Part shown: piece by piece, positions 1 through 41,176 of the stretch
Position numbering within the stretch: the stretch's first letter is position 1
Layout of the letters: every line of letters starts with the position of its first letter
Assembly: GCA_017303995.1 (NCBI GenBank)
Contig: JAFLBE010000040.1
Coordinates: 1 to 41,176 of the forward strand
Length of the DNA stretch: 41,176 bases
Reading direction: 5' to 3'
From: Bacteroidota bacterium
GTDB lineage: Bacteria; Bacteroidota; JABWAT01
Position numbers and translations under genes: made by a program
Notes under the pieces: generated by a model
Databases searched by the model: none
What the model was told of the DNA's origin: nothing
Seen by the model: only the letters and a program-made list of their open reading frames with translations

Positions 1-680
1 CCGGGAAGCCAGTGGTTCTAGTTCTGATGAACGGTCGGCCATTGACGTTACTCTGGGAAAATGAAAATGTGCCTGCCATTCTGGAAGCCTGGGCACCCGG
101 AATTGAAGCTGGAAATGCTGTTGCCGATGTGCTTTTCGGTGATGTGAATCCTTCAGGAAAACTCACAACAACTTTCCCAAGAAATGTGGGTCAGATTCCG
201 TTGTATTACAATCATAAAAATACCGGACGGCCGTATGATGGTAATCTGAAGGAAAAATACAAATCGAAATATCTCGATGTAGTAAATGAACCCCTTTTCG
301 CCTTCGGTTACGGACTCAGCTACACCACGTTTGACTATTCTGATGTTACTGTCAGCAGTAAAAATCTGCAGGGAACAGCTACCTTAATCGCTTCGGTAAC
401 AATTAAAAATACAGGAAAATATGCCGGTGAAGAAGTGGTTCAGTTGTATTTGTCAGACCCGGTTGCTTCTGTAACCCGTTCTGTGAAAGATTTAAAGGGG
501 TACAAGAAAATTTCGCTGAAACCCGGTGAAAGTCAGGTTGTGACCTTTACCATCACACCTGAAACCCTGAAATTTTACCATTCAGATTTAAGTTACGACT
601 GGGAAGGTGGTGAATTCATTATTCACATCGGAACCAGTTCTGATAAAGTAAAATCAGTTTCAGTTAACTGGGAAAAGTAA
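1..680 (+). CDS. Glycoside hydrolase family 3 beta-glucosidase, C-terminal part (5' end outside window)
   Basis: The frame is open from the window edge (first full codon at base 3) to a TAA at 678-680, so about 225 C-terminal residues are present. The opening stretch PVVLVLMNGRPLTL and the later ADVLFGDVNPSGKLTTTFP are typical of the GH3 C-terminal alpha/beta domain. AFGYGLSYTTF marks the junction to the fibronectin III-like domain, which ends in a beta-strand-rich segment (LYLSDPV, KGYKKISLKPGES). The protein order matches periplasmic BglX-type enzymes that remove terminal beta-linked sugars. The catalytic Asp and the signal peptide lie in the missing N-terminus, so substrate cannot be judged. 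Ends normally, with no sign of decay. Confidence 0.93.
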   Translation, partial: GKPVVLVLMNGRPLTLLWENENVPAILEAWAPGIEAGNAVADVLFGDVNPSGKLTTTFPRNVGQIPLYYNHKNTGRPYDGNLKEKYKSKYLDVVNEPLFAFGYGLSYTTFDYSDVTVSSKNLQGTATLIASVTIKNTGKYAGEEVVQLYLSDPVASVTRSVKDLKGYKKISLKPGESQVVTFTITPETLKFYHSDLSYDWEGGEFIIHIGTSSDKVKSVSVNWEK

Positions 681-697
681 GAACTCCCCGACCCAAA

Positions 698-753
698 AAC
701 CCACTCTGATGGAGAGCCCGTCCCGCTACTGCGGGAGGGAATGGGGGTGGGTT
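698..753. repeat. Composite hairpin element downstream of the GH3 gene
   Basis: Outer arms AACCCAC (698-704) and GTGGGTT (747-753) are exact inverted repeats. Between them is a hairpin TCCCGC-TACT-GCGGGA (721-736). The right end (GGGGGTGGGTT) resembles the GGGGTGGTT end of the elements at 12837-12890 and 17249-17297, so this is probably a diverged member of the same dispersed family. It could also act as a terminator for the GH3 gene, but no T-tract follows. Confidence 0.55.
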
Positions 754-912
754 AAGGTATTCCACAAATTTTTCTGGAATGACTCATACCAAATTCACTT
801 TTTCCACTGTCGATATACCTCAAAAATAAAAATGTTATTCTACACAGGGTTTGAAAAGGAAACCTGAAACTGATGAAATTTTGAATGTTTCAGAATCGAG
901 TTTTCAATTGGA

Positions 913-1611
913 CTACCTATAGAGGTGTTTTAAAGAATCCATTAAGTTCAGTAATTCAGTAGGCGTTTTTTCGTTATGTGTTTGATAAATTTCCGAATGG
1001 AAATCATTAATTTCTTCAAAAACCGACAGGGTCTTTTTCCATTTATTCATACTAATACATGCCAAAAACATGTGAATTTCATCCGAAATCTTTCTCCCTG
1101 ATAATTCAAGTACCTGGTTCCCTTCATTTGTAACTACCAATAATTTTGCCCTTTTATCAGTTTCATCCGGCATTTCTTCAAGTAACCCATTATTGACTAA
1201 CCTTTTTATAGTATCCATTCCGGTCGTGTAATCAACCAGATGGGTATTTATTAATTCAGTTTTTTTTGCCCTGCTATTTTTACTTACGGTATATAAGAAA
1301 AGATATTCCAACCGGTTATTGATAGGCAGGTCACTAAAAAATTTCTTGATATAAAAATCATGAAGCCTGGATATTCTTGAGGTATATTCCAAAAACCTGA
1401 TAGGTTCATCTAACCCCTTAAACCATGCCATGTTTTCAGGTTTTTCATTTTTTACCCTTTTCCGGGGTACTTTAAAGTTTAATTCTGACTTTTCATTAAG
1501 CCTAGTAATTACCCATTCAGCAAACCCAAGTAATTCTTGCCTGTCAGTTTCTTTTTCATAGGTTTCCCAAAGTTCTATTAATATTTTAATCGATTTATAT
1601 TTGTTTTCCAT
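913..1611 (-). CDS. MarR-like winged-helix transcriptional regulator
   Basis: A 232-residue protein. Residues about 95-175 read as a MarR-type winged helix: a helix (NRLEYLFLYTVSKN), a recognition-helix region (TTGMDTIKRLVNNGLLEE), then a charged wing (ETDKRAKLLVVTNEG) followed by a long C-terminal helix. The first ~70 residues (EWVITRLNE, KVPRKRV) are an N-terminal extension beyond the usual ~140-160-residue MarR length and I do not recognise them. MarR proteins normally bind DNA as dimers and respond to small ligands. No clear target gene is adjacent; it is divergent from rnk across about 390 bp. The gene appears more AT-rich than its neighbours. Confidence 0.75.
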   Translation of the reverse strand: MENKYKSIKILIELWETYEKETDRQELLGFAEWVITRLNEKSELNFKVPRKRVKNEKPENMAWFKGLDEPIRFLEYTSRISRLHDFYIKKFFSDLPINNRLEYLFLYTVSKNSRAKKTELINTHLVDYTTGMDTIKRLVNNGLLEEMPDETDKRAKLLVVTNEGNQVLELSGRKISDEIHMFLACISMNKWKKTLSVFEEINDFHSEIYQTHNEKTPTELLNLMDSLKHLYR

Positions 1612-1999
1612 TTTTATTGCTACTTATTTTTACTATATTTATATCGCAACCGATGCAAATATATGACGTTAACGGTACAAATGTGTATCCAGTTCCTGTT
1701 TTTGTATGTTTTACAAAAATAAAAAATAGAGTTTTACCGAAAAATGAAGTAACCTGCCACAAAAAGCGGGTTCTTTTATTCAAACAAAGATACAGGTGGC
1801 ATTCCATCTAAGGTAAGGTTACAACCCACGAATCCGGTAAAACTTGTTTAAACCCACGGATTTTATAACCTGGTACCCTGGAAGTGGTTACTTTCCTTCG
1901 ACGGGTTCAAACACGTAACTGAATGCGTGGCGCCCCATTTGGCGGGGAATTTATCCCAAATATTTAATTCAATTAGGAACAATAAAAAGGACATGTCTA
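1612..1999. other. Divergent intergenic region between the MarR-like gene and rnk
   Basis: No gene supported. Both strands carry short open frames here (about 65-70 codons) that mirror each other and lack family motifs. A minus-strand TAnnTTTG match (CAAATATA at 1656-1663) could be the -7 element of the MarR-like gene, giving a leader of roughly 40 nt. An imperfect repeat around ACCCACGAATCC / ACCCACGGAT occurs at about 1823-1862. No tandem heptamers were seen here. Confidence 0.5.
1656..1663 (-). promoter_or_regulatory. Possible -7 element for the MarR-like gene
   Basis: CAAATATA reads TATATTTG on the minus strand and fits TAnnTTTG. The nearest upstream TTTG (CAAA on plus, 1678-1681) is only 14 nt away, shorter than the usual spacing, so the assignment is weak. 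Confidence 0.35.
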
Positions 2000-2437
2000 A
2001 TGGCAAATACAAGAACAATAACCGAGAGTGACGTTACGATAACTGTAACTCAATTGGATTATTTAAGATTAACAAAACTCATTCAAACTTTGCGTGAAAA
2101 CAACAGTGTTGAAAAGGTTTATCTGCAATTTCTTGATATTGAATTACAGAAAGCCATAAAAACAGATTCAAAGCTTATAATGCCTGATTTTGTTACCATG
2201 AATTCTGTCATGAGTGTGGTCTTTTTAGATTCAGGCAGGTCGATGAAATTGCGTTTGGTGTATCCGCAAAAGGCAAATTTCTCTGAAGGTTTAATTTCAG
2301 TTCTCTCCCCCTTAGGCTGTGCTTTGCTCGGATATAAAGCCGGTGATACAGTCACCTTTATGGCTCCTATTGGTGAACAAAAGGTGATGATAAATGAAGT
2401 GTTATATCAACCGGAAGCAAACGGAGAAGATTTGTAA
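2000..2437 (+). CDS. rnk: Rnk-type regulator of nucleoside diphosphate kinase (GreA/GreB C-domain protein)
   Basis: A 145-residue protein with the Rnk layout. A short helical N-domain (about 1-50, LTKLIQTLRENN) replaces the long GreA coiled coil. The GreA/GreB-type C-domain follows (about 58-145): VTMNSVMSV, RLVYP, ISVLSPLGCALLGYKAGD, and the end VLYQPEANGEDL, which closely resembles the end of known Rnk proteins. Rnk binds RNA polymerase but lacks the acidic coiled-coil tip used for transcript cleavage, and is linked genetically to nucleoside diphosphate kinase levels. An AAAAAGG stretch at 1984-1990 is a plausible ribosome site for ATG 2000. It is a monocistronic unit with a strong hairpin after it. 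Confidence 0.85.
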   Translation: MANTRTITESDVTITVTQLDYLRLTKLIQTLRENNSVEKVYLQFLDIELQKAIKTDSKLIMPDFVTMNSVMSVVFLDSGRSMKLRLVYPQKANFSEGLISVLSPLGCALLGYKAGDTVTFMAPIGEQKVMINEVLYQPEANGEDL

Positions 2438-2479
2438 TCGTACTTTAAGTTTTCTGCAAATTCCCATTTATGCTTTAAT

Positions 2480-2509
2480 GAAGGAAAGGTGTGATTGCAC
2501 CTTTCCTTC
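2480..2509 (+). terminator. Strong stem-loop after rnk
   Basis: Arms GAAGGAAAGGTG (2480-2491) and CACCTTTCCTTC (2498-2509) pair perfectly over 12 bp around the loop TGATTG. It lies 43 nt after the rnk stop. No T-tract follows, so it is either a poor intrinsic terminator or an mRNA-stabilising hairpin. The rest of the spacer to 2806 holds one small hairpin (ACCCC-AACT-GGGGT, 2555-2568) and no gene. Confidence 0.5.
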
Positions 2510-2806
2510 CTAAGGTGCATGTTAAAACGATTTTCACCAACCTTGCCCCAATTTACCCCAACTGGGGTCATCTAAACAAACACACCGCAAGCAGCGTTCT
2601 TTTAGATAAAATGCCTTTGGGTATAAACATTTGTTTTTAACCAGACTATTGTTCGCCTATCTTTTCAGAAAAAAAGATCATCAATCATCACTTTCAAATA
2701 TCCTTATATTACTCCTGTGGTTATTTAGGGTTTGCTGAAAAAGATAAAATCAAATCGGGTTAAAACCGAACCTGTAATCTGACCCCAAAAATAAAGGAAT
2801 CTGCCA

Positions 2807-3127
2807 ATGCCATCCGATAAAAATTTCGTTTCCTATATCGCAGAACAGGCACGTCATGCCGGAATCGTAACAACCAAATCAATGATAGGGGAATACCTCA
2901 TTTATTGTGATGGTATTTATGTGGCGCTGGTTAGCGATAATCTGGTTTTCGTAAAACCCTCACCGGAAGGAAAAACCTGGATCGGGGAAGTCGTTGAAAA
3001 ACCACCTTATCCCGGGGCAAAACCCTGTTATTTCATTGAAAGCCGGTTCGAAGATGAAAAATGGTTTTCAGAACTGATCATGATAACAATGGTGGCACTT
3101 TCCTGGAAGAAGAAGCAGAAGAAATAA
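2807..3127 (+). CDS. TfoX N-terminal domain protein
   Basis: A 106-residue protein that matches a stand-alone TfoX/Sxy N-terminal domain over its full length: KSMIGEYLIYCDGIYVALV, LVFVKPSPEGKTWIGEV, PPYPGAKPCYFI, and a C-terminal helix with W-SELI. It lacks the helix-hairpin-helix C-domain of full TfoX (Sxy), which controls competence in gammaproteobacteria. Stand-alone N-domain proteins are widespread and their role is not established, so a link to DNA uptake should not be assumed. AAAGGA lies about 9 nt before ATG 2807. It is convergent with the barrel gene at 3386-4042, with a shared terminator between them. Confidence 0.85.
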   Translation: MPSDKNFVSYIAEQARHAGIVTTKSMIGEYLIYCDGIYVALVSDNLVFVKPSPEGKTWIGEVVEKPPYPGAKPCYFIESRFEDEKWFSELIMITMVALSWKKKQKK

Positions 3128-3145
3128 TGTATGGGGAAAAAGCCG

Positions 3146-3164
3146 TTAGCTGTTGGCTGTTAGG
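3146..3164. repeat. Remnant heptamer array (TTAGCTG)
   Basis: TTAGCTG (3146-3152), TTGGCTG (3153-3159) and TTAGG follow in register. The unit is the reverse complement of the CAGCTAA unit in the array at 9790-9838, so the same repeat family occurs in opposite orientation at the two sites. Confidence 0.7.
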
Positions 3165-3201
3165 TTAAAGGCAATATTTTATTGGGAGACAGGAAATATG
3201 T

Positions 3202-3246
3202 CATCCTGAGTAATCCCGAAAGCGTTCGGGATTGTATCGAAGGATG
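3202..3246. repeat. Nested palindromic element with CTGAG...TCGAAGG core
   Basis: Outer arms CATCCT (3202-3207) and AGGATG (3241-3246) enclose a perfect inner hairpin ATCCCGAA-AGCG-TTCGGGAT (3213-3232). The outer region carries CTGAG and TCGAAG, the two halves of the core seen at 4304-4318 and 39957-39971. It reads as a member of that family carrying an extra hairpin between the halves. Confidence 0.7.
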
Positions 3247-3333
3247 TCTTGCATAGAAATTTTAGCCTTTGGAACACAGGTAAAAACCCAATGCATCGTT
3301 ACCTTTACCTCTGGAATCCAGAAAATTTGACCA

Positions 3334-3370
3334 AAACAAAAATGCCAGTCGATGACTGGCATTTTTGTTT
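3334..3370. terminator. Bidirectional intrinsic terminator between convergent genes
   Basis: A 16-bp perfect stem (3334-3349 with 3355-3370) and the loop CGATG. The GC core GCCAGT/ACTGGC is flanked by A- and T-tracts, so it can terminate both the TfoX-domain gene (plus) and the barrel gene (minus). Its core and loop are nearly identical to the terminator at 4209-4245. Confidence 0.9.
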
Positions 3371-3385
3371 AAAAGAAAACCGAAA

Positions 3386-4042
3386 TCAGAGATAAAATGA
3401 AGCAACAAGACCGAAAGAGCTGGTGTTTAAATAAAAGCCACGGGTCGGAATCGAAAATGTCTTTGTTTTTTCATTTGATGGTTTACTGGTCATTTCTGTT
3501 TTATTCTCAGTGTACGAGAATCCTGCTCCGAGTTGGTATTCTGCTGAAAGTGAAATATTATCTTTAACAAAATACTCAATACCAACAAGTCCAACTATTT
3601 CTGCAGAATAATAATTTGCAACATTTGAATATTCTCCTGAAGGATTTTTTGAATAATTATCAGTAAGACCTGTTGAGAGGCTAAAACCAGCACCATAATA
3701 GGGTTTTAGGTTGTTCCTTTTATACATGTCAATAATATAATCAGTTGACAGGCCAAGGTTGAGATTGAAGTATTCGGTTTCTCTTCCAACTGATTGTTTC
3801 GGATTATAACGTGAGGTTGAAACAATTACAATATGCCTGAGCCAGGCTTCCTCGCCAATTTTATATTTCAAACCAACTCCCCCAGAAAAACTGTTTAACC
3901 CTAAGTTTGCTAATCCGTCAAACTTGAAAAGTAAGCCCTTTCCGGTTAAAAAATCAGGTTCAGTTTGTGGTGCCGGGGTTTGGGCAGAAACAGTACCAAT
4001 GAAAAACAAAGAAAACAGAAGAGAAGAAAACACGGTTTTCAT
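3386..4042 (-). CDS. Outer-membrane beta-barrel protein, function unknown
   Basis: A 218-residue protein with an N-terminal signal peptide (hydrophobic SSLLFSLFFIGTVSA, predicted cut before QTPAP). The mature part alternates Gly/aromatic beta strands (GGVGLKYKIGEEAWL, YFNLNLGLSTDYII, YYGAGFSLSTG, SAEIVGLVGIEYFV, ISLSAEYQLGAGFSY). It ends in a phenylalanine-containing terminal strand, FGLVASFYL, of the kind recognised by the BAM machinery. The fold resembles small 8-stranded OmpA/OmpW-like barrels, but no specific family can be named. AAAGGA sits upstream of the start. A possible -7 element lies at 4175-4182, leaving a leader of about 125 nt. Confidence 0.8.
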   Translation of the reverse strand: MKTVFSSLLFSLFFIGTVSAQTPAPQTEPDFLTGKGLLFKFDGLANLGLNSFSGGVGLKYKIGEEAWLRHIVIVSTSRYNPKQSVGRETEYFNLNLGLSTDYIIDMYKRNNLKPYYGAGFSLSTGLTDNYSKNPSGEYSNVANYYSAEIVGLVGIEYFVKDNISLSAEYQLGAGFSYTENKTEMTSKPSNEKTKTFSIPTRGFYLNTSSFGLVASFYL

Positions 4043-4174
4043 AACAATTATCCTTTTTAATGTATGTGGAAAAAAAATACTCAGATCAGGGCTGTCAATT
4101 TTACAAATTCTTAAAACCTTTGGTTGTTTCTAAAATTATGATAATTGTAAAGATAGGTTTAGGAAGTTTTAAAA

Positions 4175-4182
4175 CAAAGGTA
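4175..4182 (-). promoter_or_regulatory. Possible -7 element for the beta-barrel gene
   Basis: CAAAGGTA is TACCTTTG on the minus strand, an exact TAnnTTTG match and identical to the element before the DEAD-box gene (10567-10574). No convincing -33 TTG at normal spacing. Confidence 0.4.
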
Positions 4183-4208
4183 ATATTTGGGTACTGCGGG
4201 ATTTTATT

Positions 4209-4245
4209 AAATCAAAAAGCCAGTCAATGACTGGCTTTTTGATTT
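4209..4245. terminator. Intrinsic terminator downstream of pcrA
   Basis: A perfect 16-bp stem (4209-4224 with 4230-4245) and the loop CAATG. The core is GCCAGT/ACTGGC with flanking A/T tracts. It lies 120 nt beyond the pcrA stop (minus strand). Nothing coding lies in 4043-4364; the rest of that spacer holds the hairpins and heptamers listed separately. Confidence 0.85.
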
Positions 4246-4246
4246 T

Positions 4247-4266
4247 GGGCGACCAGCCGGTCGCCC
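4247..4266. repeat. GGGCGACC hairpin module
   Basis: A perfect 8-bp stem, GGGCGACC (4247-4254) and GGTCGCCC (4259-4266), with loop AGCC. It directly abuts the terminator at 4209-4245. Confidence 0.65.
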
Positions 4267-4271
4267 CTACA

Positions 4272-4299
4272 AATAATAATCTACTATCTACTAACTATG
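4272..4299. repeat. Short heptamer array (ATCTACT)
   Basis: Two exact ATCTACT units (4279-4292) are flanked in register by AATAATA and AACTATG. It is short, so on its own it could be chance; it fits the 7-bp periodicity found elsewhere in the window. Confidence 0.5.
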
Positions 4300-4301
4300 G
4301 T

Positions 4302-4320
4302 TGCTGAGCCTGGCGAAGCA
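4302..4320. repeat. CTGAGCCTG(T/G)CGAAG element
   Basis: The core CTGAGCCTGGCGAAG (4304-4318) with short outer arms TGC and GCA. It matches in 14 of 15 bases the reverse complement of 39957-39971, which lies inside a coding sequence. Confidence 0.6.
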
Positions 4321-4329
4321 CTGCCTACA

Positions 4330-4350
4330 AACCGGGTCCGAGACCCGGTT
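4330..4350. repeat. Perfect 9-bp hairpin before the pcrA stop
   Basis: AACCGGGTC (4330-4338) and GACCCGGTT (4342-4350) pair perfectly around CGA. It is 14 nt beyond the pcrA stop. It has no T-tract on the minus strand, so it is more likely a repeat module or mRNA 3' stabiliser than a terminator. Confidence 0.6.
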
Positions 4351-4364
4351 CTACTGAATTTTAC

Positions 4365-6635
4365 CTATTTAACCACTTTCAGATTGGCGAATTTCAGAAC
4401 CAGGGTTTTGGCACCGTGACCTACGAAAAACACAACGGCTTTCCGGTTGTCACCAACGCCATCAATTGACGTTACTTTTCCACGGCCAAATTTAGAGTGC
4501 TCAACGTAAACGCCATTTTTGATATCGGCAACACCGTCATCATAAATAACCGCACGTTCCTTGTTTACTTTAGACGCCGGTGATCCCTTTGCCTGAACAT
4601 ATTTCTCATCACGCCAGTAATACGGATCTTTTTCAGCATACTGATGAAGAGCATCGCCATCAAGTCCTTTTGAGGCAAAACTATTCCGCATTTCAACAGG
4701 AGCCTGACCTTCGTTCTTGATATGAGTCAGATCCATTTCGTCAATAAACCGTGATCTTACTGAATATTCAGTTGACCCAAACCGGAAACGGGTTTTTGCG
4801 TGTGAGAGAAACAACTTCTGCTCAGCACGGGTGATTCCCACATAACACAACCGGCGTTCTTCTTCAAGATTCGATTCTTTGTCTGCACCGCCCGAGAACG
4901 GGAACAGTCCTTCTTCAAGTCCGCAAACGAAAACAACAGGGAATTCAAGACCTTTGGCCGCATGCAACGTCATGAGGGTGACCACGTTTTTATCACCGTC
5001 AAGGTTATCAGTATCGGCAACCAGTGACACATCCTGAAGGAAGGCTTCAAGTGATGCATCCGCTTTGGTTGAAGAAAATTCTTCAATGGCGTTGATCAAT
5101 TCCTGTACGTTTTCAACCCGGTTTCTGCCTTCCTGGGTTTGTTCCTGACTCAACTCTGAAATCAGGTGAAGTTCTTCAACATAAGTTCTGATGAGAAGTC
5201 CGAGCGGGGAATTAGGCAAATTAGCCTTGGTTTCTTCGACAACCCGGTTCAATTCCTGCAGGGCACTTCGCTGGCGGGCAGTTAACCCCGGCACCATATC
5301 AATCACACTGAGAATTTCAGCAGGACCTTTTTGTGTCTGATGTGCATATTCTTCAATTTTTGAAAGGGCAACATCACCAATATTTCTTGCCGGATAGTTT
5401 ACAATTCTGCGGAAAGATTCTGTATCTCTGGGGTTGACCAGAATTTTGAGGTAGGCAAGAACATCCTTGACTTCCTTCCGTTTGTAAAACTGGATTCCGC
5501 CGATAATGATGTAGGGAACGGCGATTCTTCTGAGTCCGTCTTCAAGCGCGCGTGATTGGGCATTGGTCCGGTAAAGGATGGCAAAATCCTTGTTGTGCAT
5601 GCCTTTGGTAATTTTGTATTGCTGAATGTAATTGGCAATTCGCATCGACTCATCACGTTCAGAATCACATTCAAGAAGAGTTACATAATCACCTTCGTCA
5701 TTATCCGTCCAGAGTGTTTTCGGAATCTGCTCTTTATTGACTTTAATGACTGAATCGGCAACGGCAAGAATCTTTTTGGTTGAACGGTAGTTTTGTTCCA
5801 GCCGGACAACACGTGCTTCAGGATAATCTTTTTCAAAATCGAGAATGTTTTGAATATCAGCGCCACGCCAGGAATAAATTGACTGGGCATCATCACCAAC
5901 CACTGCAATATTACGGCTTGAAGCAGCCAGCAATTTTGCAATCGTATACTGCGCCTTGTTGGTATCCTGATACTCATCAATCATGATGTACTTGAACTGG
6001 TTCTGATATTTCTTCAGGACGTCAGGAAATTTGGTAAACAGTTCGATTGGTTTCATCAATAAATCGTCGAAATCCATCGCATTTGATGCTTTCAGGCGAA
6101 CCTGATAATCTTTGTAAACAAGAGCAGCTTTAATATCAGCCGGGTGGACGGCATATTTGTCAAGATCAGCCGGATACCACAACCGGTTTTTTGAAGCTGA
6201 AATCTTCGACATGATTTGCTTGACGGGGAATTGCTGAGTGTTGATCTGCAAATCCGCCATAATTTTCTTGACAAGACTTTCCTGATCATCAGTGTCATAA
6301 ATCGAGAAATTGCGGTCGTAACCGAGTTTATCGCCATCCATTCTGAGAATGCGGGCAAAAATGGAGTGGAAAGTGCCCATCCAGATGCCGGAAGCAACCT
6401 GTTCGCCAATGATACTGGCAATCCGGTTTTTCATTTCCTTGGCGGCTTTATTGGTAAATGTGAGCATCAGAATCTGCCATGGGGCTGCATGGCGTTCGGC
6501 AAGCATGTGTGCTGCCCGGTAAGTCAGAACCCGGGTTTTACCCGAACCTGCTCCTGCGATGATCATGACCGGTCCGTGGACGGTAGAGGCGGCTTCTTGC
6601 TGGCGTTCGTTTAACTGAGATAGAAACTGGGACAT
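4365..6635 (-). CDS. pcrA: UvrD/PcrA-type superfamily 1 DNA helicase
   Basis: A 756-residue 3'-5' DNA helicase with all SF1A motifs in order: Walker A AGAGSGKT (Lys33), Ia TFTNKAAKEM, II IDEYQDTN, III VVGDDAQSIYSWRGA, IV EQNYRSTKKIL, V TLHAAKGLEFPVVF, and VI EERRLCYVGITRAEQ. The C-terminal end (GVYVEHSKFGRGKVTSI to FANLKVVK) is the Tudor-like domain that contacts RNA polymerase in PcrA/UvrD. Expected roles are nucleotide-excision and mismatch repair and clearing of stalled polymerase or recombinase. Length is usual for the family. It stands alone, with a TATCTTTG promoter element 30 nt upstream of the start and its own terminator. Confidence 0.97.
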   Translation of the reverse strand: MSQFLSQLNERQQEAASTVHGPVMIIAGAGSGKTRVLTYRAAHMLAERHAAPWQILMLTFTNKAAKEMKNRIASIIGEQVASGIWMGTFHSIFARILRMDGDKLGYDRNFSIYDTDDQESLVKKIMADLQINTQQFPVKQIMSKISASKNRLWYPADLDKYAVHPADIKAALVYKDYQVRLKASNAMDFDDLLMKPIELFTKFPDVLKKYQNQFKYIMIDEYQDTNKAQYTIAKLLAASSRNIAVVGDDAQSIYSWRGADIQNILDFEKDYPEARVVRLEQNYRSTKKILAVADSVIKVNKEQIPKTLWTDNDEGDYVTLLECDSERDESMRIANYIQQYKITKGMHNKDFAILYRTNAQSRALEDGLRRIAVPYIIIGGIQFYKRKEVKDVLAYLKILVNPRDTESFRRIVNYPARNIGDVALSKIEEYAHQTQKGPAEILSVIDMVPGLTARQRSALQELNRVVEETKANLPNSPLGLLIRTYVEELHLISELSQEQTQEGRNRVENVQELINAIEEFSSTKADASLEAFLQDVSLVADTDNLDGDKNVVTLMTLHAAKGLEFPVVFVCGLEEGLFPFSGGADKESNLEEERRLCYVGITRAEQKLFLSHAKTRFRFGSTEYSVRSRFIDEMDLTHIKNEGQAPVEMRNSFASKGLDGDALHQYAEKDPYYWRDEKYVQAKGSPASKVNKERAVIYDDGVADIKNGVYVEHSKFGRGKVTSIDGVGDNRKAVVFFVGHGAKTLVLKFANLKVVK

Positions 6636-6665
6636 AAACTCTTAGATTAAATGATAATAAAAGGA

Positions 6666-6673
6666 CAAAGATA
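6666..6673 (-). promoter_or_regulatory. -7 element of the pcrA promoter
   Basis: CAAAGATA is TATCTTTG on the minus strand, an exact TAnnTTTG match and identical to the element before asd (13007-13014). It would give a leader of about 25 nt. No clear -33 TTG was found at the usual distance. Confidence 0.5.
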
Positions 6674-6762
6674 CGGAACAGATGGGGTTATCGGATGTGG
6701 AATGACGGGAATCGGTCTAAAATGCGGGGACGGGTGACAAGATACAGGGGACGGAAGGCAAA

Positions 6763-6850
6763 ACGTGGTACGTGGTACGTGGTACGTGGTACGTGGTACG
6801 TGGTACGTGGTACGTGGTACGTGGTACGTGGTACGTGGTACGTGGTACGT
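6763..6850. repeat. Perfect heptamer array, unit ACGTGGT, 12.6 copies
   Basis: Twelve exact copies of a 7-bp unit plus four bases, with no mismatch. It starts about 90 bp upstream of the pcrA promoter. Such purity suggests recent expansion or active homogenisation. Because it is perfect, its copy number could vary between isolates or be mis-assembled. Confidence 0.97.
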
Positions 6851-6880
6851 GTGGAAATTAAACCATCAAATTAAAAAATT

Positions 6881-6915
6881 TCATTCAAAATTTAAAAATC
6901 AAAATTAAAAATTGC
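6881..6915. repeat. Degenerate A/T-rich heptamer array
   Basis: Five units in 7-bp register: TCATTCA, AAATTTA, AAAATCA, AAATTAA, AAATTGC. The A/T richness makes chance similarity possible. It resembles the cleaner array at 19400-19434. Confidence 0.45.
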
Positions 6916-6921
6916 CTTTTA

Positions 6922-6995
6922 AGCCTGAAAGGCTGACATGATTATAGAAAACCGTAACATACAACCAACCAAAAACCCTGAAAGGGTGACATGAT
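6922..6995. repeat. Two copies of a 21-bp hairpin module (nnCC-TGAAA-GGnn type)
   Basis: Copy 1 is at 6922-6942 and copy 2 at 6975-6995, separated by 32 bp. Both have a 4-bp stem, a TGAAA loop and the same tail TGACATGAT. The stems are AGCC/GGCT and ACCC/GGGT, so the one variable base pair changed on both sides and pairing was kept. Confidence 0.75.
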
Positions 6996-7000
6996 GAATT

Positions 7001-7049
7001 TATTCGCAATTCGTAATTCGTAATTCGAAATTCGCAATTTTAAATTCTA
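7001..7049. repeat. Heptamer array, unit AATTCGN, overlapping a stop codon
   Basis: Seven units in register: TATTCGC, then AATTCGT twice, AATTCGA, AATTCGC, AATTTTA and AATTCTA. The last unit contains the TAG stop (7047-7049, minus strand) of the phosphatase gene. Confidence 0.85.
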
Positions 7050-9584
7050 TTCCACCCTGACAATCAACGATGTCATGTCATCATCATTTTCAAGTCCATC
7101 GGCAAATAAATCACAGGCTTCAAATAACCGGGAAGTAATCATTGTCAGATCCGATTCTGATTTGATGATGGTTTCAACGGACGTATTAAAGGCCTGTTCT
7201 TCAAAAAAGAGAATATCTTCCGGATTCAGTCTTTCCGGAAATCCGTCAGAAACGAAAAGAAACAGATCTCCTGAATTTAAACGCATATTTACAGAAGAAA
7301 GCTCAATATCAGCAATCATTCCCAATGGTGGACCCGTAAGTTCCAAAACAGAAAAGGTATCGTCAGATTTCCGGTAAAAAAACGGATAAGGCATTCCGGA
7401 TGAAATAATCTGTGCAGACATCTGATCAAGATCAATAATCATCAGGCAAAGTCCCATCCCGATTCCACGGTTATGGATGGATTCTATCAAGGCCGTGTTC
7501 AGATTGATCATCAGCTGTTCGAGTGACAGATTGATGTTATAAGAACGGATTGTATTGATAATTGCCATTTTTACCATTCCGACCACAAGACCGGCAGCAA
7601 CGCCATGTCCGGTTGCATCACCGATAGCAACACAATATCGCCGTTCAGCAATGTGAATCAGATCGTAATAATCACCTCCAACTTCGGTGGCAGGTCGCAT
7701 TTTTCCAACAAATTCAAGTCCATTGATTTTAAGTCCTGGCATAGGAAGCATATCCATTTGCAGGTTTCTTGCAAACTCTAACTCTTTGCTTTGGCGTTGT
7801 AACTCCATCTGAAGTAATTCTTCTTCTTTTTCCTTCTGGATGAGTAAAAGTTCTTCCTCTTTGGCATGTCTGACCGACTCAATCATCTGGTTAAACGATC
7901 GGGTAAGAAAGCCAATTTCATCATCATCTTTAACGATTACCTGCACGGTGAGATCGCCTTCATTTACCCGGCGAACACCGGCGAGTAAAGTTTTAAGCGG
8001 ATTCGTAACGGTGAGCCTGAAAAAGTAGGGAAATATAATAATGGCAGCGGCAGTTGAAAACAGAATCATAAAAATGAAAACAAAGGCACCCTCGTGAATG
8101 TAAACCCGCTGATCACTGAAATAATCTTCATAAGCAGATTCACCGGCAGGAATAATAACCGGAAGATCCTGGTCAAATCTGATTGTTTCATACGGATTTG
8201 ACTGGGTCCCGGCATCAAGCCCAATAAAACCGGGATGGATTTTCGAAATGCCATAATAAGTCAGGTCAACAGAACCGTCACGGTGAAGCACAATCTGGAA
8301 TGTGTTTTTGCTGCTGTTGCCAAAATCAGGTACCTGAACCCAGGAAAACGTTGCAGTTGAATCGGTTTCATGAACCAGAACCATTCCACCTTTTTCAGGA
8401 TTTAAATCCTTGAACAGGCCAGCAATTTTCGGATTTGACCGGTAAAATTCTGTGTAATGATAACTGTTGATTCCGTCACCAAAACTGAGAATTCCGTTTG
8501 AGCCAACATTCACAGACCGGTATTCAGTACCATAAAAAGGAAAAGAAAAGGGAAGAAGTAACCACACCGAATTTGCATCACGAAGGTAAAGACGCCGGCC
8601 GTTCGGATCCGTCCACGCGGCAGTTTCAGACCAGACAAAATATCTGCCATCACCGGCAGGCGAGAAGTGAAGGGTTTTGAAATCGGGAGTCTTCCTGGTT
8701 GTATCATACTGTCGGGTTAAGGTTGACATAGTTGCAGATCCAACAATACTTAAAACAACCAGTATGGTGAGAATGGAAACGGTTATTATTTTCCGGTTGA
8801 TGCTCGACTGTTCTGGCGAAAGTTTGAAGTACGCCAGTATAAAAAGAAACAGAAAAAGCAAATAGAAAAAATTACCCAGGTACAGGTTGGATGTTTGAGA
8901 AATCAGACTGGAGTGATAGAGGAAATTAAGAACAGAGGGTAACGATCCGATAAATAAAATGAATACCAGAATCGAAAGATCTCTGAATGGCTTGTAAATT
9001 TCTGATTTGGAACCTCTGATGACATCCCAGAAAGCAAAAAGAAAAAGTTTAATCCAGTCTGGTGATCCTGTTGAAGGTATTTTTCCTTTCCATGAATCAG
9101 ATTTTAAAACGGGAATAAGGGAATATCTTGTTGAAACGCCCATCGCCCAGAAAAATCCGCAGAGAATGACTGCATTTACAACCTGCAATTCACCCGGTGC
9201 ATAGAACTGATTGGTTATGATGGAGTAAACCAAATATCCGCTGACAAGAATTGAAATTGAAAAGCTCAGAATTGAAACAAAACGGGATTCGGCAGGGAAA
9301 TAATTGGCCGGAAACCGGTAAACATATTGGGTAATCAGCGAAACCGAGAACATCAGCAAGATATACTGTGACGTAATGAAATATTTTCCCCACCAGACAA
9401 ACAGGCTCGTTGCCAGGAAGGAACTCAGAAAAACGCCGGTAATCGCAATAAAAAAGAATGTTCTGAACCATCCGCGGGGATGTTGTTTCTTAACAATAAG
9501 GAAGAATAAAGTAATTAGAAAAGATAGCAGAAACTGCGAAAAGCTGGAAATCGAGAACTGATTGAAGAAAAAATCTGAGTGCAT
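7047..9584 (-). CDS. Membrane-bound SpoIIE/RsbU-type PP2C phosphatase with HAMP and an extracytoplasmic sensor domain
   Basis: An 845-residue protein. An N-terminal block of about seven hydrophobic helices (residues ~15-285) is followed by an extracytoplasmic beta-rich domain (~300-495). That domain contains LPFSFPFYGTEY and VNVGSNGILSFG, a pattern seen in bacterial secreted beta-sandwich modules. Next come a membrane helix (~500-522), HAMP (TVTNPLKTLLAGVRRVNEGD), a Glu/Gln-rich coiled coil, and a SpoIIE-type phosphatase domain (~610-845). The phosphatase motifs are GGDYYD, IGDATGHGVAAGL, SDGFPE and NDDDMTSLIV, so the metal-binding acidic residues are intact. The family dephosphorylates anti-sigma-factor antagonists in partner-switching cascades. 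No STAS or anti-sigma gene is in the window, so its partner is elsewhere. Heptamer arrays lie on both sides of the gene. Confidence 0.9.
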   Translation of the reverse strand: MHSDFFFNQFSISSFSQFLLSFLITLFFLIVKKQHPRGWFRTFFFIAITGVFLSSFLATSLFVWWGKYFITSQYILLMFSVSLITQYVYRFPANYFPAESRFVSILSFSISILVSGYLVYSIITNQFYAPGELQVVNAVILCGFFWAMGVSTRYSLIPVLKSDSWKGKIPSTGSPDWIKLFLFAFWDVIRGSKSEIYKPFRDLSILVFILFIGSLPSVLNFLYHSSLISQTSNLYLGNFFYLLFLFLFILAYFKLSPEQSSINRKIITVSILTILVVLSIVGSATMSTLTRQYDTTRKTPDFKTLHFSPAGDGRYFVWSETAAWTDPNGRRLYLRDANSVWLLLPFSFPFYGTEYRSVNVGSNGILSFGDGINSYHYTEFYRSNPKIAGLFKDLNPEKGGMVLVHETDSTATFSWVQVPDFGNSSKNTFQIVLHRDGSVDLTYYGISKIHPGFIGLDAGTQSNPYETIRFDQDLPVIIPAGESAYEDYFSDQRVYIHEGAFVFIFMILFSTAAAIIIFPYFFRLTVTNPLKTLLAGVRRVNEGDLTVQVIVKDDDEIGFLTRSFNQMIESVRHAKEEELLLIQKEKEEELLQMELQRQSKELEFARNLQMDMLPMPGLKINGLEFVGKMRPATEVGGDYYDLIHIAERRYCVAIGDATGHGVAAGLVVGMVKMAIINTIRSYNINLSLEQLMINLNTALIESIHNRGIGMGLCLMIIDLDQMSAQIISSGMPYPFFYRKSDDTFSVLELTGPPLGMIADIELSSVNMRLNSGDLFLFVSDGFPERLNPEDILFFEEQAFNTSVETIIKSESDLTMITSRLFEACDLFADGLENDDDMTSLIVRVE

Positions 9585-9623
9585 GGTGTGAAAATCGTGA
9601 ATTGTTAACTGAAGATCAACTGC

Positions 9624-9670
9624 TACGTGCTACGGGGTACGGGGTACGGGGTACGGGGTACGGGGTACGG
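9624..9670. repeat. Heptamer array, unit TACGGGG
   Basis: TACGTGC (9624-9630), then five exact TACGGGG units (9631-9665) and a partial TACGG. The unit differs by one base from a rotation of the array at 6763-6850 (TACGTGG), which lies on the other side of the phosphatase gene. Confidence 0.93.
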
Positions 9671-9719
9671 AAAAATTAAAGGGATAGAATTATAAATAAA
9701 TCGGTGGGCATTTTGAATT

Positions 9720-9751
9720 AAATTCCCCTCCTTTTCAAAGGAGGGGAATTT
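9720..9751. repeat. Perfect 15-bp palindromic hairpin (CCCCTCC family)
   Basis: AAATTCCCCTCCTTT (9720-9734) and its exact reverse complement (9737-9751) are separated by only TC. The core CCCCTCC/GGAGGGG is shared with 12837-12859 and 17249-17269, so this appears to be the single-hairpin form of that family. Confidence 0.75.
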
Positions 9752-9789
9752 AAAGACATTTTTTGCTTTTGCCTTGAGCTTTTACCCAA

Positions 9790-9838
9790 CAGCTAACAGC
9801 TAACAGCTAATAGCTAATAGCTAATAGCTAATAGCTAT
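9790..9838. repeat. Heptamer array, units CAGCTAA then TAGCTAA
   Basis: Seven units: three exact CAGCTAA, three exact TAGCTAA, then TAGCTAT. The block-wise C-to-T switch is what is expected if a mutated unit is then copied onward from one end. It ends 9 bp before the lipoprotein stop codon. Confidence 0.93.
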
Positions 9839-9847
9839 TCCCCGCTA

Positions 9848-10336
9848 CTACTTTTTCTTTTTGGAATGTTCGGTTGCCCAGGCTTTGTGAGACTTTAGAA
9901 CTGAAGCAGCAAGTTCACTGGCTTCCCGCATTTGCAGGGAAACGGCATCAAGCAACGCTTTTTGTTCTTCAAGAATTTTTACCACTTCTTCGTGTTTTAA
10001 TTCAGCATAATCAGGTTGGGAAAGTTTGGGCATGACTTCGTTCATTGCTGAAATGGCTGCCTGAACTTTTTCACGGGCTCCAGAAAGATCGAGACCCGAA
10101 TGTTCAGACTCACTTTTTTTAGTTTTGGCCAGAAGCGAATCGTGTGATTTTAAAGCAGCTTCAAGTGTTTTATCTGTAGCCATTAACTCTTTAAGAAAGG
10201 CCATGTCTATCATATGAACCGAGTCTATTTTTGCCCATTCTTCCATTTCCATTCTCATGGTGTCATCAGATTTTCCACATCCGGCGGTCAGAAAAAAGAT
10301 CGTGGTTAAAAAAGTAGCACAATTTAACTTGTTCAT
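9848..10336 (-). CDS. Small helical lipoprotein, function unknown
   Basis: A 162-residue protein. The N-terminus MNKLNCATFLTTIFFLTAGC has a basic start, a hydrophobic core and the lipobox LTAGC, so it is predicted to be cut before Cys20 and lipidated. The rest is charged and helical with heptad-like stretches (MEEWAKIDSVHMIDMAFLKELM, SGAREKVQAAISAMNEVM, VVKILEEQKALLDAVSLQM) and a lysine-rich tail (EHSKKKK). I do not recognise a family. AGGAG sits about 6 nt before the start codon. Spacing from the phosphatase (over 260 bp with repeats) argues against a shared operon. Confidence 0.75.
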   Translation of the reverse strand: MNKLNCATFLTTIFFLTAGCGKSDDTMRMEMEEWAKIDSVHMIDMAFLKELMATDKTLEAALKSHDSLLAKTKKSESEHSGLDLSGAREKVQAAISAMNEVMPKLSQPDYAELKHEEVVKILEEQKALLDAVSLQMREASELAASVLKSHKAWATEHSKKKK

Positions 10337-10742
10337 TTGAGGCTCCTGTACTTTCTGTCTGCTAAGTGATTGCGATTGTTAAATTTACATGAACAAATCG
10401 GGATTTACCATAGCAGTTTAAAAATATCACTCACTTTAACCGTGAATTAATGAATTAAATGCAGAATATTTGTTGAAAGTTACAGTCCTGCCTCTTTTTG
10501 AAATTTACATCAACCTGAAAAGCGCCGTCAAACGTCTTGAATTAGGATTATTCGGATAAAATTTATTACCTTTGCAACCGGAAAGGACCAATCTGTCCGT
10601 AGTGACACATTTATAACATTAAACCCGTCCTTCTCCGGGTGAGTTCTCTGCGCATCGGATCTCGATTCCTCTTGCCTTGACCGAACACCCCTCAAACAGC
10701 CCGCCGTCTATCGTAAGCCGGGCATGAAAAACAAAAACGTAC
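10337..10742 (+). promoter_or_regulatory. Spacer with promoter element and long leader of the DEAD-box gene
   Basis: No gene was seen. TACCTTTG at 10567-10574 is an exact TAnnTTTG -7 element for the downstream gene. It predicts a leader of about 165 nt, long for this genome. The leader holds small hairpins (GGAC-CAATCT-GTCC near 10585; ACCCG-TCCTTCTC-CGGGT at 10623-10640). Long structured leaders are common on cold-shock-type RNA helicase genes; that role here is inference. The leader is free of the heptamer arrays that fill the spacers upstream. Confidence 0.5.
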
Positions 10743-12755
10743 ATGGAAAACCAAGAAACACAAAAACAAGAAAACGCTGAAAATCCGGAAAATGAAACCG
10801 GAAACAAGCAGTTGGATCTGGCTCCGGCAGTAAGTCCTGAGACCACCAACCCCATTCCTGCTCCTGTGGCAGAAGCAGTCAGTTTGACTGAAGCACCCGT
10901 ATCACCCGAATCAACTAATGAAACCCCTGCTGCAAATTCAACCGAAGAACCTGTAGAAGAAGCACCGGCCCCTGTTACTTTTGACTCATTTGGCCTTGAT
11001 CAGGAAATTATGGATGGAATCCGGGATGCCGGATATATAACTGCAACCTCCATCCAGGCTCAGGGTATCCCTGCCATTTTAGGTGGAAAAGATGTAATCG
11101 GATCTGCCCAAACCGGAACCGGAAAAACAGCAGCATTCGTTGTTCCCATCCTGCAGAAATTAATGAAAGACCGTAAACCGGGAATCCGTGCACTGATTTT
11201 AAGTCCGACACGTGAACTTGCAACTCAGATTTCAGATCAGATCTGGGGTTTGGGATATTATACCGGAATTTCATCCTGTTCAATTATTGGCGGAACTGAC
11301 TGGGCTGATCAGGCTGATGCACTAAAAAAAGGTGCAAATATTGTGGTTGCAACTCCCGGTCGTCTGCTCGATCAGATGCGGGATATTGCCATCGACTTCA
11401 GTCATGTTGAAATCTTTGTTTTGGATGAAGCAGACCGCATGCTTGATATGGGATTTATTCCTGCCGTCATGAATATTATTGCCCGGATGCCGCCGAATCG
11501 CCAGAATCTGATGTTTTCGGCCACAATCCCAGCCAAAATCAAATACATTACGCAGAAAATCATGGTTGATCCGGTTTGGATTAATGTTGATACCCGTAAA
11601 GCTGCTGATACTGTAACTCAAACGTATTACGTTGTTCCTGAATATCAGAAAACTGCTCTTCTTGAAATGCTGATTAAAACGCTTGACTGGAAGTCGGTGA
11701 TTGTATTCACCGGAACCAAAAAAGGCGCTGATTTGCTTGCAGGGAAACTGAGCAGACGAAATATTCCGGTAACTTACATTCATGGTGACCGCACCCAGGA
11801 AGAACGTGATGCTGCTTTGAATGCATTCAAATCGGGTCAGTACCGTGTATTAATTGCCACAGATGTTCTTGCCCGCGGAATTGATATTTCTGACGTTAGT
11901 CATATTGTGAATTTTGACGTTCCCCGTGATACCGATGACTACATTCACCGTATCGGTCGTACAGGTCGTGCAGAGAGTGAAGGATCGGCTATTTCTCTGG
12001 TTTCGCCGAGTGAAACCCGTTACCTCGATCAGATTGTTGAAAGAATGGGACTTAAGCTGAACCAAGTTGAAATTCCTGAAGACATCCAGATTTTTCTTGA
12101 CACAAAAATTCGTAAACCTGATCATCAGCGGGAACGCCGTCCGCACCACCGGCCAGATCACCGCCAGCCAAGAGCCGATACTGATTTGGGTGAAGTGGTT
12201 TCTGCAGCAGAAATTCAATCTGCACCAGGTGGTGAAGCTGAAACTGGCAGTACGCCATTTCAACCCCGTCAGCCACGCCAGCCACAACCTCAGCGCCAGC
12301 AGGGTGACGGTCAGCGTCAGCCCAATCCGAATCAAAATCCGAATCGCCAGCCACGTCAGCCTCAGGGCGAACCTGGTCAGCCAAGGCAACAGGGTGAACC
12401 CCGTCCGCAGCAAAACCGGGGTGAACAACCTCAGCGCGGCGATCAGCAAAACCGTCCGGCAAACCCAAATCAGCAACGTCAGTCTCAGGGTCAGCGTCAG
12501 CAGGGTGAAGGTCAACCACGGAATGATCAGCGTGACCGGCAAGAAGGCGGACCAAGACAGCACCAGGGTCCGAAGAATGAAAACCGTCCGTCTCAGGCGC
12601 AAGGTGGAAGAAGTGATCGTCGTCCGGGTGGAAACCAAAACCGTGGCAACCGTCAGTTTGAAAAACCGGCCTCACGTCCTGCAAGAAAAGAAGAGATAAA
12701 ACTTTCACAACCAGTTGGTTTTATTGGATTTATCAAAAAACTTTTCGGGAAATAG
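10743..12755 (+). CDS. DEAD-box ATP-dependent RNA helicase with long disordered Arg/Gln/Pro tail
   Basis: A 670-residue protein. Residues 1-~78 are an acidic, Pro/Glu/Thr-rich extension. The helicase core (~80-440) has the Q-motif region TSIQAQGIP, Walker A AQTGTGKT (122-129), PTRELA, TPGRLLD, DEAD at 228-231, SAT, VIVFTGTKKGADLL, TDVLARGIDI, and HRIGRTGR (402-409). Residues ~450-645 are low-complexity, rich in Q, R, P, G and N (RQPRQPQPQRQQ). The extreme C-terminus is a distinct hydrophobic patch, PVGFIGFIKKLFGK. The family unwinds short RNA duplexes in ribosome assembly and mRNA turnover; basic tails add RNA affinity. It resembles RhlE/CsdA-type helicases but the subfamily is uncertain. Confidence 0.95.
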   Translation: MENQETQKQENAENPENETGNKQLDLAPAVSPETTNPIPAPVAEAVSLTEAPVSPESTNETPAANSTEEPVEEAPAPVTFDSFGLDQEIMDGIRDAGYITATSIQAQGIPAILGGKDVIGSAQTGTGKTAAFVVPILQKLMKDRKPGIRALILSPTRELATQISDQIWGLGYYTGISSCSIIGGTDWADQADALKKGANIVVATPGRLLDQMRDIAIDFSHVEIFVLDEADRMLDMGFIPAVMNIIARMPPNRQNLMFSATIPAKIKYITQKIMVDPVWINVDTRKAADTVTQTYYVVPEYQKTALLEMLIKTLDWKSVIVFTGTKKGADLLAGKLSRRNIPVTYIHGDRTQEERDAALNAFKSGQYRVLIATDVLARGIDISDVSHIVNFDVPRDTDDYIHRIGRTGRAESEGSAISLVSPSETRYLDQIVERMGLKLNQVEIPEDIQIFLDTKIRKPDHQRERRPHHRPDHRQPRADTDLGEVVSAAEIQSAPGGEAETGSTPFQPRQPRQPQPQRQQGDGQRQPNPNQNPNRQPRQPQGEPGQPRQQGEPRPQQNRGEQPQRGDQQNRPANPNQQRQSQGQRQQGEGQPRNDQRDRQEGGPRQHQGPKNENRPSQAQGGRSDRRPGGNQNRGNRQFEKPASRPARKEEIKLSQPVGFIGFIKKLFGK

Positions 12756-12761
12756 TCAGGC

Positions 12762-12789
12762 AAGTTACAAGTGCTAAGTTACAATTGAC
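12762..12789. repeat. Short heptamer array, unit AAGTTAC
   Basis: Four units in register: AAGTTAC, AAGTGCT, AAGTTAC, AATTGAC. It starts 6 bp after the helicase stop codon. Confidence 0.6.
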
Positions 12790-12836
12790 AAGGATAAATT
12801 CAGGGTCATTTGGTAAACTTTCAGTCCGAAGCAAAC

Positions 12837-12890
12837 TCCCCTCCTGTTTATAGGAGGGGAAAATCAGTCGCAAGACTGATTGGGGTGGTT
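12837..12890. repeat. Two-hairpin element of the CCCCTCC...GGGGTGGTT family
   Basis: Hairpin 1 is TCCCCTCCT (12837-12845) with AGGAGGGGA (12852-12860). Hairpin 2 is AATCAGTC-GCAA-GACTGATT (12862-12881), followed at once by GGGGTGGTT (12882-12890). The order is the same as at 17249-17297 but the arms of hairpin 2 differ completely. Confidence 0.8.
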
Positions 12891-12918
12891 CCTGCAATCC
12901 GTCTACCAACAACTTCAG

Positions 12919-12945
12919 AAAAAAGCGGCTCACAGCCGCTTTTTT
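12919..12945 (+). terminator. Intrinsic terminator of the DEAD-box gene
   Basis: A 12-bp stem AAAAAAGCGGCT / AGCCGCTTTTTT with loop CAC, GC-rich core and T-run. It lies 163 nt after the stop, beyond the repeat element at 12837-12890. Confidence 0.9.
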
Positions 12946-13006
12946 CGTTTTTTAACGAAATTACTTTTCTTTTGCATGTTGATTTCCATTTTTTCTTCGG
13001 ATTTTT

Positions 13007-13014
13007 TATCTTTG
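13007..13014 (+). promoter_or_regulatory. -7 element of the asd-lysC promoter
   Basis: TATCTTTG fits TAnnTTTG exactly. TTG at 12979-12981 is 25 nt upstream, somewhat far for -33. It would give a leader of roughly 78 nt to the asd ATG at 13098. No lysine riboswitch structure was recognised in this short leader. Confidence 0.5.
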
Positions 13015-13097
13015 CAGCTCAGTTCTGGTTAAATAACTAAATCCCTAACCCATCGCAGCCGTACAAGTCTTTGCCGGCTGCCTACCGGAGACCCGCT

Positions 13098-14132
13098 ATG
13101 AAACATAAAGTAGCCGTTTTAGGAGCCACTGGTGCTGTCGGACAGCGTTTTATCCAACTCCTCGAAAATCATCCGGACTTCGAAGTCCACGAACTCGTTG
13201 CTTCCTCCCGCTCTGCCGGAAAGCCTTATTCCGAAGCTGCCAAATGGAAACTGGCAACTGCACTCCCCGAAGGAATAAAACAGAAGATCGTCAAATCTAC
13301 CGACGATGCTCTCGAATCTAAAATTCTATTCTCCGGTCTTGACTCTGATATTGCTGGAACTGCTGAAGAAGCGTACCGTGCAAAAGGTCATATCGTTATC
13401 TCTAATTCAAAAAATCACCGGATGGATGAAGATGTTCCGCTCGTGGTTCCTGAAATCAACCCAGAACATCTCGATATGGTTATCGCCCAGAAGAAAAAAT
13501 ACGGCGGCGCCATCGTTACCAATCCGAACTGCTCCACAATCGGACTCGTTCTCGGAATTGCCCCCGTTTTCAACCTTGGCATCGACATGATGATTGTGTC
13601 AACCATGCAGGCCATTTCGGGTGCCGGTTATCCGGGGATCCCAAGCTTTGACGTCCTTGACAACGTCATTCCACACATTGGTGGTGAAGAAGATAAAATT
13701 GAAGATGAACCCAATAAGATTTTCGGGAAATTTGACGGAAAGGGAATTGTCCCGGCTCCAACCCGGATATCAGCAATGGTTCATCGTGTGCCAGCCATTG
13801 ACGGTCACCTCGAAGCCGTTTCCATCAAATTCAAAAAATCAGTAACACGTGATGAAATCGTCAGTCTGATGAAAAATTATGAAGGCGAACCACAGAAACT
13901 GAACTGTCCGTCTGCGCCAAAACCAGCGATTCAGTATTTTGAAGCAGTTGACCGTCCGCAAACCCGGCTCGATCGTGATCTTGGAAAAGGAATGACGGTT
14001 TCGGTTGGCAATCTTCGCCCTTGTAACATTTTCGACTGGAAGTTTAATCTTCTCGTTCACAATACCGTTCGTGGTGCTGCCGGCGGTACCATTCTGATTG
14101 CCGAACTGATGCTCAGAAAGGGATTGATCTGA
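13098..14132 (+). CDS. asd: Aspartate-semialdehyde dehydrogenase
   Basis: A 344-residue NADPH enzyme that reduces aspartyl-4-phosphate to aspartate semialdehyde, the branch-point intermediate for lysine/DAP and for threonine and methionine. The N-terminal Rossmann motif is GATGAVGQRF. The catalytic Cys145 lies in NPNCSTIG. QAISGAGYPG and HRVPAIDGHLEAVSI (substrate-binding His region) follow. The pattern fits the archaeal/fungal-type Asd branch rather than the E. coli type. I place the start at ATG 13098, because GGAG (13087-13090) lies 7 nt before it and the Rossmann strand begins at once; the open frame also extends to a TTG at 13071. lysC starts one base after its stop. Confidence 0.95.
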   Translation: MKHKVAVLGATGAVGQRFIQLLENHPDFEVHELVASSRSAGKPYSEAAKWKLATALPEGIKQKIVKSTDDALESKILFSGLDSDIAGTAEEAYRAKGHIVISNSKNHRMDEDVPLVVPEINPEHLDMVIAQKKKYGGAIVTNPNCSTIGLVLGIAPVFNLGIDMMIVSTMQAISGAGYPGIPSFDVLDNVIPHIGGEEDKIEDEPNKIFGKFDGKGIVPAPTRISAMVHRVPAIDGHLEAVSIKFKKSVTRDEIVSLMKNYEGEPQKLNCPSAPKPAIQYFEAVDRPQTRLDRDLGKGMTVSVGNLRPCNIFDWKFNLLVHNTVRGAAGGTILIAELMLRKGLI

Positions 14133-14133
14133 T

Positions 14134-15492
14134 ATGTTAGTTATGAAATATGGCGGAACCAGTGTTGGTTCTGCACAAAGAATCGGTGATCTCACCAAAA
14201 TTGTTGCCAGTTACCATGACAAAGACCCAATCGTGGTTGTTTCTGCCATGTCGGGTGTTACCAATCTGTTGGTTGAAGCGTGTGAAAAAGCCAGAACTGC
14301 AGATTATAATGCATTTTACCGGTGTGTCGATGAAATTACCCAAAAACACCTTCAATGTATCGAAAACCTTTTTGATGGACATCCTGAGCAACTTAAACCT
14401 CTTTATGAATATGTGCTTTCACACATCAAGGAAATCAGAAATCTGCTTGAAGGTATTGCCATCCTGAAAGAACTTACGCCCAGAACATCTGATCTGATCA
14501 ATAGTTATGGTGAACGAATTTCTTCAATGGTTGTGACTTATGCGCTCAATTCACGTGGCATTCCTGCGCAGCATGTTGATGCCCGTGATGTGGTTATTAC
14601 TGATAATGAATTCGGTTCAGCAAAACCCTTGCAGGATAAAATCAATACTAAAGCAGCAGAAATTCTGGTTCCGATTGTGAAATCTGGCAAAGTGCCGGTA
14701 ATGGGTGGCTATGTTGGCAGAACTCAGGATGGAATTACTTCTACTTTAGGTCGTGGTGGTTCGGATTATACTGCAGCTGTGATCGGACTTGCAGTCAATG
14801 CAACTGAAATCCAAATCTGGACGGATGTTGATGGCATTCTGACCTGCGATCCCAGGTTGATTCCGCATGCAAAAGTGCTTTCAAAGGTATCATTTAACGA
14901 AGCCAGCGAAATGGCGTTTTTTGGTGCAAAAGTGCTGCATCCTTCCACTATTAAACCTGCCGTCGAAAATAATATTCCGGTAAAAATTCTGAATTCGTTT
15001 AATCCATCCTTCCCCGGAACTCTGATTACCAACGAAACAGATGCTACCCAAACGATTAAAGCCATTGCCTTCAAACGGAAGGTGACAGTTCTTTCCATCA
15101 GCAGTCCGAAATTGCTGTTTGGCTACGGCTACATGTCGAAACTTTTTTCAGTGTTCGAAAAGTATAAAACTTCGATTGATCTGGTTGCCACTTCAGAAGT
15201 CTCAGTTTCTATGAGTCTGGATAGCACAGATCAGATTGGGAATATTGTTTCTGATCTCTCTCAGTTTGCAGATGTAAAGGTAGAAAACGAACTTGCAATT
15301 ATTTCTGTGGTGGGAATGAATTTCTCACGCCAGAGCGGACTTGCTTCGAAGATTTTCAGTGCTTTGCAAACTGTTAATATTAAAATGATTTCTTTCGGTG
15401 CTTCCGATATCAATTTCACACTTGTTGTAGACATGAAAGAGCTTGACGGAGCTGTAAAAAATCTCCATCGTGTTCTTTTTGATGAAGCGTGA
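14134..15492 (+). CDS. lysC: Aspartate kinase (monofunctional)
   Basis: A 452-residue kinase that phosphorylates aspartate in the first step of the aspartate family pathway. The kinase domain opens with MKYGGTSVGSAQRI, then has TSDLINSYGERIS, LGRGGSDYTAAVIG and WTDVDGILTCDPR. From about residue 310 a tandem ACT region follows (VTVLSISSPKLL, VDLVATSEVSVSMSLD, LAIISVVGMNF). This makes allosteric feedback by lysine or threonine likely, though which cannot be told. It lacks a homoserine dehydrogenase domain. It is translationally coupled to asd with a 1-nt gap. dapB follows after 85 nt containing only weak hairpins, so one transcript through dapD is possible. Confidence 0.95.
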   Translation: MLVMKYGGTSVGSAQRIGDLTKIVASYHDKDPIVVVSAMSGVTNLLVEACEKARTADYNAFYRCVDEITQKHLQCIENLFDGHPEQLKPLYEYVLSHIKEIRNLLEGIAILKELTPRTSDLINSYGERISSMVVTYALNSRGIPAQHVDARDVVITDNEFGSAKPLQDKINTKAAEILVPIVKSGKVPVMGGYVGRTQDGITSTLGRGGSDYTAAVIGLAVNATEIQIWTDVDGILTCDPRLIPHAKVLSKVSFNEASEMAFFGAKVLHPSTIKPAVENNIPVKILNSFNPSFPGTLITNETDATQTIKAIAFKRKVTVLSISSPKLLFGYGYMSKLFSVFEKYKTSIDLVATSEVSVSMSLDSTDQIGNIVSDLSQFADVKVENELAIISVVGMNFSRQSGLASKIFSALQTVNIKMISFGASDINFTLVVDMKELDGAVKNLHRVLFDEA

Positions 15493-15577
15493 GTTATCCT
15501 CAAATACGAGGTGAAAGTCAGCATTCAGTTTATTTTTTTACCGGGATTAACCCGGCATTTCCTTTGAAAGGTTTATC

Positions 15578-16348
15578 ATGAAAAAGCTTCGTTTAGGTCT
15601 CATTGGTGTCGGACAAATGGGCAACCGTATCATTCAGCTTGCTCCCGAACGCGGACATACAATCACTGCCGAGTTTAAAGGCAATTTTCCTTTTACTGAG
15701 GAGCGGATGATTCAGGCGAAAGACCGTGTTGATGTCTGGATCGATTTCTCGCATTCAACCGTTACTGAAAAAGTGGTTGCTGTTGCTGCCCAATATAACC
15801 TGAAACTGGTTATCGGTACGACCGGCTGGTATGAAAAAATGGACGAAGTTGCAAAAGTTACCGAAAGTAGTGAAGCCGGTGTCATCTGGGCTTCCAATTT
15901 TTCATCAGGTGTTTATACCTTCAACAAAATCGTTGATTTCACTGCTTCGATCATGTCGAAACTTCGTGCTTATGATGTTTCCATCCACGAAATTCATCAC
16001 AATGAAAAACGGGATGCACCAAGCGGAACCTCAAAGACTTTGGCTGAAACCCTTCTGAAACATTATAAAGCCAGCGGACTTAAAAGTAAAATTGCTCCTT
16101 TCTCACCAGGTAACACTGAACTGAACAAGGACACCCTTTACATTTCATCTTCCCGTGTGGGTCAGGTTGTCGGAACACATGAAATCATGTTCGACGCTCC
16201 TGAAGACAATATCTTCCTTTCTCATGAAGCAAGAAGCCGCAATGGATTTGCTCTGGGTGCAATTCGTGCCGCTGAATGGATTTCCACCCGAAAAGGGTTT
16301 CACAATATAGATGACTTTTTCGCTGATTTAATGGACGGACAGGAATGA
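15578..16348 (+). CDS. dapB: 4-hydroxy-tetrahydrodipicolinate reductase
   Basis: A 256-residue NAD(P)H enzyme of the DAP pathway that reduces the DapA product to tetrahydrodipicolinate. The Rossmann motif is GVGQMGNRI. Cofactor-side motifs are DFSHSTVT and VIGTTGW. The active site is HEIHHNEKRDAPSGTS, with His140 and Lys144 in the spacing of the E. coli His159/Lys163 pair. The C-terminus carries FDAPEDNIFLSHEARSRNGFALGA. AAAGG lies about 7 nt before the start. It overlaps dapA by ATGA, the arrangement of a coupled operon, and is in reverse pathway order (dapB before dapA). Confidence 0.95.
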   Translation: MKKLRLGLIGVGQMGNRIIQLAPERGHTITAEFKGNFPFTEERMIQAKDRVDVWIDFSHSTVTEKVVAVAAQYNLKLVIGTTGWYEKMDEVAKVTESSEAGVIWASNFSSGVYTFNKIVDFTASIMSKLRAYDVSIHEIHHNEKRDAPSGTSKTLAETLLKHYKASGLKSKIAPFSPGNTELNKDTLYISSSRVGQVVGTHEIMFDAPEDNIFLSHEARSRNGFALGAIRAAEWISTRKGFHNIDDFFADLMDGQE

Positions 16349-17232
16349 AAACCCACTTACAGGGTTGTTATACCGCAATTGTAACGCCCTTCCTCAAAGA
16401 CGGTTCAATTGATTATCAATCCTTTGCCGGATTGCTTGATTTTCAGATTAATGCCGGGATTACCGGAATTGTAATCTGCGGATCTACTGGTGAAGCCGCA
16501 ACCTTGTTTGACGATGAACAAACTGAACTGATCAGGTTTACGGTTGCCCACGTCAATAAAAGATGCCTGGTTGTTGGTGGGGCAAGTTCCAACAATACCC
16601 GGCATGCCATCAAACGGGCTGAAATTGTTTCTGCTTTGGGTGTTGATCTGATTCTCTCAACCTCTCCCTACTACAATAAGCCTTCCCAAACCGGAATTTA
16701 TGAACATTACAAAGCTCAATCTGATGCTTCGGGTGTTCCCATCATTGCCTATAATGTTCCGGGAAGAACGGGTTCGAATATTCTGCCTGACACAACCCTG
16801 AAACTTCAGGAATTGCCAAAAATGGCTGGCGTGAAAGAAGCTTCTGCCAATGTGGTTCAGGTTTTAACTATTTTGAAAAACCGGTACCGCCCTGATTTTT
16901 ATGTGTGGCTGGGTGAAGATTCACACACCATTCCCATGATGTCGTGTGGTGCCGATGGTATTATTTCGGTTGTTTCCAATGAAATTCCTGCTGAAATGAG
17001 CAAACTCGTTGACCTAGCTTTAAATCAGGATTTCAAAGGTGCTTCTGCCTTGTTTTTAAAATATCTGGATTTAATGGAAGCCAATTTCTGGGATTCCAAT
17101 CCGATTCCGGTCAAATATATGCTTAGCAAAATGGGGAAAATCAACGAAATTTACAGGTTGCCTTTAGTCCCGGCAAATGATGCTGTTAAAACCAGACTCG
17201 ATTCTGTTGCCAAAGGTCTGGGTCTGTATTAA
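16345..17232 (+). CDS. dapA: 4-hydroxy-tetrahydrodipicolinate synthase
   Basis: A 295-residue TIM-barrel lyase that condenses pyruvate with aspartate semialdehyde. GSTGEAATL, YYNKPSQTGIYEHY, YNVPGRTG with Tyr136, and GVKEAS with the Schiff-base Lys164 match DapA (E. coli Tyr133 and Lys161). The C-terminal part has NPIPVKYML, also typical. The start ATG overlaps the dapB stop. Closely related N-acetylneuraminate lyases share the fold, but the dap context settles the assignment. Confidence 0.96.
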   Translation: MKTHLQGCYTAIVTPFLKDGSIDYQSFAGLLDFQINAGITGIVICGSTGEAATLFDDEQTELIRFTVAHVNKRCLVVGGASSNNTRHAIKRAEIVSALGVDLILSTSPYYNKPSQTGIYEHYKAQSDASGVPIIAYNVPGRTGSNILPDTTLKLQELPKMAGVKEASANVVQVLTILKNRYRPDFYVWLGEDSHTIPMMSCGADGIISVVSNEIPAEMSKLVDLALNQDFKGASALFLKYLDLMEANFWDSNPIPVKYMLSKMGKINEIYRLPLVPANDAVKTRLDSVAKGLGLY

Positions 17233-17248
17233 AAGTAATTATCTGGTT

Positions 17249-17297
17249 CCCCTCCTTCCTAAGGAGGGGTGTCCGGCAACTGCTGGACGGGGTGGTT
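17249..17297. repeat. Two-hairpin element of the CCCCTCC...GGGGTGGTT family
   Basis: Hairpin 1 is CCCCTCCTT-CCT-AAGGAGGGG (17249-17269). Hairpin 2 is GTCCGGC-AACT-GCTGGAC (17271-17288, one G-T pair), then GGGGTGGTT (17289-17297). It sits in the middle of the dap operon between dapA and dapD, so it would be transcribed with both. Confidence 0.8.
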
Positions 17298-17340
17298 TTC
17301 CGCCCATTTCTCTCCCATCAATAAATAAATTTCACCACTT

Positions 17341-18183
17341 ATGACTTCACTCCAATCCCAAATTGAATCCCTTTTTGCAAAACCTGCGACCGAACTCACT
17401 TCCGTCGACAGAGACATTTTTCTTGAATTTCTCTCAGAACTTGAAAAGGGAACCATCCGGTCTGCCGAACCTGTTGAAGATGGTAGCTGGAAAGTAAACC
17501 ATTGGGTAAAACAGGGAATCCTTGTTGGATTCCGGCTCGGTAAAATCGTTGATTTATCAATTGAAGGCTTTCCGTTTTTTGATAAGGATACATATCCAGT
17601 TCAACCCATGGACGGTGTTTCGAGAAGTATCAGAATTGTTCCGGGGGGATCTTCAATCCGTCGTGGTGCTTTCATTGGTAGAAGTGTAACCTGCATGCCG
17701 CCCATGTACATTAACGTGGGTGCTTATGTGGATGAAGGAACGATGGTGGATTCCCATGCTCTGGTTGGTAGTTGTGCCCAGATCGGGAAACACGTACATC
17801 TTTCTGCTGCAGCTCAGGTTGGCGGTGTTCTTGAACCAGTAAACGCACTTCCTGTGATTATTGAAGACAATGTTTTAATTGGCGGAAATTGCGGCATTTA
17901 CGAAGGTACTGTTATCAAAAAAGGCGCTGTGATTGGTTCTGGAGTGATTTTAACCGGTGGAACTCCAGTTTATGATCTGGTGAATCAAACCATTTTGCGA
18001 AGAACCGAAACTCAGCCGCTGACTATTCCTTCAAATGCAGTTGTGGTTCAGGGTGCAAGAACCATCCATTCTGACTTTGCCAAAGAACACGGACTTCAGA
18101 TTTATACGCCCATCATCATCAAATATAAAGATGACAAAACCAGCGCATCAACAGCTCTGGAATCAGCTTTACGGACACCATAA
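17341..18183 (+). CDS. dapD: 2,3,4,5-tetrahydropyridine-2,6-dicarboxylate N-succinyltransferase
   Basis: A 280-residue left-handed beta-helix acyltransferase that transfers succinyl from succinyl-CoA to tetrahydrodipicolinate. Residues ~1-90 are the helical N-domain ([21 protein letters not shown]). Hexapeptide repeats run from about 100 to 215 ([31 protein letters not shown] across 102-132, then [15 protein letters not shown]). The DapD-type insertion [14 protein letters not shown] is present. This indicates the succinylase branch of DAP synthesis; DapC, DapE and DapF are not in the window. It follows dapA after 108 bp that contain a repeat element. Its stop overlaps the next start (TAATG). 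Confidence 0.94.
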
Positions 18184-19358
18184 TGCCAAAAATTCTGCTT
18201 ACGTTTTCCTTTTTTCTCTTTTCTTTTTGTCTGTTTGCCCAGATTCCTTCCATTGATAATTCCAATTCACTTGATGTGGGCACCTGGAATATCGAATGGT
18301 TTGGGGATCTAACAAACGGCCCCTCAAACGAAACCACACAATACAATAATGTTAAATCTGCTCTGACCGCAATGAAACCTGACATGATGGGTTTTGCAGA
18401 AATTTCGGATGTGGTACTCTTTTCAAAACTGATTACCGAATTGAAAGGGTATGACTATACTTATTCTGCCTTTAACGGATCACAAAGAATGGGATTAATG
18501 GTTCGGTCTGCGACTTTTTCCATTTCAAACAGCAGGGATGTTCTAACCCAATTCAATTATGAATTTGCCGGTCGGCCACCTCTTGAAGTTATTCTGGATG
18601 TAAAAGGAAATAAATCCCCGGTTGACCGGATTATTGTTTTTGTTCTCCACATGAAGGCATTTAATGACGCAACTTCCTATTCCCGGAGAAAAGCAGGGGC
18701 AGAAAAACTCAAATCCTATATAGATTCTAACTATTCGGGCGAATATGTCATCGTACTGGGAGATTATAACGATGATCTTGATGTTTCTATAACTTCCGGA
18801 AATCCGTCTCCCTACAAAAATTTTGTTGATGATAAGTCAAATTATAAATTTCCGACCATGGAACTAACGTTAACGACTGATCATTCAACTGCTGGTTACA
18901 GTAACATGATTGATCACATTTTACTCACGAATGAATGGTTTCCCTACATTGAAACCGGTAGAACCAAGGTGATGTATCTTAATAAATACATTTCAAGTTA
19001 CAGTTCCAATACTTCAGATCATTACCCGGTTTATACACAGCTCACTTTTCCGGTTTATACCTCAGTTGCAGATATGAACCTGGAAAAACCAGTTTCAATT
19101 CCGGTTTTATCTGCCTATCCGAATCCCTTTAATCCGGAAACCACGATCGAAATTCAAAATCCGGGTACAACAACCCAAACTTTGAAAATAGTAGATTTAC
19201 TCGGAAGGGAAATCCGTTCCTTTGGATTTAATGCCTCAGGACAAAAAGCTACTCTTCAGTGGGATGGAAAATCAAATAACGGACAATCTGTTCCGTCTGG
19301 TGTTTATATTGCTGTTGTTTCCGGTGGAAGGTCATTGAAACTGGTATTGGTGAAGTAG
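18183..19358 (+). CDS. Secreted endonuclease/exonuclease/phosphatase-fold protein with type IX-like sorting domain
   Basis: A 391-residue protein. Its signal peptide is ILLTFSFFLFSFCLFA, cut before QIPS. The EEP (DNase I-like) domain spans about 28-285, with VGTWNIEWFG at the first catalytic strand, FAEIS (metal-binding Glu), VLGDYNDDLD and TSDHYPVYTQL, where SDHYPV is the catalytic His motif. Residues ~312-391 form the sorting domain: AYPNPFNPETTIEI, IVDLLGREI, VPSGVYIAVV and a final Lys. The sequence supports a cell-surface or extracellular phosphodiesterase/nuclease; the substrate (DNA, RNA, lipid) is open. The start overlaps the dapD stop by one base, which ties its translation to a biosynthetic operon with no obvious functional link. 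Confidence 0.9.
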   Translation: MPKILLTFSFFLFSFCLFAQIPSIDNSNSLDVGTWNIEWFGDLTNGPSNETTQYNNVKSALTAMKPDMMGFAEISDVVLFSKLITELKGYDYTYSAFNGSQRMGLMVRSATFSISNSRDVLTQFNYEFAGRPPLEVILDVKGNKSPVDRIIVFVLHMKAFNDATSYSRRKAGAEKLKSYIDSNYSGEYVIVLGDYNDDLDVSITSGNPSPYKNFVDDKSNYKFPTMELTLTTDHSTAGYSNMIDHILLTNEWFPYIETGRTKVMYLNKYISSYSSNTSDHYPVYTQLTFPVYTSVADMNLEKPVSIPVLSAYPNPFNPETTIEIQNPGTTTQTLKIVDLLGREIRSFGFNASGQKATLQWDGKSNNGQSVPSGVYIAVVSGGRSLKLVLVK

Positions 19359-19359
19359 T

Positions 19360-19434
19360 CAATGGGCAATGAAAAGTAGTCTTTAATTTACGTTTTTCCA
19401 TTCATCATTTAAAATTTAAAATTTAAACTTCATT
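19360..19434. repeat. Heptamer arrays CAATGGG and ATTTAAA
   Basis: CAATGGG-CAATGAA (19360-19373) begins two bases after the nuclease stop. Three exact ATTTAAA units (19407-19427) follow, flanked in register by ATTCATC and CTTCATT. Two different heptamer families thus share one spacer. No gene lies in 19359-19523. Confidence 0.7.
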
Positions 19435-19523
19435 ATTCCCCCTTCCTTCATTATCTGATTGATAAACCCCACCACTCTTCTTATTTTAGTTGCTACTTAA
19501 ATCACCACAGACTGGGAACGACC

Positions 19524-19964
19524 GTGAAGAAACTGACTCCGCAGGAAATCGAAAAAATCACTCAGGCCGCCATGAAGGAATTGGGTCCTTCTGCTACACC
19601 CGAAAAAATTCACCAGATCGTTGCTGATGTTGTTTCAGAACTGGAACGGGGTGCACCCTCGATCACACTTTCACCAGAAAAAATTTCTTCTGAAGGAAAG
19701 GTTATTGTGACCGCTTTCGGTAAAAACCAGCCGGGAATTCTTTTTCAGATTACCAAAGCCCTTTTTGAACTGAATTTTGATATTCAGGATGTGAGTCAGA
19801 AAATCGTCCAGGACTTTTTTACCCTCATCATTATTGTGGATATTTCGAAATCGGCAGGTGATTTCAACCAGCTTAAAACCCGCCTTACCCAAACCGGTGA
19901 GCAGCTTGGTGTTCGGGTTTTTGTTCAGCATGAAGATATTTTCAAATCAATGTACCGGGTCTGA
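19524..19964 (+). CDS. ACT-domain protein, UPF0237-like with N-terminal extension
   Basis: A 146-residue protein starting with GTG; the next in-frame ATG (19572) would lose the first 16 residues, and GGGA upstream supports GTG. The ACT domain spans about 58-146: KVIVTAFGKNQPGILFQITKAL gives the ligand-binding loop, then FDIQDVSQKIVQDFFTLIIIVD. UPF0237 proteins are about 90 residues and almost pure ACT. Here about 55 residues precede it (EIEKITQAAMKELG, IHQIVADVVSELE), predicted as two helices. The gene lies 7 nt before a UPF0210 gene, and this pairing is conserved in many bacteria. That suggests an amino-acid-sensing partner, but the function of the pair is unknown. Confidence 0.85.
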   Translation: MKKLTPQEIEKITQAAMKELGPSATPEKIHQIVADVVSELERGAPSITLSPEKISSEGKVIVTAFGKNQPGILFQITKALFELNFDIQDVSQKIVQDFFTLIIIVDISKSAGDFNQLKTRLTQTGEQLGVRVFVQHEDIFKSMYRV

Positions 19965-19971
19965 GTAAACT

Positions 19972-21333
19972 ATGTCATATAACTTCGACGAAATTATTCA
20001 GACTTTACGGATGACCGAACTGGATCACTTTGATATCCGGACGGTGACACTGGGCATTTCCCTTCGGGATTGTGCTTCCCGGAATGCAGATACAACGGCA
20101 CAAAAAATCTATGACAAGATTACCCGGGTTGCACAAAACCACGTTGAAAATGCCAGAAAAGTGGAAAGACTGTACGGGATTTCAATCGCCAATAAAAGAA
20201 TTGCTGTTACCCCGATTGCCATTGCCTGTGACGGACTTTCTGCGGATGAATTTGTAAAAATTGCTCATGCACTCGACCGTGCCGCTATGGAATGCGGTGT
20301 AGATTACATTGCCGGATATTCAGCACTTGTTCAAAAAGGGTACACCAACGGTGACCGGGAAATGATAAAATCGATTCCGCAGGCACTTGCAGAAACCAAA
20401 CGGGTTTGTTCATCGGTTAATGTGGCCTCGACAAAAGCCGGTATCAACATGAATGCTGTGTTGGAAATGGCACATGTTATTAAAAAAACAGCTTTACTTA
20501 CCAAGGACAATGATGGAATTGGTTGTGCAAAGCTGGTTGTTTTCTGTAACGTTCCGGAAGATAACCCATTTGTAGCCGGTGCGTTTCATGGCGTAACGGA
20601 AGCTGAAGTTGTACTCAACGTTGGGATCTCAGGTCCCGGCGTTGTGCTTGATTCCATCCGCCGCCTGGGTAAATCTGATTTTATGGCTTTGGCTGAAGAG
20701 ATCAAAAAAACCTCTTTCAAAATAACACGAGCAGGTGAAATTATTGGCCGGAAAACCGCAGAAGGACTTGGCGTTCCTTTTGGAATTGTCGATTTGTCAC
20801 TGGCGCCAACTCCCGCAATTGGGGATTCAATTGCAGATATCATTGAAGCGATGGGATTGGAATCAGTCGGTGCGCCCGGAACAACGGCTGCACTTGCTCT
20901 GCTGAATGAATCGGTTAAGAAAGGTGGCATCATGGCGACGTCATCAGTCGGTGGCATGTCGGGTGCTTTTATTCCCGTTTCTGAAGATCAGGGAATGATC
21001 CGTGCTGTCGAACTGGGTCACCTCAGCATCGAAAAACTCGAAGCAATGACTGCCGTTTGTTCCGTTGGGTTGGATATGATTGCGATTCCTGGTAAAACAC
21101 CAGCCGAAACTATTGCCGGTATTATTGCGGATGAATGTGCAATCGGAATGGTGAACAATAAAACCACTGCAGTCAGAATTCTTCCGATTCACGGAAAAGA
21201 TGTGGGTGAGTTTGTAGATTATGGCGGATTGCTTGGCCGGGCACCGATAATGCCCGTCAGAAATCTTGATTCTTCTGTCTTTGTAACCCGTGGCGGACAA
21301 ATTCCACCACCAATCAGAAGCCTGACAAACTGA
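19972..21333 (+). CDS. UPF0210 (PFL/DUF711) family protein
   Basis: A 453-residue protein matching UPF0210 over its length. The N-terminus has [19 protein letters not shown], the middle [20 protein letters not shown] and [17 protein letters not shown]. Later come [49 protein letters not shown] and, near the end, [36 protein letters not shown]. Length is normal for the family. It is a soluble protein with a fold related to pyruvate formate-lyase-like barrels, but it lacks an obvious glycyl radical motif, and no reaction is assigned. It is coupled to the upstream ACT protein with a 7-nt gap. Confidence 0.92.
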
Positions 21334-21520
21334 CATCCAGATGCTCAGTTTGGGGTACTTGGTTATAAAATGGCTGGTTTTGGGGGAATTTTGAATCAAT
21401 AGGGATTGTTTTTCCGTTTAAGTTCTGATTCGGCATAAGGTTTGATACAGGCAGCCGGACAGTTTTCACGGATTTTTTTCCGGAAAAATGAGATTTAAAA
21501 CTAAATGAAAGGTTTAAGAT

Positions 21521-22114
21521 ATGAGTAAAGGATTGTGGATTGGTGGCGGAATCGTATTGTTTGTTGTTATTATTTTCTTTTGGGTTACCGGCCAGTATAA
21601 CGGAATGGTAACTCTGAACGAAGAAGTGAACAATGCCTGGGCAAAAGTTCAGTCTGATTATCAACGCAGAAGTGACCTGATTCCAAATCTGGTTGAAACT
21701 GTAAAAGGCGCTGCAGTTCAGGAAAAATCAATTCTGCTTGGCGTTACTGAAGCCCGTGCAAAAGTGGGTCAACTTTCAATTACACCAGAAATCCTGAATA
21801 ATCCGCAGGCATTCAAACAATTCCAGCAAGCTCAGGACGGATTAAGTTCAGCCCTTAGCCGGTTGATGGTTGTGAATGAAAATTACCCGCAACTGAAATC
21901 CAACCAGAACTATCAGGATCTGATGGGACAATTGGAAGGAACTGAAAACCGGATCAAGAAATCACGTGATGATTTCAATGATGTCGTAAAAGGTTTCAAT
22001 CAGACAATCAAGAAATTCCCAGCAGTTCTGTTTGCAGGATTATTTGGTTTCGCACCAAAACAATATTTCGAAGCTGCCGCTGGCAGTGAAAACTCACCCA
22101 AGGTTCAATTTTGA
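21521..22114 (+). CDS. lemA: LemA family membrane-anchored protein
   Basis: A 197-residue protein. An N-terminal membrane helix (GLWIGGGIVLFVVIIFFW) is followed by the LemA domain: YNGMVTLNEEVNNAWAKVQ, YQRRSDLIPNLVETVKG, LSRLMVVNENYPQLKSNQN and QLEGTENRI. A helical bundle then runs to the C-terminus (YFEAAAGSENSPKVQF, with the usual PKVxF-type end). The topology puts a short N-terminus in one compartment and the bundle in the other. LemA is conserved next to TPM-domain proteins, as here; the molecular role is not settled. The next gene starts inside its stop codon. Confidence 0.95.
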   Translation: MSKGLWIGGGIVLFVVIIFFWVTGQYNGMVTLNEEVNNAWAKVQSDYQRRSDLIPNLVETVKGAAVQEKSILLGVTEARAKVGQLSITPEILNNPQAFKQFQQAQDGLSSALSRLMVVNENYPQLKSNQNYQDLMGQLEGTENRIKKSRDDFNDVVKGFNQTIKKFPAVLFAGLFGFAPKQYFEAAAGSENSPKVQF

Positions 22115-22941
22115 AACTGAAAACCAGTCTTTTTTCAATTTGCCTCTTAATTCTGAGCCTGCAAACCCTGCAGGCTCAGACGGTTAAAGAGATTTCTGAG
22201 GATATTGCCAAATCCAGACGATATATCATGGATTATGCAGGCATCTTTTCTGAGGAAGCAGAACGTCTGACAACTGATTCCCTGATCAGATTTGAAAAAC
22301 GAACTGGAAATCAAATTGTTGTCCTTACCCTGAAACAAATTCCAGAAAATGAAGATGTTTTTACTTTTTCGATGCGGTTGGCAGATACTCTGAAAATCGG
22401 ACAGGAAAAGGAGGACAACGGAGTTTTTGTTATTATTACGACTGAAGGAAAACGGCAATTTAAAATATATCCTGGAAGAGGATTGGAAGGTGCTTTGCCC
22501 GATGTTGTGATCAATCGTTTTTTTAGAGATGATGCCGTTCCAAAACTAAAAGCCGGCCTGTTTGATGAAGTCCTTGCAAGAACCATTTATTTTATTTGTG
22601 CCTCGACAGAGGGTGAATATAAAGCACCAGCCAAAAAAGCCAAAGGGGAGCTTTCTTTGAAAGATTTTCTTGTTGGTGGTGTGATTCTTGTTGTTTTATT
22701 TCTGGTTCTATCCAACATTTCAAAAAGGAATAATAATGGCGGAAATAATCTGGGTAGCGGATCAGGTAAAAGACGGACCTCAGATACGGCAGCCTGGCCT
22801 TTTCTTCTTCCGTTGATTTTTGGTGGAGGCGGGCATTCCGGTGGCAGTGGCTGGGGTGGCGGTTCATCAGGTGGAGGGTTTGGCGGATTTTCAGGCGGTG
22901 GTGGATCCTTCGGCGGCGGTGGCGGCGGCGGAAGCTGGTAA
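22111..22941 (+). CDS. TPM-domain protein with Gly-rich C-terminus
   Basis: A 276-residue protein starting at TTG 22111, which overlaps the lemA stop (TTGA). No ATG precedes the mature domain, and only this start gives the signal peptide LFSICLLILSLQTLQAQ. The TPM domain (~30-170) has VMDYAGIFSEEAE-like IMDYAGIFSEEAE, RTGNQIVVLTLKQIP, DNGVFVIITTEGKRQFKIYPGRGLE and INRFFRDDAVPKLKAGLFDE. A membrane helix (DFLVGGVILVVLFLVLSN) and a Gly/Ser tail ending GGGGGSW follow, as in YgcG-type proteins. TPM domains have been reported with phosphatase activity or photosystem repair roles in other groups. The role here is unknown. Confidence 0.93.
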   Translation: MKLKTSLFSICLLILSLQTLQAQTVKEISEDIAKSRRYIMDYAGIFSEEAERLTTDSLIRFEKRTGNQIVVLTLKQIPENEDVFTFSMRLADTLKIGQEKEDNGVFVIITTEGKRQFKIYPGRGLEGALPDVVINRFFRDDAVPKLKAGLFDEVLARTIYFICASTEGEYKAPAKKAKGELSLKDFLVGGVILVVLFLVLSNISKRNNNGGNNLGSGSGKRRTSDTAAWPFLLPLIFGGGGHSGGSGWGGGSSGGGFGGFSGGGGSFGGGGGGGSW

Positions 22942-22952
22942 CAGGACATTAA

Positions 22953-24191
22953 ATGAGACTTATATACTTTTTTCTGCTTACCGTACTTGTTTTTTCCTGC
23001 ACAGGATCAAAAGGTGCCTATAATACCCAAAGGGAACTTGATGCCTATCTGGGAAATACATCCAAAGTAGAATTTACTCCGCTTTCACCGGCAGAGCAAA
23101 ATAGTAAAGTTGTTGTATTTGATTATCTGGTAAAAATTAATGGTTCAAAAGTTTCCGGAATTAAAGTGCTCGATTTTATGAATTCGGGTCAAATAAATTA
23201 TTGGATTCACTTTAGAACGACGGCCATTTCAAATGCAAATACTTTTGTTATTCCGGGACCGATTCCTTCCTTTAAATCAAAAATTGATCTGTTTATAAAA
23301 GTTACTGATTCAAAGGGAGTCACTTATTACAACAATGAAACAATAGATCAGTTTTTCATCTTATTCAAAGGGAAATATTTACCTGATCTTTCAGGACAAT
23401 CGAAAATTGAATTAACCTCAATTCCATCTGATTGTGAAATTGAATTTTCACTGAATCAGGAACTTTCATCCATTCCGTTTTCAATCAGGTTTCAATTTAT
23501 GGAGGAAGCAGTTTACAGAAAAGTAAATTTCAGAGTAGATACCGGCAATGACTTATACCCTGCCTATTTGACCTCTCAAAATACGTTTTCTTTTTTAAAT
23601 GAAAATAAAACAGAAACGTTAATTGAAAAGTTTGTTGAAAAAAACGACTCAGTTTCAGATGGGACTTTGCAACTATCCGGTAATTTTTCAATTCAAAGTA
23701 AAGATGAAAAACTAAGTTCAATAGAACCCATTATCTTTTATTTTCCGTTGCCAGGTGAAAAAATTGATAAAGCAGACCAGACAAAAGCTGCAAAGTTAAA
23801 TTTGAAACGAAGTACCTTAAATGTTCTTTCCGTTCTGGCTGACTTTCAGAAAACCAGCTACATCACTGCCATTAAAACCCATTTAAGATTAGGTATGGAT
23901 ACCGACACGAAATTGAAGACACAACCTGTTGACCAGCAAATGAAAGCTATTTCACAACATATTTCATCAGTTGGTAATTGGAATGAAATTGCTAAAGAAC
24001 ATTTTGATCCCTTTTTTATAAACTATGATGTTTCATTTGTGAAAAACATATCGACTTTGCTCTGGTTTTCAAACATTGGCATTCAATTTCCAGGATTTTG
24101 CATTGAAAAGGAAACCTGGCGAATTTTGATTAAGGAAGTCTCAACCCAGAAAAAGTGTAATTCAAACCAATTTGTTGAATTTAAATTTTAA
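22953..24191 (+). CDS. Lipoprotein of unknown function in the lemA operon
   Basis: A 412-residue protein. The N-terminus RLIYFFLLTVLVFSC ends in a lipobox (VFSC), so it is likely lipidated at Cys16. Two beta-rich segments follow (~40-150: VFDYLVKINGSKVSGIKVLDF; ~150-260: FSIRFQFMEEAVYRKVNFRVD). The C-terminal half is more helical (LNLKRSTLNVLSVLADFQKTSY). No family was recognised. AGGAC lies about 8 nt before the start and only 11 nt separate it from the TPM gene, so it belongs to that operon. It appears more AT-rich than lemA and the TPM gene. Confidence 0.75.
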   Translation: MRLIYFFLLTVLVFSCTGSKGAYNTQRELDAYLGNTSKVEFTPLSPAEQNSKVVVFDYLVKINGSKVSGIKVLDFMNSGQINYWIHFRTTAISNANTFVIPGPIPSFKSKIDLFIKVTDSKGVTYYNNETIDQFFILFKGKYLPDLSGQSKIELTSIPSDCEIEFSLNQELSSIPFSIRFQFMEEAVYRKVNFRVDTGNDLYPAYLTSQNTFSFLNENKTETLIEKFVEKNDSVSDGTLQLSGNFSIQSKDEKLSSIEPIIFYFPLPGEKIDKADQTKAAKLNLKRSTLNVLSVLADFQKTSYITAIKTHLRLGMDTDTKLKTQPVDQQMKAISQHISSVGNWNEIAKEHFDPFFINYDVSFVKNISTLLWFSNIGIQFPGFCIEKETWRILIKEVSTQKKCNSNQFVEFKF

Positions 24192-24215
24192 TCTTTGAAA
24201 CCTAAAAAACAGCAG

Positions 24216-25073
24216 ATGACTTCATCAGAATCTCAAACACTTTCAATTGCTTCTGTTCAGTTAAATTCACGGTTGCTTGATTTACATTCAAACCTGAAAA
24301 AACATGTTCAGCTTGCATCAGAGGCAATTGCAAAAGGTGCAAAAATCATTGTTTTCCCTGAGCTAAGTTTATCAGGCTATAATATTCAGGATGCAGTCTT
24401 TGATATTGCCATAACTGTTTCAAATCCACTTTTTGATGAACTGAAACCCCTGTCCTTTTCTGCTTCAATTTTATTTGGTGCTCCAGAACGGGGACGGGAT
24501 GGCGAACTTTTCAATTCTGCTTTTCTGATTGAAAAAGGTACAATTTCTGTAGTCCACAGAAAACGATATTTACCAACATACAATGTTTTTGATGAATCCA
24601 GGTTTTTTACAAGAGGGAATGAAATTAATGTATTTTCGACTGAGGCCGGTAAAGTTGGTGTTTTAATCTGTGAAGATTCCTGGCATCCTTCTCTTGGTTA
24701 CCTTTTGGCACATCAGGGCATGGATATTCTGATTATAATGGCAGCTTCACCTTATCGGAGTGAACTTGCATCAGAAACACTGGATATCTCATCAAAGTGG
24801 AAAATTATTTGTCAATCGTATGCAACGACGCTTTCATTACCGGTCATTTTCTGCAACCGGACCGGGTCTGAAGATGGTGTATTGTTTTGGGGTGGGTCTG
24901 CTGCATACAAAGCCGGTGGACAGGAAACTGGTAAACTTCCCTTATTTGAGGAAGGGATATTATTTTCCACTTTTTCAGCGGTTGACAGAAACCGGGAACG
25001 GTTTGCTTCTTCCCATTTTCTCGATGAAGATTTACTCTGGCAACATCATGAATTGGGTAAATTGATAAGGTAA
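24216..25073 (+). CDS. Carbon-nitrogen hydrolase (nitrilase superfamily), similar to the glutaminase domain of NAD synthetase
   Basis: A 285-residue hydrolase from ATG 24216; a TTG at 24195 in frame would add seven residues. The Glu-Lys-Cys triad is visible: Glu49 in VFPELSLSGY, Lys116 in HRKRYLPTY, Cys152 in VLICEDSWHP. The PTYNVFDESRFF and CEDSW context most resembles the glutaminase domain of glutamine-dependent NAD synthetase, which releases ammonia from glutamine. The synthetase domain is absent. It may therefore be a stand-alone amidase or a partner of a separate NadE. It is the last gene of the lemA operon (24 nt after the lipoprotein). The functional link is unclear. Confidence 0.88.
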   Translation: MTSSESQTLSIASVQLNSRLLDLHSNLKKHVQLASEAIAKGAKIIVFPELSLSGYNIQDAVFDIAITVSNPLFDELKPLSFSASILFGAPERGRDGELFNSAFLIEKGTISVVHRKRYLPTYNVFDESRFFTRGNEINVFSTEAGKVGVLICEDSWHPSLGYLLAHQGMDILIIMAASPYRSELASETLDISSKWKIICQSYATTLSLPVIFCNRTGSEDGVLFWGGSAAYKAGGQETGKLPLFEEGILFSTFSAVDRNRERFASSHFLDEDLLWQHHELGKLIR

Positions 25074-25281
25074 CCCGGTTAAGTTCTTTCCTTTCTGAAA
25101 CTCTCTTTTTTCTCAGATTTTTTGGTTCTTCTTTTCCCAGTTATTTCATGCCAAAAACGATCATTTATTTTAAGTAACCTTTATATTATATTAGAATCTA
25201 TGCATTTGAGATTTTAGAAAGGCATATCACTTCATATTTGTTGTATATTTACTATCTGACTAATTTACAGATATTTATTTA

Positions 25282-28200
25282 ATGAAATTTAATAGTTTAT
25301 TTCTCAATTCCGCAATAATTTCAGTTTTTTTGAGTTTTGGATGTTTTGCCCAAACCGTAAAATTTGAACATTTAGGTCCTGACGAGGGACTGACCGTTGG
25401 AATTATTAATGGAACCGTTCAGGATAAAACCGGCTTTTTATGGATTGCCTCACCTGATGGTCTTTACCGCTACGACGGGTATTCTTTTCGTCCTTTCAAG
25501 CACCATCCTACCGATATCAATTCGATTCTGGATAACAATATTCTAAGCATCTTCCTGGATCGTGATGGGATGATCTGGTTGGGCACAGCTGGCGGCGGAT
25601 TGAACAGGTTTGATCCGGTAAATGAAACCTTTACCCATTATATCAGTAATTTTAATGATAGTGAAGCCCTTAGCAATATTACAGTAAGGGGAATTGCTCA
25701 GGATTCACAAGGAAATATTTGGGTTACAACGGCTTACGGGCTAAACAAACTAAATCAAAAAACAGGGAAATTCACACGGTATTTCCACGATCCTGATAAT
25801 ACTAACTCACCAAGTACGAATGATCTTCGCCCTATTGTCATTGACAGTAATGATATACTGTACATGGGAACAGATGATGCCGAGGGGTTAAACCAATTTG
25901 ATATCAAAAATAATCAATTCACCATTTACCGGCATAAACAATCAAATCCAAAAAGTATTTCAAATAATGCCGTAAGAGCTGTTTACCTTACAACTGACGG
26001 GCTTTTATATATTGGAACTGATGGCGGCGGGTTAAACCGTTTTGATCAGTCTGATGGTACTTTTACACGAATTCTTCACCGAAATGACCCAACCATCCAT
26101 CTTGCTGATGAGCGTGTCGTCTCTATTTTGGAAGATAGCCGCGGAATTATCTGGTTTGGATCAATTGGTGGCGGAATTTCAACCTATAACCGGAAAACTG
26201 GTGAAATTCATCATTACAAGAATGATCCGTCAAAACAAGGAACCTTAAGTCACGACTGGATTACAGCTATTTTGGAAAGCCGGTCAAAAATTATCTGGAT
26301 TTCAACTTCAGGTGGCGGGATTAATAAATATTCGCCCTTAAAGGAGAAATTCAGACACTTTAAACACAGCGAGAAGAATCCAAATTCGTTAAGTTCCAAT
26401 ACGATCAGAGCAATTTATCAGGATTTAAATGGCGATATCTGGATTGGAACAATTGGCGGGGGAATAAATAAATTCAACCCTCAAACCAGTAGTTTTAAAC
26501 GGTTTCTCAATGAACCCGGAAATCCTTTCAGTTTATCAATAAATGATGTTTCGGCATTTTGGCAGGATGATCCGGACATCCTTTGGGTTGGAACCTGGCG
26601 TGGCGGACTCAATAAACTGGATTTGAAATCGAACAAATTTTCAAGCTATAACAGTATGGAGTCAGATCCGGCTACGATTTCTGATGACCGGATTCAGGCA
26701 ATTATAAAAACAACAAATGGTAGCTATTGGATCGGGACAGAAAATGGTTTGAACCGTTTCAACCCGGAAACCATTAAGTTCAAGCGATATTTTTCAGATC
26801 CGGCCGATCAGGGAACCCTGAGTGATAGCCGTATTCAGACCCTTTTTGAGGATAATGAACGTCAATTATGGGTTGGAACATGGAATGGTCTGAACAGGTT
26901 AAATGAATCAACCGGAAAAGTAACCCGATATTTATTTGAGAAAAATAAAACAAGGGGAATAAATGTAGCCAGTGTTATTTCTATTGTTGATGCTGGAAAT
27001 GGATTTTTATGGTTGGGAACCTATGGTGGAGGACTCAATTATTTCAATAAAAGTACTGGGATTATTGAAAAGACATACACTGAAAATGAAGGGCTTACAA
27101 GTAATCTCATTTTTGGTCTGTTGATGGATAAAACCGGAAATATCTGGATCAGTACTTCCCGTGGACTTTCCCGATTTAACCCAGTTAATGAATCGTTTCG
27201 GAATTATGATGAACTAGATGGATTGCAGTCAAGTGAATTCTATTGGGGAGCCTATTTCAAAACCCATGAAGGTCAGATGTTATTTGGCGGATTAAATGGT
27301 GTAAATTTATTCTACCCCGATAGCGTATATGATAATATCCATATTCCACCGCTGGTTCTGACTGCATTTAAAAAGTTTGATAAACCTGTAAGTTTAGGAC
27401 AACCGCTTTCAGAATTGAAAACAATTGAACTTACCCATAGTGAAAACTTTTTTTCATTTGAGTTTGCTGCACTTGACTTTAATAACCCTGAAAAGAATTT
27501 GTATGCCTATAAACTTGAAGGGTTTAACGAAGATTGGATTTATTGCGGAAATAGCAGGGTTGCAACCTATACCAACCTTGATGGTGGTGAATATACCTTT
27601 AGAGTGATTGGATCGAACAGCGATAATGTATGGAACATGGAAGGTCTTACAATCAAAGTCATTGTTCATCCACCTTTTTATCAAACCTATTGGTTTCGAA
27701 TGGCTTTAATTCTGCTGATTGCAGGTGCCTTTTATGCCTGGTACAGAGCCCGGATTATTTCAATTCAATCGCAGAAGGTTAAACTTGAACATCAGGTTAA
27801 CGAGCGGACCCATGAGCTTGAAATTAAAACCGAAAGTCTCGAAAAGATCAATTCAATTGTGAAATCAATCAATTCTGAATTGAATTTTACAAATCTGCTT
27901 CAGTCTCTTTTAGGTGAAATTTCTGTTTTAAAAGGTGTCCAGTTTTCTATGGCGTTGGTGCTGGAAAGGGATTTAAGGCGGTTTACCGTCAGAGCTGTTT
28001 CTGGGATAAAAACAGAAATTCTTACCCAGTTAAAACCTGATGAACTTCAAAATAATCTGATCAGGGATGCAGAAGTATTGTATGAAGATATTTACAAACA
28101 GACAGGCAGCAAAAACCAACTTGAAATTTTTAACAAGGAAGGTTTTCCTCCTGCAGTAACGGTTACGATTCCCATGCTGGTTGCCACAAATATTGAAGGT

Positions 28201-29040
28201 TATCTGATATTCGGAAATTGGACTGAACCCGATGCATTTTCTTCTGCTGATATTGAGTTTCTTGAAAATTTAAAGGAACACATTCTTACCGCCTTCATCA
28301 AGACCCGTTTGATGGAAGAGCTTTCATTTCTCAATGAAAAGAAAAATGAATTTCTTGGAATTGCTGCACACGATTTAAGAAACCCGTTAACAGTAATCAT
28401 GAATTATGTCACATTGGTTATTCAGCAGATAAATTCAGGGCAGATAGACAAGGAAAAATCAGTCAGGGATCTTGAAAAAGTACTTACCGTAACCCAGCAA
28501 ATGTCCAGAATGATTACAGCTTTTCTTGATATAACAGCAATTGAATCGGGTAAATTGGTGCTAAACATCAGACAGGATAGTATTCTTGATATTTTGAAAG
28601 AATCTGAAAACTTTTATCTGAGACTGGCTTCACAAAAGGGAATTCAAATTTCATATTCTCTTGAAGAATCTGAAGATACAGAGATGATCGATAGAGATCG
28701 TATTTCTGAAGTTATCGATAACCTGGTTTCCAATGCAATTAAATACACTCAACCCGGTGGTGAGATTAAAATCAGGTTTTCATCAACCAGCAGGGAAGTT
28801 GTGGTTCAGGTCGAAGATAACGGTCAGGGACTTTCAGAAGCTGATTTGCGAGATATTTTTAAGAGCTATAAAAAACTCAGTGCACGTCCGACTGGTGGTG
28901 AGTCAAGTACCGGCCTGGGATTGGCAATTGTTAAAAAAATTATTGACATGCATCATGGCAAGGTTTGGGTTGAAAGTGAAAAAAATAAAGGTGCAATTTT
29001 TAGTTTTTCAATTCCAAGAATCTGGAGCCAACCTTTTTAA
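25282..29040 (+). CDS. Sensor histidine kinase with periplasmic two-propeller, Y_Y_Y domain and GAF
   Basis: A 1252-residue protein. The signal peptide ends in SFGCFAQ. About 14 Reg_prop blades (~25-680) repeat patterns such as GFLWIASPDGLYRYD, GMIWLGTAGGGLNRFD and GNIWISTSRGLSRFN, giving two 7-bladed propellers. A Y_Y_Y domain (~710-795, KNLYAYKLEGFNEDW) comes next, then a membrane helix (~804-822), a coiled coil, a GAF-like region (~865-1010), HisKA with His1030 in AAHDLRNPLT, and HATPase motifs NLVSNAIKYTQPGG, VEDNGQGLS and STGLGLAIVKK. Unlike classical hybrid two-component systems of Bacteroidota, it ends after the kinase with no receiver or AraC domain. It must use a separate regulator, and none is adjacent in the same orientation. 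Confidence 0.93.
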   Translation: MKFNSLFLNSAIISVFLSFGCFAQTVKFEHLGPDEGLTVGIINGTVQDKTGFLWIASPDGLYRYDGYSFRPFKHHPTDINSILDNNILSIFLDRDGMIWLGTAGGGLNRFDPVNETFTHYISNFNDSEALSNITVRGIAQDSQGNIWVTTAYGLNKLNQKTGKFTRYFHDPDNTNSPSTNDLRPIVIDSNDILYMGTDDAEGLNQFDIKNNQFTIYRHKQSNPKSISNNAVRAVYLTTDGLLYIGTDGGGLNRFDQSDGTFTRILHRNDPTIHLADERVVSILEDSRGIIWFGSIGGGISTYNRKTGEIHHYKNDPSKQGTLSHDWITAILESRSKIIWISTSGGGINKYSPLKEKFRHFKHSEKNPNSLSSNTIRAIYQDLNGDIWIGTIGGGINKFNPQTSSFKRFLNEPGNPFSLSINDVSAFWQDDPDILWVGTWRGGLNKLDLKSNKFSSYNSMESDPATISDDRIQAIIKTTNGSYWIGTENGLNRFNPETIKFKRYFSDPADQGTLSDSRIQTLFEDNERQLWVGTWNGLNRLNESTGKVTRYLFEKNKTRGINVASVISIVDAGNGFLWLGTYGGGLNYFNKSTGIIEKTYTENEGLTSNLIFGLLMDKTGNIWISTSRGLSRFNPVNESFRNYDELDGLQSSEFYWGAYFKTHEGQMLFGGLNGVNLFYPDSVYDNIHIPPLVLTAFKKFDKPVSLGQPLSELKTIELTHSENFFSFEFAALDFNNPEKNLYAYKLEGFNEDWIYCGNSRVATYTNLDGGEYTFRVIGSNSDNVWNMEGLTIKVIVHPPFYQTYWFRMALILLIAGAFYAWYRARIISIQSQKVKLEHQVNERTHELEIKTESLEKINSIVKSINSELNFTNLLQSLLGEISVLKGVQFSMALVLERDLRRFTVRAVSGIKTEILTQLKPDELQNNLIRDAEVLYEDIYKQTGSKNQLEIFNKEGFPPAVTVTIPMLVATNIEGYLIFGNWTEPDAFSSADIEFLENLKEHILTAFIKTRLMEELSFLNEKKNEFLGIAAHDLRNPLTVIMNYVTLVIQQINSGQIDKEKSVRDLEKVLTVTQQMSRMITAFLDITAIESGKLVLNIRQDSILDILKESENFYLRLASQKGIQISYSLEESEDTEMIDRDRISEVIDNLVSNAIKYTQPGGEIKIRFSSTSREVVVQVEDNGQGLSEADLRDIFKSYKKLSARPTGGESSTGLGLAIVKKIIDMHHGKVWVESEKNKGAIFSFSIPRIWSQPF

Positions 29041-29055
29041 TCTGACATCCAGATT

Positions 29056-29073
29056 CAATCTTTGATTGTTTTT
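29056..29073 (+). terminator. Weak terminator between convergent genes
   Basis: CAATC-TTT-GATTG (29056-29068) followed by a T-run. The stem is short (5 bp); it sits in the 49-nt gap between the kinase gene (plus) and the CotH-type gene (minus). Confidence 0.4.
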
Positions 29074-29089
29074 AATTTAACTTTCAGCC

Positions 29090-32000
29090 TCACTTCAACA
29101 ATATCATCCGGTTCATTTTTACAAGTGAGCCTGATTTTAACCTGATCAGATAAACTCCACTTGCCAAACCAGCCGCATTCCAGTTCACAGAATGGAATCC
29201 CTGCCCCTGTTTTTCTTCCACCAAAGTGATTATTTTTTGCCCGATCACCGAATAGACTGACAGTTCGGTAAATCCCTGAACCGGTAAAGAATAAGTAATT
29301 GTCGTCGATGGATTAAAGGGGTTTGGATAGTTTTGAAACAGTGAAAAAAGTTGGTTTTCTCTGTCGTTTACTGAAACTGGAATCCATTGTGAATTTGTAA
29401 ACCCCGGAGTACCCGACTCTGCTTTTGATGAAATCCAGGCTGAAGGTAAATTATTTTCATTTAGTGGATTAATAAGTTCAAGTGTGAACCCTGTACTTCC
29501 GATTTGCGGCCATGGTGAGGTTGTTCCAAAGAAAACTTCATCAACCAGATTGCCCGAGCCATCCTTCAGAAAAAGAGTTTCTCCTGCCGAAGAAAGGCCA
29601 AAGTCAAAATTGCCAATCCGATTTGAAATAGTTGGATGTAAACGGTCGAATTTTAATGTGTCTTTGCAAAGGATAAGAAAACCTTTGGGCTCAAGTACAA
29701 GGCCTTCGGGAAAAACAAATCCTGTTGAATCAGTAAAATCACTGAACGTCCAACCATCCAAAGAAATTGCATTTAGCCCTGAGTTATGAATTTCTACCCA
29801 ATCTTCAGTATTGAAGTCAGTCGCTGATTGATAATTTATTTCATTTAAGACAACGGGTAATTGGGTTTCGGTAGAATCTTCAGAAAAATAGGCAGTTAAC
29901 GTCTGATCACCACCAGGAACGATTGTAAGTTCAGGCGAGTAGACAGTCGTTTCATTTTTTCCGCCAGATAAATATCCCGACAATTTTAAATCAAAACTTA
30001 AATCTGAACTGGTTTCACCTGACTGATGAATTTCAGCGGCAATTACATTTGTGCCTTCAACAAATTTTTCTGCTGGGATCGAAAAGGTAACAAATTCGTT
30101 CTCAACACCAGAAAATCCAAGTGCCGGGGTTGAAAAAGTGATAGGTCCGGTTGGCATATTCACTCTTAAAATTTCATTGCCATTCAGGTAAATAACCGCA
30201 CCGTCATCTGCAATCAGATCAAGTGAAACGGTTTTTAAGGTCGCATCAGGTTCAAGCGTAAATTTTGTTCTGAAGTAGGCTGTCATGTATTTGCTCTGAC
30301 TATTGGGTCCGAAACTGATAACCGTAGATTCGTCTCCTTCACCATAGCCAAACTGTGACGTTCCTGATGCCCAGCCACTCTCATCAAATCCTGAACTCAT
30401 CCAGGCAACATTTGGAAGTCCGTTTTTATCATAATAATGCCAGGTTGAGCCGGAAGAGATAAAATCTTGTTTTTGGGTTTCAGTAGCTGAAATTCCCCAA
30501 TGTGAGAAGGTGCTTCCGTGAAAGGGAACAACCGAAATTTTTAAAGGAATATCATTGAAAAAGGTTCCAGTAAACCCATTGGGAACTGATTTATTGACAA
30601 CCTGAAACGCACCTGATCCTTCTTTTTCAGATTTCACAGTTAATTTAGATGCACCTGATAATCCAAATTTCTGAAAAATATGGGCATTTGAATTTGCTGC
30701 CCGTTCCGTTGCAAATGTCCGCATGTTACCAACATGTGACTGCCATTCTTCTATAGAGTTAAATGTTGGTTTTGGCCATCCTTCCTTTGAATCCGGATCA
30801 ATTTTTCCGCCCCATTTCTGGATGTGCCTTGGAATTTCCGGGGAAAGACGGGAAGAGAATCTATCGATAAAAGAGATTAGTCTCTCAGGATTAAAAGTCA
30901 CATTGGTATGCCAGGCGTAACGCTGAATAAACTCATTTTTAAAGTCGGGGTTTTTTAAAAGATTTCTGAACAGTTTTGTAGACCAATCCGGATTCGGCCA
31001 GCCGGGTCCGTTGATTTGGGTCGTTTTGGCAATCATGTCTTCATTTAGCCAGATTAAAGTGAAACATTGATCCATATCAAAATTGATCCAACGCCATTTT
31101 GCGAATTCGCCTGAATTTGCCTTCCAGAATTTTATGTTATTGCCTGGCCAATCTCTTTCAGCGAGGTAAATGTGACCGGTCATGTAGTCGATGTATTGGT
31201 CTACATCCATTTGGGTTTTGATGTAGTCGTAGTTTGCCTTCAACGCCATGTTTTTCTGATCAGTATAGGTAACCATTGCAGAATAGCTGGTTGCACTTCC
31301 TACAGTTGCCCAGCCTTGTCCTTCCAGAATGTTTACCTCATCAGGGTTCACACCGAAATGATTTGAAAAGTAATGTTCATCAATTTTTTCTCTGAGATTA
31401 TGGATTCCCCAATAAACTCCGTTAATAAAAACAAGTGCCGGTCGGTAAGCCTGAATTTCAGCATCCATAAATTCGGGAAGAACACTGTGAGAAAGAGCAT
31501 CGCGAAAGAAAGTAAAAACCTGATCATCTGAAGAACTTCTCAGCAGAAAGGATTCATATTTTTTGAAACTGCGATCCGGGAAAATTGGATAATCGAACGA
31601 TCCTTTTCCGTAATTATTTCTTGCGAAAAGGGCAAATGATTTTTGCGGATAACGGGTTCTTGAACATCCGCCAAAAATCTTTATTCCAGCTTCCTGATTC
31701 AGGCCTTGTTCACCTGTTGATTCATATAATTCGACGTTTACAGGTCTTTCCCAATCCTGGTTGAGATTTCTTGGAGTCTGATCACAGGCACCGGCGATTC
31801 CATTGGTACCGGTGACATAAATCCCGATTTTATCATCAAAAAGATTTGCCGGATTGGTTACCAGGGAGATGACGGGGAGTGTTGTAGTTTCGTTTATAAA
31901 AAAGGTGTTTGTTAAGACAGGACCTGAAATAAACCCGGCTTTAATTGCAATTGCCCTGACAGCGGTTGTTTTTGTCAGAGATAATGGGGTTGTATACTTG

Positions 32001-32635
32001 TTTGTTGCGGGAGTTGGTTCCGTCCCGTCAAGTGTGTAGAAGATGTCTGCATCAGCGTCAATTGAAAGAGTCAATTGCTGGGTTCCGGTGAAAAATCCGC
32101 CCTGAATCGAAAAAACAGGATCGGGAAGCAGCCCTGATGATGAGGATGAACTGTTTATTTTCCCTGGAGTTGGAATGGGAAAGTAACCCCAGTTTTCAGG
32201 TTGGGAAAGAATCCGTCCGAATGAAATATCATCTGATTGTTTTCCGAAAGTCAGAGAATCGGCAATTGTACTGTCAGGGTTAACGAGGGAAATGAATTCA
32301 CCCGATTTTGAAAGTTTAAAGTTGGTATGAAATCCTGTGTTTTGTCCGTCGGCATAGACGAGAAGGTAAGTTCCTGCGTTTAAAAATGTATTAGCCGGAA
32401 ATTTCCATTTTGTTAAAGAATCGTTTTCATCTGTGAGAAAATACCCTGTTAGATTCGCATTACTGCTACCTGGGTTGTAAAGTTCAATCCAATCTGAATG
32501 TTCACCAAAAACAGTGACAAGTCCCTGAGAGTTGGAAGCAAGAATTTCATTTATAACCACATTTTGGGCTTGGGAAGGAATAAACTGAAAAAGAAAAAAA
32601 ATATGGATAAATGCGAACTTTATTGCTGATTTCAT
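29090..32635 (-). CDS. Secreted CotH-type protein with lamin-tail domains and type IX-like sorting domain
   Basis: A 1181-residue protein. The signal peptide is FAFIHIFFLFQFIPSQA. A lamin-tail domain spans ~24-150 (NVVINEILASNSQG, SDWIELYNPG). A chitobiase-type beta segment spans ~170-245 (FYTLDGTEPT). A CotH kinase-like domain spans ~250-600, with RYPQKSFALFAR, YESFLLRSSSDD, FINGVYWGIHNLREKIDEHY and, near 517, INFDMDQCF in the position of the metal-binding D-x-D. Further beta domains and a second lamin-tail domain (~950-1065, EDWVEIHNSGLNAISLDGW) lead to the sorting domain (YPNPFNPSTTITYSL, ASGVYLIRL). CotH proteins phosphorylate proteins in spore coats or effectors. For secreted versions the substrate is unknown. 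It is convergent with the kinase gene at 25282. Confidence 0.9.
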   Translation of the reverse strand: MKSAIKFAFIHIFFLFQFIPSQAQNVVINEILASNSQGLVTVFGEHSDWIELYNPGSSNANLTGYFLTDENDSLTKWKFPANTFLNAGTYLLVYADGQNTGFHTNFKLSKSGEFISLVNPDSTIADSLTFGKQSDDISFGRILSQPENWGYFPIPTPGKINSSSSSSGLLPDPVFSIQGGFFTGTQQLTLSIDADADIFYTLDGTEPTPATNKYTTPLSLTKTTAVRAIAIKAGFISGPVLTNTFFINETTTLPVISLVTNPANLFDDKIGIYVTGTNGIAGACDQTPRNLNQDWERPVNVELYESTGEQGLNQEAGIKIFGGCSRTRYPQKSFALFARNNYGKGSFDYPIFPDRSFKKYESFLLRSSSDDQVFTFFRDALSHSVLPEFMDAEIQAYRPALVFINGVYWGIHNLREKIDEHYFSNHFGVNPDEVNILEGQGWATVGSATSYSAMVTYTDQKNMALKANYDYIKTQMDVDQYIDYMTGHIYLAERDWPGNNIKFWKANSGEFAKWRWINFDMDQCFTLIWLNEDMIAKTTQINGPGWPNPDWSTKLFRNLLKNPDFKNEFIQRYAWHTNVTFNPERLISFIDRFSSRLSPEIPRHIQKWGGKIDPDSKEGWPKPTFNSIEEWQSHVGNMRTFATERAANSNAHIFQKFGLSGASKLTVKSEKEGSGAFQVVNKSVPNGFTGTFFNDIPLKISVVPFHGSTFSHWGISATETQKQDFISSGSTWHYYDKNGLPNVAWMSSGFDESGWASGTSQFGYGEGDESTVISFGPNSQSKYMTAYFRTKFTLEPDATLKTVSLDLIADDGAVIYLNGNEILRVNMPTGPITFSTPALGFSGVENEFVTFSIPAEKFVEGTNVIAAEIHQSGETSSDLSFDLKLSGYLSGGKNETTVYSPELTIVPGGDQTLTAYFSEDSTETQLPVVLNEINYQSATDFNTEDWVEIHNSGLNAISLDGWTFSDFTDSTGFVFPEGLVLEPKGFLILCKDTLKFDRLHPTISNRIGNFDFGLSSAGETLFLKDGSGNLVDEVFFGTTSPWPQIGSTGFTLELINPLNENNLPSAWISSKAESGTPGFTNSQWIPVSVNDRENQLFSLFQNYPNPFNPSTTITYSLPVQGFTELSVYSVIGQKIITLVEEKQGQGFHSVNWNAAGLASGVYLIRLKSGSLVKMNRMILLK

Positions 32636-32850
32636 TTGTAATCGTTTTCTAGGTTTTATTGCGATTTAATAACTAAATGGCCACCAAAACCGTGCCAGAC
32701 AAAAAAGCCCTTTAAATGGATTGTGACGAATAAAGAGGTTGAAAAAAGAGATCATTTTGATAACCCATTATCAGGTTGATAAAGAAAATCTGCCCCTTTC
32801 CACACCTGCATTCAACTTGAAATTTTCTAATAAATTTCGCACCATCCAAA

Positions 32851-35799
32851 ATGAAAAATTTCCTTGTTTTCCTTTTTATCTTATTTGTATGTGCTGAGGT
32901 AACGGCTCAGGAACCCGGACATTTCAATTATAAGACAGAATTAGGACTACCGTCACACGAGCTTTATGATGTTTTAACTGATTCAAGCGGGTTTATCTGG
33001 ACTGCAAGTTCTGAAGGATTAGTTCGGTTTGATGGACTCAGAACGGTTGTCATGGCGATGAAACCAACCATCCGGCGATCTCTTTCAGGACTTCGTGTTG
33101 GTCCCGATAACCGGGTTTGGGCTGTCAATTTTGATAAGGAAATTCTGGTTACCAAAGGTGATTCACTTATCCAGCCGGTTGGGTTAAAGTCATCGAATAA
33201 CTATATGCTGCCCCGGATAGTTTTCCTACCAGATGGGAAAATGGCCGTTTCACAATCTGAAGGTTTCGTTATTTATGATACGGAAACAGAAAAAAGTGAA
33301 GTGATCAGCCGACCGGGTCGGGGTTCTGGTTTCGCCTTTGATCTTGTCTGGAGCCAAAAAGATAAAAAGCTTTATCTGTTTGATTCTGTATTTGGGTTAA
33401 TGGGGTGGCAGCCAGGAGATACTGTTCTTTCTGTTCTTCCCGGCAACGATACATATCGCCATCTAACCGGCGCAATTTTTTTAATTGACCATCCGGATGG
33501 GGTTCTTATTCTGGCGCAGGCTTCCCACGATTTCAGGATTTACAGGAATAGCAGGTTCGAGCGTCTGCCAGTATCTGACTATCTGAACCAAAAAAAAATC
33601 TGGGCAACCATGGGGAAGTATCTTCCCGGACATGGATTATGGATTGCTTCTTATAATGGTGTCTTCCAAATCGGTTCTTTGTCTGATCCATTGCCTGCAA
33701 GAATTTGGTTTCCGGGAGTTCAATTTTCAAATGTGACAGAAGATAAGGAAGGTTCGCTGTGGTTTTCTGGTCTTCAGGATGGATTGATTCAGGTTCCAAA
33801 TGAAAAAGTTCTCGTTTTCAATGAGAATAACAGCATATTAAGTGACAATAGCATTACTTCAATTTGCCATGGGCCTGACTCCTGGCTTTTTATCGGGCTT
33901 TACAATGGAGATGTTTTTGCCTTCGACAAAAAAACACTTGAACTGCGTGATTTCGGATTTAAAAATCGCAAAAATGTCGAAACCCTTTATTATGATGAGT
34001 CTTCGGGCAACCTTTTTATTTCGTCGGGCGGATTGTGGGTTATTCCAGACTGGAAGAACAGCAAGAATCGATATTCTGTTTCTAATGCCTCAATCAAACA
34101 TGTCAGAAAAGATTTCCGCGGGCGAATCTGGGTTGCTTCAAGTGGCGGAATTCAACAACTGCCAAAGGTTTTTAATAAAACAGGTTCACTGGAGCAAAGC
34201 CGGTTTGAAATCAGAGATGCCGGCCGAAAAGTAATTCCGCTTGGTGGTGACTCCATTCTTTTTGCAACCCGCACTCAGTTATTTGTCTATAAGTCAGGGA
34301 AATTGGTAAGGGAATTAAGGGATTCTTCCGGCCGTTCACTTTATTTGACTGCATATGCCTTTGATAATCAAAAAAACCTGATTTTTTATGCGGATAGAAA
34401 CGGTATTTTTCGCTTTCTTCCTTCCGGACTTGTAGGTCCCATTTTGGTAAACCTGAATCAAAAACCAATTTCAATTAGAGTGATGAAAGAGAGTCCGGTT
34501 GGGGTTTGGCTGGGTACAAATTATGGTCTATATCGCTGGGAACCCCATTCAGAACAGGCAGGGAAGTTTACGGGTCCTTACTTCCGTGAGGAAGTTACTT
34601 CGCTGGAAACAGAAAGTGAAAACCTGTTTGTTGGAACAGGAAACGGATTTTACAAGCTTCCAATGACTTTTTCACTTGAAACATCTACCCCACCCAAAAT
34701 CCAGATTCATTCTTTCAGTGTTAATGGAAAAGATACTTCGCTTTTACCTTTTTATAAGTTCAACTCAACTCCATCGGTTATTTCTATTCATTTTACTGCC
34801 ATTTCATTTTTAGATCCATCGCAGTATCATTTCCGTTACCGGGTTGTTGGGTTAACCGATTTGTGGACGGAAACGCCATCCTCATCACCGTTTGTCCGTT
34901 TGATTGGTTTACCATCCGGTGAGTACCGGGTAGAAGTTGAAACTGTTCTTTCATCCGGTTTAAAAAGTATAAAACCAGCTATCGTTGAATTTAGAATACC
35001 GCCACCATTTTGGAAAACGGGATGGTTTTACGCTTTGGTTATAATTCTCTTTTTTTCGGGTATTGTAGCCATTCACCGGTTTCAGGTTCACCGGTTTGAA
35101 GCTGAACATAAACGTCAACAGGAACGGTCTGAGTTGCAAAAAGAACTCAGACTGTCGCAAATGACGGCTTTGACTGCACAAATGAATCCGCATTTTATTT
35201 TCAATGCATTGAGCTCGATTCAAAGTTTTATTTTTAAAAATGATAAATTGAATGCCAATATTTATCTGGGAAAGTTTTCTGATCTGATCAGAAGTATTTT
35301 AAAATTCAGTGAGGCGATTGAAATTTCACTTGAAGAAGAAATCAAAGCTCTAAAACTTTATCTTGATCTTGAAAATCTGCGTTTTAACAGTCAGCTTAAT
35401 TGGACAATTTTAGTTTCTGATGACATCAACCCAGGAAATCTGATGCTTCCGGCTATGATCATCCAACCCTATGTTGAAAATGCAATCAAACATGGGTTAG
35501 GTCATAAACAGGAAAACCGTGACCTGCAAATCAGGTTTTCATTGGATAAAGACGGAGATGTTCTCCGGGTTGAAGTTGAAGACAACGGAATTGGCCGGAA
35601 ACGTTCATCCGAAATTAATGCCAGCCGACCGGGATACCATGAGTCGTTTGCCCATTCAGCTACAGAAAAACGACTTGAATTGCTCAATCAGGCCACGCCA
35701 AATCCGATCGGACTCATCATAACTGATAAAATCAGTGCTGATGGTCAACCGGCAGGCACGCATGTTATTATCACTTTACCTCTTGTTTCAAATGAATGA
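32851..35799 (+). CDS. LytS-type sensor histidine kinase with periplasmic beta-propeller
   Basis: A 982-residue protein. The signal peptide FLVFLFILFVCAEVTAQ is cut before EPGH. Propeller blades follow (SSGFIWTASSEGLVRFD, GRIWVASSGGIQQL, GVWLGTNYGLYRWE). A Y_Y_Y-like domain spans ~630-715, then a membrane helix (~721-742, WFYALVIILFFSGIVAI) and a coiled coil. The His_kinase domain has His781 in QMNPHFIFNALSSIQSFI, and the ATPase part has QPYVENAIKHGL and VEDNGIGRK. This is the LytS/YehU-type kinase architecture, expected to phosphorylate the LytTR regulator whose gene overlaps its end by 8 nt. The ligand of the periplasmic sensor is unknown. Confidence 0.94.
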   Translation: MKNFLVFLFILFVCAEVTAQEPGHFNYKTELGLPSHELYDVLTDSSGFIWTASSEGLVRFDGLRTVVMAMKPTIRRSLSGLRVGPDNRVWAVNFDKEILVTKGDSLIQPVGLKSSNNYMLPRIVFLPDGKMAVSQSEGFVIYDTETEKSEVISRPGRGSGFAFDLVWSQKDKKLYLFDSVFGLMGWQPGDTVLSVLPGNDTYRHLTGAIFLIDHPDGVLILAQASHDFRIYRNSRFERLPVSDYLNQKKIWATMGKYLPGHGLWIASYNGVFQIGSLSDPLPARIWFPGVQFSNVTEDKEGSLWFSGLQDGLIQVPNEKVLVFNENNSILSDNSITSICHGPDSWLFIGLYNGDVFAFDKKTLELRDFGFKNRKNVETLYYDESSGNLFISSGGLWVIPDWKNSKNRYSVSNASIKHVRKDFRGRIWVASSGGIQQLPKVFNKTGSLEQSRFEIRDAGRKVIPLGGDSILFATRTQLFVYKSGKLVRELRDSSGRSLYLTAYAFDNQKNLIFYADRNGIFRFLPSGLVGPILVNLNQKPISIRVMKESPVGVWLGTNYGLYRWEPHSEQAGKFTGPYFREEVTSLETESENLFVGTGNGFYKLPMTFSLETSTPPKIQIHSFSVNGKDTSLLPFYKFNSTPSVISIHFTAISFLDPSQYHFRYRVVGLTDLWTETPSSSPFVRLIGLPSGEYRVEVETVLSSGLKSIKPAIVEFRIPPPFWKTGWFYALVIILFFSGIVAIHRFQVHRFEAEHKRQQERSELQKELRLSQMTALTAQMNPHFIFNALSSIQSFIFKNDKLNANIYLGKFSDLIRSILKFSEAIEISLEEEIKALKLYLDLENLRFNSQLNWTILVSDDINPGNLMLPAMIIQPYVENAIKHGLGHKQENRDLQIRFSLDKDGDVLRVEVEDNGIGRKRSSEINASRPGYHESFAHSATEKRLELLNQATPNPIGLIITDKISADGQPAGTHVIITLPLVSNE

Positions 35800-36550
35800 A
35801 AAAATAACTGCACTTGTTGTCGATGATGAAGATCTTGCACGGGAAAGTCTCGTTGCTTTAATTGCGGAGTTTATTCCAAATGTTGAAGTGATTGGTACTG
35901 CACGTGACTTGCCTGAAGCAATCCGCCAGATCAATCGTCTGCATCCGCAGGTCATCTTTCTGGATATTGAACTTCCTGGCTATTCCGGCCTGCAGATTCT
36001 CGATTTTTTCAATCCGGAAGAAATCAACTTTGAAATCATTTTTACAACTGCCTACAGCAAATATGCAATCAGTGCGTTTCAACTCTCTGCAGTTGATTAT
36101 TTGCTGAAACCTATTCAGGTTGATCAGCTTGAATCTGCTGTCATGAAACTGGATAAAAAGGGTAACCGGTTTAATATCCAAAAAAATATGGCCTTGAAAG
36201 AAAACCTGACTTCCGGTAGCCCTGGTAAAATAATTGTTCCCCACTCTGAAGGATATTCGTTTTTATCAGTTCCAGATATTTTATTTGTGAAAGCATCGGG
36301 CGCCTATTCCGAATTTATTCTGGTGAGCGGAAAAAAATTGCTCGTTGGTAAAAATCTGAAAGATTTTGAACCCATGCTTGAGTCACGGGGGTTTTTCCGT
36401 CCGCACAGATCGTACCTGATCAATCTTCACCATGTGAAAGAATTTGTTCGAAAAGAGGGTGGTTTTGTCGTGATGACAAATGGGGAAGAACTCACAGTTT
36501 CAAATAATCGCCGTGAAGATCTTCTCACTGCTATAGCTTCTCTTCGTTAA
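35792..36550 (+). CDS. LytTR-family response regulator
   Basis: A 252-residue protein. The receiver domain (~5-120) has Asp11 and Asp12, the phospho-acceptor Asp58 in IFLDIELPG, Thr85/Thr86 and Lys106 in YLLKP. The LytTR DNA-binding domain (~150-252) has IIVPHSEGYSFLSVPDILFVKASGAY-like strands (kept short here: FVKASGAYSEF), GFFRPHRSYLINLHHV and VSNNRRE. I use ATG 35792, directly before NEKITALVVDDE, although the frame is open further upstream inside the kinase gene. The overlap with the kinase stop implies coupled translation. LytTR proteins bind paired direct repeats. No obvious LytTR operator was identified upstream of the neighbouring genes. Confidence 0.94.
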   Translation: MNEKITALVVDDEDLARESLVALIAEFIPNVEVIGTARDLPEAIRQINRLHPQVIFLDIELPGYSGLQILDFFNPEEINFEIIFTTAYSKYAISAFQLSAVDYLLKPIQVDQLESAVMKLDKKGNRFNIQKNMALKENLTSGSPGKIIVPHSEGYSFLSVPDILFVKASGAYSEFILVSGKKLLVGKNLKDFEPMLESRGFFRPHRSYLINLHHVKEFVRKEGGFVVMTNGEELTVSNNRREDLLTAIASLR

Positions 36551-36705
36551 CCTGATCGGGTATTTCACAAACCTGAATCCGTCCTTCGCACGTTCCCGTG
36601 GAAAATTAAGTCAATAAAATCCGATTCTTGTAAAATGGAATTGATCTGACGGCGTTTTAAAAACTCTTTTCAGGTCATTTCCTCATTTCAAACAGTTGGA
36701 TAAAA

Positions 36706-37086
36706 ATGCAAACATCAGCATCGAAAACAGTTTTCATTTTAGATGATGAACCTGGAACTGTCAGCTATCTTGACGGGTTATTTTCAACCTTTTTTCCTGA
36801 AATTGTGGTTGCCGGATCAGCTCAAAATCTTGAATCTGCCTGCCTGAAAATTGCCCATTCCAAACCTGACTTGATTCTTGTTGATATTGAGCTTTCCGGA
36901 CAATCTGGATTCGATCTCCCTTTTCATCTGAAGGCCTGGATTCCCGAACTCAAGCCAGTTTTCCTTTTTATTTCAGCCGATGAAAAATATGGTAAGCTGG
37001 CAATAAACCATCCCGGATCCTTTTTTCTGTCAAAACCCATTCAGATTCAGGCTTTAAAGGATATCATAGCCAGGTTGTCTGAATGA
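36706..37086 (+). CDS. Stand-alone receiver-domain protein
   Basis: A 126-residue single receiver domain. Asp13 and Asp14 form the acidic pocket, Asp60 in LVDIELSGQSGFDL is the acceptor, Ser90 and Lys110 (LSKP) are in place, so it should be phosphorylatable. DIELSGQSGFDL resembles the DIELPGYSGLQIL segment of the neighbouring LytTR regulator, and both have SAQN/TARDLPEA-type regions. That suggests duplication followed by loss, or never gain, of the LytTR domain; no LytTR remnant follows in 37087-37225. It could compete for phosphate from the LytS-type kinase or act through protein contacts. It is separated from the regulator by 155 bp. Confidence 0.85.
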   Translation: MQTSASKTVFILDDEPGTVSYLDGLFSTFFPEIVVAGSAQNLESACLKIAHSKPDLILVDIELSGQSGFDLPFHLKAWIPELKPVFLFISADEKYGKLAINHPGSFFLSKPIQIQALKDIIARLSE

Positions 37087-37165
37087 GCATGGATCTCTTG
37101 ATTTCCCTCATCAAGCCATCAGCTCATTTTATCAACTGAAACTCTGGTTTCACAAAGTCTGAAGA

Positions 37166-37194
37166 TTGACAAAAAACAAGAATCCGTACTTTTG
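37166..37194 (+). promoter_or_regulatory. Bacteroidota-type promoter of the large secreted protein
   Basis: TTG at 37166-37168 and TACTTTTG at 37187-37194 with an 18-nt spacer. This matches the TTG...TAnnTTTG pattern and is the clearest promoter in the window. It predicts a start near 37200 and a leader of about 25 nt with AGGA before ATG 37226. Confidence 0.7.
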
Positions 37195-37225
37195 ACTCAT
37201 TAAAAACTAAAACAGGAAAATCCCT

Positions 37226-40200
37226 ATGAAACAACTGCTCATGACCTTCGCCGGAATATTTATTCTGAACTGGTCTTTGTCTGCCCAAACCACCTGGACG
37301 GTTAATTCAACCGATGACACCAATACCGGATCTGGAAACACCGGAACTTTACGGTATGTGCTCACCCAGATTAATTCAACAGCTTCAGGAAGTCACACAG
37401 TTGATATGACCGGACTTTCTGGTACACTGACTTTGACCAGCCTTTTGCCAGCCATCAACTATTCTACCGTTATCAACGGACCGGGATCGGGCAGTTTAAC
37501 CATTTCAGGAAATAACCTGTACCGGATTTTCTTTGTCGGTGCCGGAACGTCTCCTTTTACTTCTGTAGCTCCAGCTTCGCCAACTGTTGAAATTAAAAAC
37601 ATGACACTTGCCAATGGAAAAGGAAAAGGCGGAAATGGTGCTGCCGGTGGCGGTGGTGCTGCTGGAATGGGCGGAGCCATTTTCCAGAATGCCGGAATTG
37701 TAACCGTTGAGAACGTTATTTTTTCATCAAATAATGCAACCGGTGGAAATGGATCATCAGCGGGAGTTGGTGGCGGCGGTGGATTTGGTGGTGACGGACA
37801 AGTCATCTATACTGGTGGCGTGAGTGGATACCTGGGTGGGGTATCCGGAACCAATACGGTTGTTGCTGGAATTGGTGGTGGTGGTGGATACCGGGCAACC
37901 TTTGGTGGTGCCGGTGGATTTGCTGCGGGTGGTGGATCCGGTGGTGCGGTTTCCAACGGTGGTGCTGGTGGAACCGGTGGATTCGGCGGCGGCGGTGGCG
38001 GCGTAGGAAATACTGCATCGAATACACCGGGTAATGGCGGATTTGGTGGAGGAAATGCAGGTGCAAATAAAGCTGGCGGTGGCGCCGGAATGGGTGGAGC
38101 TGTTTTCCTGAAATCAGGTTCACTTTATCTTAAATCCTGTTCATTCCTGAATAATTCTACTACAGCCGGAACAACTACGTCACCCGGACAAAGCGGATCA
38201 ACTTACGGCGGAGCCATTTTTCAATATGGCGGTTCACTTTTTACTTTGGCCGTGACTTATGGTTCTGCAGGAACTGCGAATTCAGCAACCAACTCAGCAG
38301 ATTATTACCGGTACGGTGGAACTTATGCAACTTTGAATCCAACCGTTTCGCTTCCAAAAGTAACTGAAAAAACGTCGAAATCGGCGGTTTTAAATGGGAA
38401 AGTTAATCCGAACGGAGGTTCTACATCCTCCAAATTTATTTATTCAACTGATCCTGATCTGGCAGGTTTTTCCGAAACTGCTTCTCAGTCGGCTGGTTCC
38501 GGAACTGCTGATGTTGCAGTTTCTGCAGCTCTTGCAGGACTTACCCCAAAAACAAAATATTACTATAAACTGATCGCCGAAAATTCATTTGGAACTGATT
38601 CAACAGATGTTGCCTCATTTGTTACCGTTCCTGCAGTTGACGGATTGGTTCTCTGGCTTCGTGCGGATACGCTCGTGACAAAAGATGCTTCCAATTTTGT
38701 TTCTACCTGGGGAGATTTGTCTGATCAGGGAAATAATTTCAGTCAGGCAACTTCTTCAAAACAACCATTGTGGGTTGATGCAGCGTTGAATTCTGAACCA
38801 ACTGTTCGCTTTGATGGATCAAATGATGTGCTCGGTTCACTCAAGTCGTTAAATCTGACCGCAGGTGCTTCCATTTTCATCGTTGCCAAAAACAGAATCC
38901 GTAAAACGAACAACGGACTATTCCGTGTGGCTGCAGCTGAAACCGGTGTGGCTTCTGATCTTGAACTATATTGGGAAGCTGGATCCATTCCGACAACCGG
39001 TGGCAATTTTGTTGCTTCTTCAAACCGGCCTGCCACAGGAACAACCGGTTTTACCTGGAAGAGAGATAATGATGCCGGCCCGGTTTCAGGAACCTATTAT
39101 GTGATGACAAACCGGTACATTTCAAACGGATTTCATGACTATTTTACCAACTCAAAAGGAATGGAAATGAATTCTGCTTCCATGCAAACCATGCAGCTGC
39201 CACTTTCTGCAAATATTGGTTTTATTGGAGTTGGTGTTAATTCGGCCATCGGCGAAGCCACTTACTATCATGATGGGGATATTGCAGAAATTATGGTTTT
39301 CGACCGGTCTGTGAGCAATGAACAGAAAATATTTATTGAAAGCCGTCTTGCAGCTCATTATGGAATTGCAAACTCAACATCAGATGCACCTTCTGTATTT
39401 GCAAATGCAGCCGGCTCAGGAAACTATATTTTAGGAACGACTGGTGCCGTATTGAATTTTACAGATCCAAGTAATACAGCAGGTTCATTAACTGCTGTAA
39501 CCGGAACCAATCCGGGTTCAATCGGGATTTTACCTGATGGCGTTACAGCTTTTTCTTCTGATAAATTCTGGTCGATCAGTCATTCCGGGTTAACCTCATT
39601 TATTTATTCAATTACTCTTGATTTGACCGGAATCAGCGGAATTACGGATTTTGAGTCGTTGAAAATTTTGAAACGTGCTGATGCAACTTCTCAATGGCAG
39701 GATGTCTCTCAGGCGCCAATCAATGCAACTGTTATTTACCATGAACCCTTTATCACCGTTTATGGCTTGAACAGTTTTTCTGATTTTGCAGTCGGAAGCA
39801 ACGAAGAAAATACCCTCCCGGTTGAACTTTCGGCTTTCACAGGTCAGATTTCAGGCGGAAAAGTAGTTTTGAACTGGTCTACTGCAACCGAAACCAATAA
39901 TTATGGCTGGGAGATTCAGAGACAAGAAGATAGAAGTCAGAAGTCAGAAGACATCCCTTCGACAGGCTCAGGGACCAAAAACTGGGAAACAATCGGTTTT
40001 GTTGCCGGCAAAGGAACAACAACTGAATCACATTCCTATTCATTTTTGTCACCTGTCACAAGTCACAAGTCCCTTTTCAGACTGAAACAAACTGATCTGG
40101 ACGGAAAATTTGAGTACAGCCGTATTCTGAGCATCGAACCTTTGCCTCAAAACTTTGAGTTGTCGGGCAACTATCCGAATCCGTTTAATCCGTCAACTTC

Positions 40201-40411
40201 AATCAAGTTTTCACTGCCTGAAAAAGGAAATGTAACCTTGAGAGTTTATTCTGTTCTGGGTCAGCTCGTTGAAACCAGAATTCTATCGAATCTTGAAGCC
40301 GGTGTGCAACTGGTGCCGTTTTTAGGTTCTGGCTTGGCTTCCGGACATTATTTCTATCAGCTTCAGTTCAATACAAAAGTTCTGAACGGAAGAATGACCC
40401 TTCTGAAGTAA
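37226..40411 (+). CDS. Large secreted Gly-rich protein with FN3-like, LamG-like and type IX-like sorting domains
   Basis: A 1061-residue protein. The signal peptide is LLMTFAGIFILNWSLSAQ. The N-terminal region (~20-130, TWTVNSTDDTNTGSG) resembles beta-helix adhesins, followed by a Gly-rich low-complexity region (~130-300, GGNGAAGGGGAAGMGG). An FN3-like module follows (~370-470, KTSKSAVLNGKVNPNGG). A LamG/ConA-like lectin domain spans ~475-710 (GLVLWLRADTLV, EPTVRFDGSNDVLGS, YYHDGDIAEIMVFDRSV). A further beta domain leads to LPVELSAFTGQISGGKVVLNW and the sorting domain (NYPNPFNPSTSIKFSL). It is probably a surface adhesin or matrix protein. Residues 900-919 and 941-950 are encoded by repeat insertions, listed separately. 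It has its own promoter and terminator. Confidence 0.88.
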   Translation: MKQLLMTFAGIFILNWSLSAQTTWTVNSTDDTNTGSGNTGTLRYVLTQINSTASGSHTVDMTGLSGTLTLTSLLPAINYSTVINGPGSGSLTISGNNLYRIFFVGAGTSPFTSVAPASPTVEIKNMTLANGKGKGGNGAAGGGGAAGMGGAIFQNAGIVTVENVIFSSNNATGGNGSSAGVGGGGGFGGDGQVIYTGGVSGYLGGVSGTNTVVAGIGGGGGYRATFGGAGGFAAGGGSGGAVSNGGAGGTGGFGGGGGGVGNTASNTPGNGGFGGGNAGANKAGGGAGMGGAVFLKSGSLYLKSCSFLNNSTTAGTTTSPGQSGSTYGGAIFQYGGSLFTLAVTYGSAGTANSATNSADYYRYGGTYATLNPTVSLPKVTEKTSKSAVLNGKVNPNGGSTSSKFIYSTDPDLAGFSETASQSAGSGTADVAVSAALAGLTPKTKYYYKLIAENSFGTDSTDVASFVTVPAVDGLVLWLRADTLVTKDASNFVSTWGDLSDQGNNFSQATSSKQPLWVDAALNSEPTVRFDGSNDVLGSLKSLNLTAGASIFIVAKNRIRKTNNGLFRVAAAETGVASDLELYWEAGSIPTTGGNFVASSNRPATGTTGFTWKRDNDAGPVSGTYYVMTNRYISNGFHDYFTNSKGMEMNSASMQTMQLPLSANIGFIGVGVNSAIGEATYYHDGDIAEIMVFDRSVSNEQKIFIESRLAAHYGIANSTSDAPSVFANAAGSGNYILGTTGAVLNFTDPSNTAGSLTAVTGTNPGSIGILPDGVTAFSSDKFWSISHSGLTSFIYSITLDLTGISGITDFESLKILKRADATSQWQDVSQAPINATVIYHEPFITVYGLNSFSDFAVGSNEENTLPVELSAFTGQISGGKVVLNWSTATETNNYGWEIQRQEDRSQKSEDIPSTGSGTKNWETIGFVAGKGTTTESHSYSFLSPVTSHKSLFRLKQTDLDGKFEYSRILSIEPLPQNFELSGNYPNPFNPSTSIKFSLPEKGNVTLRVYSVLGQLVETRILSNLEAGVQLVPFLGSGLASGHYFYQLQFNTKVLNGRMTLLK
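39925..39976. repeat. Heptamer array plus CTTCGACAGGCTCAG element inside a coding sequence
   Basis: Four 7-bp units in register (AGAAGTC twice, flanked by AGAAGAT and AGAAGAC, 39925-39952) run directly into a palindromic element: arms TCCC/GGGA around the core CTTCGACAGGCTCAG (39957-39971). The core is the reverse complement of the intergenic family at 4304-4318. Both are in frame and encode residues 900-919, between the beta domain and WETIGFVAGKG. Confidence 0.85.
40048..40075. repeat. Second heptamer array inside the same coding sequence (GTCACAA)
   Basis: GTCACCT, GTCACAA, GTCACAA and GTCCCTT in register. It encodes the SPVTSHKSL stretch in a loop just before FRLKQTDLDG. Confidence 0.75.
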
Positions 40412-40442
40412 ATGGTTTAGGTTTTCTGTCAGCTTCCTCCAG

Positions 40443-40472
40443 CAAAAAATCCGGTGAACGCCGGATTTTTTG
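40443..40472 (+). terminator. Intrinsic terminator of the large secreted protein gene
   Basis: A 12-bp stem CAAAAAATCCGG / CCGGATTTTTTG around TGAACG, 31 nt after the stop codon. Confidence 0.9.
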
Positions 40473-40622
40473 TTTGTTTCCAATTCCCACACTCAACCAC
40501 CACAAGTTTAATTCCCGCATATCTAATCTTCCAACATCCGAAAACGTTTTTATTTTCCGTTCCTTCTGATTAACTTTAAAAGATTTAAAATATTTTTTTC
40601 AAATTGAAACCGGAGGAAATTA

Positions 40623-41176
40623 TGTCAGATCCCCAGTCATTCCCATATCCGGGAATTGAAACCACCACAGACGGTACGGGTGCTGTGGTTTGGGTTGAAA
40701 CTCACATTTGTCAGGGTGCCTGTGCGTATCCGATTACGCCTTCCACGAATATGGGCGGTGGGTATCAGCTGGAAGTGGCCAATGGCAAAAGAAATCTTTG
40801 GGGTGAATCGCTGGCGTTTATCGAGCCGGAATCTGAACACAGTGCTGCTTCTGCCTGCGAAGGTTTTGCTCTTGCCGGCGGACGTGTGACGAATTTTACC
40901 TCCGGTCAGGGACTTGTTCTCATGAAGGAAGTGCTTTATACCATTTCCGGGAAACGTCTGCCTATCGTGTTTCATATCGGTGCCCGTGCGCTGACTTCTC
41001 ACTCCCTGAACGTTCACTGTGGTCATGATGACGTCATGTCGGTAGCTGATGTGGGTTGGGGAATGCTGTTTGGCCGGAATGCACAGGAAGCCGGTGATAT
41101 GGCTCTGATTACCCGCCGTGTTGCAGAAGACACCAGAACCCCGTTTATGTCGGTTCAGGATGGATTTTTAACGACT
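40623..41176 (+). CDS. 2-oxoacid (pyruvate):ferredoxin oxidoreductase, N-terminal part (3' end outside window)
   Basis: The first 184 residues of an open frame that runs off the window. It matches the N-terminal pyrimidine-binding domain of pyruvate:ferredoxin oxidoreductase: the ACAYPITPSTNMG motif (YPITPS is the family hallmark), ESEHSAASACEGFALAGGRV, FTSGQGLVLMKE, LPIVFHIGARAL and a VQDGF end. The enzyme oxidises a 2-oxoacid with CoA to acyl-CoA and reduces ferredoxin through thiamine diphosphate and Fe-S clusters. Whether it is a single-chain NifJ type or a subunit cannot be seen. GGAGG (40613-40617), 5 nt before ATG, is the strongest ribosome site in the window and suggests high expression. 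Confidence 0.9.

Follow-up and report, generated by a model that had tools for sequence, protein, structure and literature searches.

The question raised by this locus is how spacer-type repeats came to be read in frame inside a secreted protein. The protein is encoded in the window (the whole 41,176-nt stretch of DNA that was analysed); it has a signal-like start and a C-terminal sorting domain that reached 34 bits with TIGR04183 at a cut-off of 23, as expected of a client of the T9SS type A pathway, and the PF18962 score of the same protein was slightly below its cut-off. The preliminary description had placed an AGAAGTC heptamer array, a palindrome and a GTCACAA array within this gene. We found all three at the positions given there and in the frame of the ORF (Table 1), and Tandem Repeats Finder returned rows at 39932-39950 and 40055-40071. 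Their presence is not a matter of chance, as judged from the counts of reversed patterns given below and from shuffling, in which 0 of 100 shuffled sequences matched the number of AGAAGTC and GTCACAA dimers observed in the window. The occurrence of in-frame spacer-type repeats in loop 1 is confirmed.

The FN3-like domain (~107 aa) was modelled by AlphaFold as a beta sandwich with a pLDDT of 85, in which model residues 41-58, corresponding to loop 1, were of low confidence and without strands. Foldseek matched this domain model, with weak E-values, to FN3 and further Ig-like folds, and a sequence search of solved structures gave no significant match. Loop 1 reads AGA CAA GAA GAT AGA AGT CAG AAG TCA GAA GAC ATC CCT TCG ACA GGC TCA GGG ACC AAA AAC. 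Its palindrome is imperfect, and the window copy alone folds weakly (-2.6 kcal/mol, z -0.64).

Table 1. Features of the gene and of its two repeat-bearing loops in the window
Feature	Position	Strand	Remarks
ORF, secreted protein with T9SS type A sorting domain	37226..40411	+	1061 aa; TIGR04183 E 2.1e-8
FN3-like domain, residues ~864-970, 5' of the sorting domain	39815..40135	+	multicopy, 43 copies in own genome
Loop 1, residues 899-919, 63 nt, nearly all repeat modules	39920..39982	+	87 nt of other repeats in orthologue; model strand-free there
Four heptamers AGAAGAT/AGAAGTC/AGAAGTC/AGAAGAC, 28 nt	39925..39952	+
REP-like palindromic element CCCTTCGACAGGCTCAGGGACC	39955..39976	+	contains 15-mer at 39957-39971
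Loop 2 heptamers GTCACCT/GTCACAA/GTCACAA/GTC	40048..40071	+	orthologue same length, two substitutions
T9SS type A sorting domain, residues 983-1052	40172..40381	+	TIGR04183

The closest orthologue (G002, L164/L262) encodes a protein that is ~97% identical, and its DNA is ~94% identical on both flanks of loop 1. Its loop is entirely different: two sister palindromes in inverted orientation, GCGGAGCCTGAGGCTCTCGAAGGC...GACCCTTCGAGAGCCTCAGGGTCC, fold there into a long hairpin (z -6.8), and the same 87-nt composite is present in other paralogues too. Homologues lacking residues ~900-919 had been named as a test of insertion, and this orthologue is missing precisely the residues that the heptamers and the palindrome encode, with another repeat in their place. 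As paralogues without a repeat have a loop of 6-8 aa, the proposal that repeat modules entered the coding sequence is supported in the case of the heptamers and the palindrome. It had also been argued that 28 nt of heptamers would shift the frame and call for compensation, which is moot, the whole loop being 63 nt compared to 18-24 nt in repeat-free loops. The GTCACAA array had been regarded as a further insertion, to be lacking in homologues at ~941-950; a recent insertion is rejected here, the orthologue having kept the length of the array with two substitutions. Across paralogues, loop 2 gave a lag-7 match of 0.353, compared to 0.225-0.281 at non-harmonic lags, and 16 runs compared to 0-2. 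Palindromes were seen in loop 2 of some paralogues, for example as a 21-nt difference (TCCCGCAGTAGCGGGACCGGC), and in G003 a REP-like element lies there in reverse orientation.

Loop 1 was compared in 21 orthologue pairs from G000 and G002; by our own count about 10 loops had changed (36-67% identity, with flanks at 74-94%) and 9 were kept at 93-100%. Between L080 and L255, 9 nt in one are swapped for 21 nt containing the palindrome in the other, and the adjoining loop bases are identical. In a set of 108 domain copies from four genomes, two of which lacked a usable loop and were omitted from some counts, the median length of loop 1 was 8 aa with no repeat call (65 copies), 15 aa with a heptamer (10), 23 aa with a palindrome (28) and 23 aa with both (5). 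The class without a repeat call takes in some degenerate heptamer loops (AGAAGTTAGAAGATAGAAGTGAGAAG), and the length contrast is therefore conservative. The view that the elements are mobile or expandable and may create loop diversity stands as a pattern of turnover, with no benefit of the diversity shown.

Patterns related to these modules are dispersed in the genome of the window. AGAAGTCAGAAGTC had 67 near matches compared to 1 for the reversed pattern, and the corresponding numbers were 69 and 0 for CTTCGACTYCGCTCAGKGACC, 26 and 2 for TTCGACARGCTCAG, and 13 and 0 for CCTTCGAGARCCTCAGGGTCC. Three of the 26 TTCGACARGCTCAG matches are coding, all in loop 1 of two genes, and the L002 copy lies upstream of a hexosaminidase-like start. 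The sister elements that were checked occurred within long ORFs solely in loop 1. The kinship of the first two modules with spacer DNA, as suggested in the preliminary description, is borne out by kin which, among the copies checked, lie elsewhere between genes, and by one spacer (L346) and one loop (L344) with 36 identical nt in common, CAGAAGTTAGCCCTTCGACTCCGCTCAGGGACCAAA, a heptamer-palindrome compound.

We also analysed an 836-kb sample, which comes partly from T9SS gene clusters, so that the loop share of palindromes and arrays is overstated. It contained 21 period-7 arrays, compared to 0-2 at non-harmonic periods (14 and 21 being harmonics of 7) and 1 in a Markov control, and 16 of them lay outside ORFs, although ORFs cover 91% of the sample. 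Of the five coding arrays, four lie in the FN3-like domain, three of these in loop 1 and the fourth in loop 2 of a paralogue; the fifth is inside an aminotransferase-like ORF. The palindrome patterns were found 18 times in loop 1, 6 times in spacers and 4 times in ORFs of less than 200 aa. The array of the aminotransferase-like ORF (L094:16038) is AAAAATC x3.6, which encodes KIKNQKSKS and is a rare case of coding heptamers away from the FN3-like domain. As a repeat site in the window genome, the sorting domain was rejected, 57 copies of it being without a period-7 signal.

The palindromes share several properties with REPs and REPINs. They are short, and their many dispersed copies (69, 26 and 13 matches for CTTCGACTYCGCTCAGKGACC, TTCGACARGCTCAG and CCTTCGAGARCCTCAGGGTCC, with 0-2 reversed) are mostly intergenic; where the loci were fetched, the matches were intergenic or in loop 1, except for a few in short ORFs. 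Their arms are compensatory, with the core-adjacent arms 99% paired as CAC/GTG or CCC/GGG and the outer arms 59% paired, compared to 30-42% when slid. Two kinds of setting were seen for spacer copies: those of the CAC/GTG type are at the tip of terminator-like hairpins whose arms are site-specific, and those of the CCC/GGG type have heptamers on their flanks. A lag-7 run within 90 nt was found for 8 of 45 spacer copies, compared to 0-1 at other lags. In the L330-L360 spacers, CTTCGACTCCGCTCAG is often the tip of terminator-like hairpins, the arms of which are site-specific and pair. The element was absent from the flanks of the seven Y1-type genes of the genome, save one nearby variant at C65, and from the flanks of the Y1_Tnp genes of relatives; the Y1/RAYT-type genes of the window genome are flanked by other palindromes. 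As this link to RAYT is lacking, we term the element REP-like and not a REP member. Five spacer copies gave no match in Rfam. In-frame insertion in protein-coding genes, which marks the Rickettsia palindromic elements (RPEs), was found here as well.

Among relatives, 28 of 60 have the FN3-like domain, and in a sample of the phylum 176 of 394 genomes have it. In loops outside the family of the window, the nucleotide match at lag 7 was 0.369 (n=1400), and 0.368 in a second set (n=3123) that was largely distinct from the first and chosen partly for longer loops, compared to 0.24-0.28 at non-harmonic lags and 0.243-0.248 at lag 7 in the rest of the domain. By a simple binomial these values are many standard errors out, but the copies are related, and we take the replication as the evidence. 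Since seven is not a multiple of the codon, period 7 is a signal at the level of DNA. The loop heptamers differ between genomes (GTATCAA, AAAAGTC, AGTCAGT, GTTCAAG, GGCAAAA), and so do the palindromes. GTATCAA has 39 near matches in its own genome, G030, and 2, 0 and 0 in three other genomes. The loop palindrome of G034 has 12 copies in G034, and four of the five copies of its variant in G092 are in loop 1. Judged by such counts, the loop repeats are host-specific in the two cases checked, GTATCAA in G030 and the G034 palindrome; not every loop heptamer is abundant host-wide, AAAAGTC having just 5 near matches in G235. Loop 1 is not the sole site, as the sorting domain too contains the same repeats in two other genomes. 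In T9SS sorting domains of G030 (L450, L457, L459), the strand TSIKYQVAS that follows YPNPFNPTT is likewise encoded by the GTATCAA heptamer, and in G034 (L474, L478) the T9SS sorting domain itself has a loop with an in-frame REP-like element. An assembly artefact is unlikely, as such loops recur across independent assemblies that include single-contig genomes.

Loop 1 is likely to be a permissive site where the dispersed repeats of a genome settle in frame. We consider it a landing site because the loop DNA consists of repeats whose other copies, as far as checked, lie between genes, because the loops differ between orthologues with conserved flanks, and because other repeats are found there in other families. 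Dispersed repeats would insert throughout the genome and be retained only at sites that tolerate an in-frame insert, such as a disordered surface loop, and inserts breaking the frame or the fold would be removed by selection. The heptamers probably originated by strand slippage. For the palindromes, the source may have been either non-autonomous REP/REPIN-like elements or recombination with copies in spacers; we observed neither a transposase step nor a recombination step. The encoded loop peptide would be mostly incidental and probably near-neutral. With ~40 copies per genome, the domain gathers many insertion events, although the copies are related and counts of them are not independent.

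Alternatively, a few old insertions were copied with the domain as T9SS genes duplicated, and short conversion tracts swapped the loops among paralogues, with little new insertion. This agrees with the recurrence of near-identical loops (KQKLEDRSEKLE; the AEPEALEGSAS..PSRTSGS composite), both in several paralogues and in relatives, and gene duplication or short-tract conversion among paralogues may account for some common loops. However, the window gene has changed in the loop alone, being 94% identical on either side; loops have matching compounds in spacers of their own genome (once over 36 identical nt); and in other genomes it is dispersed repeats of those genomes that occupy the loop. We therefore find it doubtful that copying explains most of the loops; duplication and conversion surely contribute, and are not fully separable from insertion here.

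Acceptance of dispersed repeats in a permissive loop could be extended by assuming that selection keeps the loop open as a diversification site, where repeat turnover, with period-7 repeats as its main fuel, varies the surfaces of many T9SS-exported proteins. We regard this as unlikely; if true, the surface variation would serve binding, or escape from phages or grazers. It is highly improbable that the heptamers act as a contingency switch, in which the copy number shifts the frame 5' of the sorting domain and turns secretion on or off: a unit of seven is indeed not divisible by three and the sorting signal follows the array, but the loop arrays are short (~2-4 units), many loops are palindromic without heptamers, and the domain copies are in open frames, with a stop inside 1 of 149 own-genome matches (a contig-end fragment) in a search that favours open frames. 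The palindrome is translated in different frames (PSTGSG, LRQAQG) and in both orientations (...ERSR...), so it is not the peptide itself that is conserved, which speaks against selection for a single peptide. A low-complexity peptide selected for itself, with the DNA repeats as a by-product of codon choice, would fit the many loop copies rich in Q, E, S, K and D, but has very little chance of being right given this use of several frames and strands and a period that is not a codon multiple and is prominent in the loops and not in the rest of the domain.

Elements of this kind are already known. In Rickettsia, palindromic dispersed repeats are inserted in frame in protein-coding genes (PMC10969869), but these RPEs are ~150 bp and occur in many unrelated genes, whereas the repeats described here are 20-90 nt, are concentrated in one loop of one multicopy domain and are often accompanied by heptamer arrays. 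REPs and REPINs (GTAG- and CGTC-tagged) are mostly intergenic and sometimes inside ORFs in several phyla, and neutrality has been proposed for intragenic REP insertions in modular proteins (PMC3733652). Our elements are likewise short palindromes, single or in inverted pairs, and mostly intergenic, but no partner RAYT was found here and the same loop has been taken up by different repeats in different families. Heptamers have been described as over-represented among bacterial repeats (PMC4692102). Heptamer arrays that are mostly intergenic, with few in ORFs and those mainly at protein edges, have been described for TAACTGA in Beggiatoaceae and for Cyanobacteria (PMC4679880), and heptameric SSRs for Xanthomonas, Nostoc and Calothrix (PMC4679880; PMC4692102). 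These resemble our period-7 arrays, which are also mostly intergenic; in contrast, many different heptamers here converge on one internal domain loop across genomes. In the open-licence literature we found no paper containing the 15-mer, no link between T9SS domains and REPs, and no account of a common landing loop. The kind is therefore known, and the phylum-wide hotspot appears to be new.

The loop offers a natural, countable and phylum-wide record of repeat DNA entering proteins, with dozens of comparable loops per genome. The origin of heptamer repeats and REP-like elements has long been unclear, and with orthologues that carry or lack each insert their birth, spread and turnover become measurable. 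The loops show where proteins accept new sequence, and they call for caution, as homology in such loops can stem from repeats and not from common descent.

Additionally, a RAYT-type gene with an adjoining palindrome array at a spacing of ~54 nt was observed in L091. In the window itself, a spacer contains an ACGTGGT x12.7 array at 6763-6851, and further spacer heptamer arrays lie at 7002-7047, 9631-9670 and 9791-9837.
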